The notes beneath the pieces were generated by a model. That model did not search any database and was not told the DNA's origin. It worked only from the letters and a program-made list of their open reading frames with translations. Position numbers and translations under genes: made by a program. A stretch of DNA of 64,000 nt from the NCBI RefSeq assembly GCF_021023135.1, contig NZ_PGFV01000001.1, positions 1,054,001 through 1,118,000 on the forward strand, given 5' to 3'. Positions within the stretch are counted from its first letter, which is position 1. The number at the start of each line of letters is the position of its first letter. This document shows, in pieces, positions 1-64,000 of this stretch. The stretch is from Brevibacterium sp. CCUG 69071. Lineage in GTDB: Bacteria; Actinomycetota; Actinomycetes; Actinomycetales; Brevibacteriaceae.

Positions 1-626
1 AGCAGGTCCTTGGTCACGCGCTTCTCGATGGACAGTCCGTGGTCCATGAGTTCGCAGTAGTAGTTCTCGGCTCCGAAGAGCTCGCGGTACTTCCCGGCCG
101 CGGCCTTTGCCTCGTCGTACTGGCCCAGGCGCAGGCGGGTCTGGATCTCCCCCGACGGGCAGCCCGTGGTCGCGATGAGTCCCTCGGAATAGGTTTCGAG
201 AAGATCCTGGTCGAGGCGCGGCCACTTCGCGGTCACCGAGTCCAGGGAGGCATAGGAGGAGGCCTTGAACAGGTTGCGCATGCCCGTGTTGTTCTTCGAC
301 AGCAGGGTCATGTGGGTGTAGAGACCGCCGCCGGAGAGGTCATCGCGCTTCTGCGATTCCTCGGTCCGCCACTTCACCCTGGTCTTGTCCCGGCGATCGG
401 TTCCGGGAGTCACATAGGCTTCGACGCCGATGATCGGTTTGATGTCGGCGGCTGTGGCCTGGGACCAGAAGTCGAAGGCTCCGAACAGGTAGCCGTGGTC
501 GGTCGTGGCGATGGCCGACATCCCTGAGGCCTTCGTCGCCGCCATGAGATCGCCGAGGCGGGCCGCACCGTCGAGCATGGAGTATTCGGTGTGGACGTGA
601 AGATGGACGAAGTCCTCGTTGGGCAC
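1..626 (-). CDS. dnaE: DNA polymerase III alpha subunit, N-terminal part (cut by window edge)
   Basis: This is the first ~208 residues of the replicative polymerase; the rest lies beyond the left edge. The N-terminus shows the PHP domain signature of DnaE (HLHVHTEYSMLDGAARL near residues 8-24, then ATTDHG and the GVEAYV stretch). I chose the GTG start at 626, which gives MPNEDFVHLH and has a GGGAAGG ribosome site 6-8 nt upstream. The upstream neighbour on the same strand is an RluA-family synthase with an 84-nt gap. The PHP domain of bacterial DnaE can have proofreading activity, but the metal ligands cannot all be checked in this fragment. Confidence 0.93.
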   Translation of the reverse strand, partial: MPNEDFVHLHVHTEYSMLDGAARLGDLMAATKASGMSAIATTDHGYLFGAFDFWSQATAADIKPIIGVEAYVTPGTDRRDKTRVKWRTEESQKRDDLSGGGLYTHMTLLSKNNTGMRNLFKASSYASLDSVTAKWPRLDQDLLETYSEGLIATTGCPSGEIQTRLRLGQYDEAKAAAGKYRELFGAENYYCELMDHGLSIEKRVTKDL

Positions 627-710
627 AGACTGCCTTCCCTCTGATATGACCGTTGCTGGTCCCTCAGCTTAGTCCATTCTGCGGCCGTGCGGAGCAGCTC
701 GCCGAGGTGC

Positions 711-1634
711 TCAGGGGGTGCGGATGCGGTCGATCGCGGTCTGCAGATCCTCGGGATATCCGCTCTCGAATTCCACCCACTGCTGCGTGTCGGGGTGGTG
801 GAAGCCGAGTTTGACGGCGTGCAGCCATTGCCGTTCGAGTCCGAGATCCTTGGCCAGGACCGGGTCGGCACCGTAGGGAAGATCACCTGCGCAGGGGTGC
901 TTCGTGGCGGAGAAGTGAACGCGGATCTGGTGTGTCCGTCCGGTCTCGAGATGGACCTCGACCAGGGAGGCGCGACGATGCGCTTCGAGCACCTCGTAGT
1001 GGGTGATCGCGTTCTTGCCGCCGCTGTGCACGGCGTAGAGGCCGTCGTGCCTGGGGTGGCGGGCGATGGGGGCGTCGATCGTGCCGAGCACCGGGTCGGG
1101 AAGGCCCTGCACGACGGCATGGTAGGTCTTCTCGACGGTGCGGTCTTTGAAGGCGCGCTTGAGCACGCTGTAGGCGTATTCGCTCTTCGCGATCACCATC
1201 AGCCCGGAGGTTCCGACGTCGAGGCGCTGGACGATTCCCTGTCGTTCGGGTGCCCCGGAGGTGGCGATCCGGTAGCCGGCGGCGGCGAGCCCGCCGACGA
1301 CGGTGCGACCGGTCCAACCGAGTGCCGGATGGGCGGCCACGCCGACGGGTTTGTCGACGACGATGAAGGCGTCTTCGTCGTGGACGATCCGCATCCCGGG
1401 GACGGGATCGGCCACCACTTCGAGGGGCCGCCTGGGTTCGGGCATCATGATGTCGAGTCGTTCGCCGGCGATGACCCGATCGGATTTGCCCACGGCGCGT
1501 CCTGACATCTGCACTCCACCGTCGGCGCAGATGTCGGCGACGGCGGTGCGGGAGAGTCCGAGCAGCTTCGACAGCGCGGAATCGACACGCTGGCCTTCGA
1601 GGCCTTCGGGGACGAGGATGGAACGTTCACTCAT
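711..1634 (-). CDS. RluA/RluD-family 23S rRNA pseudouridine synthase
   Basis: A 307-residue enzyme that isomerises uridines in large-subunit rRNA. An N-terminal S4-like RNA-binding region (residues 1-80) leads into the catalytic domain. The signature HRLD-type loop is present as QRLDVGTSGLMVIAK, with Asp as the catalytic residue, followed by the ETGRTHQIRVHF motif. Its ATG overlaps the 3' end of lspA by 8 nt, so the two are very likely cotranscribed, an arrangement common in bacteria. The exact target (RluD-like 1911/1915/1917 or other) cannot be read from sequence alone. Confidence 0.93.
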   Translation of the reverse strand: MSERSILVPEGLEGQRVDSALSKLLGLSRTAVADICADGGVQMSGRAVGKSDRVIAGERLDIMMPEPRRPLEVVADPVPGMRIVHDEDAFIVVDKPVGVAAHPALGWTGRTVVGGLAAAGYRIATSGAPERQGIVQRLDVGTSGLMVIAKSEYAYSVLKRAFKDRTVEKTYHAVVQGLPDPVLGTIDAPIARHPRHDGLYAVHSGGKNAITHYEVLEAHRRASLVEVHLETGRTHQIRVHFSATKHPCAGDLPYGADPVLAKDLGLERQWLHAVKLGFHHPDTQQWVEFESGYPEDLQTAIDRIRTP

Positions 1635-2172
1635 GTGTGTCCTCTTTCACGCGCTTGGAGTCGGAGCCGTCGAGTTCGATGCCTTTGAGGCTGGCGATCA
1701 CCAGCGTGACCGCTGCGGCAGTGATCGCGATGTCGGCGACATTGCAGATGAACAGAGACAGGTCGATGAAGTCGACGACTGCTCCGTGCAGGAATCCGGG
1801 TTGGCGGAAGAGTCGGTCGACGAGGTTGCCGAAGAGTCCGCCGAGCAGGAGGCCGAGGCCGATCGCCCAGGTCCGGGACGCCAGCTTGCGGGAGAGCACG
1901 ATGATCGCGATGAAGACGCCGATGGCGATGAGCGGGAACACCCACGTCACTCCCGATCCCAGGCCGAGAGCGGCCCCGGGGTTGCGGTAGAAGGTGAAGC
2001 CGGCCAGAGAGCCGAGCACTGGAACCGGCGGATGCCCTTCGAGGAGGGTGACTGCGAGGAACTTCGTGAGCTGATCGACGACCAGCACGAGTGCTGCGAT
2101 CCCGAACAGTACGGCGAGCATCGTGGAGCGCGATCGTTTCGCCCGGGAGGCAACATCATTCATTCGGATCAT
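1627..2172 (-). CDS. lspA: Lipoprotein signal peptidase (signal peptidase II)
   Basis: A 181-residue inner-membrane aspartyl protease that removes signal peptides from lipidated prolipoproteins. It has four hydrophobic segments. The conserved boxes are NPGAALGLGSG in the middle, GNLVDRL carrying the first catalytic Asp, and VVDFIDL followed by NVADIAI carrying the second. The start at 2172 is chosen over the ATG nine bases downstream because a GGTGAG stretch lies upstream of it. Likely substrates in this window are the lipoproteins starting at 29293 and 55509. Confidence 0.93.
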   Translation of the reverse strand: MIRMNDVASRAKRSRSTMLAVLFGIAALVLVVDQLTKFLAVTLLEGHPPVPVLGSLAGFTFYRNPGAALGLGSGVTWVFPLIAIGVFIAIIVLSRKLASRTWAIGLGLLLGGLFGNLVDRLFRQPGFLHGAVVDFIDLSLFICNVADIAITAAAVTLVIASLKGIELDGSDSKRVKEDTHE

Positions 2173-2320
2173 TCTAGCTCACCGGGCATCCAGACGAGGA
2201 CCCCGCGGTACCGGGCGGCACGTACCCGACGCATGGATGACTCGTTGGCACGACCCTGCGACCCCGGAGGACCGGAAGCACCGAGCCACCGCCTCCACAC
2301 CTGCGTGTCCCGGATACGAG

Positions 2321-2356
2321 CGAGGCCCGGGAACTCATATGAGTACCCGGGCCTCG
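2321..2356 (-). terminator. Hairpin terminator downstream of divIVA
   Basis: A 36-nt near-perfect inverted repeat starting 18 nt after the divIVA stop. Arms of 11 GC-rich pairs (CGAGGCCCGGG / CCCGGGCCTCG) enclose the palindrome ACTCATATGAGT with one A/A mismatch on each side. There is no T tract, as is usual for actinobacterial terminators. It separates divIVA from the lspA operon. Confidence 0.65.
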
Positions 2357-2373
2357 GATGTCGCTATGCGAGA

Positions 2374-3207
2374 TCAGAGCTTGTGGTTCGAGGTGCCCAG
2401 CGGGTTGTTCCCGTCGAGGGTTTCCGGAGCCAGGCTCGTGGAGTTCTCGAGATCGCGCAGCTGATCATTGAGGTAGCTCTTGAGGCGAGTGCGGTACTGG
2501 CGTTCGAAGTTCGAGAGCTGATCGATGGAGCGTTCCAGCGTCGACTTCTGCGACTCGAGGGTCGACAGCGTCTCGTCGCGCTTCGATTCGGCCTTGCCGA
2601 CGATGTCGGCGGCTTCCTTCTCCGCACCCTTGATGAGTTCGTCGCGCTTGCGCTCACCTTCGGCGACGTGCTCGTCGTGGACGCGCTGTGCCAGTGCGAT
2701 GAGGCCGTGGGCGTCGCCGTCCGAGGCGGCCGCGCCGAGCCCGAGTCCAGCGGCGGTGCCGGCTGCGCCGGCGGTCGCCGCAGGGGCGGCGTTGGCAGAA
2801 GGAGCCGGCTCGCTCTGCTGCGGAGCGGGTGCGGCTTCCTTGACGACGGGAGCCTGAGTCTGTTCTTCGGCGACCGGTGCTGCGGGAGCCTCGGGTGCCT
2901 TCTCTGCCTTCGGTGCCGGGGCTTCGGTGGCCTCGGACGGAGCGGGGACGGCGGCAGGCATGGCCTGCGTCGCGTCGGCATCCTGAACCGGAGCGGCAGG
3001 AGCGGAAGCGCCGCCTGCTTCGAGTTCCTTCACACGCTGTTCAGCGGTGGAGAGCTTCTGACGCAGTTCGTCGTTCTCCTGGTAGAGACGACGAATCTCT
3101 ACGACAACCTCGTCGAGGAAATCGTCGACTTCATCCTGGTCGTACCCGTCGCGGAACTTCACATGCTGGAACCGCTTGTTTACTACGTCTTCAGGCGTGA
3201 GCGCCAT
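2374..3207 (-). CDS. divIVA: Polar growth and septum placement protein DivIVA (Wag31)
   Basis: A 277-residue cytoplasmic coiled-coil scaffold that senses negatively curved membrane at poles and septa and recruits the wall elongation machinery. Residues 1-65 match the conserved DivIVA N-domain (MALTPEDVVNKRFQHVKFRDGY). Residues 66-170 are an Ala/Pro/Glu-rich linker, and 175-255 form a second long coiled coil. The gene stands apart from sepF and yggT behind a 350-nt intergenic region but keeps the usual actinobacterial position next to ftsZ. A GGTGA ribosome site precedes the ATG. Confidence 0.95.
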   Translation of the reverse strand: MALTPEDVVNKRFQHVKFRDGYDQDEVDDFLDEVVVEIRRLYQENDELRQKLSTAEQRVKELEAGGASAPAAPVQDADATQAMPAAVPAPSEATEAPAPKAEKAPEAPAAPVAEEQTQAPVVKEAAPAPQQSEPAPSANAAPAATAGAAGTAAGLGLGAAASDGDAHGLIALAQRVHDEHVAEGERKRDELIKGAEKEAADIVGKAESKRDETLSTLESQKSTLERSIDQLSNFERQYRTRLKSYLNDQLRDLENSTSLAPETLDGNNPLGTSNHKL

Positions 3208-3561
3208 GAGGTCACCTTTGGTCGATCTGCAATCATTACGCTGCCGCCCCGAAGGACGACTTCAACGTCACATTAGCGTAACACCTGCGGTCCTGTCGTG
3301 CAGAAATGCCGTGTCACACCGTCAATGACGAAGTTTTCCGACTCGAGACTAACAACATTCCGAACGCTTCGGCCAACCGAGTCCACCAAGCTTCATGCTC
3401 GAACCGGTTCGAGCGGCATCTGCTCGAGTTCGTTCACCCGGGGACCAATTCGCTCGTTCACCCGGAGACCAGACCGCCGGTGTGATACGGACTCCCACTC
3501 CGGTGTGAAACGAACTCACCCAAGGGAGCGAGCCGGACTCACGCTCCGCTGGAAGCCGGGC
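3208..3561. promoter_or_regulatory. 354-nt intergenic region upstream of divIVA with palindrome and repeats
   Basis: No gene is evident. It must hold the divIVA promoter (minus strand, right end of the gene) and the end of the yggT transcript. Visible structure: a perfect 18-bp palindrome GCTCGAACCGGTTCGAGC at 3397-3414, and an 18-bp direct repeat, TCGTTCACCCGG followed by GGACCA or AGACCA, at 3430-3447 and 3454-3471 (24-bp period). The palindrome could be an operator; nothing in the window says for which regulator. Confidence 0.5.
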
Positions 3562-3861
3562 TCATACTCCCGTGCGGGAGAGGTTGAACAGCACGGAGGC
3601 GAGGATCTGGATGCCGATGAGCAGGACGATGAACCCGAGATCGAGAGACACCTGGCCCAGTCGCAGCGGCGGGATCACCTTGCGCAGCAGGCGCAGCGGC
3701 GGGTCCGTCAGCGTGTAGACGATCTCGGCCAGGACGAGGAAGAAGCCTGCCGGCTTCCAGTCGCGGGAGAAGACCTGCACGAGGTCGAGGACGACCCGCG
3801 CGAGGAGAACATAGACATAAAGGCTGAGTGCCGTGCCGAGGATGTAGAAGATGATGGCCAC
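3562..3861 (-). CDS. YggT family membrane protein
   Basis: A 99-residue membrane protein with two hydrophobic segments (about residues 2-25 and 70-90) separated by a conserved TDPPLRLLRKVIPP stretch typical of the YggT/YlmG family. The start is GTG at 3861 with GGGAA 5 nt upstream. In actinobacteria it sits between sepF and divIVA, and it is thought to act in division or envelope organisation, but its biochemical role is unknown. The clear placement between sepF and divIVA supports the call. Confidence 0.9.
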   Translation of the reverse strand: MAIIFYILGTALSLYVYVLLARVVLDLVQVFSRDWKPAGFFLVLAEIVYTLTDPPLRLLRKVIPPLRLGQVSLDLGFIVLLIGIQILASVLFNLSRTGV

Positions 3862-4001
3862 GTGGTTCCCTCGCGCCTTTCGTTGCTGCTGTCGCTGACT
3901 GAATCTCGAGTCTCAAGCCTAACGGCTCGACCTGAAGAAGAGGTGAGAGGACCCCGACCCGGCTCAGGTGGCCGCGCCGGTGTCCTCGACTGTGGACTCG
4001 C

Positions 4002-4538
4002 TCAGCTCTGGTTGAAGAAGCTCGCCTGCGTGTCGGGATCGGCTTCGCTCTCGCCGCTGACTTCGATGCTCTCCGGGGTCAGCAGGAAGACCTTGTTCGT
4101 CACGCGTTCGATCGACCCGTGCAGGCCGAAGATCAGGCCGGCGGAGAAGTCGACGAGGCGCTTCGAGTTGTTCTCGTCCATCTCCGAGAGGTTCATGATC
4201 ACCGGGGTGCCCTCGCGGAAGGCAGCACCGATGACCATGGCGTCGTTGTAGCTGCGGGGGTGGATGGTCTTGATGCGATTCATTGAGATTCCTGGCGCCG
4301 GGGTGTCTACGGGACGAATCGGTGTGGGGTGGATCGGCGTCACCTGCGCGGGTGCCCGGTGCTCTTCCACGGGTGCGTAGTCGTCACCGGGTTCGTCATA
4401 GGTCTCGACGACCTCACGGTCACGTCGGTCCGAGTCACGGCGATCGGACTCACGACGGTCGGACTCACGACGGTCGAGGGTCTCGTCCTCTTCTTCGACG
4501 AAACCCAGGTATTCCAGCGTCTTCTTGATTGCTGACAT
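4002..4538 (-). CDS. sepF: Cell division protein SepF
   Basis: A 178-residue FtsZ-binding protein that tethers the Z ring to the membrane in actinobacteria, which lack FtsA. The N-terminus ([13 protein letters not shown]) is the expected membrane-binding amphipathic helix. Residues 22-40 are an unusual run of charged [10 protein letters not shown] pentapeptides. The SepF core domain lies at about 84-165 ([20 protein letters not shown], then the [10 protein letters not shown] strand). It lies between pgeF and yggT, so it belongs to the ftsZ downstream group. Confidence 0.95.
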
Positions 4539-4615
4539 GTCTTCGCTCCTCGGCCTTCGGCACTTGCTCGCCTGTCGCCCAAACTATCGCAGTCGGCAGC
4601 TGCGACAGGTGAGTC

Positions 4616-5374
4616 TCATGGGTGTGTCGTGGAGTTTTCTTCTTCCAACCAGACGACTCCGGCGAACCGTCCGGTTCGCTGCTGCCTCCGATAGGAGAAC
4701 AGGTCGTCCGATTCCTTCGTGCAGGTCCGGGAGAAATGGTCGATGGCCACTCCCTCCCGGCGCAGCTGCTCGGCCACGGCTCCGGCCACGTCGATCGCCG
4801 GGGTTCCGGTCACCGACACCGAGGCGGCCACGGGTTCGACCGCGGCGACTTCGTCTCGGAGTTCGCCCGGCACTTCGTAGCAGCGCGGGCAGACGGAGGG
4901 TCCGATCACGGCGTGGATGTCGCCCGCCCCGAGCTCGCGCATGTTCGCCACGGTCTCACCGACCACTCCCGCGGACATCCCGGGACGTCCCGCGTGGATG
5001 GCGGCGATGATGCCCGTCGTGGTGTCGGCGAGCATGATCGGGGTGCAGTCGGCGACCATGATCGCCAAACCGATTCCCGGCACCGAGGTGACCTGGGCGT
5101 CGGCTTCGACCGGTGCCTCCCGCAGGCGCTCCGGTCTCTCGATCGTGTGCACCCGGGTCCCGTGGATCTGGGACACGAACGCCAACCGTTCCCCGCTCAG
5201 CCCCAGGACCTGGGCCAGCGCGGCACGATTGGCGGCGACGAGTTCGTCATCGTCACCGACATGGCGGGCCAGGTTGAACGAGGAGAAGTCCCCGCTCGAG
5301 TACCCGCCGTGTCGGTCCGTGAAGGCGACGTGTGCGTTCAGCCTGCCCGGGATGACGAACCGCGAGTGCAGCAT
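4616..5374 (-). CDS. pgeF: Peptidoglycan editing factor PgeF (YfiH/laccase-domain family)
   Basis: A 252-residue member of the multicopper polyphenol oxidase-like fold family. E. coli YfiH was renamed PgeF for correcting misincorporated amino acids in the wall peptide, and other members have purine nucleoside phosphorylase-like activity. Family marks include FVSQIHGTRV with the metal-site His, MVADCTPI with the Cys, and AAIHAGRPGM with the second His. The start lies one base after the ftsZ stop (TGACATG), so it is translationally coupled to ftsZ, the standard Gram-positive arrangement. Confidence 0.9.
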   Translation of the reverse strand: MLHSRFVIPGRLNAHVAFTDRHGGYSSGDFSSFNLARHVGDDDELVAANRAALAQVLGLSGERLAFVSQIHGTRVHTIERPERLREAPVEADAQVTSVPGIGLAIMVADCTPIMLADTTTGIIAAIHAGRPGMSAGVVGETVANMRELGAGDIHAVIGPSVCPRCYEVPGELRDEVAAVEPVAASVSVTGTPAIDVAGAVAEQLRREGVAIDHFSRTCTKESDDLFSYRRQQRTGRFAGVVWLEEENSTTHP

Positions 5375-5375
5375 G

Positions 5376-6566
5376 TCACTTGAGGAAGTCGGGAATGTCG
5401 AGGTCGTTGTCGAGACTCGAGGTGCTGCGTTCGCTCGGCAGCGAGGTCGGGATCTGGTGCTCGTCTCCGCTGCGCGACTGCTCGGTCTCGATCTCTCCGG
5501 TCTCGACCTTCGATGCTCCGGACTCGCCGATCAGCGGCGACTCGGCTTCAGCCTCGGCGGGGGCGGCTGCGGGAACCGCGGCGGGGATGGTCTCCCCCAC
5601 GGTCACCTCCTGGCCCGGGCCGGTGTTGTCGAAGCCGGCGGCGATGACGGTGACCCGGCATTCGTCGCCGATGTTGTCGTCGATGACGGCACCGAAGATG
5701 ATGTTCGCCTCGGGGTGGGCGGCTTCCTGGACCAGACGTGCGGCCTCGTTGACCTCGAACAGGCCGAGGTCGGCTCCACCCTGGATGCAGAAGAGCACAC
5801 CGTGGGCGCCGTCGATGCTGGCTTCGAGCAGCGGGGAGGCGATGGCCGATTCGGCCGCCTGGACCGCGCGGTCGTCGCCGGTGGCGGCACCGATGCCCAT
5901 GAGGGCGGTGCCGGCATCCTGCATGACCGACTTGACGTCGGCGAAGTCGAGGTTGATCAGTCCGGGAACCGAGATGAGGTCGGTGATGCCCTGGACACCG
6001 GAGCGCAGCACCTCATCGGCGGAACGGAAGGCCTCGACGACGGAGACGCTGCGATCGGAGATCGAGAGCAGACGGTCGTTCGGGATGACGATGAGGGTGT
6101 CGACCTCTTCGCGCAGTGCGGCGATGCCGGCTTCGGCCTGCGCGGAACGGCGACGTCCCTCGAAGGTGAACGGGCGGGTGACGACGCCGATGGTCAGTGC
6201 GCCCAGCGAGCGGGCCACACGGGCGACGACGGGTGCGGCACCGGTTCCGGTGCCACCGCCCTCACCGGCGGTGACGAAGACCATGTCGGCGCCTTCGAGG
6301 GCGTCGCGGATGGCCTCTTCGGAGGAGTCCGCGGCCTTCCGGCCGATCTCCGGATCGGCTCCGGCGCCGAGGCCGCGGGTCTGGTCGCGCCCGATCTCGA
6401 GCTTGACGTCGGCGTCCGAGAGCACGAGTGCCTGGGCGTCGGTGTTGATTGCGATGAACTCCACGCCCCGCAGGCCGACGTCGATCATCCTCTGCACAGC
6501 GTTGACACCACCGCCGCCGGTACCGGCAACCTTGATATCCGCTCCGGATTGTGGGAATTCAGCCAA
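5376..6566 (-). CDS. ftsZ: Cell division GTPase FtsZ
   Basis: The tubulin-like GTPase that forms the Z ring. I take the TTG at 6566 as start (396 residues, N-terminus [13 protein letters not shown]), because an AGGAA site lies 6-10 nt upstream and because this length matches the family. An ATG at 6590 would add 8 residues. The GTP-binding loop GGGTGTG is at residues 103-109, preceded by FVTAGEG. The C-terminal tail [10 protein letters not shown] is the conserved peptide that contacts partners such as SepF. Between these is a Pro/Ala/Glu-rich linker of about 60 residues. Confidence 0.96.
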
Positions 6567-6638
6567 GTCGGTTCCTCGTCTCACGCGCATCATCCACGCA
6601 TCTTCTGCGTGCACATTCGGTCGGTGTTCTCTGCCCCG

Positions 6639-6668
6639 AGGCTATTGGCCGGGGCAGGAGTGCTGCAA
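6639..6668 (-). promoter_or_regulatory. ftsZ: Candidate ftsZ promoter
   Basis: In the 172-nt gap between ftsQ and ftsZ, the minus strand shows TTGCAG (6668-6663), an 18-nt spacer and TAGCCT (6644-6639), a fair match to the actinobacterial housekeeping pattern. ftsZ usually has its own promoters inside the dcw cluster. Start-site mapping has not been done here; the call rests on motif and position. Confidence 0.42.
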
Positions 6669-6738
6669 CCATTCTCGCCGGAGTGTCGGACTTCGGCCAA
6701 ACTTCAGCTCCGGTGTGTCGGGGCCAATGCGATTGTTT

Positions 6739-7494
6739 TCAGTTGGTCACGGGCACAGAGGGCACGGAGACGTCGATATCAGTGCGTCCGTCCTCGGCCA
6801 GCTGCACCGCCGTGCGCATCTTCAGGCTCGCACTCGTCGAGTCCCCGAAGACCACCTTCGCCTTCGTCTCACCGGTGCCGATTTCCCCGGTGATGGTGTT
6901 CTCGTCCTTCGCTTCGATGGTGGTCACCTCCCGGCGGAGTTCGGGACGCAGCTCGGCCATGAATCGGATCACGGCGGCCGCGGTCTCCTGGTCGGGTGCC
7001 CCACCCGAGTCGCCGAGGACCGTCACGCCCTTCGGGGCGGTGTCGACGGTGCCCAGGTCCACCGCCTCGGCGTCGTAGAGGGTGAAGCCGGCGTCCTCGG
7101 TGATGGCGAGGACCGGGGTCCGGTCGGTGATCTCGATGTTCAGCGTCCGCGGTCCCCCGTAGTGGACGGAGGCCTCCTGGGCTCGGGGGAACTCCTTGAG
7201 CACCGCCTTCTCGATCTTTCCGGGGCGGATCTGCGGCAGCGGTGTGCCGCCGCTGGTGTCGATGACGGAGGCGGCCACCTCGTCGTGATCGACGAGCTTG
7301 CTGCCGGAGACCTCGACCTTCTCGAGACCGAGCAGGGGTGAGAACCAGGCCACGGCCGCGACCGCGAGCACCGCGAGGATGATGCCGATGGACAGCAAGC
7401 GTCTGCGCCAGAGCTGCTGCTTCCGGGCCCGGATGACGCCGGTGAGATCCGCTGTGGAATTGTCATCGGTGCGTGCTTCGGGAAGGGGCACCAT
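6739..7494 (-). CDS. ftsQ: Cell division protein FtsQ
   Basis: A 251-residue bitopic divisome protein. A cytoplasmic N-terminus ends in basic residues (RARKQQLWRRR). One transmembrane helix (about 33-52) is followed by a POTRA domain starting at LEKVEVSGSKLVDHDEV (about 58-130) and the FtsQ/DivIB beta domain. It connects FtsL/FtsB-type proteins to the septal synthase. It lies 5 nt downstream of murC's stop in the order murC-ftsQ-ftsZ; no ddl gene separates murC and ftsQ here. Confidence 0.92.
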   Translation of the reverse strand: MVPLPEARTDDNSTADLTGVIRARKQQLWRRRLLSIGIILAVLAVAAVAWFSPLLGLEKVEVSGSKLVDHDEVAASVIDTSGGTPLPQIRPGKIEKAVLKEFPRAQEASVHYGGPRTLNIEITDRTPVLAITEDAGFTLYDAEAVDLGTVDTAPKGVTVLGDSGGAPDQETAAAVIRFMAELRPELRREVTTIEAKDENTITGEIGTGETKAKVVFGDSTSASLKMRTAVQLAEDGRTDIDVSVPSVPVTN

Positions 7495-7499
7495 GGGCC

Positions 7500-8900
7500 T
7501 CAGCTCTCCAGAGCGGTGAGCAGCTCGGGTCCGAGGATCGTCACGTCACCGGCGCCGACGGTGAGCACGAGGTCCCCGGGGCGCACGCGTTCGGCGACGT
7601 AGGGCACCGCGGCGGCGAACGACTCGATGAAGGTCACGTGCTCGTGCGGGACCCGGTCGGCGATGAGCGCTCCGGTGACTCCGGGAACAGGGTCCTCACG
7701 GGCCGGGAACACATCGAGCACGACGACCTCGTCGGCGAGTCCGAGGGCCTGGCCGAACTCCTCCCGGAACTCCATGGTCCGCGAGTACAGGTGCGGTTGG
7801 AAGATCGCCCACACCCGTCCCTCGTCGGTGACGACCCCACGGGCGGCGCTGAGCACCGCTCGCAGCTCGGTGGGGTGGTGGGCGTAGTCGTCGATGACCC
7901 GCACGCCTGCGGCGATGCCGCGTTCCTCGAAGCGTCGACGCGTGCCGCCGTAGCCGCCGAGTCCGGCCGCGGCCTTGACGATGTCCGCGCCGAGGCTGTG
8001 GGCCACGGCGATCGCGGCCGTGGCGTTGAGTGCGTTGTGCTTGCCGGGCTGGCGCAGGGCCACCGCCAGCGGTTCGGCGTGGCCGGGCACGTCGAGGACG
8101 AATTCGGAGCCGAGTCCCGATTCGAGATCGCGGAGAACGATGTCGGCGGTCTCCGCGGTTCCGTAGAGCAGGACTTCGGCCCCGGAGGCGCGGGCCTGGG
8201 TGGCGACATCGAGGGACCCGGCGTCGTCGGCGCAGGCGATGATCGTGCCTCCGCGGGCCTGGATGCCGTTGCAGAATTCGATGAAGGCCTCCCGCACCTT
8301 CTCGGCGGTCCCGTAGTGGTCGAGGTGGTCGGCCTCGACGTTGGTGAGGATGCCGATGGCGGGTTCGTAGAGCAGGAAGGACCCGTCGGATTCGTCCGCC
8401 TCGGCGACGAAGACGTCCCCGGTGCCCAGGTGCGCATTCGTGCCCGTGGTAGAGAGCACTCCCCCGATGACGAACGACGGGTCGAGGCCGCAGGCCTGGA
8501 GCGCCACCGTGGTCATCGAGGTCGTCGTGGTCTTGCCGTGGGTGCCGGCGACGGCCACGGCCCGACGTTCGAGCATGAGGGAGGCCAGCGCACCGGAGCG
8601 GTGGAGGATCCGCAGCCCCCGGCGCTGCGCTTCGAGCAGCTCCGGATTGTCCTTGCGGATGGCCGAGGAGATGACGAGGGTGTCGGCGGCGCCGAGGTTG
8701 TCCGCCGCATGCCCGATCGCGACCTTGGCGCCGAGGGTCCGCAGGACCTCGACGACGGCGGATTCCTTGGCGTCCGAGCCGGACACGGACACTCCGTTCA
8801 TGACCATGATGCGGGCGATTCCGGACATGCCGGAGCCGCCGATGCCGATGAAGTGGACGGCGCCGAGTTCGGTGGCGGGGACGATCTGGGACGTGCTCAT
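7500..8900 (-). CDS. murC: UDP-N-acetylmuramate--L-alanine ligase
   Basis: A 466-residue cytoplasmic Mur ligase that adds the first amino acid to UDP-MurNAc with ATP. The N-terminal Rossmann motif FIGIGGSGMSGIA is near residue 17, and the ATP loop AVAGTHGKTTTTSM is near 110. The central acid and His residues follow in EADESDGSF. The open frame continues 150 codons upstream, but that part is only an antisense-type shadow of murG. The ATG at 8900 sits 2 nt after the murG stop and gives the normal family length. Confidence 0.96.
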   Translation of the reverse strand: MSTSQIVPATELGAVHFIGIGGSGMSGIARIMVMNGVSVSGSDAKESAVVEVLRTLGAKVAIGHAADNLGAADTLVISSAIRKDNPELLEAQRRGLRILHRSGALASLMLERRAVAVAGTHGKTTTTSMTTVALQACGLDPSFVIGGVLSTTGTNAHLGTGDVFVAEADESDGSFLLYEPAIGILTNVEADHLDHYGTAEKVREAFIEFCNGIQARGGTIIACADDAGSLDVATQARASGAEVLLYGTAETADIVLRDLESGLGSEFVLDVPGHAEPLAVALRQPGKHNALNATAAIAVAHSLGADIVKAAAGLGGYGGTRRRFEERGIAAGVRVIDDYAHHPTELRAVLSAARGVVTDEGRVWAIFQPHLYSRTMEFREEFGQALGLADEVVVLDVFPAREDPVPGVTGALIADRVPHEHVTFIESFAAAVPYVAERVRPGDLVLTVGAGDVTILGPELLTALES

Positions 8901-8902
8901 GT

Positions 8903-10003
8903 TCAGCCTCTCAGGGCGCGGGTGACGATCTTGGCCATGGTGGTTGCGGCGTTGGTGGGATAGTGGAGTCCGAGTCCGGCTCGGCTCATCGCCGCCAGTC
9001 GCTGCGCGTCGGTGACCAGCGGGAGGATTGTCTCGGTCACGGTCGACGGGGCGAAGTCCGCGTTGTCGACCATCTTCGCCGCCCCCGCACGGACGCTGCC
9101 GGCGGCGTTGAGGCGCTGTTCGCCGTTGCCGATCGCCAGCGGCACGTAGAGGGCGGGCACGCCCGCTACCGTGGCTTCGGAGACGGTCGCGGCCCCGGAG
9201 CGGGCGACGAGCAGGTCGGCGACTCCGTAGGCCCGGTGCATGCCGTTGACGTAGTCGACGACGTGGTAGTCGGGCAGGTCGGCGGCGACGGCCCGCAGGT
9301 CCGAGTCCTTGCCTGCACCGGTGATGTGGAGGACCTGGACGCCGGCCTCCTGGCACAGCGGCGCCGCGGCGAGGAAGGCATCGTTGATCCGCTGTGCACC
9401 GGAGGACCCGCCGGTGACGACGAGCACAGGCTTGTCATCACGCAGGCCCAGCTCCTGCCGGTAGGCCCGCCGCAGCGCTTCGTCGCTGCGGTCGAGGCTG
9501 CTGATCTCAGTGGGCATGGGCATGCCGACGAGCGCGGAGTTGCGCAGCTTGGTGTCGGGGAAGGTGATGCCGACCATGCCGGGCTTCGTCAGCATCGCGC
9601 CGAGGCGGTTGGCCATGCCCGGCTTCGCATTCGCCTCGTGGACGACCAGCGGGATCTTCGCCTGCTTCGCGGCGATGAACGCCGGCGGACAGACATACCC
9701 GCCGACGCCGACGACGGCCCCGACCTCGCGCTCGGCGATGATCCGCTTGACCTCGGAGATGTTGGAGGCGAACCGGCCGGGGAACTTCAGTGCCGCGGGG
9801 TTGATCGAGCGCGGCATCGGGACCTTGTCGATCGTGAGCAGCTCGAACCCGGCCTGCGGCACGATCTCGGTCTCGAGGCCGTCGGGGGTGCCGAGGGCGA
9901 ACACGTCCCAGTCGGGGTGGGTCTTGCGCAGCTGCCGGCCGATCGCCAGCATCGGCGAAATGTGCCCGGTGGTCCCGCCACCGGCCAGAAGAACACTCGT
10001 CAT
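8903..10003 (-). CDS. murG: Undecaprenyldiphospho-muramoylpentapeptide beta-N-acetylglucosaminyltransferase
   Basis: A 366-residue GT28 enzyme that adds GlcNAc to lipid I to make lipid II on the cytoplasmic face of the membrane. The family glycine-rich loops are present: GGGTTGHISPMLAIG at the start (residues 8-22), VGVGGYVCPPAF near 100, and GGSSGAQRIND near 195. The UDP-GlcNAc-binding ARSGAATVSE stretch lies near 268. The gene abuts ftsW by one base, so it is tightly coupled with the flippase/polymerase step. Confidence 0.96.
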   Translation of the reverse strand: MTSVLLAGGGTTGHISPMLAIGRQLRKTHPDWDVFALGTPDGLETEIVPQAGFELLTIDKVPMPRSINPAALKFPGRFASNISEVKRIIAEREVGAVVGVGGYVCPPAFIAAKQAKIPLVVHEANAKPGMANRLGAMLTKPGMVGITFPDTKLRNSALVGMPMPTEISSLDRSDEALRRAYRQELGLRDDKPVLVVTGGSSGAQRINDAFLAAAPLCQEAGVQVLHITGAGKDSDLRAVAADLPDYHVVDYVNGMHRAYGVADLLVARSGAATVSEATVAGVPALYVPLAIGNGEQRLNAAGSVRAGAAKMVDNADFAPSTVTETILPLVTDAQRLAAMSRAGLGLHYPTNAATTMAKIVTRALRG

Positions 10004-10004
10004 C

Positions 10005-11672
10005 TCACTTCCTCACTTTTCGACGGGCAAGTACGGCGAAGGATGATCGCATCCGATCCTTGTGCACCTTGATCGCCGAGTCGGCGCCTGCCTCGGTGCG
10101 GGCGAAGGACAGGAGCACGCCCACCGCCAAGAGGGAGGCGATGATCGAGGATCCGCCGTAGGAGACGAAGGGCAGGGGCAGTCCGATCACGGGCAGCAGC
10201 CCGGTGACGACGCCGATGTTGATGCCGGCCTGACCGATCAGCCAGGCGAAGAGGCCGGCGGTGGTGATCTGGACGAACAGGCTGGATGAGCGCATGATGA
10301 TCCGGAACATGCCGTAGGCGAGGATCGCGAAGACGAGGACCACAGCCAGAGAGCCGAGCAGTCCGAGCTCCTCGCCGATGATCGCGAAGATGAAGTCGTT
10401 GTGGGCCTCGGGCAGCCAGGACCATTTCTCACGGCTGGCGCCGAGTCCGACGCCGAGCCAGCCGCCGGAGGCCAAGGAGAAGAGTCCGTGGTTGGACTGC
10501 CAGGCCTGTCCGGTGATGTCGGTCGCGGACTGATCCGCGTGGCCGGTCAGCAGTGCCTCGATGCGTCTGAGTCGGTTCTCCGAGCTGAGCACGAAGAAGG
10601 TCACGGCCGCCGCCATGGAGCCGATGAGCAGGGCGAAGTACCGCCAGGGGTAGCCGCCGATGAGCAGGCAGACGAAGGCCATGGCCATGAGCACGAGGGC
10701 CGTGCCGAGGTCGTTGCCGGCGGCGATGAGGCCGACGGCGAAGAGGATTCCCGGGACGACGGGGATCATGGCGTGGCCGAAGGTCGTCATCTTCCCGAAT
10801 TTGTTCGCCAGCACGCAGCCGAGCCACACGGCCAGGGCGATCTTGAGGAATTCGGAGGGCTGGAGCTGGAAGGTGCCGATCGCGATCCAGTTCGCGTTGC
10901 CCTTCGTGGACTTGCCGAGGCCGGGGATGAAGACTGCGGCCTGCATGACCACGCCGAGGCCGAGTGCCGGCCAGGCGAGTCTGCACCACAGCGAGAGCGG
11001 GACGAAGCTGCCTCCGATCATCAGCACGATGCCGATGGCGGCGAAGCCCGCCTGCTTGTTGAAGTAGGCGAAGGAAGATCCGGCGCCCCCGTCATAGGAC
11101 GTGATCGAGGACGCGGAGAGGACCATGACGAGGCCGAGTCCCGTCAGCGCGAGCACCGCCACGAGGACGATGTAGTAGGTCGTCAGCGGGTAGGCGGAGA
11201 CGCGGGCGAATTCACGGCGCAGCGAGGCGAAGACGGCCCGGCCGGGGAACTCCCGACGGGTCCGGGCACTGCCGCCCGGAGACTTCGCCGAGCCGGTGCT
11301 CGTCTTCTTCGGCTTCGGTGTGGTGACCGTCGGGGCGGATTTCGCCGAGGTGGCCGACGTCGATTTCGTGCCGCCCACGGTCCGGCCGGCGCCGCTCTTT
11401 CCGGCGCCGCTCTTGCCAGCGGGTTTCTTTCCGGCGGAGCTCGTCCCGGCAGATCTGCTCGCGGTCGGCTGGCGTGCAGCAGGCGTCTTCGCCGAGGTGG
11501 TCGACGTCGGCTTCTGACCGCCGGATTTGTGGCCGCTGGACTTGGAGCCGCCTGACTTGGAACCGCCGGACTTGAGGTCGGCGGATTTCAGCGCCGAGGC
11601 CTTCGCCTTCGACTTGGCCGAGTTCCTGCGGCGTCGGCGCTCATCCGCCTTCGCGGTGGTCTGCCGTCCCAT
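10005..11672 (-). CDS. ftsW: Septal peptidoglycan glycosyltransferase FtsW with long Lys/Ser-rich N-terminal extension
   Basis: A SEDS-family polytopic protein that polymerises lipid II at the septum with FtsI. Start chosen at ATG 11672 (555 residues): it follows the murD stop by one base and has a GGAGCG site. An ATG at 11717 would overlap murD by 44 nt. The membrane core starts near residue 160 and ends with the diagnostic PLPFVSYGGSS motif. Residues 1-145 are an extraordinary Lys/Ser/Ala/Gly/Thr-rich tail with KSGGSKSGG-like repeats and about 30 basic residues. Typical FtsW proteins are about 400 residues and lack this. Confidence 0.94.
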   Translation of the reverse strand: MGRQTTAKADERRRRRNSAKSKAKASALKSADLKSGGSKSGGSKSSGHKSGGQKPTSTTSAKTPAARQPTASRSAGTSSAGKKPAGKSGAGKSGAGRTVGGTKSTSATSAKSAPTVTTPKPKKTSTGSAKSPGGSARTRREFPGRAVFASLRREFARVSAYPLTTYYIVLVAVLALTGLGLVMVLSASSITSYDGGAGSSFAYFNKQAGFAAIGIVLMIGGSFVPLSLWCRLAWPALGLGVVMQAAVFIPGLGKSTKGNANWIAIGTFQLQPSEFLKIALAVWLGCVLANKFGKMTTFGHAMIPVVPGILFAVGLIAAGNDLGTALVLMAMAFVCLLIGGYPWRYFALLIGSMAAAVTFFVLSSENRLRRIEALLTGHADQSATDITGQAWQSNHGLFSLASGGWLGVGLGASREKWSWLPEAHNDFIFAIIGEELGLLGSLAVVLVFAILAYGMFRIIMRSSSLFVQITTAGLFAWLIGQAGINIGVVTGLLPVIGLPLPFVSYGGSSIIASLLAVGVLLSFARTEAGADSAIKVHKDRMRSSFAVLARRKVRK

Positions 11673-11673
11673 C

Positions 11674-13224
11674 TCAGCGCTCCAGGTGGGACTGGACTGC
11701 CTCGGTGAAGAGCTCACCCCGGGTGTTGTAGTTGAGGAACTGGTCCATGCTCGCCGCCGCCGGGGCCAGCAGCACCGTATCGCCCGATGAGGCGAGTTCG
11801 GCCGCTGCGCTCACCGCCGCCGAGGCGACTGCTTCGCCGCGGCGATTCGGCACTCCCGAATCCACGGCCAGGGCCGGTTCGATGCGGATGACGGTGAGCT
11901 CCGGCACGGTCTCGGCAATCGCCGAGCGGAAGGCCGAATCGTCCTCGCCGATGAGCACCACGGCCTTGAGGCGGGAGGCATTGTCGGCGATCAGGGACGT
12001 GAAGTCGGCGCCTTTGGGCAGGCCGCCGGCGATCCAGACGATCGAGTCGAAGCTGCCCAGGGAGGCGTTCGCGGCGTGGGTGTTCGTCGCCTTGGAGTCG
12101 TCGACCCAGCGGATCCCGTCGCGTTCGCCGAGGGTGACCATCCGGTGCGCGCCCGTCGAATGCGCGCACAGGCCTGCGGCGATCGCCTGGCCGGGAACGT
12201 CGATGCTGCGGGCCAGGGCGGCTGCGGCCAGGGCATTGGCGACCTGATGGGCGGCCGGTTCCCCACCGTCCGCGCCGGTGGCCGCCGCGACATCGGACAG
12301 GGAGGCGATCTCGGCGGCCGAGGAGTAGCGCTGCGGGATGAAGGCTCGGTCGACGAGCAGATCTTCGACCACGCCGAGTTCTCCGGGGCGGGGGATTCCG
12401 GTGGTGAAGCCGATGGCCTTGGCCCCAGCGATGACATCGGCGTCCTCGACCATGTGCAGGGTCGCCTCGTCGGCAGTATTGTACACGCAGGCGAGCTTCG
12501 CGTTGTGGTAGATCTTCGCCTTGTCGGCCGCGTAGGCTTCGGCGCTGCCGTGCCAGTCGAGGTGGTCGGGGGCGATGTTGAGCACGGCGGCGGCCTCGGC
12601 GCTCATCGATTCCTGCCAGTGCAGCTGGAAGCTCGAGAGTTCGATCGCGAGGACCTCGAGGCCGGGTTCGAGCACGGCTTCGAGCAGCGGTGCGCCGATG
12701 TTGCCGCAGGCCTTGGCCTTCAGTCCCGCGGCGTGCAGCATCGACTCGAGCATGGTCGTCGTCGTGGTCTTGCCGTTGGTGCCGGTGATGGCCAGCCATT
12801 TGGCGTCGTTGGTGCCCCTGATCCGCCAGGCCAGCTCGACTTCGCCGATCACGGGCACCCCCGCCTCGGCGGCGGCCTTGAGCACGGGCTGGTCGGGACG
12901 CCAGCCCGGGGAGGTGACGACGAGGTCGAAGTGACCTTCGGGCAGTTCTTCGACGTGTTCGGGTCCGCGGCGGATGTCGACGTCGAAGACCTCGAGGATC
13001 TGGACCTTCTCGCTGACGTCGGAGCGATCGTCACCGTCGATGACGATGACGTCGGCACCCCGTTCGCCGAGGTGGACGGCCGCGGGGAAGCCCGTCACCC
13101 CGAGTCCGGTGACGAGGATCCGCAGTCCGGCCAGGGATGACGAGGGTCCGTTCAGGTCTGCGGGGATCGCGGCCGTCGAGTTCGCCTCGGCGGCCGCTTC
13201 TCCGGTGTTCGGGGTCTCAGCCAA
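11674..13224 (-). CDS. murD: UDP-N-acetylmuramoylalanine--D-glutamate ligase
   Basis: A 516-residue Mur ligase that adds D-Glu to UDP-MurNAc-L-Ala. The N-terminal nucleotide fold [19 protein letters not shown] starts near residue 33, after a 30-residue Ala/Glu-rich leader. The ATP loop [17 protein letters not shown] is near 150, and the [13 protein letters not shown] motif of the C-terminal domain is near 375. It overlaps the mraY 3' end by 8 nt and leads directly into ftsW. It is longer than E. coli MurD (438) because of the leader and inserted loops. Confidence 0.95.
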
Positions 13225-14305
13225 CGCGGGACACCCATTCGGCGTAGAAGAGGCAGATGCCGGCGACGACGAACAGGGCGGCGATGATCCAGAATCTCAC
13301 CACGATCGTGACTTCCGCCCAGCCCTTGAGTTCGAAGTGGTGCTGCAGGGGCGCCATCCTGAACACGCGCTTGCCCGTGGTCTTGAAGGAGGCGACCTGG
13401 ATGATCACGGACATGGTGATGATGACGAAGAGTCCGCCGAGGATGATGAGCAGCAGCTCGGTCCGGGACATGATGGCCAGGCCTGCGAAGGCGCCGCCGA
13501 TGGCCAGGGAACCCGTGTCGCCCATGAAGATCTTCGCCGGCGAGGTGTTGAACCATAGGAAGCCGAAGCAGGCGGCGGCCATCGCTGCGGCGACCATTGC
13601 CAGGTCGCGGGGGTCGCGCATGTAGTAGCAGGCGTTCGTGGCCTCGGACATGAGGTTGCAGTTCTGGGTCGACTGCCAGGTGCCGATGACCACGTAGGCG
13701 GCGAAGACGACCACCGAGGCGCCGGCGGCCAGGCCGTCGAGTCCGTCGGTGAGGTTGACGGCGTTCGAGACCGCGGTGACGATGAGGTTCGCCCAGATGA
13801 CGAACAGGATGAGGCCGAGCACCGCGGAGCCGAAGGCAAGGTCGAGGTTGGTGTCGCGGATGAACGACACCTTCGTCGAAGCCGGGGTCTCCCCGAAGGA
13901 GTTCGGGAACTGGAGGCCGAGGACGGCGAAGGAGATGCCGACGAAGGCCTGACCGATGAGTTTGGGCACCGGCCGCAGGCCGAGGGAGCGCTGCTTCTTG
14001 ATCTTGATGAAGTCGTCGAGGAAGCCGACGATGCCGAGTCCGGCGGCCAGCCACAGGACCAGCAGTCCCGAGGCGGTGGGCACGGAGCCGGTGAATAGGT
14101 GTCCGAGCAGATAGGCGAGGATGGCTGCGCCGATGATGACGACGCCGCCCATCGTCGGTGTGCCGCGCTTCGTCGCATGCGAGGTGGGACCGTCGTCACG
14201 GACGAACTGGCCGTACCCGCGCTTGACGAGGACACGGATGAACAGCGGCGTGCCCACCAGCGCGAAGATCAGGGCCAGGCAGGCTGCGAGCAGTACGGCG
14301 ATCAT
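13217..14305 (-). CDS. mraY: Phospho-N-acetylmuramoyl-pentapeptide transferase
   Basis: A 362-residue membrane enzyme with about ten hydrophobic segments that transfers phospho-MurNAc-pentapeptide to undecaprenyl phosphate, forming lipid I. Active-site marks are GFLDDFIKI (catalytic Asp pair near residue 94), [12 protein letters not shown] near 185, and the cytoplasmic [13 protein letters not shown] loop near 320. It overlaps murF by 4 nt (ATGA) and murD by 8 nt, consistent with one coupled translational unit. This is the target of several nucleoside antibiotics in other bacteria. Confidence 0.96.
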
Positions 14306-15768
14306 TGGCCCCCCGATACACCGGCGATTTCATCCCCGAGATACCGCAGTCCGGCGTCACGGGAGGATTTGAACAGGACGATATCGCCGGGGGCGAGTTC
14401 TGCGCCCAGCAGATCGCGCGCCTCGGCGGCGGTGGCCACCCAGGTGGCCTCGTTGCCCCACGACCCTTCGAGGTTCGCGGCATTGAAGATCGGCTTCGCG
14501 CCCTCGCCGACGACGATGGTGCGGGTGATGTTGAGCCGGACCACGAGTTCGCCGATGTCGGAATGGGCCGACACGGACTCGTCTCCGAGTTCGAGCATCT
14601 CTCCGAGCACGGCGAAGGTCCGCCGCGGTCGGCTCTCCTCATCCCCGCGGCCCATCGAGGCCAGGGTCTTCAGAGAGGCGCGCATGGATTCGGGGTTCGC
14701 ATTGTAGGCGTCGTTGAGCACGGTCACGCCCGAGGGCGAGTCGATGAGCTCCATCCGCCACCGGCTCGCCGCCGAGGAGGTCGAGAGTGTGGTCACGATC
14801 GATTTGGATGCGACGCCGCAGGCATGGGCGATCGCGGCGGCGGCCAGGCCGTTGCCGACGTGGTGTTCGCCGATGAGTGCCAGGCGCACCTCCCGCGGTT
14901 CCTCACCGGGCAGGTGGAGGACGAAGGAGGGGTGACCGGAGGAGTCGGTGGTGACTCCGGTCCCGCGGACCACCGAATCATCCCCGGCGACCCATTCCGG
15001 CAGGGACTCGCGCTGGGAGAACCACAGGGTGGACACCTCGGGGGCGAGGACCTCACGCATTCCGGCGACCCGGGAGTCATCGGCATTGAGGATCGCGGTG
15101 GAGCCGGCGACGAGGGATTCGACGAGTTCGGCCTTGGCCCGTGCGGTGTTCTCGATCGAGCCGAAGACGCCCGAGTGGGCAGTTCCCACGGCGAGCTCGA
15201 CCGCGATGTCGGGACGGATCAGGCTCGTCAGGTAGGCGAGGTTGCCGATCGAGCGGGCCCCCATCTCGAGGACGAGGAACCGCGTGGACTCATCGGCGCG
15301 CAGGGCCGTCAGCGGCACTCCGACCTCGTTGTTGTACGAGTTCGGCGGCCACACGGTCTCGGCCTCGCCGGCGAGCAGGTCCGCGGCCAGATCCTTCACG
15401 GTAGTCTTGCCGACGGAGCCGGTGATCGCGATGACGGTGAGCTCACCGGCTTCGCGCAGGCCTTCGATGCTGTGTCGGGCGAGGACGCCCAGGGCTTCGG
15501 TGGCGTCGGGGACGACGACGGTAGGCAGTGGGGAGTCATCGACGGTGGGGACGGATTCGCCGATGATCAGGGCCGCGCCCGCCTCGATGGCGGCTGCGGC
15601 GAATTCGATGCCGTCGAAGTTCTCGCCTCGGCGGGCAACATAGATGTCACCGGAGCCGATCTCTCTCGAGTCGGTCACTACTCCGGCGGTCAGTTGGGTC
15701 TCGGGGTCGATGCCGTACAACTCGCCGCTCAGGGCAGTTGCGATCTCGGCTGCAGTCAGTCGCTTCAT
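14302..15768 (-). CDS. murF: UDP-N-acetylmuramoyl-tripeptide--D-alanyl-D-alanine ligase
   Basis: A 488-residue Mur ligase that completes the UDP-MurNAc-pentapeptide with D-Ala-D-Ala. The N-terminal domain binds the UDP substrate, the ATP loop [16 protein letters not shown] is near residue 115, and the [12 protein letters not shown] stretch typical of MurF follows. The C-terminal domain contains [13 protein letters not shown] near 350, another MurF hallmark. It starts one base after the murE stop. No ddl gene is in this window, so D-Ala-D-Ala must be made from elsewhere in the genome. Confidence 0.95.
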
Positions 15769-15769
15769 A

Positions 15770-17377
15770 TCAACTGTGAACTTTACCTGGTTGGGAGCCG
15801 CCCAGTCGCATGGACAGCGCCTCGCGTGTCCTCGACCGGTCGTCGAAGTCGGTCACCACGGTGCCCACGGTCTGGCCGGTCTCGTGGCCCTTTCCCGCGA
15901 TCAGCACGGTGGTTTCGGGGTCTGCGGAGGCGATCGCCGTGTCGATGGCTTCGCCCCGATCGGCGACCTCGATGATCTTCTTCACACGTGCCGTGCCCGC
16001 GGCGATCTCCGCCTCGATTCCCGCGCGGATCGCCGCCCGGATCTCCTCCGGGTCCTCGGTGCGAGGATTGTCGTCGGTGAGGATGATCACGTCAGCGGCC
16101 GCCGCTGCGGCCCGACCCATGCCGGGTCGTTTGCCGCGGTCGCGGTCGCCGCCGGCGCCGAAGACGATGACGAGGTCCTCGCTGTCGGCGTGCAGCGACT
16201 GCAGGGCCTTGGCGATCGCATCGGGCGTGTGCGAGTAGTCGACGATCGCGCGGGGCAGCTTCTCGGGGTGGGACTGGCCGTGGGCGCGGGGGCCGGAGAC
16301 GTCGATGATCTCCATCCTTCCCGGCACCGAGGCGGTGAAGCTCGTCCCGATCCGCCCCAGATCCTCGGGGCTGACCCCGGATTCGACGAGCATGGCCGCG
16401 GCGAGGGCGGTGTTCGTGACGTTGAAGTCACCCGGCAGCGGGGACCGCAGCCGGATCGACGTGGCAGCGCCGGTCCGGTCCGTGTCCGCGGCCGAGGAGT
16501 CGCCTCCCGCGCCGAGGTGGAGCGTGAACTCGGATTCTCCGGGGGTGTGGTCGATCAGCCATTCGCTGCGCTCGTCTCGGCCAAGGGTGCGCACGGGCAC
16601 GTGGGCGGCTGCGACCATCTTCTCTCCCCATTCGTCTTCGACGACGATGACCGCCTGGTCGGCGAAGCGACGGGTGAAGAGCATGGCCTTCGCCGCGAAG
16701 TACTCCTCCATCGTGTTGTGGAAGTCGAGGTGATCCTGGGACAGATTGGTGAAGCCGGCGACGCGGAAGTGGGCACCGTCGACGCGATGCTGACTGAGCG
16801 CGTGCGAGGAGACCTCCATGGCGCAGGTCTCGACCTGTGCCTCACGCATCTTCCCGAACAGAGCGTGGAGTTCGGGAGCCTCGGGGGTGGTGCGCACGCT
16901 CGGCACGGTGTCGCCGGCGATGAGGGTGGCGACGGTGCCGATGACGCCGGTGCGGCGGCCGAGGGCCTCGAGCATTCCGTCGATGAGGTAGGTCGTCGTC
17001 GTCTTCCCGTTCGTCCCGGTGACGCCGAGGAGTTCCGGCTGCCCGGTGGTGCCGTAGACGGCGGCGGAGACGTAGCCGAGGATGGAGCGGGGATGCTCCA
17101 CGATCAGGGCGCTCACCTGTGACAGTGCCGCGTCATCGACGGCGGCGGTGATCCGGTCCCACCCGCTCGCATCGGTGAGGATCGCAGCCACACCGTCGGC
17201 GATGAGTTCGGGGGCGAACTTCGCTCCGTGGACGTTGGCGCCGGGCAGTGCCGCATAGAGCATTCCGGGCACCACGGTGCGCGAGTCGTGGGAGACCCCG
17301 GTGACCTCGCGTTCCGGGTCTCCGTGGATGGTGCCGGGGGCGATCGGCAGCAGCTGTGAGAGGCGCATCATTTCCAT
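15770..17377 (-). CDS. murE: UDP-N-acetylmuramoyl-L-alanyl-D-glutamate--2,6-diaminopimelate ligase
   Basis: A 535-residue Mur ligase that adds the third residue of the stem peptide. The ATP loop [14 protein letters not shown] is near residue 118, and the carbamylated-Lys region is near 225. The substrate-selecting motif reads LTDDNPRTEDP; DNPR is the established sign of meso-diaminopimelate specificity, whereas L-Lys enzymes carry a different motif. It overlaps the ftsI stop by 10 nt. ATG 17371 is an alternative start. This gene gives the best clue to wall chemistry in the window. Confidence 0.95.
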   Translation of the reverse strand: MEMMRLSQLLPIAPGTIHGDPEREVTGVSHDSRTVVPGMLYAALPGANVHGAKFAPELIADGVAAILTDASGWDRITAAVDDAALSQVSALIVEHPRSILGYVSAAVYGTTGQPELLGVTGTNGKTTTTYLIDGMLEALGRRTGVIGTVATLIAGDTVPSVRTTPEAPELHALFGKMREAQVETCAMEVSSHALSQHRVDGAHFRVAGFTNLSQDHLDFHNTMEEYFAAKAMLFTRRFADQAVIVVEDEWGEKMVAAAHVPVRTLGRDERSEWLIDHTPGESEFTLHLGAGGDSSAADTDRTGAATSIRLRSPLPGDFNVTNTALAAAMLVESGVSPEDLGRIGTSFTASVPGRMEIIDVSGPRAHGQSHPEKLPRAIVDYSHTPDAIAKALQSLHADSEDLVIVFGAGGDRDRGKRPGMGRAAAAAADVIILTDDNPRTEDPEEIRAAIRAGIEAEIAAGTARVKKIIEVADRGEAIDTAIASADPETTVLIAGKGHETGQTVGTVVTDFDDRSRTREALSMRLGGSQPGKVHS

Positions 17378-19149
17378 TCTCGGGCAGGGAGCTGTGGTTC
17401 CGTCGTCGACGGGGGGATCTTGAGGTGCCGCATGGTGAAGCCGGCGACGTCGGAGAAGACGGGGGCGGCGGCGCTTCCACCGTAGTAGCCGTCTCGGGGC
17501 CTCTGCAACGTCACGGAGATCGCGACCTGCGGGTCTTCGGCGGGCAGGACGCCGACGAAGGAGGCCGTGTAGCCGTCGTAGCCTCCGCCTTCGGCTGCCG
17601 GTGCCTGCGCGGTTCCGGTCTTGCCTGCGACGCGGTAGCCCGAGACCTGCGCGGACTTGCCGGTGCCTTCGGCGACCACGCCTTCGAGGATGCTCAGGGT
17701 CTGATCGGCCGCCTTCTCGCTGATCACCCGTTCGGGCTTGCCAGCGGGTTCGGAGATCGGCTTGCCCGAGGGTCCGATCATGCCGTCGACGAGCGTCGAG
17801 GGCACGTGCACTCCGCCGTTGGCGATGGTGGCGATGACATCGGTGGTCTGCAGGGCGTTCGCGGCCACGCCCTGACCGAACATGACCGTGTACTTCGTGC
17901 GGCCGTCCCAGTCCGTGTAGGGGTGGAGGATGCCTCCGGTCTCGGCGGGGAAGCCGATGCCCGAGGTGGAGCCGAAGCCGAACTTCTTCATGTACTCGTA
18001 GCGCTGCTCCTCGGTCAGCTTCTCCCCGGCCAGGATCGTGCCCGTGTTCGAGGATTCGGCGAGGATGCCCGCGAAGGTCAGCTTCTCGTCGGGGTGTTCG
18101 TGGGAGTCGCGGAACTCCTCGTCATTGGGTGCCTTCCATTTGTAGGGCACCGTGAACTCGTCTTCGGGGTCGACCAGTCCCTGGTCGAGCAGGGCGGCGG
18201 CGGTGACCATCTTCGCCGTCGATCCGGGCTCGAAGACGTCGGTGAAGATCCGCGAGCCGCGATCGTCGGCGTCGACCTTGCCCGGGGAGTTCGGATCGAC
18301 CGTCGGGGCATCGGCGGCGGCGAGGATCCGGCCGGTCTTGATCTCCTTGACGACGATCGATCCGGATTCGGCCTTGTGCTTCTGCCGCTGCTCCTCGATG
18401 GCCTGCTGGGCGTAGTACTGGATGTCCGGGTCGATCGTCGTCTGCAGTCCTTCACCGTCGACGGCGTCCTGGATGTTGTTGTCCCCGAGCGGGATGATCT
18501 CTCCGCGTGCACCCTTCTCGTACTGCTGTCTGCCGTCGCGGCCAGAGAGCTGTTCGTCGTAGGCCTGTTCGAGGCCGGCTTGGGCGTGGCCGTCGGAGCT
18601 GAGGAAGCCGACGAGGTTGCCGGCCACTCCCCCGGAGGGATAGGAGCGCACGGCGTATTCCTCGGCGGAGACGCCGAGGATCTCGAGCTTCTTCACTGCC
18701 CGCCAGGTCTCGGAGGTCAGCCCCTTGGCCACGGGGTTCCAGCGCTTGTCGCCGACGAGCTTCGGGTAGAGCAGTCCGGGATCGGTGTCGAGCGGACCGG
18801 CCAGAGCTTCGGCTGCGCCCCAGGCGCCGACGAGTTTGCCGTCGACCTTGTACTGGGCGACGTTCTCCTGGTCGACGACGAGCTGGTAGCGGGAGACGCT
18901 GTCGGCGAGCACCGTGCCGTCGGAGGCCAGAATCTGACCGCGATCGGCGGGCAGGGTTCGAGTGACCAGCCGGTTGTCCAGGGCCTTCTCAGCGAGCTTC
19001 ATCGAGTCCATGCCCTGGATCGAGACCAGGCGGACCGAGGTGATGAGGAGGGCGAGGATCGAGACGGCCGCGATGAGTCCCATCCGCAGACGCAGATTGG
19101 GGCCTGTGCGTTTGCCGGTCTTCTTCACCCGAGATCTACGTGGGCCCAT
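17368..19149 (-). CDS. ftsI: Septal penicillin-binding protein FtsI (PBP3, class B)
   Basis: A 593-residue transpeptidase with a basic cytoplasmic N-terminus, one transmembrane helix (about 22-42), a dimerisation/pedestal domain and a beta-lactam-binding domain. The three active-site motifs are intact: STAK at 310-313 (nucleophile Ser310), SSN at 366-368 and KTGT at 510-513. No PASTA repeats follow, unlike some actinobacterial PBPs. It partners FtsW in septal synthesis. An AAGGAC site precedes the ATG, and 74 nt separate it from the FtsL-like gene. Confidence 0.95.
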   Translation of the reverse strand: MGPRRSRVKKTGKRTGPNLRLRMGLIAAVSILALLITSVRLVSIQGMDSMKLAEKALDNRLVTRTLPADRGQILASDGTVLADSVSRYQLVVDQENVAQYKVDGKLVGAWGAAEALAGPLDTDPGLLYPKLVGDKRWNPVAKGLTSETWRAVKKLEILGVSAEEYAVRSYPSGGVAGNLVGFLSSDGHAQAGLEQAYDEQLSGRDGRQQYEKGARGEIIPLGDNNIQDAVDGEGLQTTIDPDIQYYAQQAIEEQRQKHKAESGSIVVKEIKTGRILAAADAPTVDPNSPGKVDADDRGSRIFTDVFEPGSTAKMVTAAALLDQGLVDPEDEFTVPYKWKAPNDEEFRDSHEHPDEKLTFAGILAESSNTGTILAGEKLTEEQRYEYMKKFGFGSTSGIGFPAETGGILHPYTDWDGRTKYTVMFGQGVAANALQTTDVIATIANGGVHVPSTLVDGMIGPSGKPISEPAGKPERVISEKAADQTLSILEGVVAEGTGKSAQVSGYRVAGKTGTAQAPAAEGGGYDGYTASFVGVLPAEDPQVAISVTLQRPRDGYYGGSAAAPVFSDVAGFTMRHLKIPPSTTEPQLPAREWK

Positions 19150-19223
19150 TGCACTGTCCTTGGTCCTTGCTTAGTGGGCGAATGGTTCCGCGGCTGGTCG
19201 GGATCGGCCCGATGCGGTGCGTC

Positions 19224-19793
19224 CTACTTCGGAGCTTCCTGGCTCGGCGCGGCGACGTCCTGGCTGGGGCTGCCGCCGACGACGGGAAGCTTCTCATCCG
19301 ATCGTAGATTGGGTCGCAGGTCTTCGCGGGTATCGGCACGCGGACCCGGGACAACTGTCGGCTTTTTCTTTCCGCTGACGTCGATCGGCGGGGCGTCGAT
19401 GATCTTTCCGGTCTTGGCGTCGAGGAACTCCGGCGAGGAGTCGCGGACGAGGCCGAGCTCCTCGGCGGCGATCGAGATGTTCTGCGGCGACTCGCGGTAG
19501 GAGTTGTCCTCGACGAGACGATCCTTCTGCTCGGCCAGCTGATCCTTCTCGGAGTTGAGCTGGTCGATCTGATAGGAGGTGTGGGAGATGAAGATGTTGA
19601 GCAGCAGCACCGCGAGGAGAGTGGCGATGAGGATCGTCACGCACAGCAGTGAGAACGGCACCCGGGCCTTGGGCAGTTCGAACTTGAGCAGCCGGAGCTT
19701 CGGTGCGGGCTGCGGCCCGCCGGCGGTCTCCTCGAGGGCTCGGCTGCGTTCGGTCACGTGGGGGCGACCGATGGTCGCGTGGGCGGTCTTCAC
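19224..19793 (-). CDS. ftsL: FtsL-like bitopic division protein
   Basis: A 189-residue protein between rsmH and ftsI, the canonical ftsL position. It has a basic cytoplasmic part, one transmembrane helix (about residues 51-72) and a leucine-zipper-like coiled coil (about 75-100). A Pro/Lys-rich extracellular tail of about 80 residues follows. Sequence conservation in this family is low, so position and topology carry the call. The GTG start at 19793 overlaps the rsmH stop (GTGA), implying coupling. The long tail is unusual compared with E. coli FtsL (121 residues). Confidence 0.82.
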   Translation of the reverse strand: MKTAHATIGRPHVTERSRALEETAGGPQPAPKLRLLKFELPKARVPFSLLCVTILIATLLAVLLLNIFISHTSYQIDQLNSEKDQLAEQKDRLVEDNSYRESPQNISIAAEELGLVRDSSPEFLDAKTGKIIDAPPIDVSGKKKPTVVPGPRADTREDLRPNLRSDEKLPVVGGSPSQDVAAPSQEAPK

Positions 19794-20752
19794 TGTTGTG
19801 CCTCCCTGATCTTCTCGACTGCACGCAGCCGCACGCTCTTGGCACGCGGATTCGTCTCTGCTTCTTCTTCATCGGCCTGTTCGGCCCCGCGGATGATCTC
19901 CTTCAGCCAGGGCTGGAGCTCTTCGGGGACTACGGGCATGTCCGGTGGGGCCTGGGTCGTCGCGGCGGTGCGGAAGATCTTCTTCACGATCGTGTCCTCG
20001 AGTGACTGATAGGACTCGATGACCGCAACTCCCCCGATGTGCAGGGCCTCGAGCGCGGCCGGCAGTGCCGTGCGCAGCACCCCGAGCTCGTCGTTGACTT
20101 CGATCCGCAGCGCCTGGAAGGTGCGTTTGGCCGGGTGGGACTTCTTCTTCGTCTCGGGGATCACCCGGGAGAGCATCGCCGCGAGCTGCTGGGAGGTCTC
20201 CCATGGCGTGTGGGCGCGGTCGGTGACGATGATCTTCGCGATCCGACCGGCCATCTTCTCCTCGCCGTAGTCGCGGAGGATCCGCCGCAGCTCGGCTTCG
20301 GAGTAGGTGGCGAGCACCTCGGCGGCAGTGAGCTGCTGTGTCCGGTCCATCCGCATGTCCAGCGGCGCGGGCCGGGAATAGGAGAATCCGCGCTCGTCTT
20401 CGTCGAGCTGGAGGGAGGAGACGCCGAGATCGAGCAGGATTGCGCTGATCGCCTCGACCCCGAGGTCGGCGAGCACCTGCGGCAGTTCGTCGTCGACGGC
20501 GTGGACGATGTCGGTGCGATCACTGAAGGGCGAGAGGCGCTTCGTGGCGATGTCGATGGCCTGAGTGTCCCGGTCGATGCCGATCAGGTGGACGTCGGGG
20601 AAGGCGGTGAGGATGGCCTCGGAGTGCCCGCCCATACCCAGGGTTCCGTCGACGACGACCGGAGTGTTACCGTGCTGCCTGGCGGCATCGACCCCGTGTC
20701 CGATGAGCTCGACCACGCGCTCGAGGAGCACCGGGGTGTGCTGAGCGTTCAT
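19790..20752 (-). CDS. rsmH: 16S rRNA (cytosine1402-N4)-methyltransferase RsmH (MraW)
   Basis: A 320-residue SAM-dependent enzyme that methylates C1402 in the decoding centre of 16S rRNA. The first residues HTPVLLERVVELI and the SAM loop VDGTLGMGGHSEAIL (near 32) are diagnostic. FSYSRPAPLDMRMD and the C-terminal VIESYQSLEDTIVK motif also match. Start taken at ATG 20752 with AAGGA 8 nt upstream; the open frame runs 25 codons further without support. It lies 165 nt downstream of mraZ, the usual head of the dcw cluster. Confidence 0.95.
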   Translation of the reverse strand: MNAQHTPVLLERVVELIGHGVDAARQHGNTPVVVDGTLGMGGHSEAILTAFPDVHLIGIDRDTQAIDIATKRLSPFSDRTDIVHAVDDELPQVLADLGVEAISAILLDLGVSSLQLDEDERGFSYSRPAPLDMRMDRTQQLTAAEVLATYSEAELRRILRDYGEEKMAGRIAKIIVTDRAHTPWETSQQLAAMLSRVIPETKKKSHPAKRTFQALRIEVNDELGVLRTALPAALEALHIGGVAVIESYQSLEDTIVKKIFRTAATTQAPPDMPVVPEELQPWLKEIIRGAEQADEEEAETNPRAKSVRLRAVEKIREAQQ

Positions 20753-20917
20753 GGAGGGGTCCTTCGTGGGTCGTGGTCGTGGGATGAGCTGCTGGAGCCA
20801 GAACCTTGTCCGCCGCGGCCCTGGCACCGGGGAAGTGTGTCAGGACTTCCGAGCTTCGGAAACGGGGAAGTTCCCCGAAACTCGAGCACGGCGGGCAAGG
20901 ATCAAACCCGAGCAGGA

Positions 20918-21349
20918 TCAGATCACTCCGGGGATCACCTCCTCTTCGCGCTCGGCGAATGCCTGCTGCGCTCCGACCAGGTAGTTCTCCCAGGTCGGTG
21001 AATCCCAGATCTCGACGCGGTTGCCCATGCCGATCACTGCGACTTCCCGATCAAGTGATGCGTACTGCCGCAATATGTTCGGGACCGTGATGCGTCCCTG
21101 TTTGTCCGGTTGATCCGCAAATGCCGCCGACAGGAACACACGCTGGTAATCGCGGGCTTCCTTGTTCGTCTTCGGCGCGTTCTGGATTCGCTCATGCTCG
21201 GCTTCGAACTCCGTGGTGGGGAACAGGGTGAGGCAGTTCTCCTGTCCACGGGTCAATACGAGACCGGGCGAAAGCTCCTCGCGGAACTTTGCGGGCAGGA
21301 TGAGGCGACCTTTGTCGTCGAGCTTCTGCATATGAGTGCCCAAGAACAT
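20918..21349 (-). CDS. mraZ: Transcriptional regulator MraZ
   Basis: A 143-residue protein with two AbrB-like SpoVT DNA-binding repeats (MQKLDDKGRLILPAKFREEL near 7-26, and DKQGRITVPNILRQYA near 80-95). MraZ forms ring oligomers that bind direct repeats in its own promoter and control the dcw cluster. The ATG at 21349 has a GGGGTGAG site upstream. The region just upstream holds GTGG repeats with about 10-bp spacing, exactly where autoregulation would need them (see the operator entry at 21392). Confidence 0.95.
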   Translation of the reverse strand: MFLGTHMQKLDDKGRLILPAKFREELSPGLVLTRGQENCLTLFPTTEFEAEHERIQNAPKTNKEARDYQRVFLSAAFADQPDKQGRITVPNILRQYASLDREVAVIGMGNRVEIWDSPTWENYLVGAQQAFAEREEEVIPGVI

Positions 21350-21391
21350 GTCGTCTCACCCCTTTCGAAACCCAATCGGCTCCGATAGCAA

Positions 21392-21424
21392 CCACAGTAC
21401 TCCACTTCCCTCCACCTATTCCAG
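21392..21424 (-). promoter_or_regulatory. mraZ: Candidate MraZ operator overlapping the mraZ promoter
   Basis: Read on the minus strand, TGG steps recur at spacings of 9, 10 and 10 nt: CTGGAATAG, GTGGAGGGAA, GTGGAGTACT, GTGG. The -10 candidate TACTGT (21399-21394) lies between the last two repeats, so bound MraZ would cover the promoter. MraZ of E. coli and Mycoplasma is known to bind short G-rich direct repeats of similar period. The match in spacing is seen directly; the binding is inferred. Confidence 0.6.
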
Positions 21425-21475
21425 CACTTCTCCCCCATCGACTCTCCAGAGGCAGTGTTTTCCCAGGTCAGACCA

Positions 21476-21489
21476 GTGGAGGAAAGTGG
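21476..21489 (+). promoter_or_regulatory. Second GTGG pair on the plus strand
   Basis: GTGGAGGAAAGTGG at 21476-21489 gives two GTGG steps 10 bp apart, the same unit as the mraZ operator but in the opposite orientation, facing the moxR operon. It is followed by a T-rich stretch. This may be another MraZ site within the divergent control region. Confidence 0.35.
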
Positions 21490-21657
21490 AGATTTTTTCC
21501 CTGCTGGTGTGCCGCGGGCGAGCCTCGGCCGGGGTGATCGACGGATCCGCCGGGACTTCCGACCACCTCGGCGGGGGTGGGATTTCGGTGCCGATCCCCG
21601 AGATCTCGGGGCAGTCAGCGAAATGGAGCGCCGAGGCGGCCCGCCCCGGGGAGGGAA

Positions 21658-21735
21658 GTGGAGGGTCCGCGTGGAGGAAAGTGGGGAATGGGGTGGGGAG
21701 CGAAGTGGGGAGTGCGGTGGGGAGGAAAGTGGTGG
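21658..21735 (+). repeat. Array of GTGG repeats with 10-13 bp period upstream of moxR
   Basis: GTGG starts at 21658, 21671, 21681, 21693, 21705, 21717, 21729 and 21732. From 21681 to 21729 the spacing is exactly 12 bp and the unit is GTGGGGA plus five variable bases. The array lies about 120-200 nt upstream of the moxR start. It resembles the mraZ operator unit (GTGGAG/GTGGGG) but with a longer period. It could be a regulator-binding array, a G-rich structured element or a degenerate minisatellite. Confidence 0.6.
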
Positions 21736-21855
21736 GGCCGGCGTCAGTCCTTTCGGGGAGGCCTGTGGAGGCACGAAGTGTGAGTCCTCTGACGTCGCGC
21801 GATGCTGAGAGAAACTCGTGTGGCCCGGCAACGCGGGATAAGGGACAATGGCCCT

Positions 21856-22845
21856 ATGTCGATCAGCCAAGAAGGAACTCAGACCAATTCCGCGATCGGT
21901 GCCGAGCACATCGAATGGGTCCAGCACCTGACCTCTCGGGCACGCACGGCGATGAACGCGGTCCTCGAGGGCAAGGACGAGGCTGTGGGCCTGTCACTGA
22001 TCGCCCTGCTCGCCGGCGGGCACGTCCTCCTCGAGGATGTCCCCGGAGTCGGCAAGACCCTGCTGGCCCGCGCCATGGGCAAGGTCGTCGACGGATCGGT
22101 CCGTCGCATCCAGTTCACCCCCGACCTGCTGCCGACCGACGTCGTCGGCGTCAACCTGTTCAATCAGGAGACCCGGCACTTCGAGTTCCGCCAGGGACCG
22201 GTGTTCGCCAACATCGTCATCGCCGATGAGATCAACCGCGCCTCACCGAAGACCCAGTCGGCGATGCTCGAGTGCATGGCCGAGGGCCAGGCCACGATCG
22301 ACGGCCAGACCTATCAGATGCCTGCGCCCTTCATCGTCGTGGCCACCCAGAACCCGATCGACATGGAGGGCACCTATGCCCTGCCGGAAGCGCAGCGCGA
22401 CCGCTTCATGACCCGCATCTCGCTCGGGTACCCCAACACCGCCGACGAGGTGGACCTGCTCGACAATCAGATCGAGCACGACCCGCTCACCAGCGCCACA
22501 CCCGTGACCAACCTCGAGCAGATCACTCAGGCCCGCGGCATCGTCCGCCATGTCTCTGCGAGTCGGCAGCTGCGCGAATACATCGTCGCCATCCTGCAGG
22601 CCAGCCGCAGCGATCAGTCGATCCTGCTCGGCTCCTCCCCACGCGGCGGCGTGCACCTGCTGCGCGCTGCGAAGGCGAGGGCGGCCCTGTCGGGACGGAC
22701 CTTCGTCACCCCCGATGATGTCCAGGCACTCGCCCCGTACATCCTCGCGCACCGGATCATCCCCCGCGACGGCGATGACTCCGACCTCGCGGCCGACCTG
22801 ATCGGACGCGTGATCTCCCGCTTGCCGGTGTCGACGAACCAGTGA
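21856..22845 (+). CDS. MoxR-family AAA+ ATPase
   Basis: A 329-residue chaperone-like ATPase. The Walker A loop is EDVPGVGKTLLARAMGK (about 50-66), Walker B is IVIADEINRASPKTQ (about 110-125), and sensor 1 is VATQNPIDMEGTYALPEAQ. The start at 21856 gives MSISQEGTQ and matches family length; the frame is open 18 codons further upstream. It heads a three-gene operon with a DUF58 protein and a transglutaminase-type membrane protein, a widely conserved trio whose exact substrate is not settled. Confidence 0.93.
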   Translation: MSISQEGTQTNSAIGAEHIEWVQHLTSRARTAMNAVLEGKDEAVGLSLIALLAGGHVLLEDVPGVGKTLLARAMGKVVDGSVRRIQFTPDLLPTDVVGVNLFNQETRHFEFRQGPVFANIVIADEINRASPKTQSAMLECMAEGQATIDGQTYQMPAPFIVVATQNPIDMEGTYALPEAQRDRFMTRISLGYPNTADEVDLLDNQIEHDPLTSATPVTNLEQITQARGIVRHVSASRQLREYIVAILQASRSDQSILLGSSPRGGVHLLRAAKARAALSGRTFVTPDDVQALAPYILAHRIIPRDGDDSDLAADLIGRVISRLPVSTNQ

Positions 22846-22849
22846 CCGC

Positions 22850-24001
22850 ATGCGTCTGAGCACATCGGGAATCATCTTCGTCCTCGCCGGGGCGGCCCTC
22901 ATCGTCACGGCGTATCGCTTCGCGCTGCCGGGGCTCCTTCCGGCCGGACTTCTGCTCCTGGCGCTCGTGCTGCTCTCGGCGCTGCTCATCGTCTGGGGCA
23001 CTCGGCGGGTCTCGATCACCCTGCGCACGAACCTGCCCTCGGCGGCCTTGGCACCGTCGGCACAGCGCTATCCGCTGGCTCCGGAGGGCAAGGAGGTCGA
23101 GCTCGAAGCCACCGTGGTCAATGTCGGCCAGTTGGCGATCCCGGCCTCGACGATCGACTTCGTGACCGCCGAGGGCTTCGGCGACTCCACCGTCGGCGAG
23201 GTCCCGCCCCTGGCACACGGCAGCGGACAGGCGGTGCGGACCTCGTTCACGCCGAACCGCCGCGGCATCAGCGGCCTCGAATCCGTGCTCATCACCTTGG
23301 CCGGTCCCTTCGGTCTGGTGACGATGAAGAAGAAGGCACACGGGTCCTTCCCGATTGCAGTCTCGGTGCCGATCCTCGGCGCCAGGATCCCGACGGACTC
23401 GGCGATCCGTCCCGCCCGCCTCGATGAGGGCAAGGTCCGTCGAGGGCACACCACTCGAGACTTCCACACCCGCGAATACGTGCCCGGCGATGATCTGCGG
23501 CACGTGCACTGGCCGACGACGGCGAAGTCCGGGGACCTGATGGTCCGCCACGAGGCCGATGAGGAGACGCTGCACGCGCTCATCGTCATCGACCTCGCCG
23601 GTCGCGACGGTCACCCCGACGAGCTCGAGGTCGAGTTCCTGCTCGCCGCTGCCGCTGCGGCGGGCTCGGCCTTCCTCCGCGCCGACTACGAACTCTTCGT
23701 CGTCGCCCCCGGTCACCAGATCCGATTCAAAGGACACCGCGACATCGAACGACTGCGACTGCTCTCCGCGCTCATCGAACCCGGCCCGGTCGAGCTGCCT
23801 GCCCATGACAATCCCAATCACATCGTCATCTGCGCCGCCGAGCAGGCGCGCGGCGAGGAACTCGCCGCGAACTTCTCCCGCCGGGTGCCGGTGACGATCC
23901 GCACCCTCGACGAGATCAGCGATCTGACCATGATGGGGCTGAGCGAGGATCTGCCGGAGTCGTGGACGAGCTTCGAATCGAAGAGACGGGTGACCCGATG
24001 A
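22850..24001 (+). CDS. DUF58 domain protein
   Basis: A 383-residue protein with two N-terminal hydrophobic segments (about 5-50) and a C-terminal DUF58 domain whose hallmark REYVPGDDLRHVHWPTTAKSGDL is near 200-225. A vWA-like fold follows, with HALIVIDLAG. DUF58 proteins pair with MoxR ATPases. It starts 4 nt after moxR and overlaps the next gene by 4 nt (ATGA), so the three are one operon. Function is unknown; an envelope-assembly role is inferred from topology and partners. Confidence 0.9.
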   Translation: MRLSTSGIIFVLAGAALIVTAYRFALPGLLPAGLLLLALVLLSALLIVWGTRRVSITLRTNLPSAALAPSAQRYPLAPEGKEVELEATVVNVGQLAIPASTIDFVTAEGFGDSTVGEVPPLAHGSGQAVRTSFTPNRRGISGLESVLITLAGPFGLVTMKKKAHGSFPIAVSVPILGARIPTDSAIRPARLDEGKVRRGHTTRDFHTREYVPGDDLRHVHWPTTAKSGDLMVRHEADEETLHALIVIDLAGRDGHPDELEVEFLLAAAAAAGSAFLRADYELFVVAPGHQIRFKGHRDIERLRLLSALIEPGPVELPAHDNPNHIVICAAEQARGEELAANFSRRVPVTIRTLDEISDLTMMGLSEDLPESWTSFESKRRVTR

Positions 24002-26568
24002 GCACTCCGACCCGATTCGATCCCGAGACCTCGGCCGGCGGCTCCGCGCCTGCCGACGTCCGTCCACCTGCAGCTGCTGTGAACCAGGGTTCCGGGTGGC
24101 CCGAGGCGCTCACCGTCTTCGTGGCGATGGTCCTGGCCGCTGTTGCGCTCTCGGCGGTGTTCTCCGACTTCGCCTGGCTGCCGCCCGTCCTCGTCTCGAT
24201 CGCCCTCATCGTCATCGTCGGGCTGATCTTCCGCAGCGTGCCCGTGCTGCGTGCCAGCGGCACCGCCGTCATCGCCCAGTGCGTCGTCGGTGTGTTCGCG
24301 GTCTTCGTGCTCTGCGCCCCGGACACGCTGCTGCTCGGGATCATTCCCAGCGGCAGCTCCTTCACCACGGTCATCGACCTGCTCTCCTCCGGCGTCAGCG
24401 ATCTCTACGCCACGACTCCCCCGGCGGCGAGCACCCCAGGTTTCACCGCAATGCTGACGATCGCGTTCACCCTGATCACGATCCTCATCGACGGTCTCGT
24501 CTCCGACCTCAAGGCCCCGAAGGTCAGCGGTGTGCTGCTGCTGGTGCTATGGATGATCCCCGTCTTCTTCGCCCCCGCTCAGGTCCGGTGGTGGCATGTG
24601 GTCGCGATTCTCGCGGCCTTCCTCCTGCTCATGCTCAGCCGCTACCTGCCGTCGACGAGATGGCGCGGTGGGCTCACCGCCCTTGTGGCCGGTGCCCTGG
24701 CCGTGGGGATCGGCATCGGCATTCCCGTGCTGCTGCCGCCCGTGCCGACTCTGCCTGACCGTGCGGCGAGCGATAAGGGCGACCTGACCGTGACGAATCC
24801 GTTCCTCGATCTGCGCAAGGATCTGGGCGATCGGGACGATGCCGTGCTCTTCAGCTACCAGACCACCGATCCCGATGCGGAGCCGATCCGGCTGACGTCG
24901 ATCGATTCCTTCGACGGGCAGGCCTGGGCGCCGAGTCCGTTCTCCCTCGATCCCTTCGCGATCGCTTCGGAGGGGATGCCGTGGCCCGAGGGGCTGCCGC
25001 GGGATCGGAACTTCAAGGAAGAGACCATCGACGTCACTGTCGGTGACGACTTCGATCAGCAGTACCTGCCCACCCCCTATGCGCCCCAGCAGCCGGACGG
25101 TCTCGATCGTCGTTGGATTTATGACGAGAAGTCGCTGACCATCGTCGGCAACGGAGAGAAGTCCGGCGGTCAGCAGTATTCGATGCAGTATCTGTCGGCC
25201 GACCCCGACGTCGACGATCTCAAGACCGCGAGCCCGGTCAGCACCGGAGACTTCGAAACCGAACTTGAGGTGCCCGAGAGCCTGCCGGATACGGTCCACG
25301 AGACCGCCGAGCGGGTGACCGCGGATGCGAACAACCAGTGGGAGGCCGCGGTGCTGCTGCAGGCCTACTTCCGCAGCGGCGAGTTCGAGTACTCACTCGA
25401 TGCCCCGGAGAAGGCCAGCGGGGACGCGATCTCCGACTTCCTCGCGGACAAGAAGGGCTACTGCGTCCAGTTCTCGTCGGCGATGACGATCATGGCGCGG
25501 ACCATGGGCATTCCCGCCCGCATCGGAGTCGGCTACGCCAGCGGCGAGGAGTCCGACGGCGGATATGACGTGAGCATGCAGGATTCGCATGCCTGGCCGG
25601 AGCTCTACTTCGAGGGCGTCGGTTGGGTCCGGTTCGAACCGACTCCCGGCGGTCCGGCCGGCGATCCGCCGAAGTGGACCGTCGCCAGCGGTTCGGAACA
25701 GGATGACTCCGCCGATGAGGAGGAGACCTCGGATCCGAGCGAGGAGGCCACGGACGGTGCCGAAGAGACCGAGGCAGCCGAATCGGAGGCTCCGAGCAAA
25801 GAGGAGTCGACCGAGGCCGCCGAGCCCGCGGGTTCGAACTTCAGCACCTTTGCCTGGGCCGGTGTCATCGTTCTCGTGCTCGTGCTGCTCGCACTGGTCC
25901 CCGCGATCTGGCGGATGATCCTGCGTTCGCGCAGGACGAAGGATCCGCAGAATCTCGAGGCGGTGTGGACGGAGGTCAGGGCACTGGCCACCGACTACGG
26001 TCAGAGCATCGACCCGAGCGGGACGCTGCGCTACAACGAGCTGGTCCTTGCCGGTGTCGCTCCGAGGGCCGGCACAGAGGATTCGTCGTTCTCGTCCCCG
26101 AGTTCCCGACGCTCGAGCGGCTCGGCATCCCGACCGGACTCCGGTTCGGCTGCCGGGTCGAACTCCGGGACGGCAGCACCGAAGAGCGCGGCCGCGGTGG
26201 CCACCGGTGCCGGGAACGGCAGCGACGGTGGTGGTGAGGCTTCCGCGGACGTTGCCGGCGGCACAAGCTCCGACGGCACGGCCTCTGAGGGCTCGGACCG
26301 GGAGAGGCGCGGCGACGAGCGATTCAATGCTCTGCGCAGACCCGCACCGGCGGGCACGAGCGCTCGTGCCCACGATGATACGGCGCTGGCCGCATTCATC
26401 GCCGCCCTCGAGGCGCAGAGGTACGGTTCGACGAGTCAGAGCATCGACTCCTCCGAGGTGAGTGCCCTGGTCGACGAGGTGAGTTCGGATCTGGCCGACC
26501 GGGCGAGGCCGGGGACGAAGATCTCGGCCAAGCTCTGGCCGGCGAGCATCTTCAACCCACCGCGCTGA
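23998..26568 (+). CDS. TgpA-like membrane transglutaminase (DUF3488/transglutaminase/DUF4129)
   Basis: An 856-residue protein. Residues 36-250 carry about six transmembrane helices (DUF3488). An extracytoplasmic transglutaminase-like domain (about 430-550) has Cys489 in KKGYCVQFSSA and His531 in QDSHAWPELY. The third catalytic position holds Glu547 (RFEPTP) where Pseudomonas TgpA has Asp. An acidic linker, another transmembrane helix (about 618-642) and a cytoplasmic C-terminal region rich in Ser/Gly follow. Start chosen at ATG 23998, overlapping the DUF58 gene; the frame is open 12 codons upstream. The role is probably envelope-related. Confidence 0.9.
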   Translation: MSTPTRFDPETSAGGSAPADVRPPAAAVNQGSGWPEALTVFVAMVLAAVALSAVFSDFAWLPPVLVSIALIVIVGLIFRSVPVLRASGTAVIAQCVVGVFAVFVLCAPDTLLLGIIPSGSSFTTVIDLLSSGVSDLYATTPPAASTPGFTAMLTIAFTLITILIDGLVSDLKAPKVSGVLLLVLWMIPVFFAPAQVRWWHVVAILAAFLLLMLSRYLPSTRWRGGLTALVAGALAVGIGIGIPVLLPPVPTLPDRAASDKGDLTVTNPFLDLRKDLGDRDDAVLFSYQTTDPDAEPIRLTSIDSFDGQAWAPSPFSLDPFAIASEGMPWPEGLPRDRNFKEETIDVTVGDDFDQQYLPTPYAPQQPDGLDRRWIYDEKSLTIVGNGEKSGGQQYSMQYLSADPDVDDLKTASPVSTGDFETELEVPESLPDTVHETAERVTADANNQWEAAVLLQAYFRSGEFEYSLDAPEKASGDAISDFLADKKGYCVQFSSAMTIMARTMGIPARIGVGYASGEESDGGYDVSMQDSHAWPELYFEGVGWVRFEPTPGGPAGDPPKWTVASGSEQDDSADEEETSDPSEEATDGAEETEAAESEAPSKEESTEAAEPAGSNFSTFAWAGVIVLVLVLLALVPAIWRMILRSRRTKDPQNLEAVWTEVRALATDYGQSIDPSGTLRYNELVLAGVAPRAGTEDSSFSSPSSRRSSGSASRPDSGSAAGSNSGTAAPKSAAAVATGAGNGSDGGGEASADVAGGTSSDGTASEGSDRERRGDERFNALRRPAPAGTSARAHDDTALAAFIAALEAQRYGSTSQSIDSSEVSALVDEVSSDLADRARPGTKISAKLWPASIFNPPR

Positions 26569-26620
26569 GGCGGCGCCGACCACGCTGAGCCAGCGTCGTC
26601 CGCGCTGAGGCGGCGCAGCA
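26562..26620 (+). repeat. Three degenerate CGCTGAG repeats after the transglutaminase stop
   Basis: The motif CGCTGAGSCRGCG recurs three times in about 59 nt (CGCGCTGAGGCGGCGCC, CACGCTGAGCCAGCGTC, CGCGCTGAGGCGGCGCA). The first copy contains the stop codon of the gene. Tails of the same kind follow the genes ending at 50987 and 43533. Origin unknown; local duplication at the gene end is the simplest reading. Confidence 0.55.
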
Positions 26621-26632
26621 GCTACGGACCGG

Positions 26633-26672
26633 TGAGCGATGCCCACACCGAAATCGGTGTGGGCATCGCTCA
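26633..26672. terminator. Strong bidirectional hairpin terminator
   Basis: A perfect 19-bp inverted repeat with a 2-nt centre lies between the convergent transglutaminase (+) and DUF218 (-) genes. The arms read TGAGCGATGCCCACACCGA and its complement. No T tract on either side, but stability and position favour a terminator serving both strands. Confidence 0.8.
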
Positions 26673-26727
26673 TGTTCGCAGGCAGCGACAGACGCTGATC
26701 GGCCTTGCATCAAGGTGGTTTCGTCGA

Positions 26728-27336
26728 TCAGGCGCGGCGAGACCCGTCGATCGTTCTGCGCAGGTCCGGCAGCCCGAGCAGTGCGGCGACCGGTTTGACG
26801 ACAGTGATCTCTCCGAAACGGTGGTCCTCTCCCCTGACCAGGCGCCGGGCCAGATCAGGTCTGCTCTCCCAGAGGAGGAATCGGGCCTTCTCGGCATGGA
26901 TCGAATTCGACACGATCTTGATCGTATCGGCGCCATCGAGGCTCACGATCGCATTCTCGACATTTTCCTGCGTGCTGGTGCTCGCGGTCTCCAGCACGAT
27001 GCAACCGGTGAATCCGAGCTCTTCGCGGGCATAGTCGGACATCAGCTCCGCCTCCGAGACGGGCCCGGCCACCGCCGCACCGCAGAGCAGAAGGGTCGAC
27101 TCCCGCGCCAGAGGATCGATCGACCGGATCCCAGCCCGAACGCGGTAGCGGTTGAGGAAGTTCGCGCGCTCACCGGGATTGCGATATCCCAGCACCACCA
27201 CGATTTCGCGACCGCCACGGTTGTGATCGCCGCCGAGCCATCCTCGGCTTGCGCGCCAATGAGTGAGCTCTCCGAAGGCGAGGAGCGCAGCCAACGCACC
27301 GGCGAGGCTCAGGGTGAGACAGGAGGCTGTGCGCAT
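26728..27336 (-). CDS. DUF218 (YdcF/SanA-like) protein
   Basis: A 202-residue protein with an N-terminal hydrophobic helix (residues 5-22) that could anchor it to the membrane or act as signal. A DUF218 domain follows: EIVVVLGYRNPGE near 43, STLLLCGAAVAGPVSEAELM near 78, and ETASTSTQENVENA near 117. DUF218 proteins of the SanA/ElyC/YdcF type are linked to envelope integrity and polyprenyl-phosphate metabolism, but no reaction is firmly established. It is convergent with the transglutaminase operon. Confidence 0.83.
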   Translation of the reverse strand: MRTASCLTLSLAGALAALLAFGELTHWRASRGWLGGDHNRGGREIVVVLGYRNPGERANFLNRYRVRAGIRSIDPLARESTLLLCGAAVAGPVSEAELMSDYAREELGFTGCIVLETASTSTQENVENAIVSLDGADTIKIVSNSIHAEKARFLLWESRPDLARRLVRGEDHRFGEITVVKPVAALLGLPDLRRTIDGSRRA

Positions 27337-27366
27337 GCGGGCATCGTATCCCTCGGGATATGAGAA

Positions 27367-27391
27367 GAGCGCCCACGAGTGGAGGGCGCTC
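27367..27391 (-). terminator. Hairpin terminator after the DUF3040 gene
   Basis: An 8-bp GC-rich stem (GAGCGCCC / GGGCGCTC) with a 9-nt loop starts 18 nt beyond the stop codon of the DUF3040 gene. On the minus strand it is followed by TTCTC. Position and stem composition support a terminator. Confidence 0.6.
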
Positions 27392-27409
27392 CTGTCGATG
27401 AGGTGATGG

Positions 27410-27826
27410 TCATTCGCCGCGCTGGCGCTTTTCCCACCGGTCTTCGATCCGGCTCATGAAGCCGCCCGAGCCGCCCTTCGCTTCGGGGTTCGGGCTCTTC
27501 GAGGTCGGAGTGGTCTTCGCTGCGGTGCCGCCGACCTGTCCGGGACGGCTGAACGCCCAGTACATTCCGGCGACCATGAGGCCGAAGCCGACGACGCCGA
27601 GGGCGATCCACCACGTGGAGCTGCTGACCAGAGAGATCGCGAGGATCGTCGCGGCGAGTCCGGCGAGTGCGATGAGGATTCCAAGCACGAAGCGCTTGGC
27701 GGAGAAGCCGGGACCCGTGGCCGCGGCCTGAGTTTCCGAAATATTGCGCGCGAAACGTGGGTCTTCACTGCGCAGCTGCTTCTCCAACTGATCGAGTAGC
27801 TGCTGTTCGTGATCGGAGAGTGGCAT
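27410..27826 (-). CDS. DUF3040 family small membrane protein
   Basis: A 138-residue protein. The N-terminus MPLSDHEQQLLDQLEKQL and the following EDPRFA are the signature of the actinobacterial DUF3040 family. Two transmembrane segments (about 43-65 and 70-88) are followed by a charged Lys/Gly-rich cytoplasmic tail. I chose ATG 27826 because it puts the signature at the N-terminus; the frame is open 13 codons upstream. Function is unknown. In many actinobacteria it lies close to the dcw region and dinB, as here. Confidence 0.88.
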   Translation of the reverse strand: MPLSDHEQQLLDQLEKQLRSEDPRFARNISETQAAATGPGFSAKRFVLGILIALAGLAATILAISLVSSSTWWIALGVVGFGLMVAGMYWAFSRPGQVGGTAAKTTPTSKSPNPEAKGGSGGFMSRIEDRWEKRQRGE

Positions 27827-27949
27827 CTCGAACCCCCGTTTCCCTACTACGGACTGATGAGACAATCATAGTCTCTGAACACCGAAAAAACATCTTGGGA
27901 ACGAGAGTACTGGCCGGATTCCCACTGCGTCTTCAGACTATGGCAGAAC

Positions 27950-29194
27950 TCACTCGCCTTTCGGATCCGACTGCCTGCGCAACAGCGAGGCCTGCGAAAT
28001 CGCGGAGGTGCCGAACCTGCGCCTGACATCGTCGAGGGCGACCTCGGCCTCCCGACCCGAATGCTCCGGCTCATCGAGTCTGGCCTGCCGCCCACTGACG
28101 GCGTAGTCCATCAGGCCTGCTGCCCGCACACCGAGCAGCCGGACGCCCTGCGGCCTCTGTTCACGCAGCTTGCGCAGGGACGGCCGCAGTGCCTCGTACA
28201 TCTCCCGTGCGAGATCGGTGGGCGCCTCGAGGGTGATCGAGCGCGACAGCGTGGTGAAGTCCGCGAGACGGTACTTCATCCCCAGGGTGGTCGCCACCTT
28301 CCCTTCGGCCCGCACCCGATGAGCGACCTTGTCCGCCAGACGCAGCAGCTCGTGCTCCAAAGCGTCGAGCTCCCACACGTCCTCGCCGAAGGTGTGCTCG
28401 TTGCTGATCGAATGATCCCTGGCCTGACGGTCCATCCCATGCGAGTCCAGTCCGTGGGCGCTGCGCCACAGGTGGTGCCCATGGGCGCCGAACACTCGCC
28501 CGGCCCAGGCCTCGTCGACGGCGGCGAGATCGCCGATCAGACGGATGCCGTACTTCGAGAACGACTCACGGGTCTTCTCCCCCACCCCGGGCAGCGCTTC
28601 GATGGGCATCGGGTCGAGGAACTCCTGGGTCTTCGCCAATGGGACGAGGAGCTGACCATTGGGTTTGGCCCGCGTCGACGCGAGCTTCGCCACCACGCGG
28701 CTGCCGGCGATGCCGACGGAGGCGCTCAGTCCCGTCCGCTCCCGGATGCGGGCCCGCAGCTCGGAGGTGATCCGGATCGGAGAGCCGAGTCTGCGCACGG
28801 CACCGGCGACATCGATGTAGGCCTCGTCCACACTCACCTGCAGGTAGTCGGGGGTGACGGTGGCGACGAGGTCGAAGACTTGGCGGGAGTAGTCCGAATA
28901 CAGACCGTGGGACGGTGGGATCACCTCGGCGAAGGGGCACAGCGTGATGGCCCGGGACATCGGCATCGCCGCATGCACTCCGTACTCGCGGGCCTCGTAG
29001 CTGGCCGAGACGACGACACCGCGGCCGCTGCGGCCGCCGACGATGACGGGACGACCGAGCAGCTCCGGTCGGCTGAGCAGTTCGACGGAGACGAAGAAGG
29101 AGTCCATGTCGAGATGAAGCATGGTCGCACCGGTGTCGTCCGAGCCCAGTCGGCTCAGATCGCCACCGGACCGTGCCAGCTGCTTCCGACTCAT
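27950..29194 (-). CDS. dinB: DNA polymerase IV (Y-family)
   Basis: A 414-residue translesion polymerase. The catalytic metal motif LHLDMDSFFVSVELL is near residues 26-40, and the second acidic pair is in VSVDEAYIDV (near 115). The helix-hairpin-helix LPGVGEKTRESFSKYG follows, with a little-finger domain after it. Start set at ATG 29194 (MSRKQLARSG), with an AGGGCGG site; an upstream ATG adds 24 residues. No LexA/SOS box is obvious in the 98 nt to the divergent lipoprotein gene. A beta-clamp peptide was not identified with certainty. Confidence 0.93.
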   Translation of the reverse strand: MSRKQLARSGGDLSRLGSDDTGATMLHLDMDSFFVSVELLSRPELLGRPVIVGGRSGRGVVVSASYEAREYGVHAAMPMSRAITLCPFAEVIPPSHGLYSDYSRQVFDLVATVTPDYLQVSVDEAYIDVAGAVRRLGSPIRITSELRARIRERTGLSASVGIAGSRVVAKLASTRAKPNGQLLVPLAKTQEFLDPMPIEALPGVGEKTRESFSKYGIRLIGDLAAVDEAWAGRVFGAHGHHLWRSAHGLDSHGMDRQARDHSISNEHTFGEDVWELDALEHELLRLADKVAHRVRAEGKVATTLGMKYRLADFTTLSRSITLEAPTDLAREMYEALRPSLRKLREQRPQGVRLLGVRAAGLMDYAVSGRQARLDEPEHSGREAEVALDDVRRRFGTSAISQASLLRRQSDPKGE

Positions 29195-29280
29195 CGTCCG
29201 CCCTTGTCCATCGCCTGCCTCCGCTCGCCGCCGGTCCCCTGGCTGCGGGGGTTCCGTCGGTTCCATCGGTGAAGTCCGGG

Positions 29281-29295
29281 TACCCTAGAGACATG
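29281..29295 (+). promoter_or_regulatory. Candidate leaderless promoter of the lipoprotein gene
   Basis: TACCCT at 29281-29286 fits the TANNNT -10 pattern and lies 6 nt before the ATG at 29293, so transcription would begin at or next to the start codon. Leaderless transcripts are frequent in actinobacteria. No ribosome site is seen in front of this ATG, which agrees. No clear -35 element. Confidence 0.5.
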
Positions 29296-29832
29296 GTATC
29301 GCGCACCACTGTCATGACATTGCCGATCGCTCTGACCCTCGTGCTCACAGGCTGCTCGGGCACGGGCGACGACGCTGCGGAACAGACCCCGTCTGCCGAG
29401 GCGTCCCAGTCCACGGACACCGCTTCCGCACCCGAGGAGTCCGAGTCCGCGGGCACGGAGGACGCCGAGGGTGACGCAGCAGCGTCGACGGACATCGAGG
29501 ATCTGCCCGACTACGTCAAGCCCTACCCGGATTCGACCGTGCTCTCGAGTTCGGTGGCTCCGGCGGAGACCGACAAGGACACGAAGAAGCCCGAGCAGGT
29601 CAGCCTCGTGGTCAGGGCCGAGGCCGACGCCAAGGACATCTTCAAGTTCTACGAGAAGGAACTGGGCAAGGCCGACTTCGAAGCTTACGGCGACGAGGTC
29701 AAGACGGACAGCGGCCGGGTGATGAACTTCAAGCACAAGAAGAACGACGGACTCCTCGTCGTCACCGTCGCTGAGGACCCCGAGAACAAGGACAACTCGA
29801 TCGTCACGGTCGGCGGGAACATCGTTCAATGA
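29293..29832 (+). CDS. Small secreted lipoprotein of unknown function
   Basis: A 179-residue protein with a lipoprotein signal peptide: hydrophobic stretch 8-19 and lipobox LTGC with Cys21. A Thr/Ser/Glu-rich acidic spacer (25-65) follows, then a compact C-terminal domain containing DLPDYVKPYPDSTVLSS and FKFYEKELGKADFEA. That pattern resembles small domains predicting a residue-pair fold on the outer membrane leaflet, but I do not recognise the family. Its stop overlaps the start of the prenyl synthase gene (ATGA), so the two are cotranscribed. Confidence 0.8.
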   Translation: MVSRTTVMTLPIALTLVLTGCSGTGDDAAEQTPSAEASQSTDTASAPEESESAGTEDAEGDAAASTDIEDLPDYVKPYPDSTVLSSSVAPAETDKDTKKPEQVSLVVRAEADAKDIFKFYEKELGKADFEAYGDEVKTDSGRVMNFKHKKNDGLLVVTVAEDPENKDNSIVTVGGNIVQ

Positions 29833-31031
29833 CCCGAGCCGACGTCACGGACCCGTTCGACCCCCGGACGCCGCGCACGATCTCCGGCCTCGACGATCCG
29901 AAAGCCATCGTCGCCGAGGTGACCGCGGAGATCGAAGCGTTCCTGGCGGAGAAGGCCGATGAGTTCACCGCCATCTCCCCCGACGCACGCGAGATCGGCC
30001 GAGCACTGCTCGACTACACACGGGGCGGGAAGCGGATCCGCCCGGTCCTGCTGTGGTGGGGTTATCAACTCGCCGTCGGTGAGGACTTCGACCGGGAGCG
30101 GTTGAGCTCCGGACTCGCCCAGGCTGCGGGCTCGCTCGAACTCCTCCACGCCGCCGCACTCATCCACGACGACGTCATCGACCATTCGGACACCAGGCGC
30201 GGAGAACCCGCCCTGCACCGGAAGTTCGAATCCCGGCATGCGGCCAAGGGCTACAAAGGCGAGGGCGATTCCTTCGGCGTGGCCTCGGCCATCGTCATCG
30301 GCGACATCTGCCTGGCCCTGAGCGAGGAGATGTTCGAACGTTCCCAGGACAGCCTCGGCATCACCGCGCAGGCTCGCGAACTGCGGGCCACGCTGCGCCG
30401 CGACGTCATGGTCGGTCAGTACCTCGATGTGCTCGCCGAGGTGATTCCGCTCAGCGATGAGCGCATCGGCGAGCGGGCGTGGGAGGTGCTCAGCTTCAAG
30501 TCGGCGAAGTATTCGGTCGAGCAGCCGCTCCTCCTCGGCGCCGCGATGGGCGGAGCGGATGCCGAGCAGCTGAGCGAGATCTCCCGGTTCGGTCTGCCTC
30601 TGGGCCAGGCCTTCCAGCTGCGTGACGATGTCCTCGGCATCGTCGGGGATCCCGCGGCGACCGGCAAGCCTTCGGGCGATGACATCCGTGAGGGCAAGCG
30701 GACCGTACTCATCGCGGAGACGGTGCGCAGGCTCTCATCCGCACAGTCCGAGATCCTCGCAGATCGGCTGGGAGTTCCGTCCCTGACCGACGCCGAGGTG
30801 GACGAATGCGTCGAGATGATCACCGCCACCGGCGGGCTCGCCGCCGTGGAGGCATTCATCGAGGACAAACGTGCGGAGGCCCTGGCGGTCCTCGACGAAT
30901 GGGCCCGCGCCGCCGAACCGGTCGCCGACCAGAACTCCGGGCCGCAATCGGAACCGCGCACCCGCCTCGGCGATGGTGCCCATCGACGTCTCGCGGAGTT
31001 CGCGGACGCGCTGGCCTACCGCACGAGTTAA
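29829..31031 (+). CDS. Polyprenyl (probably geranylgeranyl) diphosphate synthase, IdsA-like
   Basis: A 400-residue trans-prenyltransferase that condenses isopentenyl diphosphate with allylic primers. The first aspartate-rich motif is DDVID at 114-118 within LIHDDVIDHSDTRRG. The second is DDVLG within FQLRDDVLGIVGD, a form common in actinobacterial IdsA enzymes. It is the counterpart, by position, of mycobacterial idsA2 (Rv2173) next to Rv2175c and pknL. Product chain length cannot be assigned safely. The C-terminal 30 residues are Ala/Arg-rich. Confidence 0.9.
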   Translation: MTRADVTDPFDPRTPRTISGLDDPKAIVAEVTAEIEAFLAEKADEFTAISPDAREIGRALLDYTRGGKRIRPVLLWWGYQLAVGEDFDRERLSSGLAQAAGSLELLHAAALIHDDVIDHSDTRRGEPALHRKFESRHAAKGYKGEGDSFGVASAIVIGDICLALSEEMFERSQDSLGITAQARELRATLRRDVMVGQYLDVLAEVIPLSDERIGERAWEVLSFKSAKYSVEQPLLLGAAMGGADAEQLSEISRFGLPLGQAFQLRDDVLGIVGDPAATGKPSGDDIREGKRTVLIAETVRRLSSAQSEILADRLGVPSLTDAEVDECVEMITATGGLAAVEAFIEDKRAEALAVLDEWARAAEPVADQNSGPQSEPRTRLGDGAHRRLAEFADALAYRTS

Positions 31032-31043
31032 ACGGCGATGCGA

Positions 31044-31109
31044 GGGCCGAACGGTGACGTTCGGGCCGCGATCGCAGTTCTTCTCAGCGCGATCGCAGGT
31101 CTTCTCAGA
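31044..31109. terminator. Convergent terminator hairpin and 21-bp tandem repeat
   Basis: Between the stops of the prenyl synthase (+) and the Rv2175c-like gene (-). A GGCCGAAC / GTTCGGGCC stem lies at 31044-31067. It is followed by two copies of a 21-bp unit starting GCGATCGCAG and ending TTCTTCTCAG or GTCTTCTCAG (31068 and 31089). The stem has one bulge. Terminator role inferred from position. Confidence 0.42.
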
Positions 31110-31464
31110 AGGCCAGGGCCTGTGCCCGGCGCCTGACTTCCTTGCGATTGCCCGCACGGAGCAGATCGATGGGGCGCCCGGGCAGGGAGTCATCGGGGGT
31201 GAACAGCCATTCGATGGCTTCCTCGTCGCCGAACCCGGCATCGCGCAGCGTACTCAGCGTGCCCTTGACCGGGGTGACGACGGACCCGTCTTCGCGGAAG
31301 AAGGCGAGCGGCACCTGCATGACCTTGGGCTTACCGTGTTTGTAGCCGCAGATCGCGCCGTCTTCGAGCAGACGTCGCACCTGTGAGATGCCGAGTCCGG
31401 TCATCTCCGCAATATCGGGCAGCGTGGCCCAGTCCTGGACGAGTTCTTCCGTATTCACGCCCAC
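31105..31464 (-). CDS. Rv2175c-like DNA-binding protein
   Basis: A 119-residue protein with a winged helix-turn-helix near the N-terminus (LPDIAEMTGLGISQVRRLLEDG, about 15-36) and a C-terminal domain holding DAGFGDEEAIEWLFTPDDSLPGRPIDLL. It matches the Rv2175c family; in M. tuberculosis the homologue is a DNA-binding substrate of the kinase PknL. Here it is divergent from the LysM-pknL operon and separated from it by 122 nt, so the kinase-substrate link is probably retained. Confidence 0.9.
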   Translation of the reverse strand: MGVNTEELVQDWATLPDIAEMTGLGISQVRRLLEDGAICGYKHGKPKVMQVPLAFFREDGSVVTPVKGTLSTLRDAGFGDEEAIEWLFTPDDSLPGRPIDLLRAGNRKEVRRRAQALAF

Positions 31465-31586
31465 CAGCCTAGCAATATTCGGCGAAACACCTCGCCATGC
31501 GGAACCGAATGCTCGGGTGGAGGCCGGTCACTCGATAGTCTGGATGATGAACCTTCCCCATTCGACATGAAGCCAACAGGTGACAG

Positions 31587-32774
31587 ATGACACGCACGCG
31601 ACGGACTCCTCAGACGCCCGTTACCGCCGCCCCTGACATCCGTGCTGCCTCAAAGGTGAATTCGACGGGCCCGATCCCCGGCACCGAGAACATCGAATCC
31701 ACTGACCCCACGGAACCTGCGGCGGACGCAGACCAGCCCCACGACGATGCGCCCTCAACCGACTCTGCACACGCCGACTCAGAACCTGCCGACTCCGCAA
31801 CTGCCGACTCCGCAACTGCCGAGTCCGGCCCTGCCGACTCTGGCCCCGTCACTTCCGCCGGGTCCGGCCCGCAGTGGACCTCCGGAACCACCGGCGTGAC
31901 CGTTCCCGTCACCCACGGCGGCCGTACCTACAAGGCGAAGCAGGGCGACACTCTCTACGGCGTCGCCAGCAAACACGGAGTCTCCGTGCCTGCTTTGGCC
32001 GAGCTCAACCGGATCTCTCCACGGCAAAATCTGCACCAGGGTCAGGTGCTGTCCCTGCCGGAGAAGAACGACCTGCCCGACGTGGATCCTTCGCACATCG
32101 TCGCCCCGGGTGAGACCCTGGCGGGGATCGCGGCGCGACACGGCGTCGCACCCGCGACGCTGCGCCGGGCCAATGCGATGGGCGATGACTCCTACATCAC
32201 GGTCGGTGAGCTTCTGCTGCTGCGGACCTCGGCCGCTCGCCCCAGACGCAGCGCCCCCGAGGTGCCCACGGACATTCCCCGCGTCGCCACCAGTACACAG
32301 GTCGAGGGCATCCATCCCGCGGTCCTCCACGCCGCCCGACTGAACAAATTCACCCTCCTGCACCGGCGCCATCCCGCACCTGCACAGGCCAAACTGCTCG
32401 TGGCCCGGATCGCCGAAGAGCTCGGTGCCGACCCCGCGCTCATGCAGGCGGTCGCCGCCCAGGAGTCCGGCTTTCAGCACACCACCGTCTCCGCCGGCAA
32501 CGCGATCGGCATCATGCAGGTGACTCCGCGGTCGGGCCGTTGGGCCAGCGACATCGTCGGCCGTGGCCTCGATCTCCTCGACATCGCGGACAACATCGTC
32601 GCCGGCACCGTCATCCTCGGCTGGCTCATCGAGACGGCCGAGTCCGAGGACGAGGCACTGGCCGGCTACTACCAGGATCTGCGCTCGGTGCGCAGCGACG
32701 GTCTCCTGCCGGAGACGAAGGCCTTCGTCCGAGCCGTGCAGCTGCAGCGCAACCGGATGCGGGAGGCCCTGTGA
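31587..32774 (+). CDS. LysM-domain lytic transglycosylase without visible signal peptide
   Basis: A 395-residue protein. Residues 1-105 are Ser/Ala/Asp/Pro-rich, with ADSATADSATAESGPADSG-like repeats. LysM domains lie at about 114-157 and 169-213, and a goose-type/SLT lysozyme fold at about 270-390 has the likely catalytic Glu293 in AAQESGF, followed by GIMQVTP. An in-frame TGA lies 6 nt before the ATG, so the start cannot move upstream, yet no hydrophobic export signal is seen. It overlaps the kinase gene by 4 nt (GTGA), which makes the two a pair. Confidence 0.87.
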   Translation: MTRTRRTPQTPVTAAPDIRAASKVNSTGPIPGTENIESTDPTEPAADADQPHDDAPSTDSAHADSEPADSATADSATAESGPADSGPVTSAGSGPQWTSGTTGVTVPVTHGGRTYKAKQGDTLYGVASKHGVSVPALAELNRISPRQNLHQGQVLSLPEKNDLPDVDPSHIVAPGETLAGIAARHGVAPATLRRANAMGDDSYITVGELLLLRTSAARPRRSAPEVPTDIPRVATSTQVEGIHPAVLHAARLNKFTLLHRRHPAPAQAKLLVARIAEELGADPALMQAVAAQESGFQHTTVSAGNAIGIMQVTPRSGRWASDIVGRGLDLLDIADNIVAGTVILGWLIETAESEDEALAGYYQDLRSVRSDGLLPETKAFVRAVQLQRNRMREAL

Positions 32775-34855
32775 GCACCCGACAGGATCCGCTGATCGGC
32801 ACCGTCCTCAACGACCGCTATCGCATCGACGCCAAGATCGCCCGCGGCGGGATGGCGATGGTCTATCGCGGCACGGATCTCCGCCTCGACCGTGAGATCG
32901 CGATCAAGGTGATGCACGAACACCTGATCTCCGATGACACCTTCGTCGAACGCTTCCGCCGTGAGGCCATCAACGCCGGGCGACTCACCCACCCCAACCT
33001 CGTGGCCATCCACGACCAGGCCCGGGATGGGGACATCGTCTACCTCGTCATGGAGCACTTGCCCTCGGTGACCCTGCGCCGCGAACTCAAGCACCGCGGC
33101 ACCTTCACACCCAGGCAGGCCATCGTCGTCCTCGACGCGATCCTCGCCGCCCTTGAAGCTGTCCATTCGACCGGCATCATCCACCGCGACCTCAAGCCCG
33201 ACAATGTGCTGCTGGGCACCGACGGCCAGGTCAAACTCGCCGATTTCGGTCTTGCTCGAGCCGTCACCACCGCGACCACGACGAAGACGCTCATCGGCAC
33301 CGTCGGCTATGTCGCGCCGGAGCTCGTGACTCGGGCCGGGGCGGATGCCCGCACCGATCTCTACACGGTCGGCATCATGTTCTACGAGATGCTCACCGGC
33401 ACGCAGCCCTACACCGATGATGTGCCGATCCAGGTCGCCTACCGTCACGTCCACGACACCGTTCCCCCGCCCTCGGAGAAGGTGCCGAGGCTGAGTCCGC
33501 GTCTCGACGCGCTCGTGCTGTGGGCGACGTCGAAGGATCCCGAAGATCGGCCCGATGACGCCGCACAGTTCCGCAATGCCCTCGCCGAGGCGCGCGCTGA
33601 GATGAACGAAGCCGAACTCGACCTCGGCGATCCCGATGTCGAGCCCGGCGAGCACTCCCCCGCCCTGACCGCGAGCATCGATCTCGGGGAAGAGGTACCC
33701 AAGGAGAAGAAGTCCCGCACCGACGAGATCCCCTACCTCGAGACCGACGAAGTCGACGACGCGGTTCCCGCCGCCGAAGACGATGAGGACGCGACGAGTT
33801 CCGGAGCCGGAGCCGCTGGAGCCGGCATCGCCGGTGCCGGGGCTGCCGCTGCCGGCATCGGCGGTGTCACGACAGCACCCAGCTCCGCCTCTGCCTCCGA
33901 GGACGATGCGGCCTCCGAGAATGATGCGGCTTCCGAGGATGATGCTGACCAGCCCGATGACAACTCGGCCGGCGAGGCCGATGATGGGACCGCCGTCGCT
34001 GCCGGCGCTGCCGGAGACGGAGCAGCCGGAACCGGGGCGGCCGCCGTAGGGACCACCTCGGCGGGGGCAGTGCCTCATCGCAGACGTCGGCGCCGCCTGC
34101 TGACGACCATCGTCGCCGTCGCCGCCGTGCTCGCGCTCGTCGCGTGGCTCGTCATCGCGAACCAACCGGCACCGACGTCCATCGTGCCTGCTCAGTTGGC
34201 CGGCAAGCAGCTTGAAGAGGTGACCTCGCAGCTCGAGGACTCCGACCTGCAGGCGGAGCCGAAGGAAGTCTTCGACGACACCATCCCGGCCGGACAGGTG
34301 ATCGGCACCGAACCCGTGAGCGGCGCCGAACTCGCCCCCGATTCGACGGTCACCGTCGTCGTGTCTAAGGGCGAGGAGATGTTCGCGGTGCCCGATCTCG
34401 AGGGCAAGACCTCCGACGAAGCGGAGAAGGCGCTGAAGGACGCCGAGCTCTCGGTGGGCAAGGTCGACGAGGAATACAGCGACTCGGTCAAGAACGACGT
34501 CGTCATCTCGGCGTCGAAGAAGGCCGGCGAGGAGCTGTCCAAGGACACGAAGATCGATCTCGTGGTCTCCAAGGGCGTCGCCCCGACGCCCGTGCCCGAC
34601 GTCGAAGGCCTCACCTTCGACGCCGCCTATGCGACCCTGGCCAAGCGCGGCTTCCGGGTCGGCAAGGACGAGGTCTTCTCCGATGACGTGCCCAAGGGCA
34701 AGGTGGTCTCGCAATTCCCGAAGAGCACCGAATCGAAGCCGGTCGACTCCCTCATCATCGTCCGCGTCTCCAAGGGCAAGGAGAAGAAAGAGGAGTCCAA
34801 GGACGACAAGAAGGATGAGAAGAAGGACGAGGACGACAAGGACAAGAAGGACTAG
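32771..34855 (+). CDS. PASTA-domain serine/threonine protein kinase (PknL-like)
   Basis: A 694-residue transmembrane kinase. Start is GTG 32771 with a GGGAGG site; the frame is open far upstream but that part is shadow. Kinase domain about 16-280: Lys46, HRDLKPDN with Asp140, DFG at 158-160, and a Thr-rich activation loop (TTATTTKTLIGT). A long Ala/Gly/Asp-rich linker leads to a transmembrane helix (about 440-460), then three PASTA domains and a Lys/Glu/Asp tail. PASTA domains bind muropeptides. Position next to the Rv2175c-like gene and aroG identifies it as PknL. Confidence 0.92.
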   Translation: MSTRQDPLIGTVLNDRYRIDAKIARGGMAMVYRGTDLRLDREIAIKVMHEHLISDDTFVERFRREAINAGRLTHPNLVAIHDQARDGDIVYLVMEHLPSVTLRRELKHRGTFTPRQAIVVLDAILAALEAVHSTGIIHRDLKPDNVLLGTDGQVKLADFGLARAVTTATTTKTLIGTVGYVAPELVTRAGADARTDLYTVGIMFYEMLTGTQPYTDDVPIQVAYRHVHDTVPPPSEKVPRLSPRLDALVLWATSKDPEDRPDDAAQFRNALAEARAEMNEAELDLGDPDVEPGEHSPALTASIDLGEEVPKEKKSRTDEIPYLETDEVDDAVPAAEDDEDATSSGAGAAGAGIAGAGAAAAGIGGVTTAPSSASASEDDAASENDAASEDDADQPDDNSAGEADDGTAVAAGAAGDGAAGTGAAAVGTTSAGAVPHRRRRRRLLTTIVAVAAVLALVAWLVIANQPAPTSIVPAQLAGKQLEEVTSQLEDSDLQAEPKEVFDDTIPAGQVIGTEPVSGAELAPDSTVTVVVSKGEEMFAVPDLEGKTSDEAEKALKDAELSVGKVDEEYSDSVKNDVVISASKKAGEELSKDTKIDLVVSKGVAPTPVPDVEGLTFDAAYATLAKRGFRVGKDEVFSDDVPKGKVVSQFPKSTESKPVDSLIIVRVSKGKEKKEESKDDKKDEKKDEDDKDKKD

Positions 34856-34882
34856 TCGCCGAGCCGTCCCTTCAGCATTGAC

Positions 34883-34922
34883 AATGCCGGTGGCCCTGCA
34901 GATCTGCAGGGCCACCGGCATT
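34883..34922. terminator. 40-bp perfect palindrome, convergent terminator
   Basis: A perfect palindrome (centre AGATCT, arms beginning AATGCCGGTGGCCCTGC) lies 27 nt after the kinase stop and 20 nt before the aroG stop. It can form a 20-bp stem (or cruciform). It most likely terminates both convergent transcripts. Confidence 0.82.
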
Positions 34923-34942
34923 CTCGTGCAGGGGGTGAGGAA

Positions 34943-36337
34943 TCAGCCTCGGCGGGTGAGGTACTCCGCGACCTGGAAGGCCATCTCCAGGGACTGATCG
35001 TGGTTGAGTCGCGGATCGACGAGAGTCTCGTAGCGACGACGCAGACCTTCGTCGTCGATCTCCGTGGCTCCGCCCATGATCTCGGTGACGTCATCGCCGG
35101 TGAGCTCGATATGCAGGCCGCCGGGAATGGTCCCCGCGTCCTGGTGAGCGGTGAAGAAACCTTCGACCTCGGCCATGACGTCTTCGAACCTGCGGGTCTT
35201 GTACCCCGTGTTCGAGGTGATGGTGTTGCCGTGCATCGGATCGCAGACCCACGTCACGTGCGGCAGACGATCGCCGATGCCGGCCAGCAGCTTCGGCAGG
35301 GACTCGCCGATCTTGCCGGCGCCCATCCGAGTGACGAAGGTCAGGCGTCCGGGCTCGGCCTCGGGGTCGAGCTTGTCCGCGAGGGCAAGAGCGTCCTCGG
35401 CGGTTGCGGTCGGGCCGAGCTTGACGCCGATGGGGTTGCGGACCTTCGACAGGAAGTCGACGTGGGCACCGTCGATCTCACGGGTGCGTTCACCGATCCA
35501 CAGGAAGTGACCCGAGACATCATAGGCCTGGCCAGTGCGGGAGTCGATTCTCGTCAGCGCACGTTCGTATTCAAGCAGAAGCGCCTCGTGGGCGGCGTAG
35601 AACTCGGTGGTTTTGAGCGCATCGAAGTCGGCCCCACAGGCGTCCATGAAGCGGATCGCACGATCGATCTCGGCGGCCGTCTGCTCGTAGCGCTGGTATC
35701 CGGGATTCGAGGCCAGGAAGCCGCGGTTCCATTCGTGGACGAAGCGCAGATCGGCGAATCCGCCTTGGGTGAAGGCGCGGATGAGATTGAGGGTCGAGGC
35801 AGAGACGTGGTACGCCTGCAGGAGCCTCGCCGGGTCGTGCCGGCGGGACTCCTCGGTGAACTCGTATCCGTTGACGATGTCGCCGCGGAACGAGGGAAGC
35901 GTCACCCCGTCTCGCGTCTCCATGTCTGCCGAGCGCGGCTTGGCGAACTGACCGGCCATCCGGCCGATCTTGACCACAGGCATCGAACCGCCGTAGGTCA
36001 GCACGGCCGCCATCTGCAGCACGGTCTGGATTCGCGCACGGATCTTATCGGCTTGGGCACCGGCGAAGGATTCGGCGCAGTCGCCACCGGCGAGGACGAA
36101 TGCCTCGCCACGGGAGGCGGCTGCGATGCGCTGCTTGAGCACATCGGCCTCACCGGCGAAGATCAGCGGAGGCGAGCTGCGCAGATTGCCCAGTGCCTCT
36201 TCCAGCGCCTGTCCGTCGAGATAGGTCGGCTGCTGCTTCGGATCCATCTCCCGCCAGGTGTCGAGGCCTCCGAGGTCGTCGGCATCGGCTGAGGCGATGT
36301 TCCGATTGGCGAATACAGGATCGGTATGAAGGCTCAC
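34943..36337 (-). CDS. aroG: Class II 3-deoxy-D-arabino-heptulosonate 7-phosphate synthase
   Basis: A 464-residue enzyme that condenses phosphoenolpyruvate and erythrose-4-phosphate, the first step of the shikimate pathway. It is plant-type (class II): LAGGDCAESF near 82 carries the metal-binding Cys, and KIGRMAGQFAKPRS near 122 and CDPMHGNT near 372 hold substrate and metal residues. In mycobacteria the class II enzyme is regulated together with chorismate mutase. Its place beside pknL and the DUF151 gene matches related actinobacteria. Confidence 0.95.
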   Translation of the reverse strand: MSLHTDPVFANRNIASADADDLGGLDTWREMDPKQQPTYLDGQALEEALGNLRSSPPLIFAGEADVLKQRIAAASRGEAFVLAGGDCAESFAGAQADKIRARIQTVLQMAAVLTYGGSMPVVKIGRMAGQFAKPRSADMETRDGVTLPSFRGDIVNGYEFTEESRRHDPARLLQAYHVSASTLNLIRAFTQGGFADLRFVHEWNRGFLASNPGYQRYEQTAAEIDRAIRFMDACGADFDALKTTEFYAAHEALLLEYERALTRIDSRTGQAYDVSGHFLWIGERTREIDGAHVDFLSKVRNPIGVKLGPTATAEDALALADKLDPEAEPGRLTFVTRMGAGKIGESLPKLLAGIGDRLPHVTWVCDPMHGNTITSNTGYKTRRFEDVMAEVEGFFTAHQDAGTIPGGLHIELTGDDVTEIMGGATEIDDEGLRRRYETLVDPRLNHDQSLEMAFQVAEYLTRRG

Positions 36338-36367
36338 AACGGTTCTTTCATGACGGTTCTTCGATGG

Positions 36368-36853
36368 CTAGGACGTTTCGGGACCGGTTTCGAAGTCTTC
36401 GGCGGAGACATTGTCGAGGAAGTCCCTGAACTGGGCGACTTCGTCCTCGTCGGCCTCCGGGGCTTCGATGCCGGATTCCTCGAGCAGTTCGGAGTCGACG
36501 TAGACGGGGCAGTGGGCGGTCAGCGCCAAGGTCACGGCGTCCGAGGGCCTGGCGGAGATCGCCTTGCCGTCGCTCGTGTGCAACTCGGCGAGGAAGATCT
36601 GCCCGTCCTTGCCGGTGATGGTGACATCGGACAGCTCGGCCTCATAGGCGGCGAGGGTGTCGATGAGGAGCGCGTGGGCCATCGGCCGCGGCGGAGTCAG
36701 TCCGCGCTGAGCGATCGACAGCGCGTTCGCCTCGATCGCCCCCACCCAGATCGGCAGATAGTAGGCAGGTTCCGTGGCTTTGAGCAAAAGGATCGGCTGG
36801 TTGGCGGGCATTTCGATGCGGACGCCGACAACCTCGACTTCAACGTTTGACAT
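36368..36853 (-). CDS. Bifunctional nuclease family (DUF151) protein
   Basis: A 161-residue protein with the DUF151 domain over about 1-120 (VEVEVVGVRIEMPANQPILLLK, then LPIWVGAIEANALSIA and SDAVTLALTA). Family members have been called bifunctional nucleases, but the activity is poorly established. In mycobacteria a DUF151 gene lies beside gcvH, garA and a MerR regulator, and the same group appears here. The last 35 residues are acidic. It starts 10 nt after the FHA gene. Confidence 0.9.
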   Translation of the reverse strand: MSNVEVEVVGVRIEMPANQPILLLKATEPAYYLPIWVGAIEANALSIAQRGLTPPRPMAHALLIDTLAAYEAELSDVTITGKDGQIFLAELHTSDGKAISARPSDAVTLALTAHCPVYVDSELLEESGIEAPEADEDEVAQFRDFLDNVSAEDFETGPETS

Positions 36854-36863
36854 TATCCCCCGG

Positions 36864-37904
36864 TCAGGAGCGCGGACGCTGCTGGAAGATCATCCGGAAC
36901 TTGCCGATCTGCACGTCGGCGCCGTTCTGCAGCTCGATCGAATCGATCAGCTGGCGACCCACATAGGTGCCGTTGAGCGATCCGGTGTCGCGCAGGGTGA
37001 AACCGCTGGGCGTGCGAATGAATTCGGCATGCTTGCGCGAAACGGTGACGTCGTCGAGGAAGATGTCCGCGTTCGGGCTGCGTCCCACGGTGACCACATC
37101 GGTGTCGAGGAGGATCTGCGAACCCGAATCGGGCCCCGAGACGACGACGAGGAGCGCATCGGCATCCTGCAGTCCCTCGAGATCGGGCACCGGATGGATC
37201 TCACCGGTGTGCGGGTCCAAGATGCCCTGGAACTGCTGGCTTCCGGAGTCACTGGAGAGCGGTTCCCCTTGACCCTGCTGCTGATTCACGTCGTTCGGTC
37301 CCTGACCCTGCTGGTAGTGCTGCTGTCCGTTGTCGCCGCCGTACGGTCCCGGCTGGCCGTAGCCTCCGCCTTGAGACTGATCGCCCTGCGGATAGTTTCC
37401 CTGCGGATCCTGCCCGCCGTTCTGCGGCTGGAGCCGATTGTCATTTTGGTTCTGCTGCGGGGGCTGGAATTGGGCCTGCTGGGTTCCCCCGTAGCTCTGG
37501 CCGCCCTGATCCTGGTTGCCGTACTGCTGGCCGCCGTAGTTCTGGCCGCCCTGAGGAGTGCCGCCGTACTGCTGCCCACCCTGAGGCGTTCCGCCGTAGT
37601 TCTGGCTGGCTTGAGGGGTTCCGCCGTACTGCTGGCCACCCTGCGGCGTGCCGCCGTACTGCTGGCCGTTGCCGTACTGCGGCGCCTGCGGAGCGCCGTT
37701 GGCCGGCTGCTGTCCGTAAGGAGGAGTGTTGCCCTGAGGTGTCTGACCGTTCTGATCGACCTGAGGATTCGTCCGTGTCGCGGATTCGGCGTTCTCATCG
37801 CCCGCGTTCGCACCGAACGGGAACTTCTTCGACTGCGGCACTTGACCGTTGTCGTACCAGGTCTGCGAGGGATTCGGACGACCTTGATCGTTGTTCTGCG
37901 ACAT
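36864..37904 (-). CDS. GarA/OdhI-like FHA protein with long Q/G/N/Y-rich N-terminus
   Basis: A 346-residue protein. The C-terminal FHA domain (about 250-340) has the phosphothreonine-binding residues Arg275, Ser289, Arg290, His292 and Asn311 (GR, SRKH, SLNGTYV). Closeness to GarA is clear in DIFLDDVTVSRKHAEF and GSLNGTYV, and gcvH lies beside it as in mycobacteria. GarA/OdhI normally have a short N-terminal ETTSVFR-type switch; I see none. Instead residues 1-225 are low-complexity, with four decapeptides of the type QQYGGTPQGG at 81-120. The coding start overlaps gcvH by one base. Confidence 0.88.
   Translation of the reverse strand: MSQNNDQGRPNPSQTWYDNGQVPQSKKFPFGANAGDENAESATRTNPQVDQNGQTPQGNTPPYGQQPANGAPQAPQYGNGQQYGGTPQGGQQYGGTPQASQNYGGTPQGGQQYGGTPQGGQNYGGQQYGNQDQGGQSYGGTQQAQFQPPQQNQNDNRLQPQNGGQDPQGNYPQGDQSQGGGYGQPGPYGGDNGQQHYQQGQGPNDVNQQQGQGEPLSSDSGSQQFQGILDPHTGEIHPVPDLEGLQDADALLVVVSGPDSGSQILLDTDVVTVGRSPNADIFLDDVTVSRKHAEFIRTPSGFTLRDTGSLNGTYVGRQLIDSIELQNGADVQIGKFRMIFQQRPRS
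37545..37664 (-). repeat. 30-bp coding tandem repeats (four decapeptides) in the FHA gene
   Basis: Four in-frame 30-bp units encode QQYGGTPQGG, QQYGGTPQAS, QNYGGTPQGG and QQYGGTPQGG. More degenerate units extend on both sides. Such repeats can change copy number by slippage without breaking the frame. Confidence 0.8.
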
Positions 37905-38308
37905 TACGCCTCCTCGCTCTGAATGAGCTCTTTGTACTGCTCGCTGTCCAACAGCGATTCCACCTGTGCGGGCTCACTGAGCTCGACGAGGTACATCCAT
38001 CCGTCTTCGAACGGGGAGGAGTTCACGGTTTCCGGAGAGTCATCGAGGGACTCGTTGATCTCGGTGATCGAACCGGACACCGGTGCGATGAGGTCGGACA
38101 CGCTCTTCGTGCTTTCGACTTCGCCACAGGACTCACCAGCAGTGATCGAGTCTCCGACGGCAGGCAGATCGACATAGACGACGTCACCCAGCTGTTCCTG
38201 GGCGAAATCGGTGATACCCACACGGACAACCGCGTTGTTCTCCGTGGTCGCAACCCACTCGTGGTCGCGCGAATACCGCAAAGACACTGGGTAATCCAGT
38301 TCTGGCAT
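37904..38308 (-). CDS. gcvH: Glycine cleavage system H protein
   Basis: A 134-residue lipoyl carrier protein. The lipoyl-lysine motif is ESTKSVSDL with Lys68. The sequence begins MPELDYPVSLRYSRDHEWV and the C-terminus holds the expected ESLLDSEQYKEL. It shuttles the aminomethyl group between the P and T proteins of glycine cleavage, whose genes are not in this window. It lies just upstream of the garA-like gene; GarA regulates glutamate and 2-oxoglutarate metabolism, which explains the mycobacterial grouping. Confidence 0.95.
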   Translation of the reverse strand: MPELDYPVSLRYSRDHEWVATTENNAVVRVGITDFAQEQLGDVVYVDLPAVGDSITAGESCGEVESTKSVSDLIAPVSGSITEINESLDDSPETVNSSPFEDGWMYLVELSEPAQVESLLDSEQYKELIQSEEA

Positions 38309-38478
38309 GTCGACTCCTCTTAGCTTGTCGGTGTTCCAAGCATAGCCGCCTCGGGCACTTTCATAACAATCACGAAACAGAAATGTTACCGACTCCCGAT
38401 TCCGACCGAGAACCAGACCCGCCTCTCACGTGACTACCTGGGATGATACTCGCTTTTCGGAGGTCACGAAACGCAATT

Positions 38479-38508
38479 TTGGCACTTGGTCGGGGATCGG
38501 TATAGGCT
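38479..38508 (+). promoter_or_regulatory. Promoter of tRNA-Pro
   Basis: TTGGCA at 38479-38484, an 18-nt spacer and TAGGCT at 38503-38508 (overlapping TATAGG) lie 32 nt before the mature tRNA. Motif quality and position support a housekeeping promoter. Confidence 0.6.
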
Positions 38509-38540
38509 AGTTCCCGTTGCCCCACGAGGTTGTTCGGTAA

Positions 38541-38614
38541 CGGGCTATGGCGCAGCTTGGTAGCGCGCTTCACTGGGGGTGAAGAGGTCGTGGGTTCAAA
38601 TCCCGCTAGCCCGA
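38541..38614 (+). tRNA. tRNA-Pro (anticodon GGG)
   Basis: A 74-nt cloverleaf: acceptor CGGGCTA paired with TAGCCCG, discriminator A, D arm GCGC..GCGC, anticodon stem CTTCA/TGAAG with loop CTGGGGG (anticodon GGG, reads CCC/CCU) and T arm GTGGG-TTCAAAT-CCCGC. CCA is not encoded. It is the only RNA gene in the window. Proline identity follows from the anticodon. Confidence 0.95.
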
Positions 38615-39012
38615 CTTTTTGCCTGAGTCGTCACATCCTTGCCAGAGGATAGTGCGGCTCAGGCTTTTTCGTGCGCTCAGACCTTTACGTCCGCTCAGTC
38701 CTTTCTCGCGTATGACTCCTTCATGTCTCGCGACATCGCTCCGGTCAGCGGAGCGCTCAGTCATCACAGCGGAGCGCTGGGTCAACGCGAACTGCGAAAA
38801 TGTCGCCTCCGCTCGGTGCTCGGCTCTGTCGGTCAACAGTTAGCTCGAAAACATCGTCTCCTGCGACGACTATTTCCAGTTAAGTGTTGACCGACGCCGA
38901 TATCGTCTCTAAGCGACGCAGATTTCGCTCCGGACGACAGCAGAACCGGCCACGATTGCCTTGGCAACAGTCCGTCATCGCGAGCCAACGATCGGTGCCC
39001 CATCAGCACTAG
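38615..39012. other. 398-nt intergenic region after tRNA-Pro
   Basis: No protein gene is supported. It holds the tRNA terminator (38621-38669). Further on are two copies of AGCGGAGCGCT in the 38750-38790 stretch, then a run of short, moderately AT-richer sequence. Several short open frames exist, none with a ribosome site or a recognisable product. tRNA 3' ends are common integration sites, but no duplicated tRNA tail was found within the window. Confidence 0.5.
38621..38669 (+). terminator. Intrinsic terminator of tRNA-Pro
   Basis: Outer stem GCCTGAG (38621-38627) pairs with CTCAGGC (38658-38664), with a nested ATCCT/AGGAT stem inside. It is followed directly by TTTTT (38665-38669). This is a classical rho-independent form, rare in this window. 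Confidence 0.75.
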
Positions 39013-40257
39013 TCAGCGATCAGCGGACCGGGATCCGCCGGAGAGGCCGAGCCTGCCGGCGAAGATCATCGTCACTGCTCCGACGACGATCAGCAGCGAC
39101 AGCCCCCAGCGCAGGCTGGCCCCGGTGGCGAGGACTCCGACCAAGGGGCTCGTGCCGAGGAACCCGATCCGCATGATCCAGTTGACCAGGGTCACTCCCC
39201 CGGCCGGACCTGCACCGGGAATGTGTGCCGCCGCGCCGAGTGCTCCCGGGACGAGTGTGGCCGAGCCGTATCCCACTGCGGCCAGACCGATGAGCAGCTG
39301 AATCGGTTCGACCGCGGTGACGATCCCGAGTCCCCCGAGGGCGATGAGTCCCCCGCCGAGGCGCGCGATGCGTGAGGGACCGAACCGCTGCACGAGAATG
39401 TCCCCGCTGAACCGTCCCAGGCACTGGCTGCCGATGACGACGCTGAAGGCGACCCCGGCAATCCCGACGGCGACCCCGGCGAACTGCACTGCGGCGAGCG
39501 CGGCCCAATTGTTCGCGATGTCCTCGACGATCGTTCCGCACACTGCGACGATCGCCAGGGGCAGTGCGAGACGGAGAATCGCCCGCTTCGACCGCGCCCG
39601 CCCCGAGGCGGCTTCCCCGGCATCGTCATCCGAGGCGGATCCCTGGGGCGCCTCAGACTCGTCGCCCGAGTCGCGGATCGGCCGGGATGACGCCGTATCA
39701 GCGATGAGCCGTCGTCCGACCGCGACGAGCAGCACCGCGGCGACAGCGACCAGCGCGAGGTGGAGGCGCATATCCATTCCCGCCGAGGCGGCCAGGGTGG
39801 CGAGCGCCCCGCTGAGCAGACCGCCGAGGCTCCACAGCGCATGCATCGAGGACAGGACCACTCGCGAGAGCCTCTCCTGCACCGCGATGCCGACCACGTT
39901 CTGCGCGACGTCGACGATCGCATCGAAGAACCCGACGAGGAAGAGGCAGGCGGCCATCATCCAGCCGTTGACCGACCAGGCGGTGCTCGCCACAGCCAGG
40001 CCGAGCAGGATCGTCCCGGCGACGACGACCGCGTTCGCCCCGAACCGCGCAATCAGCTTCGACGGGATCACCGAGGACGCGATCGCCCCGAAGGCGAAGC
40101 AGGCGACGACGAGTCCGAATGCCCAGGAACTCAAGTCGAGGCGTTCGACCATGAGGGGATACCAGGGCAGGAGGGCGGCGAACACCAGCCCGTTGCTGCT
40201 GAAGTAGATGCCGACCCCGGCGATCGGACGCAGACCCGCCCCTCTCCGGCCGCTCAT
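39013..40257 (-). CDS. MFS transporter
   Basis: A 414-residue protein with about 12 hydrophobic segments in two halves and a charged central loop (SSRPIRDSGDESEAPQGS, about 180-215). The first part FSSNGLVFAALLPWYPLMVERLDLSSWAFG resembles the YbjJ-type sub-branch of the major facilitator superfamily. Substrate unknown. It lies 22 nt after the antiporter-like gene on the same strand, so the two probably share a transcript. Confidence 0.88.
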   Translation of the reverse strand: MSGRRGAGLRPIAGVGIYFSSNGLVFAALLPWYPLMVERLDLSSWAFGLVVACFAFGAIASSVIPSKLIARFGANAVVVAGTILLGLAVASTAWSVNGWMMAACLFLVGFFDAIVDVAQNVVGIAVQERLSRVVLSSMHALWSLGGLLSGALATLAASAGMDMRLHLALVAVAAVLLVAVGRRLIADTASSRPIRDSGDESEAPQGSASDDDAGEAASGRARSKRAILRLALPLAIVAVCGTIVEDIANNWAALAAVQFAGVAVGIAGVAFSVVIGSQCLGRFSGDILVQRFGPSRIARLGGGLIALGGLGIVTAVEPIQLLIGLAAVGYGSATLVPGALGAAAHIPGAGPAGGVTLVNWIMRIGFLGTSPLVGVLATGASLRWGLSLLIVVGAVTMIFAGRLGLSGGSRSADR

Positions 40258-40279
40258 CCGCAGGCCCCGATGTGATCGA

Positions 40280-41755
40280 TCATCGGGACGGCTCTCCCGT
40301 TCCCGTGCCCTGGTCGTTGACCGAACCGGTACCGGTCCTGGACTCTGTCCCGCCCCCTGGATGCCCCACGACCCGCGCCGAGGCGGCCCTGCGGATATCG
40401 AGACCGGCGCGAACGAGGATGAGCGCGACGACGAGGATTCCCAGCACCTTCCACCACGGGCCTTCGGTCATGAAGATGAGCACCATCGCGGCAAGGATCG
40501 GCACGAGCCGCGTGAACGACCACCCGACGTAGCCGCCGAAGCTCGGCATCACCACGCCCGCGGAGTCCGCAACGGATTTCACCATGAAGTTCGGCCCATT
40601 GCCGATGTACGTCACGGCTCCGCCCATCACCGCACCCAAGGACACGGCGATGAGCAGGGTCTCGGGAACCCCTGCCACCTGCGGTTCCCCCGGAATCTGG
40701 GCGGCCATCTCGAAGAAGGTCACATAGGTCGGCGCATTGTCGAGCACAGAGGACAGTCCACCGGTGAAGATGAACAGGGTGATCTCACTCAGCGGCAGCT
40801 TGTGGGCGACCTGCCCCAGGTACTGCAGAGCAGGCATCATCGTGAGGAAGATGCCGATGAACAGCGCCCCGACTTCGAGGATGGGCGCCCAGGTAAACTT
40901 GTTGAGGTTGAATCGGGCGCCGCGGTCCCCGAGCAGGAAGGAGGTGGCCGCCGCAACGATCATCACCACCTCACGCCAAGGAACGAAACCGGCGAAGCCC
41001 GCATGCCCGGACTCGATCGCATGGACGTCCACCGAGGGGATGAAGGCCACGGCCACGATGATCACGGCGAGGAAGACGAGGCCGCTGGCTCCCCGCAGCC
41101 CGAGCTTCGTGACATATTCGGCGTCCTTCGCCAGCGCCTCGTCGGGTTCCCGCGAATACATCTTCCGGTCGAGGGCGTAGTAGCTGATGAGCAGGATGGC
41201 ATTGACGAACAGCCAGTACGGCCACAGCCCGAAGGTCCATTCGAAGGGGACCCCGCGCAGCATTCCGAGGAACAGCGGCGGATCGCCCAGAGGTGTGAGC
41301 AGCCCACCGCAGTTGGCGACGATGAAGATCGTGAACACGACCGTGTGCATGCGATGCATACGGTCCTGATTGGTGTTGAGGATCGGACGGATGAGCAGCA
41401 TCGCCGTACCCGTAGTTCCAATGAACGAAGCGAGGAGGCCGCCGATGGCCAGGAACACCGTGTTATTGCGCGGGGTCGCCTTGATGTCGCCGACGAGGAA
41501 GATCCCTCCCGAGGCCACGAACAGGCTGCCGACGAGCACGATGAACTGGAAGTACTCGAGCAGAGCATGAGCCACTGTCGCACCCTCCCCGCCGAGCACG
41601 AACCACACGGCGATCGGGATCCCGAGCACGAGGGCGACGATGAGCTTGACGAGGTTGCGATCCCAGATCTTCTCAGTCGCCGGAATCAACGGCAGCACCG
41701 CAATGCAGCCGAGCAGCAGAACGAATGGGATGATGCTCCACCAGGCAACGGTCAT
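40280..41755 (-). CDS. Sodium:proton antiporter / citrate transporter-like (NhaD/ArsB superfamily) protein
   Basis: A 491-residue ion transporter with about 12-13 membrane helices. The repeated hallmarks GGLLASFIGTTGTAMLLIRP (near 110) and SSVLDNAPTYVTFFE (near 325) are characteristic of the ion-transporter (IT) superfamily. The latter matches the NhaD-like SVLDNAPT motif. The substrate cannot be fixed from sequence: sodium/proton exchange is most likely, organic acid transport possible. It is divergent from the sugar porter. Confidence 0.87.
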   Translation of the reverse strand: MTVAWWSIIPFVLLLGCIAVLPLIPATEKIWDRNLVKLIVALVLGIPIAVWFVLGGEGATVAHALLEYFQFIVLVGSLFVASGGIFLVGDIKATPRNNTVFLAIGGLLASFIGTTGTAMLLIRPILNTNQDRMHRMHTVVFTIFIVANCGGLLTPLGDPPLFLGMLRGVPFEWTFGLWPYWLFVNAILLISYYALDRKMYSREPDEALAKDAEYVTKLGLRGASGLVFLAVIIVAVAFIPSVDVHAIESGHAGFAGFVPWREVVMIVAAATSFLLGDRGARFNLNKFTWAPILEVGALFIGIFLTMMPALQYLGQVAHKLPLSEITLFIFTGGLSSVLDNAPTYVTFFEMAAQIPGEPQVAGVPETLLIAVSLGAVMGGAVTYIGNGPNFMVKSVADSAGVVMPSFGGYVGWSFTRLVPILAAMVLIFMTEGPWWKVLGILVVALILVRAGLDIRRAASARVVGHPGGGTESRTGTGSVNDQGTGTGEPSR

Positions 41756-42090
41756 CCGGGTCTCCCCTATCTCTCGTGCAGGACGATCACCCGCCCCTGC
41801 GCAGGAAGGTCACTCGTCACGTCGACGTCGACGGTTCTTCACTCTACTGAATGGCAACGACCGGTAGCACAGCGGCCCGCCGAGCGGACGAGCCACCCGT
41901 TCCGGTGAGGCGAATCACCAGGAGACCGGCAGACGCACCGAGGTGGCCCCAGCACAGTGCGTGCCCGCTCGCCTACGCTGGGGGCTGTCCACCGACCCGC
42001 ACCCCGCGCGAGCGCCGACCCGCGCGAGTACCGACCCGCACCCCGCGCGAGCGCCGACCCGCGCGAGTACCGACCCATCTGGAGGCCGCG
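41756..42090. promoter_or_regulatory. 335-nt divergent control region with 39-bp tandem repeats
   Basis: Between the antiporter (-) and the sugar porter (+). It contains a likely -10 TACGCT at 41974-41979 for the plus strand, then 2.2 copies of a 39-bp unit (41991-42029, 42030-42068, plus 8 nt). These would lie in the 5' leader of the porter mRNA. The leader ends in a good GGAGG site. No gene is seen. Confidence 0.55.
41991..42076 (+). repeat. 39-bp direct tandem repeat (2.2 copies)
   Basis: The unit begins ACCGACCCGCACCCC and ends CGCGCGAGT. The two full copies are identical over 39 bases, and a partial third copy reads ACCGACCC. Perfect copies suggest recent duplication. It sits 15 nt before the sugar porter start codon. 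Confidence 0.85.
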
Positions 42091-43533
42091 ATGCCCTCGA
42101 CACGACCCGATCCCGAGCGACTTCACGGCGCCGAGCGGCTGAATTCCCGCATCATCGGCATCTCCGTGGCCGCGGCGCTCGGCGGATTCCTCTTCGGCTT
42201 CGACACTGCGGTCATCAACGGTGCCGTCGATGCCCTGGCCGAGGAGTTCGCCCTCGGGGCCGGGCTCAAGGGCTTCGCGGTCTCCTCGGCGCTCATCGCC
42301 TGCGCGCTCGGAGCCTGGTTCGCCGGCAACCTGGCCAACCGCTACGGGCGCCTGCCGGTGATGGTCGTGGCAGCGATCCTGTTCTTCGTCTCCGCAATCG
42401 GCTCCGGGCTGGCCTTCGGGGTCACCGACCTCATCATCTGGAGGATGGTCGGCGGGTTGGGTGTCGGCGCCGCCTCGGTGATCGCTCCGGCCTATATCGC
42501 CGAGGTGTCCCCGGCGCGCGTCCGCGGTCGCCTCGGGTCGCTGCAGCAGCTGGCGATCGTCACCGGAATCTTCGCCGCCCTGCTCTCCAATGCCCTGCTC
42601 GCCTCCGTCTCCGGCGGCGCGGGTGCCCAGTTCTGGTTCGGCATCGAGACCTGGCGCTGGATGTTCATGGTCGAGGCGCTCCCGGCCCTCGTCTACGGAC
42701 TCATGGCCCTCGGGCTGCCGGAATCTCCCCGCTTCCTCGTCGCCAGAGGACGGGAAGACGACGCGGCCAGGGTGCTGCGCGACTTCACCGGTGTGCTCGA
42801 GACCGCTCCGCTGATCGAGCGCATCCGGGACTCGATCCGCCGCGAGGATCGCGAATCCTTCCGCGATCTCGTGGGCAAGCGCTTCGGCCTCAAACCGATC
42901 GTGTGGATCGGCATCCTGCTCTCGGTGTTCCAGCAGTTCGTCGGCATCAACGTGATCTTCTACTATTCGACGACGCTGTGGAAGTCAGTCGGCTTCGACG
43001 AATCCAGTGCCCTGCTGACCTCGGTGATCACCTCGGTGACGAACATCCTCGTGACGATCGTGGCGATCCTCCTCGTCGATCGCCTCGGGCGTCGGAAGAT
43101 GCTGCTGGCCGGGTCGTTCCTCATGGGACTCTCCCTGGCGATGATGGCCGTGGCCTTCTCCTTCGCCGAGCTCGTCACCGCCGCCGACGGCACCACCGCA
43201 GCCCAGCTCGAAGCACCGTGGTCGATCATCGCGCTCATCTCCGCCAATGTCTTCGTCGTCGGCTTCGGCGCGACCTGGGGGCCGCTGGTGTGGGTGCTGT
43301 TGGGCGAGATGTTCCCCAACCGGATCCGGGCCGGAGCCCTGGCGGTCGCCGCGGCCGCGCAGTGGGTCGCGAACTTCGCCATCTCGACGACGTTCCCGAT
43401 CTTCGCCGATATCAGCTTGAGCTTCGCCTACGGCTTCTACGCGCTCTTCGCGGTGCTGTCTTTCTTCTTCGTGTGGTGGAAGGTGCCGGAGACGAAGGGC
43501 ATCGAACTCGAGGACATGACCGAAGAGGTCTGA
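42091..43533 (+). CDS. Sugar porter family MFS transporter
   Basis: A 480-residue member of the sugar porter family. Start ATG 42091 has a GGAGG site 5 nt upstream; the open frame runs 240 bases further, but through the tandem repeats. Family signatures are GFLFGFDTAVINGA (near 24), RMVGGLGVGAASVIAPAYIAEVSPARVRGRL (near 115-145), PESPRFLVARGRE (near 210), the FQQFVGINVIFYYS motif (near 280) and PETKGIELE at the end. Twelve hydrophobic segments. Likely a proton-coupled hexose or polyol importer; substrate unknown. Confidence 0.93.
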   Translation: MPSTRPDPERLHGAERLNSRIIGISVAAALGGFLFGFDTAVINGAVDALAEEFALGAGLKGFAVSSALIACALGAWFAGNLANRYGRLPVMVVAAILFFVSAIGSGLAFGVTDLIIWRMVGGLGVGAASVIAPAYIAEVSPARVRGRLGSLQQLAIVTGIFAALLSNALLASVSGGAGAQFWFGIETWRWMFMVEALPALVYGLMALGLPESPRFLVARGREDDAARVLRDFTGVLETAPLIERIRDSIRREDRESFRDLVGKRFGLKPIVWIGILLSVFQQFVGINVIFYYSTTLWKSVGFDESSALLTSVITSVTNILVTIVAILLVDRLGRRKMLLAGSFLMGLSLAMMAVAFSFAELVTAADGTTAAQLEAPWSIIALISANVFVVGFGATWGPLVWVLLGEMFPNRIRAGALAVAAAAQWVANFAISTTFPIFADISLSFAYGFYALFAVLSFFFVWWKVPETKGIELEDMTEEV

Positions 43534-43600
43534 GCCTCAGCAGTTCCGAGCCTCAGCAGGTCTGAACCTCAGGAAGTCCGAGACTCGGCAGGTCTCAGTT
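43530..43600 (+). repeat. Degenerate CTSAGSAGKTCTGA repeats after the sugar porter
   Basis: Four imperfect copies of a motif such as GTCTGAGCCTCAGCA run directly from the stop codon to the end of the next gene (AGTTCCGAGCCTCAGCAG, GTCTGAACCTCAGGAAG, TCCGAGACTCGGCAG, GTCTCAGTTTCAGGCG). It is one of three tail repeats of this kind in the window. Confidence 0.5.
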
Positions 43601-44113
43601 TCAGGCGGTCTCCGCCTCGGCGTCCGGTGCCTCCGCCGCCGGCGTCCCGTCCTTCTTCCGCAGGCCGATGAACAGCCCGCCGATGGCCAGCACGAAGCAC
43701 GCACCCACGCCGATCGTCAGGCCCGGCGCCACCTCGTAGGCTCGGGCCAGCGCCTTAAAGCCGATGAGACCGACGGTCGAGTAGATGAGCGCCCACAGGG
43801 AGCCGCCCACGACCAGTGCCGGAAGGTAGCGTCGCAGGCGCATCGCACTCGTGCCGGCGGCGAGGTTGAGCACCGTCTGCACGCCGATCATCAGGAAGCT
43901 CAGGGCGATGACCGGGGCACCGAAACGGTCGATCATCTCCTCGGCCCTGCGGTACTTCGATCCCGACATGATCTTGTCGACACGATTGATCTTGCGGATG
44001 CCCGTGCGCGCCAACCGGCCCAGCAGGTAGGTGCCCCCGGCACGGGCCAGGATGATGCCGAACAGGATGAGCCAGGTGACGGCGATCGGGAACGACCAAT
44101 CGAGTGGGTTCAT
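43601..44113 (-). CDS. VTT (DedA/SNARE-associated) domain membrane protein
   Basis: A 170-residue protein with four hydrophobic segments. The conserved VTT core appears as DRFGAPVIALSFLMIGVQTVLNLAAGTSAMRLRRYLPALVVGGSLWALIYS (positions about 65-115). Family members of DedA type are implicated in lipid or undecaprenyl phosphate transport, but this one is short and divergent. The last 20 residues are Ala/Glu-rich. Convergent with the sugar porter, and upstream of it on the same strand lies the amidohydrolase. Confidence 0.85.
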   Translation of the reverse strand: MNPLDWSFPIAVTWLILFGIILARAGGTYLLGRLARTGIRKINRVDKIMSGSKYRRAEEMIDRFGAPVIALSFLMIGVQTVLNLAAGTSAMRLRRYLPALVVGGSLWALIYSTVGLIGFKALARAYEVAPGLTIGVGACFVLAIGGLFIGLRKKDGTPAAEAPDAEAETA

Positions 44114-44182
44114 CGGGAATCGGTGCCGGCAGGTTCTCTGGTGCTCACCCCTCGATTGTACGACACTGAGGTTAGTCTGCCC

Positions 44183-45397
44183 TCACACGGACGCACCGCC
44201 GAGGTAGACAGCATGCACCCGATCCTCGATTCCTCGCACGGCATCGGTGCGCAGGTCCCCGTCGATGAGGACGAGGTCGGCGAGGCTGCCTTCACCGATC
44301 CGACCCACCCGATCCTCACCGAGCAGCGCCGCCGCCACCGAGGTGCCGGCGGCGAGCGCCTCAGTCGTCGACAGACCGGCCCCGGCCAGCAGGCTTATCT
44401 CCTCGAGGTTCTCCCCGTGAGGACCCACTCCGGCATCGGTGCCCATGGCGATCTGCACCCCCGCCTCGTGGGCGCGCACGGTCGACTCCTGGTGGGCTTC
44501 GACGACGGTGCGGGCCTTCTCGACCACGGCCTCCGGTAGGGCGACTCCCGCCTCGGCGGCCTTGATCACGGCCTGCGGAGCCTGCAGGGTCGGGACCAGG
44601 AAGGTGCCGTGCTCGAGCATGAGGTCGATGGCTTCGTCATCGAGGTAGATGCCGTGCTCGATCGAACGGACCCCGGCTCGGACGGCGTTCTTGATTCCGG
44701 GAGCGCCCTGGGCATGGGACATCACGTGCGCTCCCTGGGCGGCCGCCTCGGCGACGATGACCGCGATCTCAGTCTCACTGAACTGGGAGTGGCGGGGATC
44801 GTCGCGGGGTGAGAGCACTCCCCCGGTGGAGCAGATCTTGATGTGATCGGCCCCGGCCCGCAGGAGCTCCCGAGCCTTGCGCTGGACCCCTTCGAGCCCG
44901 TCGGCGACTCCGGAGGGGCGCCCGGGATGAGGTGCCAGGAACGGCGATTCGGCACCCGAGACGAGGTGGAAGTCACCGTGACCGCCGGTCTGGGACATGA
45001 TGTTGACCGCGATGGACAGCCGAGGTCCGCGGACCACCCCGGTCTCGACGGCGACCTTCGCCCCCAGATCGGTGCCGCCGGCATCCCTGACCGTGGTGAC
45101 TCCGCCCTTGAGGGTCGCGTCCATGTGGGCGACCGAGTTGTAGAACTGGAGGGAGAAGGGATCGTGGAAGGACGAGGTGTTGCCCGCCCCTGTGCTCGTC
45201 AGGTGCACGTGACAGTCGATGACCCCGGGGATGATCGTCTGGCCCGCACAGTCGACGAAGGTGTCGTCGGCATTGTGGGAGCCCTGTCCGGGCTCAGTGA
45301 TCGCGGTGACCGCGTCCCCGTCGACGACGACATCGCGTCGCCCGGGCAGGAACCGGGTTCCGTCGAAGACTGCGGCGTTGGTGAAGACTGTGACCAT
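44183..45397 (-). CDS. Amidohydrolase family protein (prolidase/imidazolonepropionase-like)
   Basis: A 404-residue TIM-barrel metal-dependent hydrolase. Metal ligands fit the binuclear type: HVH in GVIDCHVHL (near 65), Lys in HIKICSTGG (near 190), His in SHAQG (near 230) and EHGI (near 250), and Asp in GTDAG (near 325). Carboxypeptidase/prolidase-like or N-acyl amino acid hydrolase activities occur in this subgroup. It is divergent from the Pls-like gene with 165 nt between them, so a link to peptide degradation is possible but unproven. Confidence 0.88.
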   Translation of the reverse strand: MVTVFTNAAVFDGTRFLPGRRDVVVDGDAVTAITEPGQGSHNADDTFVDCAGQTIIPGVIDCHVHLTSTGAGNTSSFHDPFSLQFYNSVAHMDATLKGGVTTVRDAGGTDLGAKVAVETGVVRGPRLSIAVNIMSQTGGHGDFHLVSGAESPFLAPHPGRPSGVADGLEGVQRKARELLRAGADHIKICSTGGVLSPRDDPRHSQFSETEIAVIVAEAAAQGAHVMSHAQGAPGIKNAVRAGVRSIEHGIYLDDEAIDLMLEHGTFLVPTLQAPQAVIKAAEAGVALPEAVVEKARTVVEAHQESTVRAHEAGVQIAMGTDAGVGPHGENLEEISLLAGAGLSTTEALAAGTSVAAALLGEDRVGRIGEGSLADLVLIDGDLRTDAVRGIEDRVHAVYLGGASV

Positions 45398-45562
45398 GGG
45401 TGTGCTCCTCGTCGTCGAAAAGGTCAGTGATTCACATCTATCACGGACGCGGCCGAAGAGCGAGGCTGTTCACCTTTGAGACACCTGAACTGAGTAAGGT
45501 CGACAACGATATCCGTCGGCAAAGCCACTGTCGCAGCCCAGCGAGATCGACCCGGAAGTTCA

Positions 45563-48500
45563 GTGACCGCATCCACTCCGCAGCACCCAGACGCTCAGCG
45601 CTCTCCCGCCGATCCGCAGCTCTCCGCAGCTCCTCCGGAGCCGGCGGCGGACCAGTTCCCCGCGACGGGCCAGTCCCCCGCGACTCCGCAGTTTCCGGCG
45701 GGACCGCGTCCCCGTGAGGATCGCACGCTCGTCGACATCCTCCTCGAGACAGCGGGCGCCCACGGCGATCAGCCCGCGATCGACGACGGAACCCGAGTGC
45801 TCAGCTACTCCGAGATCATCGTCGCCATCCGCGACCTCGCACTCGAGATGTCCGCCCACGGCATCGGCCCCGGTGACAAGGTCGGTGTGCGTGTGCCCTC
45901 GGGTTCGGTCTACCTGTACCTGTCGATCCTGGCCACGATGATGCTCGGCGCCGCCTACGTCCCCGTCGACGTCGACGATCCCGATGAGCGGGCCCGCACG
46001 GTCTTCGCCGAGGCGGCCGTGACCGGAGTGATCACCGCCGGTCCCAGCATCGAATCCCGCACCGACCGCGCTCCCCTCGACCGTTCGCAGCTGCGCTCCC
46101 CGCAGCCCGACGACGACTGCTGGGTGATCTTCACCTCCGGTTCGACCGGCACCCCGAAGGGCGTGGCCGTGACCCATCGCAGCGCCGCGGCCTTCGTCGA
46201 CGCCGAGGCGGCCATGTTCTGTCAGGCCGAACCGCTGGGTCCAGGTGACCGCGTGCTCGCCGGGCTGTCCGTGGCCTTCGACGCCAGCTGTGAGGAGATG
46301 TGGCTGGCCTGGCGGCACGGCGCCTGCCTGGTGCCCGCCCCGCGCACACTCGTCAAATCCGGCATGGACCTGGGACCGTGGCTGTCCTCGCGGCAGATCA
46401 CCGTGGTCTCAACGGTGCCGACCCTGGCCGCCCTGTGGCCGGCCGAGAGCCTCGACAACGTCCGACTCCTCATCTTCGGCGGCGAGGCCTGTCCCCCGGA
46501 GCTGGGTCGCCGGCTCAGCGACGACGACCGCGAAGTGTGGAACACCTACGGACCCACCGAGGCGACCGTCGTCGCCTGCGGTGCGATGCTCGACGGCACG
46601 GAGCCGGTGCGCATCGGCCTGCCCCTCGACGGCTGGGCACTGGCCGTCGTCGACACACAGGGTCTGCCCGTCGCCGAGGGCGAGACCGGTGAGCTCATCA
46701 TCGGCGGGGTCGGCCTCGCCCGGTACCTCGACCCGGCCAAGGACGCAGAGAAGTTCGCGTCCATGCCCAGCCTCGGCTGGGAACGGGCGTACCGCTCCGG
46801 AGACCTCGTGGTCAATGACTCGCAGGGACTGATCTTCGTCGGACGCGCCGATGAGCAGATCAAGCTCGGCGGCCGGAGGATCGAACTCGGTGAGATCGAT
46901 GCCGCCCTCCAGGCCCTGCCCGGGGTTGAAGGAGCCGCCGCCGCGGTGAAGAAGACACCCGCCGGGACGGACATCCTCATCGGCTACCTCGCCGCAAGCG
47001 GTCGGGAGGAAGCGGCGAGCGCCGAGGCCCATCCGCGCATCGCCAAATGGGAGGCGCAGCTGCGCCGCGAACTGCCCGCCGCCCTCGTGCCCCGGCTGGC
47101 GCTGATCGAAGAGCTGCCGACGAAGACCTCCGGCAAGGTCGACCGCAACACTCTGCCCTGGCCGGTCGGCGATGCTGAGACCGGCGAGGACTCGGATGAG
47201 TTCTACGACTCCGACACCGAATGGATCGCCGAACAATGGGCCTCCGTCCTCGGAACCAGACCGGGCAATGCCACGGACTTCTTCACCGCCGGCGGCGGCT
47301 CCCTGACCGCCGCCCAACTGGTCTCGCGGCTGCGCACACGGCATACGAGCGTGACCGTCGGCGACATCTACGCTCATCCGCGCTTCGGGGCACTGGCAAC
47401 GGTCTGCCTCGGCGGGGAGGGCGCGGCCGCCCCCGCCCGACCGCGCCGCACGATCGGCCGGACCTCGAAGGGGATGCAGGCCTTCCAGACGCTGCTGGCG
47501 ATTCCGGTCCATATCCTCGGCGGGGTCAGGTGGGTCGTCATCGCCATGCTGCTGGCCAACCTCGGCGCCTCACTGGGTGCGGACCTGCCGGTGACGCCCT
47601 GGCCGGTCGTCATCGTCCTCTTCCTCGTCTTCGTCACCGCCTGGGGACGGATGCTCATCTCCGCACTCGCGGCGCGGCTGCTCATGCTCGGCATCACCCC
47701 CGGGGACTATCCCCGGTCGGGATGGGTGCACAAACGTCTGTGGCTGGCCGAGCACATCAACGACCTCGCCGCCGCGGTCTCCGTGGCCAGCGCCCCCTGG
47801 GTCAGCTGGTACGCGAAGCTGCTGGGCAACCGGATCGGTCCCGATGCGGACCTGCACTCGGCTCCCCCGGTCACCGGCTTCCTCACTCTCGGCGAGGGGG
47901 CGGCCATCGAACCCGAGGTCGACCTCAAGGGCTGGTGGGTCGACGGCGATCTGCTGCGCATCGGCGACATCGAGGTCGGAGCCCATGCCACGGTCGGCGC
48001 CCGCTCCACCCTCATGCCCGGGACCCGAGTCGGCCCCGGGGCACTCGTCGAGGCCGGCTCCGCCGTGACCGGTCGGGTGCGGAAGAACCAGATCTACTCC
48101 GGCTCCCCGGCCGTGCGGGTCGGCAAGGCGAAGAAGACCTGGCCGGCGCCCCCTGAGCGCAGACGTCTGCCCTTCCTCTTCTATGCCATCGGTTCGCAGC
48201 TGAATGCGGCCCTGCCCTATCTCGCCGCGGTGCCCGGCCTGGCACTCATGCTCGCCGTCTCCGGGATCGAGGTGCTCGAATCCCCGTGGCTGCTGCTCGC
48301 CTGGTCACCGGCCGTGGCCTGCATCTGGTTCGTCTGCACGGCCCTGTTCATCCTCGCCTCCGTGCGGATCCTGGCGATCGGAATGGAAGAGGGCGAATTC
48401 CCGGTCCGCTCCGCCCGCGGCTACCGGGTGTGGGCGACCGAGCGTCTGCTCGACCTCGCCCGTGACCTCCTCTTCCCTCTCTACGCCTCCATGCTCACCC

Positions 48501-49690
48501 CCTGGTGGCTGCGCCTCCTCGGGGCGAAGGTGGGACCCGGCACGGAGATCTCGACCGTGGTGTTCGTGCCGAAGATGACGACCATCGCCGCCGGCGCCTT
48601 CCTCGCCGATGACACGATGGTCGCCAGCTACGAACTCGGCCACGGCTGGATGCGCGCGGGCCGGGCGAAGGTCGGCAAACGCGCCTTCCTCGGCAACTCC
48701 GGCATCGCCTCACCCGGACGCCGGGTGCCGAAGAACTCCCTGGTCGCCGTGCTCTCGGCGGCACCGGCGAAGGCGAAGAAGGGCTCCTCCTGGCTCGGGT
48801 CTCCCCCGGTGCAGCTGCGCCGGGCCTCGGTCGATGCGGACGAGACGCTGACCTATGCGCCGAAGCTCGGGGTCAAGATGGCCCGCGGATTCTTCGAGAC
48901 CCTGCGGATCACCTCGGTGCTGGCCGGTGGGGCACTCATCGCCGCCGTCATCCTCACGATCTGGTCCCTGCTCGCTCTGCCGGGCGGATGGGGCGGATCG
49001 GACGGTTCCGGCGCGGCTGAGACAGCCGGTACGGCAGCCGGGGACGGTTCGTTCTTCGGCACCATCGCCCTCGCCCTGCTCACCTCGGGCGTGGTGATGA
49101 TGGCTGCCGGCGCGGTTGCCGCGGGACTGGCCGTGGCCGCCAAATGGATCTGCGTCGGCCGCATCAAGGACGGGGAGCACCCCCTGTGGTCCTCGTTCAT
49201 CTGGCGCAACGAGGTTGCCGACTGCTTCGTCGAACTCGTCGCCGCCCCGTGGTTCACCCGCAACGCCGTGGGCACCCCCGCCATCGTCTGGTACCTGCGG
49301 GCGATGGGCGCGAAGATCGGGCACGGGGTCTGGTGCGAGTCCTATTGGCTGCCGGAGACGGACCTCGTCCACCTCGGCGACAATTCGACCATCAACCGCG
49401 GCTGCGTGGTCCAGACCCACCTGTTCCACGACCGGGTGATGAGCCTCGACGCCGTCGAACTCGAATCCGGTGCGACCTTGGGCCCCAACAGCGTGATCCT
49501 GCCCGCCTCAACGCTGGGCACGAATGCGACCGTCGGCGCGACCTCACTGGTCATGCGCGGCGAATTCGTGCCCGCCCATGCGTACTTCAGCGGCAATCCT
49601 GTCATACCCTGGGTTGATGCACCAGAACTTCCCGCCCTCGACGAACACGAAGAATCCGACGCCGCAGAAGCAGGACGAGCACATGCTTGA
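45563..49690 (+). CDS. Pls-type non-ribosomal peptide synthetase (epsilon-poly-lysine synthetase-like)
   Basis: A 1375-residue multidomain membrane protein. The adenylation domain (about 50-535) has FTSGSTGTPKG near 190, AFDASCEEMW near 238, NTYGPTEAT near 327, YRSGDL near 410, GRADEQIKLGGRRIELGEID near 427-446 and Lys525 in KTSGKVDR. The carrier domain (about 550-615) has Ser580 in GGGSLTAAQL. Then come six transmembrane helices in three pairs (about 642-712, 880-945, 1113-1195), interleaved with three related C-terminal domains with hexapeptide-like turns. This A-T-TM-C layout is that of Streptomyces Pls. GTG start. It likely makes an isopeptide homopolymer; the amino acid is unknown. Confidence 0.9.
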   Translation: MTASTPQHPDAQRSPADPQLSAAPPEPAADQFPATGQSPATPQFPAGPRPREDRTLVDILLETAGAHGDQPAIDDGTRVLSYSEIIVAIRDLALEMSAHGIGPGDKVGVRVPSGSVYLYLSILATMMLGAAYVPVDVDDPDERARTVFAEAAVTGVITAGPSIESRTDRAPLDRSQLRSPQPDDDCWVIFTSGSTGTPKGVAVTHRSAAAFVDAEAAMFCQAEPLGPGDRVLAGLSVAFDASCEEMWLAWRHGACLVPAPRTLVKSGMDLGPWLSSRQITVVSTVPTLAALWPAESLDNVRLLIFGGEACPPELGRRLSDDDREVWNTYGPTEATVVACGAMLDGTEPVRIGLPLDGWALAVVDTQGLPVAEGETGELIIGGVGLARYLDPAKDAEKFASMPSLGWERAYRSGDLVVNDSQGLIFVGRADEQIKLGGRRIELGEIDAALQALPGVEGAAAAVKKTPAGTDILIGYLAASGREEAASAEAHPRIAKWEAQLRRELPAALVPRLALIEELPTKTSGKVDRNTLPWPVGDAETGEDSDEFYDSDTEWIAEQWASVLGTRPGNATDFFTAGGGSLTAAQLVSRLRTRHTSVTVGDIYAHPRFGALATVCLGGEGAAAPARPRRTIGRTSKGMQAFQTLLAIPVHILGGVRWVVIAMLLANLGASLGADLPVTPWPVVIVLFLVFVTAWGRMLISALAARLLMLGITPGDYPRSGWVHKRLWLAEHINDLAAAVSVASAPWVSWYAKLLGNRIGPDADLHSAPPVTGFLTLGEGAAIEPEVDLKGWWVDGDLLRIGDIEVGAHATVGARSTLMPGTRVGPGALVEAGSAVTGRVRKNQIYSGSPAVRVGKAKKTWPAPPERRRLPFLFYAIGSQLNAALPYLAAVPGLALMLAVSGIEVLESPWLLLAWSPAVACIWFVCTALFILASVRILAIGMEEGEFPVRSARGYRVWATERLLDLARDLLFPLYASMLTPWWLRLLGAKVGPGTEISTVVFVPKMTTIAAGAFLADDTMVASYELGHGWMRAGRAKVGKRAFLGNSGIASPGRRVPKNSLVAVLSAAPAKAKKGSSWLGSPPVQLRRASVDADETLTYAPKLGVKMARGFFETLRITSVLAGGALIAAVILTIWSLLALPGGWGGSDGSGAAETAGTAAGDGSFFGTIALALLTSGVVMMAAGAVAAGLAVAAKWICVGRIKDGEHPLWSSFIWRNEVADCFVELVAAPWFTRNAVGTPAIVWYLRAMGAKIGHGVWCESYWLPETDLVHLGDNSTINRGCVVQTHLFHDRVMSLDAVELESGATLGPNSVILPASTLGTNATVGATSLVMRGEFVPAHAYFSGNPVIPWVDAPELPALDEHEESDAAEAGRAHA

Positions 49691-50987
49691 TCCCTACACT
49701 CCAGGGGTCGGCAGCACCGAGTTGAGGATCGACCACTACGATCTCGATCTCGACTACCGGATCGGTCCGAATCGCCTCTCCGCGAAGGCCGTCCTGACCG
49801 GGCGCGTGCTCACGGACACCTCGAGCATCGTCCTCGACCTCACCGGTCTGCGGGTGACCAAGGCCAGCGTCAACGGTTCCAAAGTGCGGTTCTCGACCCG
49901 CGGGAAGAAGCTGCGTCTGTCGACGGGAGCACTGCACAAGAACCAGCCGGTGCGCATCGACATCGCCTACGTCGGCAACCCCCGTCCGGCGATCGGAACC
50001 TGGGGCGATATCGGCTGGGAGGAGCTCGAGGACGGTGTGCTCGTAGCTGGTCAGCCGGTCGGCGCCTCGACGTGGTTCCCCTGCAACGACCACCCGTCGG
50101 AGAAGTCGAAGTACCGGATCAGGTTGCTCACCGAGTCCGAGTACACAGTTGTCTCCAACGGTCGGCTCACCGACAAGGTGCGCAAGGCCGGGCGGACCGC
50201 CTGGACCTACGAATCGACGACGCCGCTGGCCAGCTACCTGGCCACGATCCAGATCGGCCGGTACCGGCACTCGCAGATCGCCGCCGAGGATCGGTACCCC
50301 GAGGCCCCCGTCCCGCTGGGTCTCTACGCCGGTGAGCACTGGCTGCGGGCGGCCACCCGGCTGCGGATCCAGCATCGGATGATGAACCTGTTCATCGACC
50401 GGTTCGGCCCCTACCCCTTCGAGGTCTACGACGTGGTCGTGACCGATGACGAGCTCGAGATCCCCTTGGAGTCCCAGCCGCTGTCGGTGCTCGGACCCAA
50501 TCATCTCGGCCCCGAGTGGGAGGCCGAACGCCTCGTCGCCCATGAGATGGCCCACCAGTGGTTCGGCAATTCGCTGACCCCGCGCCGCTGGGCCGACATC
50601 TGGCTCAACGAGGGATTCGCCTGCTATGCCGAGTGGCTGTGGTCCGAGGAGTCCGGGCGCGGCAGCGCCGATGATTGTGCGGAGTCCTGGAGAGAGGCCT
50701 TGGCGGCTCAGCCGCAGGACATCATGCTCGGCGACCCGGGCGGGCCGGATATGTTCGATGACCGCGTGTACAAGCGCGGTGCCCTGTGTCTGCACGCCCT
50801 GCGGCTGACGATCGGCGATGAGGCGTTCTTCACCGCGATCGGCGAGTGGACGACGAAGCACCGGCACGGTTCGGTCGAGACCGCTGACTTCATCGAGTGC
50901 GTCACCCAGGTGGCGGGCCGTGACGTCGCCGAGGTGGTCCATCCCTGGCTGAATGAGCTGGAGCTGCCCGAGCTGCCGCGCCGCTGA
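49683..50987 (+). CDS. M1-family zinc metallopeptidase coupled to the Pls-like gene
   Basis: A 434-residue peptidase with intact gluzincin features: HEMAH at 287-291, the third zinc ligand Glu310 in WLNEGFA at the expected 18-residue spacing, and Tyr363. The usual GAMEN exopeptidase motif is replaced by PLESQ (about 261-266). There is no signal peptide, so it is probably cytoplasmic. ATG 49683 overlaps the synthetase stop by 8 nt, so expression is coupled; ATG 49617 is an alternative. It could degrade the polymer product or provide self-protection. Confidence 0.9.
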   Translation: MLDPYTPGVGSTELRIDHYDLDLDYRIGPNRLSAKAVLTGRVLTDTSSIVLDLTGLRVTKASVNGSKVRFSTRGKKLRLSTGALHKNQPVRIDIAYVGNPRPAIGTWGDIGWEELEDGVLVAGQPVGASTWFPCNDHPSEKSKYRIRLLTESEYTVVSNGRLTDKVRKAGRTAWTYESTTPLASYLATIQIGRYRHSQIAAEDRYPEAPVPLGLYAGEHWLRAATRLRIQHRMMNLFIDRFGPYPFEVYDVVVTDDELEIPLESQPLSVLGPNHLGPEWEAERLVAHEMAHQWFGNSLTPRRWADIWLNEGFACYAEWLWSEESGRGSADDCAESWREALAAQPQDIMLGDPGGPDMFDDRVYKRGALCLHALRLTIGDEAFFTAIGEWTTKHRHGSVETADFIECVTQVAGRDVAEVVHPWLNELELPELPRR

Positions 50988-51069
50988 GGCCGCGCCGCTG
51001 AGACCATGGCGCTGACGTCGGTCGCTGGTGAGGCGGCTGACTTCCGCTCGGTGGTGAAGCGCCCGGCGT
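50988..51069. repeat. Tail repeats between convergent genes
   Basis: GCCGCTGAGGCC/GCGCCGCTGAGACC and TCGGTGGTGAAGCGCCCGG / TCGGTGGTGAGGCGGCGG are seen as imperfect direct repeats. The second pair runs into the end of the GNAT gene. No clear hairpin of terminator quality. Confidence 0.4.
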
Positions 51070-51849
51070 TCAGTCGGTGGTGAGGCGGCGGACGAGGATG
51101 TCCGAGTTGCCGTGGCGTCCCACCGAGACGAATCCCAGGTCGTGGTAGAGATGGGCCGCCCCGTTGCCGTCTTCGACGGAGAGGCTCACGGCCGGGAAGC
51201 CGCTGATCCGAGCCAGCGTGCAGACGACGTCGAGGAGGGCTCCCCCGATGCCCTGTGACTGGTGATCGGGCAGGACGGCGATCGAGAGTTCGGGGATGTC
51301 TGCTGCGACCCAGCCATAGCCGGTGAAGGGTCCGTTGTCTCCCTCGCCGCTGGCACTGTCGCTGTCGTCGGCGCTCTCTTCCGCCGAACTGACGGTGTTG
51401 TCGATGAGGTCGCCGTCGGCTTCCGTGTCGTCGTTGTTTCCGGTGTTGTCGTCGGCGCCCGTGTCGTCGGTTCCCGTGTCATTGCCGGCTGCGGTGCCGT
51501 CCTTGACGGTCCTGTCGCGCTTGTCGATGACCGCGTCGATATCGGCCAGCCGCAGCCAGGCCAGTCCGATGATCTCGGACTCGGAGTCCTCATCGGCTCG
51601 GGCAGCGACGGCGATATCGCCGCGTCGACCCCATCCCTTGTAGTAGAAGGCGGCATCCTCGCGCTGCGCCAGCTCCTCGAGCTCGATCCGCGGTTTATCC
51701 ATCGACCAGTTGAAGCACAGGTCGAGGAACGGCAGAAAGGTCTCATCGGCGGTCTCGGACGGCAGCGGCCGGATCCGGTTCCGCAACGTTTCGCGGTCCT
51801 TCGCCCCCACCTCGGCGGTCTCATCGCTGCGGTTCTGGCCTTCGTTCAT
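51070..51849 (-). CDS. GNAT N-acetyltransferase with internal acidic insert
   Basis: A 259-residue enzyme. The acetyl-CoA loop is LSIAVLPDHQSQGIGGALLD (188-207), followed by VSLSVEDGNGAAHLYHDLGF. Between the N-terminal half (GLAWLRLADIDAVI near 95) and that core lies an Asp/Thr/Asn/Ser-rich low-complexity stretch of about 59 residues (115-173) with D(T/N)TG(A/T)DD repeats. This replaces the short loop usually found between two strands of the fold. Start ATG 51849 overlaps the MATE gene by 4 nt. Acceptor unknown. Confidence 0.87.
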   Translation of the reverse strand: MNEGQNRSDETAEVGAKDRETLRNRIRPLPSETADETFLPFLDLCFNWSMDKPRIELEELAQREDAAFYYKGWGRRGDIAVAARADEDSESEIIGLAWLRLADIDAVIDKRDRTVKDGTAAGNDTGTDDTGADDNTGNNDDTEADGDLIDNTVSSAEESADDSDSASGEGDNGPFTGYGWVAADIPELSIAVLPDHQSQGIGGALLDVVCTLARISGFPAVSLSVEDGNGAAHLYHDLGFVSVGRHGNSDILVRRLTTD

Positions 51850-53162
51850 GAAATCCCCTTTTCGACGGCGCGGGTGATCCAATCGCGGTTGCGGACCCGC
51901 CATCCCAAGGTCACCGCGCGCAGGCCCACGAATCCGATGCTGAAGGCGGCCCACAGTCCGGCTGCCCCGGGCCAGATGTCGACGGTCGGGATCAGCAGGA
52001 GAGCGTATCCGCCCACCGCAATCAATTGTGCCAGAGCAAGGTAGCGTGCATCCTCGGCGCCCATGAGGACTCCGTCCAGGACGAACACATACCCGGCGAT
52101 CGGCATGCTCAGCGCGAGGATCGGCAGGAGTCCCGCGAGGACCGTGATGACGTCCGGGTCGGAGGAGAATCCGCGCGGGATGATCCCGGACCCGGCGAGC
52201 AGGATGACGCCGACGATGACGCCGAACACGATCCCCCACAGGCAGAGGCGGCGATTGATGGCCGCGACGGCATCGGTGTTTCCGGCCCCCAGCTGCAGAC
52301 CGATCATCGCCTGCCCGGCGATGGCCAGCGAATCGAGGGCGAGGGCAAGGGCGAAGAAGATGCTCTGGGCCACCTGGATCGCGGCGAGCTCCGTGGTGCC
52401 CATCGAGGTCGCAATGAACACGAGGATGATCAGCGCCGCACGCAGGGAGGCGTTGCGCACGAGCAGCCACCCCGAGGTCTTCGCCGAGGTGAAGACACCG
52501 GACCAATCGGGTCGGACGCTGGCGTGGAGGCGATGAGCCGCGCGGATCGAGATGGTCAGGTAGACCGCACACATGCCGGCCTGGGCGATGACCGTGCCCA
52601 GCGCGGAACCCGCGACGCCCATGTCGAAGCCGTAGATGAACAGTGCGTTGAGGCCGATATTGGCAACACAGCCGGCCGCCGCCACGATCAGCGGCGTCTT
52701 CGTGTCCTGGAGGCCACGCAGCAGTCCGGTCGCCGCGACGACGGTGAGCATGAAAGGCAGTCCCCACCAAGAGATGGCGAGGTAGGAATGTGCGCCGGCG
52801 GCGGTCTCGGCGTCGGGGCCGAAGGCGGCGATCACCGGCGAGAGCAGGGGCAGCCCGATCGCCACGAGCAGTACCGAGGTGCACAGCGCGAGCCAGATGC
52901 CGTCGAATCCGGCCGTGATCGCCCCGGGCCGGTCTCCCGCACCCATGCGCTTGGCCACCCGTGGGGTCGTCGCATAGGCGAGGAAGACCATCAGCCCGAG
53001 AACCGTCTGCAGGATCGTCGAGGCGATCGCCAGCGATCCCAGGGCCCCGGCGCCGAGGTGGCCCACCATGGCCGTATCCGAGAGCAGGAAAACGGGTTCG
53101 GCGATCAGGGCTCCGAGAGCCGGAAGGGCCAAACGGAGAATGTCCTTGTCGATCGCTGCCAC
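51846..53162 (-). CDS. MATE family efflux transporter (DinF-like)
   Basis: A 438-residue exporter with twelve hydrophobic segments in two six-helix halves. The start DKDILRLALPALGALIAEPVFLLSDTAMVGHLGAGALGSLAIA is characteristic of the DinF branch. It is cotranscribed with the GNAT gene (ATGA overlap). Substrates of DinF-type proteins are drugs, bile salts or oxidative metabolites in other bacteria; here none can be named. GNAT plus MATE may act as a detoxification pair, but that is inference. Confidence 0.92.
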   Translation of the reverse strand: MAAIDKDILRLALPALGALIAEPVFLLSDTAMVGHLGAGALGSLAIASTILQTVLGLMVFLAYATTPRVAKRMGAGDRPGAITAGFDGIWLALCTSVLLVAIGLPLLSPVIAAFGPDAETAAGAHSYLAISWWGLPFMLTVVAATGLLRGLQDTKTPLIVAAAGCVANIGLNALFIYGFDMGVAGSALGTVIAQAGMCAVYLTISIRAAHRLHASVRPDWSGVFTSAKTSGWLLVRNASLRAALIILVFIATSMGTTELAAIQVAQSIFFALALALDSLAIAGQAMIGLQLGAGNTDAVAAINRRLCLWGIVFGVIVGVILLAGSGIIPRGFSSDPDVITVLAGLLPILALSMPIAGYVFVLDGVLMGAEDARYLALAQLIAVGGYALLLIPTVDIWPGAAGLWAAFSIGFVGLRAVTLGWRVRNRDWITRAVEKGIS

Positions 53163-53214
53163 GGATCGAGTCTAACGAATACGGAGGTGGTGGGCCTGCG
53201 GGTGGGCCTGCGAC

Positions 53215-54414
53215 TCAGCAGACTTCGAAGAGTCCCGCAGCTCCCTGCCCGCCGCCGATGCACATGGTGACGACGACAAACTTCACGCCGCGACGTCGAC
53301 CTTCGATCAGCGCGTGCCCGACGAGTCGGGCACCGGTCATGCCGTAGGGGTGTCCGACCGAGATGCCTCCGCCATCGACGTTGTACTTCTCCGGGTCGAT
53401 GCCCAGACGGTCTCGGCAGTACAGCGCCTGGACCGCGAAGGCCTCATTGAGTTCCCACAGACCGATGTCGTCGATCGAGAGTCCGTGGGTCTTGAGCAGC
53501 TTCGGGATCGCGAAGACCGGACCGATGCCCATCTCGTCGGGATCACAGCCGGCCACGGCCATGCCCCGATAGATGCCCAGCGGCTCGAGGCCGCGACGGC
53601 TGGCCTCATCGCCCGACATGAGCACCGAGGCCGACGATCCGTCGGAGAGCTGTGAGGCGTTGCCGGCCGTGATGCTCGGCACCTTCGAGGCGACCCCGGG
53701 TTCGAGCACGGGGTTGAGTCCTGCCAGGCTCTCGAGAGTCGTCGAGGGGCGGTTGCCCTCATCGGCGTCGAGCACGACGTCCTGTCGAGAGGTCTCCTTG
53801 GTCGCCTTGTCGACGACGACCTCCGTCGTCGGCAGCGCCACGATCTCCGCATCGAACCGACCGGCCTCCTGCGCGGCGGCGGTGCGCTGCTGCGAGGACA
53901 GGGAGTACTCGTCCTGGGCTTCCCGGCTCACGCCGTAGCGCTCGGCGACCACTTCGGCGGTGGCGAGCATCGGGTAGTAGAGGCCGGGCACCTTCTCCTC
54001 AAGCCACGGATCCTTGGCCCTGAACGTGTTCATCTTGTCGTTCTGCACGAGCGACACCGACTCCACGCCGCCGCCGACGGCGATCTCCTGGCCGTCGACG
54101 AGGATCTGCTTCGCGGCCGTGGCGATCGCCATCAGACCCGAGGAGCACTGACGATCGATCGACATGCCGGGCACGGTCGTCGGCAGACCTGCGCGCAGTG
54201 CGCCCTGTCGGCCGATGTTCGTCGACTGGCTTCCCTGCTGCAGTGCGGCACCGAGGATGACGTCCTCGACCTCACCGCCTTCCAGTCCGGCCCGTTCGAC
54301 GGCGTGCTTGATCGCATGACCGGCCAGCTCCTGCGCCTGGGTGTCGTTGAAGGCACCCCGGTAGGCCTTGCCGATCGGCGTCCTGGCGGTCGAGACGATG
54401 ACTGCTTCTCTCAT
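53215..54414 (-). CDS. Acetyl-CoA acetyltransferase (thiolase)
   Basis: A 399-residue thiolase with the nucleophile Cys90 (DRQCSSG), His355 in [14 protein letters not shown], Cys385 in CIGGGQG and the NEAFAVQ motif near 315. It can act in biosynthesis (acetoacetyl-CoA) or in beta-oxidation; the sequence does not decide. The SDR gene upstream on the same strand (51-nt gap) makes a thiolase/3-oxoacyl reductase pair resembling phaA/phaB or fatty-acid catabolic units. No polyhydroxyalkanoate synthase is in the window. Confidence 0.93.
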
Positions 54415-54465
54415 GGTTCAAACCTTTCACAGCGGTGGAGCATGGGTGGGAGTGGCCGGACCGGG

Positions 54466-55209
54466 TCAGGCCTTCGGGCCGCCGGCGACGTAGATGACCT
54501 GTCCGGAGACGAATCCTGCTCCTTCGGAGGCCAGGAAGGACGCGGTGTGGGCGATGTCCTCCGGCTTGCCGGAACGGGCGACCGGGATCTCCTTGGTCGC
54601 AGCGGTGACGAAGTCATCGAAGCTCACACCCACCCGCTCGGCGGTGGCCTTGGTCATATCGGTCTCGATGAAGCCGGGTGCGATAGCGTTGGCCGTGACG
54701 CCGAACTTTCCGAGTTCGATCGCCCAGGTCTTCGTCATCCCCTGAATGCCGGCCTTGGCTGCCGAGTAGTTGGTCTGCCCGCGGTTACCCAGCGCCGAGG
54801 TCGACGACATCGACACGATGCGACCGAACTTCTCCTCGACCATGTAGGACTGCACCGCCTTGGCCATGTTGAACGCTCCGCCGAGGTGCACGGAGAGGAC
54901 CTTGTCGAACTCCTCGTACGTCATCTTGAACAGCAGGTTGTCGCGCAGGATGCCGGCGTTGTTGATGAGCACGGTAGGTGCGCCGAGAGTCTGGGCGACC
55001 TGGTCGACGGCGGCCTTGACCGATGACTCGTCGGAGACGTCTGCTTCGAGGCCGAGCGCCTCTCCCCCTGCCGCGGTGATGGCTGAGACGGTGTCCTCGG
55101 TCGGGCCCATATCGAGCACAGCGACCTTGAGTCCGTCCGAGCTCAGACGCTTGGCGATGGCCGCACCGATGCCGCGTCCGCCGCCGGTGACGATTGCTGT
55201 TCGAGTCAT
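54466..55209 (-). CDS. SDR family 3-oxoacyl (FabG-like) reductase
   Basis: A 247-residue short-chain dehydrogenase. The cofactor loop TGGGRGIG is at 8-15. The second motif NNAGI follows near 84, and the catalytic residues are Ser135/136, Tyr148 and Lys152 (NYSAAKAG). Asp33 in VLDMG after the second strand suggests NAD preference, although this should be tested. With the thiolase it forms a CoA or ACP thioester pair. It is divergent from the branched-chain-type ABC importer, 299 nt away. Confidence 0.92.
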   Translation of the reverse strand: MTRTAIVTGGGRGIGAAIAKRLSSDGLKVAVLDMGPTEDTVSAITAAGGEALGLEADVSDESSVKAAVDQVAQTLGAPTVLINNAGILRDNLLFKMTYEEFDKVLSVHLGGAFNMAKAVQSYMVEEKFGRIVSMSSTSALGNRGQTNYSAAKAGIQGMTKTWAIELGKFGVTANAIAPGFIETDMTKATAERVGVSFDDFVTAATKEIPVARSGKPEDIAHTASFLASEGAGFVSGQVIYVAGGPKA

Positions 55210-55508
55210 GAAGAATCTCCTTTGAATCGCTGGTTTCGTTTCACTCTAGACCATTTTCCGCGACTGAACGATTGATTGCTCAGAGTTCGGGCAACGACAA
55301 TCTGCCAAGAATTATCGAACGTTCAAAAATCTTCGCCGATATGATTGACATCACATTTTGCATTTGGAAGGGTTCAAGTCAGCCAATATCGATTTCCCGT
55401 CGAGATCGGCTCCGGGACCGGTCACCGATGACACCCCGGAACCAACCGGTCTGGGCAGGCTCGTTTGCGAGTCCGTCCGCACCATTCGTGCTTTTCAAAG
55501 GAGAAAAG
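55210..55508. promoter_or_regulatory. 299-nt divergent promoter region between SDR and livK
   Basis: Noticeably AT-richer than its surroundings. On the plus strand TTGACA at 55345-55350 and AAGGGT at 55368-55373 (17-nt spacer) form a plausible promoter with a strong -35 and a weak -10. It has an 8-bp palindrome GAACGTTC at 55317-55324. No gene; a regulator binding site is possible. Confidence 0.45.
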
Positions 55509-56723
55509 ATGATCTCAGTCTCGCGAAACCGTTCACGCCGTCTTCTGGCGGCCGCCGTCGTCGGCACCTTCGCGCTCTCACTCGCCGCCTGTGGCGGCGG
55601 CGGTGATTCCGGCAGCGGCGATTCCGTCGTCATCGGGTACACCGGTCCCCTCAGCGGCGGCGGTGCCGCCTATGGTGAGAACGTCAAGATGGGTCTCGAG
55701 ATGGCGGTCGACGATCTCAATGCCGACGGCGTCGAGATCGATGGGAACCCGGTCACGATCGAACTCAAGTCACTCGATGACAAATACGCGCCCTCGACGG
55801 CGGCCAGCAATGCCCAACGGCTGGCCGATCAGGACGAGGCGCCCGTCGTCGTGTCGCCGAACGCGGGGGCGATCAAGGCGATCCAGCAGATCAACTCCGG
55901 TCGGTCGAACTTCTTGGTCTCGGCCTATACCTCCGACCCGGCGATCGTGCAGGCCGACAATCCGCTGACGATGATGATCCCGCCCAACTTCGAGTCCTAT
56001 GCCAAGCCGTTCACGGAACAGGCGATGGAGCACGGCGGGAAGAAGCTCGCCCTCCTCGGCACCCAGAGCGAATACGGTCAGCAGTGGACCAAAGCCATCA
56101 CCGACGAGTGGAAGGCCTCCGACGGGGAGGTCGGCGCCGACAACAGCGTCGACTACGCCACCGTGTCCGACTTCGCCGGGCCGGTGTCCAAAGCCTTGGC
56201 CGAGAAGCCGGATGCCATGTTCGTCGGCGGACCCTCACAGCCGACCGCACTGATCATGGAAGAAGCGCGCAAGCAGGGATTCGAACGCAGCTTCATCGTC
56301 ATGGACCAGGCCAAACTCAACGAAATGGCCACGGTCACCGACATCGAGAACCTCACCAAATCCGTCGGTGTGCTGCCCGTCGACGAATACGAGGACCCGG
56401 GCACAGAGGACTTCCTCACGAAGTTCGCCGACAAGGCCGGCGAAGACAAGGTCGCGACCAGCGAGACAGCCCTCAACTACCAAGGCGTGGCGATCATCGC
56501 CAAGGCCATGGAACTGGCCGGGTCGACGGACGACCCGGAGAAGATCCGCGGCTCGATCGGCGACGCCCTGGCCGAGGTCGACGACAAATACAAGGTCACG
56601 GGATTCCCGACGGAGATCACTGATCAGGGTCACCTGCTCAACCAGGAGCTCGAGGTTGCCTACCTAGACGAGGACGAGAAGTACAACAAGGTGCCCGTCG
56701 AACAGGTCTCGGACACGAAGTGA
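55509..56723 (+). CDS. livK: Branched-chain amino acid-type ABC substrate-binding lipoprotein
   Basis: A 404-residue periplasmic-type binding protein anchored by lipid (lipobox SLAAC, Cys28, after a basic Arg-rich N-terminus and hydrophobic core). The Peripla_BP_6 fold is marked by VVIGYTGPLSGGGAAYGENVKMGLEMAVDDLNADG. Start ATG 55509 with AGGAGAA upstream; an open frame exists before it without support. The genes for two permeases and two ATPases follow. The ligand may be a branched-chain amino acid or a related carboxylate or amide. Confidence 0.92.
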   Translation: MISVSRNRSRRLLAAAVVGTFALSLAACGGGGDSGSGDSVVIGYTGPLSGGGAAYGENVKMGLEMAVDDLNADGVEIDGNPVTIELKSLDDKYAPSTAASNAQRLADQDEAPVVVSPNAGAIKAIQQINSGRSNFLVSAYTSDPAIVQADNPLTMMIPPNFESYAKPFTEQAMEHGGKKLALLGTQSEYGQQWTKAITDEWKASDGEVGADNSVDYATVSDFAGPVSKALAEKPDAMFVGGPSQPTALIMEEARKQGFERSFIVMDQAKLNEMATVTDIENLTKSVGVLPVDEYEDPGTEDFLTKFADKAGEDKVATSETALNYQGVAIIAKAMELAGSTDDPEKIRGSIGDALAEVDDKYKVTGFPTEITDQGHLLNQELEVAYLDEDEKYNKVPVEQVSDTK

Positions 56724-56780
56724 CCCGACGCTCCTGATCGACCCTCAGTGATGCCCACCGTGTGATCTCGCCCTGAGCGC

Positions 56781-56818
56781 AGGTCGGGCGGAGCATGCCT
56801 GCCATGCTCCGCCCACCT
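56781..56818 (+). terminator. Intercistronic stem-loop between livK and livH
   Basis: A 12-bp GC-rich stem (GGGCGGAGCATG / CATGCTCCGCCC) with a 5-nt loop (CCTGC), extended by AGGT/ACCT after a bulge. It lies 57 nt after the livK stop and 30 nt before livH. It could lower downstream expression or stabilise the livK mRNA, which would give the binding protein in excess over the permeases. Confidence 0.7.
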
Positions 56819-56847
56819 GGCTCCATGTCTTTCGAGGACTTCCGCCA

Positions 56848-57714
56848 ATGACTCTCTTCATCCAACAGCTCTTCAACGGGCTCGCGCTCGGGGGCGTGTA
56901 CTGTCTGGCCGCCATCGGTCTGACGCTCGTCTTCGGTGTGCTGCGCATCCCGAACCTCGCCCACGGCGCTCTCTACATGCTTGGCGCCTACGTCACGTAC
57001 TTCTTCCTGGCCACGCTCGGAGTGCCCTATCTGGCCGCCATCGGGATCGCCGCACTCGTCCTCTTCGTCGTCGGCGTCGGGCTCGAACGGCTCGTCTTCC
57101 ACCCCCTGCGGAACTCCCCGCACACCCACCATATGATCGCCGCGGTCGGGGCGATGTTCTTCTTCCAATCACTTGCCCAGGTGATCTGGGGGGCCGACTT
57201 CAGGCGCATGGACACCCCGATCACGGGCAGCCTCCACATCCTCGGCGCGGAGATCTCCGCACAGCGGATCGTCATCATCATCACCGCCGTCGTCGTCCTC
57301 GCGCTGCTCACCTGGTTCATCAAGCGCTCCATCCACGGTCAGACGATCGAGGCGATCGAACAGGATCGCACCGGTGCGGCCCTCGTCGGGATCAATCCGA
57401 GCATGGTCTCGATGCTCACCCTCGGCCTCTCGGCGCTGCTGGCGACCATCGCCGCCGGACTGGTCTCCCCGATCAATCTGCTCTCGCCGACCATGGGCGA
57501 CGCCCTCAATCTCAAGGTCTTCGCCATCATCATCCTCGGCGGACTCGGCTCACTGCCGGGAGCGATCATCGGCGGCTTCGCCCTGGCGATCGCAGAGACG
57601 ATGACCTCGACGTACATCTCCTCGGCAGTCGGCGAGGCAGTGGCCTTCATCGTCCTGGTGGCGGTGCTCGCCATCAGACCCACGGGCCTCTTCACCAAGG
57701 CGGTGCAGCGATGA
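56848..57714 (+). CDS. livH: ABC transporter permease LivH-like
   Basis: A 288-residue membrane permease of the branched-chain amino acid family (LivH/BraD). About eight hydrophobic segments; it begins LFIQQLFNGLALGGVYCLAAIGLTLVFGVLRIPNLAHG, the family signature. The cytoplasmic EAA-like loop is GQTIEAIEQDRTGAALVGIN, and LGGLGSLPGAIIGG is near the C-terminus. Its ATG overlaps nothing upstream; its stop overlaps livM by 4 nt. Confidence 0.93.
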   Translation: MTLFIQQLFNGLALGGVYCLAAIGLTLVFGVLRIPNLAHGALYMLGAYVTYFFLATLGVPYLAAIGIAALVLFVVGVGLERLVFHPLRNSPHTHHMIAAVGAMFFFQSLAQVIWGADFRRMDTPITGSLHILGAEISAQRIVIIITAVVVLALLTWFIKRSIHGQTIEAIEQDRTGAALVGINPSMVSMLTLGLSALLATIAAGLVSPINLLSPTMGDALNLKVFAIIILGGLGSLPGAIIGGFALAIAETMTSTYISSAVGEAVAFIVLVAVLAIRPTGLFTKAVQR

Positions 57715-58751
57715 GCGCACTGAAGAACCCCCGGAACATCGGAACCCTGGCGCTGCTCGTCATCATCGCGGCGGCACCGCTGGCATTCGGCGATGAGAAC
57801 TACATCATGCGCGTGATCACCACCGGCCTGTGCGCCGCGATCGCCGTCTACGGCATGAACATCATCCTCGGCTTCACCGGGCAGCTGTCCCTGGCTCAGG
57901 GCGGCTTCTTCGGCATCGGCGCCTACACGGTCGGACTGCTCACCACCGACTACGACTGGTCGTTCTGGTCGGCCTTCGCCCTCGCCGTGATCGGCACCGC
58001 GGTCGTCGGCTATCTCTCCGGTCTCATCGCGCTGCGGACGCGGGATGAGTACTTCGCGATCTTCACCATGGCCATCGGGTTCATCATCTATCTCACTATC
58101 AGCCGCTGGGAAGCGGTGACCCATGCCCATTCCGGGGTCAACAATGTGAAGTTCCCCGAGGCCGGCGACCTCATCGACTTCAGCGACCCGACCGCGATGT
58201 TCTACCTCGTCTTCGTCATCCTCCTCGTCTGCGTCTACATCACCTATGCGATTCGCCGCTCCGGGGTCGGACGGACGCTGCTGACCATCCGAACCAGCGA
58301 AGACCTCGCCGATGCGATCGGGGTCAAGGTGGGTCTGAGCAAGCAGCTGGCCTTCGCCGCCTCGGCCGTGTTCGGCGGGATCGGAGGCGGCCTCTACGCC
58401 TCCGTGGTCGGGTTCATCGGCCCGGATGCCGCCTCTGTGGACAAGACCTTCGAATTCCTCATGTTCATCCTCGTCGGCGGCATGGGCACGGTGGCCGGTC
58501 CGCTGATCGGCAGCATGATCGTGACGTTCCTGTTCGAGTTCTTCCAGGACTTCCAGGCCTACCGGTTCATCGTGCTCGGTCCGATCATCATCGCCCTCGT
58601 CATCTTCGCCCCGCGCGGGATCGTCGGGTACCTGGGCGGCTTCGTCGACCGACGCAACCGTCGGCGAAGAATCGCCGAGACCCGCAGCACCGACGAGGCC
58701 AGGGGCGCCGCAGAACCGATGGAGACCACCACCAGCGAGGAGACGAAATGA
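57711..58751 (+). CDS. livM: ABC transporter permease LivM-like
   Basis: A 346-residue second permease, pairing with LivH. The sequence ITTGLCAAIAVYGMNIILGFTGQLSLAQGGFFGIGAYT and the coupling loop RTLLTIRTSEDLADAIGV identify it, followed by GGMGTVAGPLIGS. The C-terminal 30 residues are a charged Arg/Glu/Thr-rich cytoplasmic tail. It overlaps both neighbours by 4 nt, so it is strictly coupled in the operon. Confidence 0.93.
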   Translation: MSALKNPRNIGTLALLVIIAAAPLAFGDENYIMRVITTGLCAAIAVYGMNIILGFTGQLSLAQGGFFGIGAYTVGLLTTDYDWSFWSAFALAVIGTAVVGYLSGLIALRTRDEYFAIFTMAIGFIIYLTISRWEAVTHAHSGVNNVKFPEAGDLIDFSDPTAMFYLVFVILLVCVYITYAIRRSGVGRTLLTIRTSEDLADAIGVKVGLSKQLAFAASAVFGGIGGGLYASVVGFIGPDAASVDKTFEFLMFILVGGMGTVAGPLIGSMIVTFLFEFFQDFQAYRFIVLGPIIIALVIFAPRGIVGYLGGFVDRRNRRRRIAETRSTDEARGAAEPMETTTSEETK

Positions 58752-59521
58752 CTCTGCTCGAAATCCGCGGACTCGGCAAACGCTTCGGCGGGCTCGACGC
58801 CGTCAAGGATGTCAGCCTCGATGTCGAGGAAGGACGCATCACCGCAGTCATCGGCCCCAACGGTGCGGGCAAGTCGACGCTGTTCAACCTCGTGCACGGG
58901 TTCTATCGCCCGAGCGCAGGAGCGGTGAGCTTCAACGGGCGCGACATCACCCACTCCTCCCCGCATGCGACCGTGGCCGAGGGCATCGCCCGCACCTTCC
59001 AGACCACCCACCTCTTCGACGACAGCACTCTGCTGGAGAACGTCCTGGCGGGCAGGATCGTCCGTTCGCGGTCGAACATCTTCGATGCGATCTTCCACAC
59101 TCCGCGGCACCGGCGTGAGGCTCGGATCAACGAAGACAAGGCCCTCGAGGCGCTCGAGTACTGCGGTGTCGGGGACTACCGGCACGACCTGGCATCGAAT
59201 GTGCCGCAGGAAGTGCAGAAGCGCACGGCCGTGGCCATGGCACTCGCCACCGAACCCGTGCTGATGCTCCTCGACGAGCCCGCCGGCGGAATCCCGGAGG
59301 AGGAGACTGCGGACTTCGGCAACCTCATCCGCTCGCTGCCGCAGCGGGGAGTCTCCGTCCTCCTCGTCGAACACAAGATGTCGATGATCATGGATCTCGC
59401 GGACACGATCCTCGTCCTCGACCACGGCCAGAAGCTGGCCCTGGGCACGCCAGCCGAGATCCAGTCGAATCCGGACGTGATCAAGGCCTATCTCGGATCC
59501 ACGAAGCAGGAGGAGAACTGA
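58748..59521 (+). CDS. livG: ABC transporter ATP-binding protein LivG-like
   Basis: A 257-residue ATPase with Walker A GPNGAGKSTLFNLV (near 37) and Walker B LMLLDEPAGGIPEEE. The position of the ABC signature reads NVPQEVQKRTAVAMALA, so the LSGGQ-type loop is altered (VPQEVQK in place of LSGGQQQ). This deviation is unusual, since most LivG have LSYGQQR. The switch His is present in LLVEHKMSMIM. It overlaps livF by one base. Confidence 0.9.
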   Translation: MTLLEIRGLGKRFGGLDAVKDVSLDVEEGRITAVIGPNGAGKSTLFNLVHGFYRPSAGAVSFNGRDITHSSPHATVAEGIARTFQTTHLFDDSTLLENVLAGRIVRSRSNIFDAIFHTPRHRREARINEDKALEALEYCGVGDYRHDLASNVPQEVQKRTAVAMALATEPVLMLLDEPAGGIPEEETADFGNLIRSLPQRGVSVLLVEHKMSMIMDLADTILVLDHGQKLALGTPAEIQSNPDVIKAYLGSTKQEEN

Positions 59522-60225
59522 TGCTCACCCTTGAGAATGTCAGCACCGGCTATGACGCGACAGATGCCCTCCACGGTGTCAGCATCACGGCCAAGCCGGG
59601 TGAGCTCACCGTCATCCTCGGGGCCAACGGGTCCGGCAAGACCACGTTGTTCAAGACGATCAGCGGACTGCTGCGAACCCGGTCGGGCACGATCACCTAC
59701 GCGGACCGGCAGATCGGGCGGGCGCGACCGAACACGATCGTCAAACGCGGAATCGCTCACTGTCCGGAGGGAAGGCACCTGTTCGGCAAGATGTCGGTCG
59801 AGAAGAATCTGCGCTTGGGCACCTACCCGCACCGGAATCGCACCCGCACCGAGGAGATCCTCGCCGAGGTGTTCGAGCTGTTCCCGATTCTCAAGGAGAA
59901 GGCGAAGCAGCCGGCAGGGTCACTCTCTGGCGGACAGCAGCAGATGGTGGCCATCGGCCGGGCACTCATGTCCGATCCGAGTCTGCTCATCCTCGACGAA
60001 CCGTCGATGGGCTTGGCGCCTCTTGTGGTCGAACAGGTGCTCGAGTCCGTGGCCCAGATCAACAGCAACGGAATCGGCGTGCTGCTCAGCGAACAGAACG
60101 CCAAGGCCTCGCTGGCGATCGCCCACCGCGGCTACGTCCTCGCCGAAGGACGGGTGGTGCTTGCCGATGATGCCGCGAAACTGCTTGATAATCCGCAGGT
60201 GCAGGCCGCCTACCTCGGGCTCTGA
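59521..60225 (+). CDS. livF: ABC transporter ATP-binding protein LivF-like
   Basis: A 234-residue ATPase: Walker A GANGSGKTTLFKTI (near 34), the signature LSGGQQQMVAIGRAL (near 138) and Walker B LLILDEPSMGLAPL, with GVLLSEQNAKASL replacing the usual LVEQN at the switch (the switch residue is Gln, typical of LivF). It completes the importer with LivG. The ATG is the first codon after the overlap with livG (TGATG). Confidence 0.93.
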   Translation: MLTLENVSTGYDATDALHGVSITAKPGELTVILGANGSGKTTLFKTISGLLRTRSGTITYADRQIGRARPNTIVKRGIAHCPEGRHLFGKMSVEKNLRLGTYPHRNRTRTEEILAEVFELFPILKEKAKQPAGSLSGGQQQMVAIGRALMSDPSLLILDEPSMGLAPLVVEQVLESVAQINSNGIGVLLSEQNAKASLAIAHRGYVLAEGRVVLADDAAKLLDNPQVQAAYLGL

Positions 60226-60241
60226 GCGGGACGTGTCACGC

Positions 60242-60868
60242 TCACTCGTCGAGGAAGCGTGACACGTCCCCGGCGCCGACCCGGGCGACCTCGGGAAAGC
60301 GACCGGTGAAGTCGATGACGGAGGTCGGCACGACTCCTGGGGTGCCGGACTCGATGACGATGTCGACGTCGTTGCCGATGCGGTCGACGACATCCTCGGC
60401 GTGAGTGAGCGGATCGTCGTCATCGGGCAGCAGGAGCGTCGAGGACAGGATCGGCTCCCCCATGGCTTCGACGAGCGCCAGGGCGGTGACGTTCTGCGGA
60501 ATGCGTGCGCCCACCGAGTGCTTCTTCGGGTGCATCATCCTCCGCGGCACCTCCTTCGTCGCTTTCATGATGAAGGTGAAGGGTCCGGGAGTCATCGATT
60601 TGATCGCCCGGAAGTCGGAGTTGTCGACGATGACGAACTGGCCCAGCTGGGCGAAGTCGTGGCACATGAGAGTGAAATGGTGCTTCGAGTCGAGGTTGCG
60701 GATCCGCGTGATCCGCTCGATGCCGGCCTTGTTGTCGAGCGCACAGCCGAGCGCATAGCACGAGTCGGTCGGATAGGCGATGAGGCCGCCGTCCCTCAGG
60801 GACTGCGCCGCCTGTTCGATCAAACGGTTCTGCGGGTTCTCGGGATGGATCTTCAGTAGATTCGCCAT
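60242..60868 (-). CDS. L-threonylcarbamoyladenylate synthase-type (Sua5/YciO/YrdC) protein
   Basis: A 208-residue protein with a YrdC fold: GGLIAYPTDSCYALGCALDNK (near 27), then the KHHFTLMCHDFAQL and SMTPGPFTFIMKATKEVPRRM stretches. TsaC/Sua5 enzymes make threonylcarbamoyl-AMP for tRNA t6A37. The sub-branch with KHHF and PRRM resembles YciO, whose role is less certain. It is convergent with livF, 16 nt apart. Confidence 0.88.
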   Translation of the reverse strand: MANLLKIHPENPQNRLIEQAAQSLRDGGLIAYPTDSCYALGCALDNKAGIERITRIRNLDSKHHFTLMCHDFAQLGQFVIVDNSDFRAIKSMTPGPFTFIMKATKEVPRRMMHPKKHSVGARIPQNVTALALVEAMGEPILSSTLLLPDDDDPLTHAEDVVDRIGNDVDIVIESGTPGVVPTSVIDFTGRFPEVARVGAGDVSRFLDE

Positions 60869-60921
60869 ACCTCATGCTATCGACTCAGAAGCGAGAGAGC
60901 GAGAGCCCGGCCCGGTCGGTT

Positions 60922-60969
60922 TTCGGACAGATGTCCCTGGTCAGCCTTCGGACAGATGTCCCTGGTCAG
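60922..60969. repeat. 23-bp direct repeat upstream of the Sua5-like gene
   Basis: Two identical 23-nt copies (TTCGGACAGATGTCCCTGGTCAG type) at 60922-60944 and 60947-60969, period 25. They lie in the 104-nt gap between the AI-2E-family gene and the Sua5-like gene, which is transcribed toward the left. Each contains GGACAGATGTCC, itself a perfect 12-bp palindrome. Confidence 0.85.
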
Positions 60970-60972
60970 GCC

Positions 60973-62370
60973 TCAGCGGGATGTTCCCGCTCGACTCTCG
61001 ACAAGGCTCTTCTGGGATTCGACGCGTGCCGTCTCCGGATCCGAGGCGAGCAGGATGTTCACCCATTTCGCCCGTGGGTCCGCATCGACGAGCAGGGCCT
61101 TGAGCAGCAGGGTGGCCGGAAGCGCCAAGAGCGCACCCAGCCAGCCGAGGACCCACACCCAGAACAGCAGCGAGAGAAACGAGATCAGCGGGGTCACCCC
61201 CACGGACTCACCGGTGAACTTCGGTTGGATGATCGCTTGGATGACGAAGTTGAGCACGCTGTAGGCGATGATGACCCACAGTCCCGACTGCCATCCGCTG
61301 TCGACGAGGGCGAGCAGCGCGGGCGGAATCAGTCCGATGACGAAGCCGATGTTGGGGATGTAGTTGGTGAGGAATGCGAGCACGCCCCACACCCACACCA
61401 GCGGCACGTCGATGATCGCCAGGGCGATGACGTCGAGGAATGCGACGATGAGGCCGAAGATCGTGGCCACGACCCAGTAGCGGCGCACACCGCTGGCGAA
61501 GTCGCCCAATGATGTCGAGAACGCGGGTTTGACGTCGAGGAGCATGCGCATCCGCCGGTCGATGCCCAAGGAGTCCATGGCGACGAAGAACACGGCCATG
61601 ACCACGGTCGTGAGCAGTCCGGCCACCATCGACACGTTCGTCAGCAGCGGGTAGACGGCGTCGATGATCGAGCGGACGTTGAACTGGCTGAGCTGCTGTT
61701 CGATCACCGAGGAGGTCACGCCGATGTCGGAGAGGAACGCGAGCATGTTCTGGTAGGTCGTGACGAGTTCGTTGCTGTAGCTGGGAATGAGGATGACGAG
61801 TTCGGCGACCGACCAGGCGGTGAGGCCGAAGAACGCGAGGATCATGCACAGCACCAGCACTACCGAGATGCTGGCGCCGATGGCGCGGGGCACCTTCACC
61901 CGGGTGAGGAACTTCTGCAGCGGGTAGACGACTATGTAGAAGTTCAGGGCCAGGAACACGGGGGCGATGATGTCCTGGAGTCCGCGGAAGAACATCAGGG
62001 CATATGCGACCCCGGCCAGGGTCAGTGCGATGATGAGTGCCCGCGGCAGCGGCTTCGCATGCCACGCCCGTTCGCCCGTCGGGTGCTGCTCGGCTGAGCC
62101 CGCCGAGGCGGCACCGGAGTTCGAGGTGGCACCGGCAGTCGAGTCCGCGCCGATGGTCGAGGCAACACCGACGTTCGAGTCGGCACCGAGCGCCGAATCG
62201 TCCGAGGAGAAATCCTCGCTCGAGGCGGCAGCGTCATCCCCCGCCGAGGCTGGGGCATCTGACGCATCGCCGTGCATCTGCGTGGACACTTCCTCCTGCG
62301 AGGTCTCCCCCGCTCCCTGCGTGGGATCGTCTTCGGATCCCCGCCTCACGTCCCGAGCATCATCGGTCAT
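60973..62370 (-). CDS. AI-2E family transporter (PerM/YhhT-like)
   Basis: A 465-residue membrane protein. Residues 1-100 are an Asp/Ser/Ala-rich, disordered cytoplasmic part (repeats of ASTIGADS type). A membrane region of about eight helices starts near 108, including FIGVTPLISFLSLLFWVWVLG-like features near the C-terminus. Members export autoinducer-2 or act as ion or lipid-related transporters; function here is open. It starts one base before the der stop, so it is coupled with der on the same strand. Confidence 0.9.
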   Translation of the reverse strand: MTDDARDVRRGSEDDPTQGAGETSQEEVSTQMHGDASDAPASAGDDAAASSEDFSSDDSALGADSNVGVASTIGADSTAGATSNSGAASAGSAEQHPTGERAWHAKPLPRALIIALTLAGVAYALMFFRGLQDIIAPVFLALNFYIVVYPLQKFLTRVKVPRAIGASISVVLVLCMILAFFGLTAWSVAELVILIPSYSNELVTTYQNMLAFLSDIGVTSSVIEQQLSQFNVRSIIDAVYPLLTNVSMVAGLLTTVVMAVFFVAMDSLGIDRRMRMLLDVKPAFSTSLGDFASGVRRYWVVATIFGLIVAFLDVIALAIIDVPLVWVWGVLAFLTNYIPNIGFVIGLIPPALLALVDSGWQSGLWVIIAYSVLNFVIQAIIQPKFTGESVGVTPLISFLSLLFWVWVLGWLGALLALPATLLLKALLVDADPRAKWVNILLASDPETARVESQKSLVESRAGTSR

Positions 62371-63882
62371 TCAGCGTCCTCGCCGCTTCTCCCGGATGCG
62401 CATCGACACCTCGATGGGTGTTCCCTTGAACCCGAAGGTCTCACGCAGACGCCTGACGATGTAGCGACGATAGCCGGGATCAAGGAACCCGGTGGTGAAG
62501 AGCACGAACTTCGGCGGACGCGACTGCGCCTGGGTGCCGAAGAGGATCCGCGGCTGCTTGCCGCCTCGCACCGGGTGCGGATTGGCGGCGACGAGCTCAC
62601 CGAGGAAGGCGTTGAGTCGTCCCGTCGGGATGCGCGTGTCCCAGCTGGCCAGCGCCGTCTCCATCGCGGGAACGAGCTTCTCGGCATGCCGACCGGTCTT
62701 CGCGGAGATGTTCACTCGCGGAGCCCAGGCCACATGTCCCAGATCGCGTTCGATCTCACGTTCGAGGTAGAAGCGACGTTCATCGTCGAGCAGGTCCCAT
62801 TTGTTGAAGGCGAGCACGACCGCACGTCCCGCCTCAGCGGCGGTGGTGACGATGCGAACGTCCTGCTCGCTCAGCGGCTCCTGGACCTCGAGGAGGACGA
62901 GGGCCACCTCGGCGCGTTCCAGCGCGGTCTGCGTCCGCAGCGCCGCATAGAAATCGGCGCCGCTGGCCTGATGGGCACGCCTGCGGATTCCTGCGGTGTC
63001 GACGAACCGCCACTGCTTCCCGCCGAGGTCGATGAGCTCATCGACCGGGTCACGGGTGGTGCCGGCGACATTGTCGACGAGCACGCGGTCGGAGCCGATC
63101 AGCTGGTTGAGCAGGGAGGACTTGCCGACGTTCGGACGTCCGACGAGAGCCACGCGACGCGGGCCGCCCTCTTCGATCCGAGTGTCGACGGCGGAGACCT
63201 CGGGCAGAACCGTGAGCACCTCGTCGAGGAGATCGGCCACTCCCCGACCGTGCAGGGCCGAGACCGTCCAGGGCTGGCCGAGGCCGAGTCCCCAGAGTTC
63301 GGCGGCCATGAGTTCGCCGCGTTCGTCGTCGACCTTGTTCGCTGCGAGGAGGACGGGCTTCTTCTTCCGTCGCAGCATCTTCACGACCATCTCATCGGTC
63401 GAGGTCGGTCCGGTCGTCGCGTCGACGACGAGGACCACGGCATCTGCCATGTCCACGGCGATCTCCGACTGGATCGCGATTCGGGAGGCCATACCCTTCG
63501 AGTCCTGATCCCAACCGCCGGTGTCGACGAGGGTGAACTCCTTGAGATTCCATTCCGCGCGGTAGCTCACCCGGTCGCGGGTGACGCCGGGAACATCCTC
63601 GACGACGGCTTCGCGGCGGCCGAGGATCCTGTTGACCAGGGTCGACTTGCCGACGTTCGGGCGTCCGACGACGGCGAGGACGGGAGCGGCCCCGAGCACC
63701 TCTTCGTCTTCGAACTCGAAGCCGCGGGCCTCGAGCAGGGCGCGGTCCTCGTCTTCGAGCTCATAGCTCTCGAGTCCGGCCTCGAGCGCGGTCGCCCGCT
63801 GCTCGGCCTCCTCGTCGCTGATGTGTTCGAGACGCTCGGCGAGGTTCTCGTCGGGGTTCTCGTGGAATTCGGGTTCGGTCAT
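62371..63882 (-). CDS. der: Ribosome biogenesis GTPase Der (EngA)
   Basis: A 503-residue protein with two tandem GTPase domains: [14 protein letters not shown] at 73-86, then [16 protein letters not shown] near 247. NKWD-type specificity loops and a C-terminal KH-like domain ([10 protein letters not shown] and the [21 protein letters not shown] stretch) follow. It binds 50S particles. Residues 1-65 form an acidic extension ([24 protein letters not shown]), longer than in E. coli but common in actinobacteria. The ATG overlaps the cmk stop by 3-4 nt. Confidence 0.96.
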
Positions 63883-64000
63883 TGTGAGTCCTTCACCAGC
63901 TGCAGCACCGTCTCGACCACCTGGTCGAAGTCGATGTCGCTGGTATCGAGTGTGTAGACGCCGTCGGCGGCTTCGAGGAAGCTCGTCGTCGCCGAGTCCT
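63879..64000 (-). CDS. cmk: Cytidylate kinase, C-terminal end (cut by window edge)
   Basis: The last 40 codons of a gene that continues beyond the right edge. The visible part reads [21 protein letters not shown] then [13 protein letters not shown], matching the C-terminus of cytidylate kinase (Asp/Glu-rich AADGVxxxDTSDL pattern). The stop overlaps the der start (ATGA), giving the conserved cmk-der order. It phosphorylates CMP and dCMP. Confidence 0.85.

Follow-up and report, generated by a model that had tools for sequence, protein, structure and literature searches.

A synthetase gene that runs directly into a peptidase gene raises the question of what the first enzyme builds, what the second one hydrolyses and whether both act on the same compound. 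Such a pair lies on the plus strand of the window, by which we mean the whole stretch of 64,000 nucleotides from Brevibacterium sp. CCUG 69071 that was analysed. From the features read in its sequence we consider it very probable that this locus is a pls-pldII type operon of Brevibacterium, making and hydrolysing epsilon-poly-L-lysine (epsilon-PL). The features on which the argument draws are as follows.

45563..49690, plus strand: pls, a Pls/PosA-family synthetase, predicted epsilon-poly-L-lysine synthetase (1375 aa, GTG start; TIGR02353, 7WEW as best PDB match)
45722..47167, plus strand: adenylation domain, residues ~54-535 (Pfam and alignment with 7WEW; pocket D240 A241 E244 S283 I304 G306 T328 V336 V337 K525)
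47219..47401, plus strand: thiolation/carrier domain, residues 553-613, with phosphopantetheine Ser580 (PF00550; Ser in 82/82 rows)
47468..49690, plus strand: hydrophobic segments in three pairs, which fits six membrane helices, and C1/C2/C3 regions (hydropathy, hexapeptide repeats and conservation; bounds approximate)
49683..49690, plus strand: gene overlap of 8 nt (sequence read directly; the same -8 in 6/8 named Brevibacterium loci)
49683..50987, plus strand: M1-family metallopeptidase, PldII-like (434 aa; PF01433, PF17900; HExxH-x18-E at 287-310)
51070-51849, minus strand: GNAT gene next to the pair, weighed as a possible modifier of the polymer

The product of the first gene was matched by the NCBIfam model of the Pls/PosA family, TIGR02353, with a score of 638.9 bits (cut-off 423.1), and with E = 1e-191 this match is far above chance. 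The same model gave weak matches in 13 of 14 control genomes, one of which also had a match above cut-off, while in the window's own genome pls was the sole match above cut-off, two others reaching 21 and 20 bits. The best PDB match was 7WEW, an epsilon-poly-L-lysine synthase A domain (E = 7e-188), followed by linear gramicidin synthase (8e-106). Pfam recognised AMP-binding and PP-binding domains and hexapeptide repeats (803-837), and a simple hydropathy scan placed hydrophobic regions 3' of the carrier domain at residues 643-704, 880-906/909-942 and 1113-1144/1162-1199. These three regions are consistent with six membrane helices, those of 643-704 not being cleanly resolved into two, and the hydrophobic stretches bound the regions C1 (~705-879), C2 (~943-1112) and C3 (~1200 to the end). 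The original prediction had described a Pls layout of adenylation domain, carrier with Ser580, six helices and three C domains, and TIGR02353, Pfam and hydropathy agree with it, the unresolved first helix pair aside: A-T is followed by six predicted TM segments with three C regions between and after them, and there is no separate condensation or thioesterase domain. This layout fits that described in PMC8117764 and PMC10522769, in the parts of these papers on which we draw here and below, and PosA, the delta-poly-L-ornithine synthetase of Acinetobacter baumannii, shares both the family and the C-terminal layout (PMC10522769). The same hydropathy scan returned one further, weak hydrophobic segment, which falls within the A domain (115-133).

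Loss of catalytic residues from the C domains had been put forward as a sign that would speak against polymer synthesis, and no loss was seen in the alignment of 82 Pls rows, i.e. 87 rows minus the mis-framed L015 and L065, the non-lysine L087 and L088, and 7WEW, which covers the A domain only. Besides Ser580, which is kept throughout, the columns of C1-C3 common to lysine-type and distant members were intact in the window (W982, R984, N1045, Q1284-T1285-H1286 and D1290-R1291), and decayed C regions were ruled out on the strength of these columns. At the 471 columns kept in at least 93% of the 81 relatives the window deviated five times (68, 85, 96, 530 and 595), each time within the A or carrier domains. 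The parts of PMC8117764 and PMC10522769 drawn on here name no C-region residues with a proven catalytic role.

Neither the building block nor the product had been regarded as known in this kind of organism, and a comparison of the adenylation pocket with Pls variants had been proposed as a check. We placed the pocket residues by motif, with a numbering that we take to be that of the gramicidin synthetase code, and obtained DAESIGTVVK, a lysine-type pocket identical to 7WEW at 10/10 positions; over the A domain 306 of 482 aligned positions were identical. 7WEW is the A domain of S. albulus Pls, the species being taken from the literature, and that enzyme has the same pocket as the window. The code recurred in 83 of 87 aligned rows, window and 7WEW counted, the other four being the mis-framed L015 and L065 and the distant relatives L087 and L088, which have different codes. 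As its pocket does not differ from that of 7WEW, the building block can be predicted, and we expect L-lysine as substrate and epsilon-poly-L-lysine as product. Nor does this product lack a published prediction in such organisms, as Brevibacterium has already been surveyed, with pls in 14 of 15 isolates, and in S. coelicolor the pls of Corynebacterium variabile gave epsilon-PL chains 26-35 residues long, coryneform pockets being identical or highly similar to those of confirmed Pls (Jiang et al. 2021, PMC8117764). We found nothing in favour of a short, dipeptide-like compound, which had been suggested as another outcome.

The way in which the two genes meet was read directly. The pls stop TGA occupies 49688-49690 and the M1 gene begins within the final codons of pls, at an ATG (49683) with AGGA shortly 5' of it, which bears out the overlap of 8 nt noticed earlier. 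The M1 frame stays open 5' as far as an ATG at 49524, within pls; we prefer the start at 49683 because homology begins there and because the same -8 layout was found in six of the eight named Brevibacterium loci (L005-L009 and L036), the spacing being +5 in L010 and -4 in L011. Coupled expression is the likely reading of this layout, in keeping with the earlier view that synthesis and hydrolysis are made together. Such a coupling is not new but a known pls-pldII arrangement: a pls-peptidase operon has been reported in C. variabile (PMC8117764), S. albulus pldII is described as translationally coupled to the adjacent pls (PMC9223678, again in the parts drawn on here), and the M1 gene that comes after an annotated Streptomyces pls overlaps it by 4 nt. 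The Pls of S. albulus and that of C. variabile, the latter likened to the window by published description and not by sequence, are alike with the window in A-T, membrane segments, C1-C3 and a peptidase gene directly 3'. Pair and coupling alike belong to a known type, of which the locus is a further, Brevibacterium copy. A promoter/terminator scan found no promoter-like site at the locus, an absence that says little in this group, and one terminator-like site, which was not above the count in shuffles.

The product of the second gene matched Peptidase_M1 and its N-terminal domain, the former with E = 9e-30, far above chance, and the M1 catalytic motif is present as H287-E288-x-x-H291-x18-E310. 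H287, E288, H291 and E310 were identical in 77, 79, 78 and 77 of 82 aligned M1 rows, two of these rows being gapped at the motif and the remaining mismatches probably off-frame, and the window agreed at every one of the 66 columns that 93% or more of the remaining 81 rows share. With the M1 adjoining the annotated pls of Streptomyces sp. NBC_01454 it shared 177 of 435 aligned positions (41%). PldII itself we take to be a member of family M1. S. albulus PldII and the window M1 are alike in being encoded by a metallopeptidase gene adjoining pls; the former is termed both aminopeptidase and metallopeptidase, and is variously called endo-type and an enzyme that removes N-terminal residues one by one (PMC9223678).

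A survey of the gene pair in relatives had also been proposed, and we examined 60 genomes of the family, 57 of them in the genus, reading the tables for Pls and M1 by eye. Orthologues of both adjoined on one contig in 43 of the 60 (43/57 of the genus), neither was present in 17 (14 in the genus and 3 outside), and none had one alone. Orthologous Pls identity across the 43 genomes was 68-86%, with the matching M1 at E < 1e-100; Pls in G013 and G034 was split over different contigs (one G013 piece at 64%) and G010 had one in-frame stop. G054, which is without either orthologue, encodes a more distant Pls at 46%, without a matching M1. The description of the enzyme as belonging to an uncommon class does not agree with its presence in 43 of 57 genus genomes, nor with a genome contig scan in which at least 594 stretches encode a relative, not all of them necessarily Pls. 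Among the matches listed, the nearest named loci were from Brevibacterium, at 83-85% (L005-L009, L036) and 67% (L010, L011). M1 lay downstream of pls in all 80 named related loci, which are the best matches to the window Pls and are silent on more distant parts of the family, and these pairing counts come from kindred genomes and so are not independent. For 75 of these loci no more than ~170 nt lay between the pls stop and the M1 start-equivalent; the distance was 600-700 nt in L035, L054, L064 and L069, and 1.3-2.2 kb in L065, depending on stop placement. In Kitasatospora (L086) the M1 gene lies 128 nt 3' of pls. The pairing is not universal, since a Streptantibioticus locus with a lysine pocket (L089) showed no M1 match in 13.9 kb.

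The genes around the pair lie on the minus strand, namely an amidohydrolase and a VTT-domain protein 5' of it, and a GNAT acetyltransferase, a MATE transporter, a thiolase and an SDR 3' of it. We looked for seven neighbours (amidohydrolase, VTT protein, MFS, thiolase, SDR, GNAT and MATE) over ~8 kb each side in 31 of the 80 named loci, i.e. the 8 from Brevibacterium and 23 of the 72 others. They recurred, in part, in the 8 Brevibacterium loci, and the single match in the 23 non-Brevibacterium loci was a weak SDR (36%) in L020, which implies that the conserved unit is the two-gene pair. A larger gene cluster was ruled out on this ground, although genes beyond ~8 kb could be missed. The GNAT gene found no match in L010 and L011; elsewhere its best single match was 51-57% in three Brevibacterium loci, and partial matches of 70-85% were seen in three more.

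Taking these features together, we infer that Pls would adenylate L-lysine and load it on the carrier at Ser580, that the membrane-bound C1-C3 region would join the lysines, alpha-carboxyl to epsilon-amino, into epsilon-poly-L-lysine, that the polymer would be released outward, and that the overlapping M1 peptidase would hydrolyse it, limiting chain length or protecting the producer. We weighed against this the reading that another diamino acid (ornithine, diaminobutyrate, diaminopropionate or beta-lysine) is polymerised, or a short product made. The family does include synthetases for these four amino acids (PMC10522769), and different pockets occur among relatives, with DLEDIGSVVK in L087, DFEYLGTVTK in L088 and DFECLSVVTK in L093. 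The pocket of the window, however, equals that of 7WEW throughout and carries Ala at position 2 as do lysine-activating members, whereas that of PosA, in which Asp at position 1 and Glu at position 3 are essential, reads DMEHNGTVSK (PMC10522769). Full-length identity of the window Pls was 49-54% to L085, L086 and L089, all with the lysine pocket, as against 31% to L087 and L088, and in these last two, unlike the window, M1 was not found in the 14 kb examined. We hold such a different product to be very improbable, and a non-lysine substrate was rejected on the pocket identity with 7WEW. It is even harder to believe that the M1 enzyme is an unrelated housekeeping aminopeptidase placed there by chance: M1 enzymes are common, the genomes have other, weaker M1 matches and the lysine-type locus L089 lacks an M1 neighbour, but across the 60 genomes the M1 orthologue occurs exactly where the pls orthologue does, adjoining it (43 both, 17 neither), while the seven other neighbours gave one match outside Brevibacterium. 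A chance neighbourhood of pls and M1 was rejected on this genus-wide pairing.

Whether the operon is put to use is a separate matter, and one reading that is compatible with an epsilon-PL operon holds that it is seldom expressed, or that its product is degraded at once by M1. This would agree with the report that C. variabile cultures gave no detectable epsilon-PL and that the Pls protein was not seen in them by proteomics (PMC8117764, in the parts drawn on here). C. glutamicum expressing the C. variabile pls was also without detectable polymer, and as the cloning described for it names pls alone (PMC8117764, same parts), M1 activity by itself cannot account for that result. The strong residue conservation and the retention of the pair in 43 of 57 genus genomes speak against a silent locus, suggesting use in some condition, and we regard silence as rather unlikely, if worth keeping in mind. 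Production of epsilon-PL in Brevibacterium is a prediction, since neither C. variabile nor C. glutamicum with its pls gave detectable epsilon-PL, and no assay of an enzyme from Brevibacterium came up among titles and abstract openings in the open-licence literature. For cheese- and skin-type bacteria a list of likely epsilon-polylysine producers has been published, to which the locus, read as a pls-pldII type operon, would contribute another Brevibacterium genome.

In one respect only is this locus mildly new: its peptidase apparently lacks an export signal. Hydropathy, which is a crude measure and cannot exclude export, showed no hydrophobic N-terminal segment in the 434-aa reading, and with an overlap of 8 nt a signal peptide would find room only if translation began within pls. 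S. albulus PldII, in contrast, is reported to lie outside the membrane (PMC9223678); the window M1 is set here against its description, the likeness in sequence coming from the NBC_01454 M1 only. The M1 of Streptomyces L085 begins with a basic and hydrophobic stretch. M1 N-termini were compared in L085, L086 and the 78 named loci other than L014 and L032, which makes 80 loci out of 85, no M1 having been found in L087-L089, and hydropathy exceeded 1.6 in L054 only, via an implausible 124-aa extension. L085 reached 1.59, just below that threshold, and L086 0.54, and the threshold of 1.6 does not split the groups sharply. With 41% identity and no apparent signal, the M1 of the window may differ from the Streptomyces enzyme in its site of action. 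We would suggest, tentatively and with more doubt than belief, that coryneform PldII-like M1 enzymes are cytosolic, unlike S. albulus PldII, so that the polymer would leave through Pls and M1 would remove only leaked or re-imported chains, serving immunity or the recovery of lysine, and the close overlap, of 8 nt in the clade, would fix the ratio of the two. The lack of an evident export signal, though a minor difference, can be tested and touches on what the peptidase is for. If M1 is cytosolic, the membrane would separate synthesis from hydrolysis.

Among the 43 genomes in which orthologues of pls and the M1 metallopeptidase gene adjoin, we observed that in 12 (G009, G014, G019, G024, G026, G027, G029, G036, G039, G044, G048 and G053) the match to the M1 enzyme was split near query residues 200-206 by about 100-200 additional bases, which looks like a lineage-specific insertion. 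In G019, G027 and G044 an in-frame stop was also noticed in the second part of the match.

Further synthetases were found at four loci from genomes of the same genus:
L090, 5562-9470, second, more distant Pls-like synthetase (genome G054)
L091, 9881-5997, second, more distant Pls-like synthetase (genome G053)
L092, 9124-5117, second, more distant Pls-like synthetase (genome G044)
L093, 4579-8454, Pls/PosA-like synthetase of another type (genome G008)

On sequence comparison, the first three were 43-45% identical to the window Pls and carried a lysine-like pocket, DAESIG(T/S)VIK, the G044 copy having an in-frame stop; no M1 match was found in the 15 kb searched of each locus. The L093 synthetase showed 29% identity, its pocket (DFECLSVVTK) differed from the lysine code, and no M1 match was found near it in the 14 kb searched.

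Two other features were noted, one in the window and one elsewhere in its own genome:
window 51070-51849, minus strand, GNAT acetyltransferase, convergent with the M1 gene
G000:C19:88673-97093, open frame of 3574 aa, large and NRPS-like with multiple modules, separate from the window pls

A polymer-modifying role for the acetyltransferase is conceivable but unsupported. The middle part of this protein is acidic. Among the matches listed for the A-T part of the window Pls, three fell in the NRPS-like frame.
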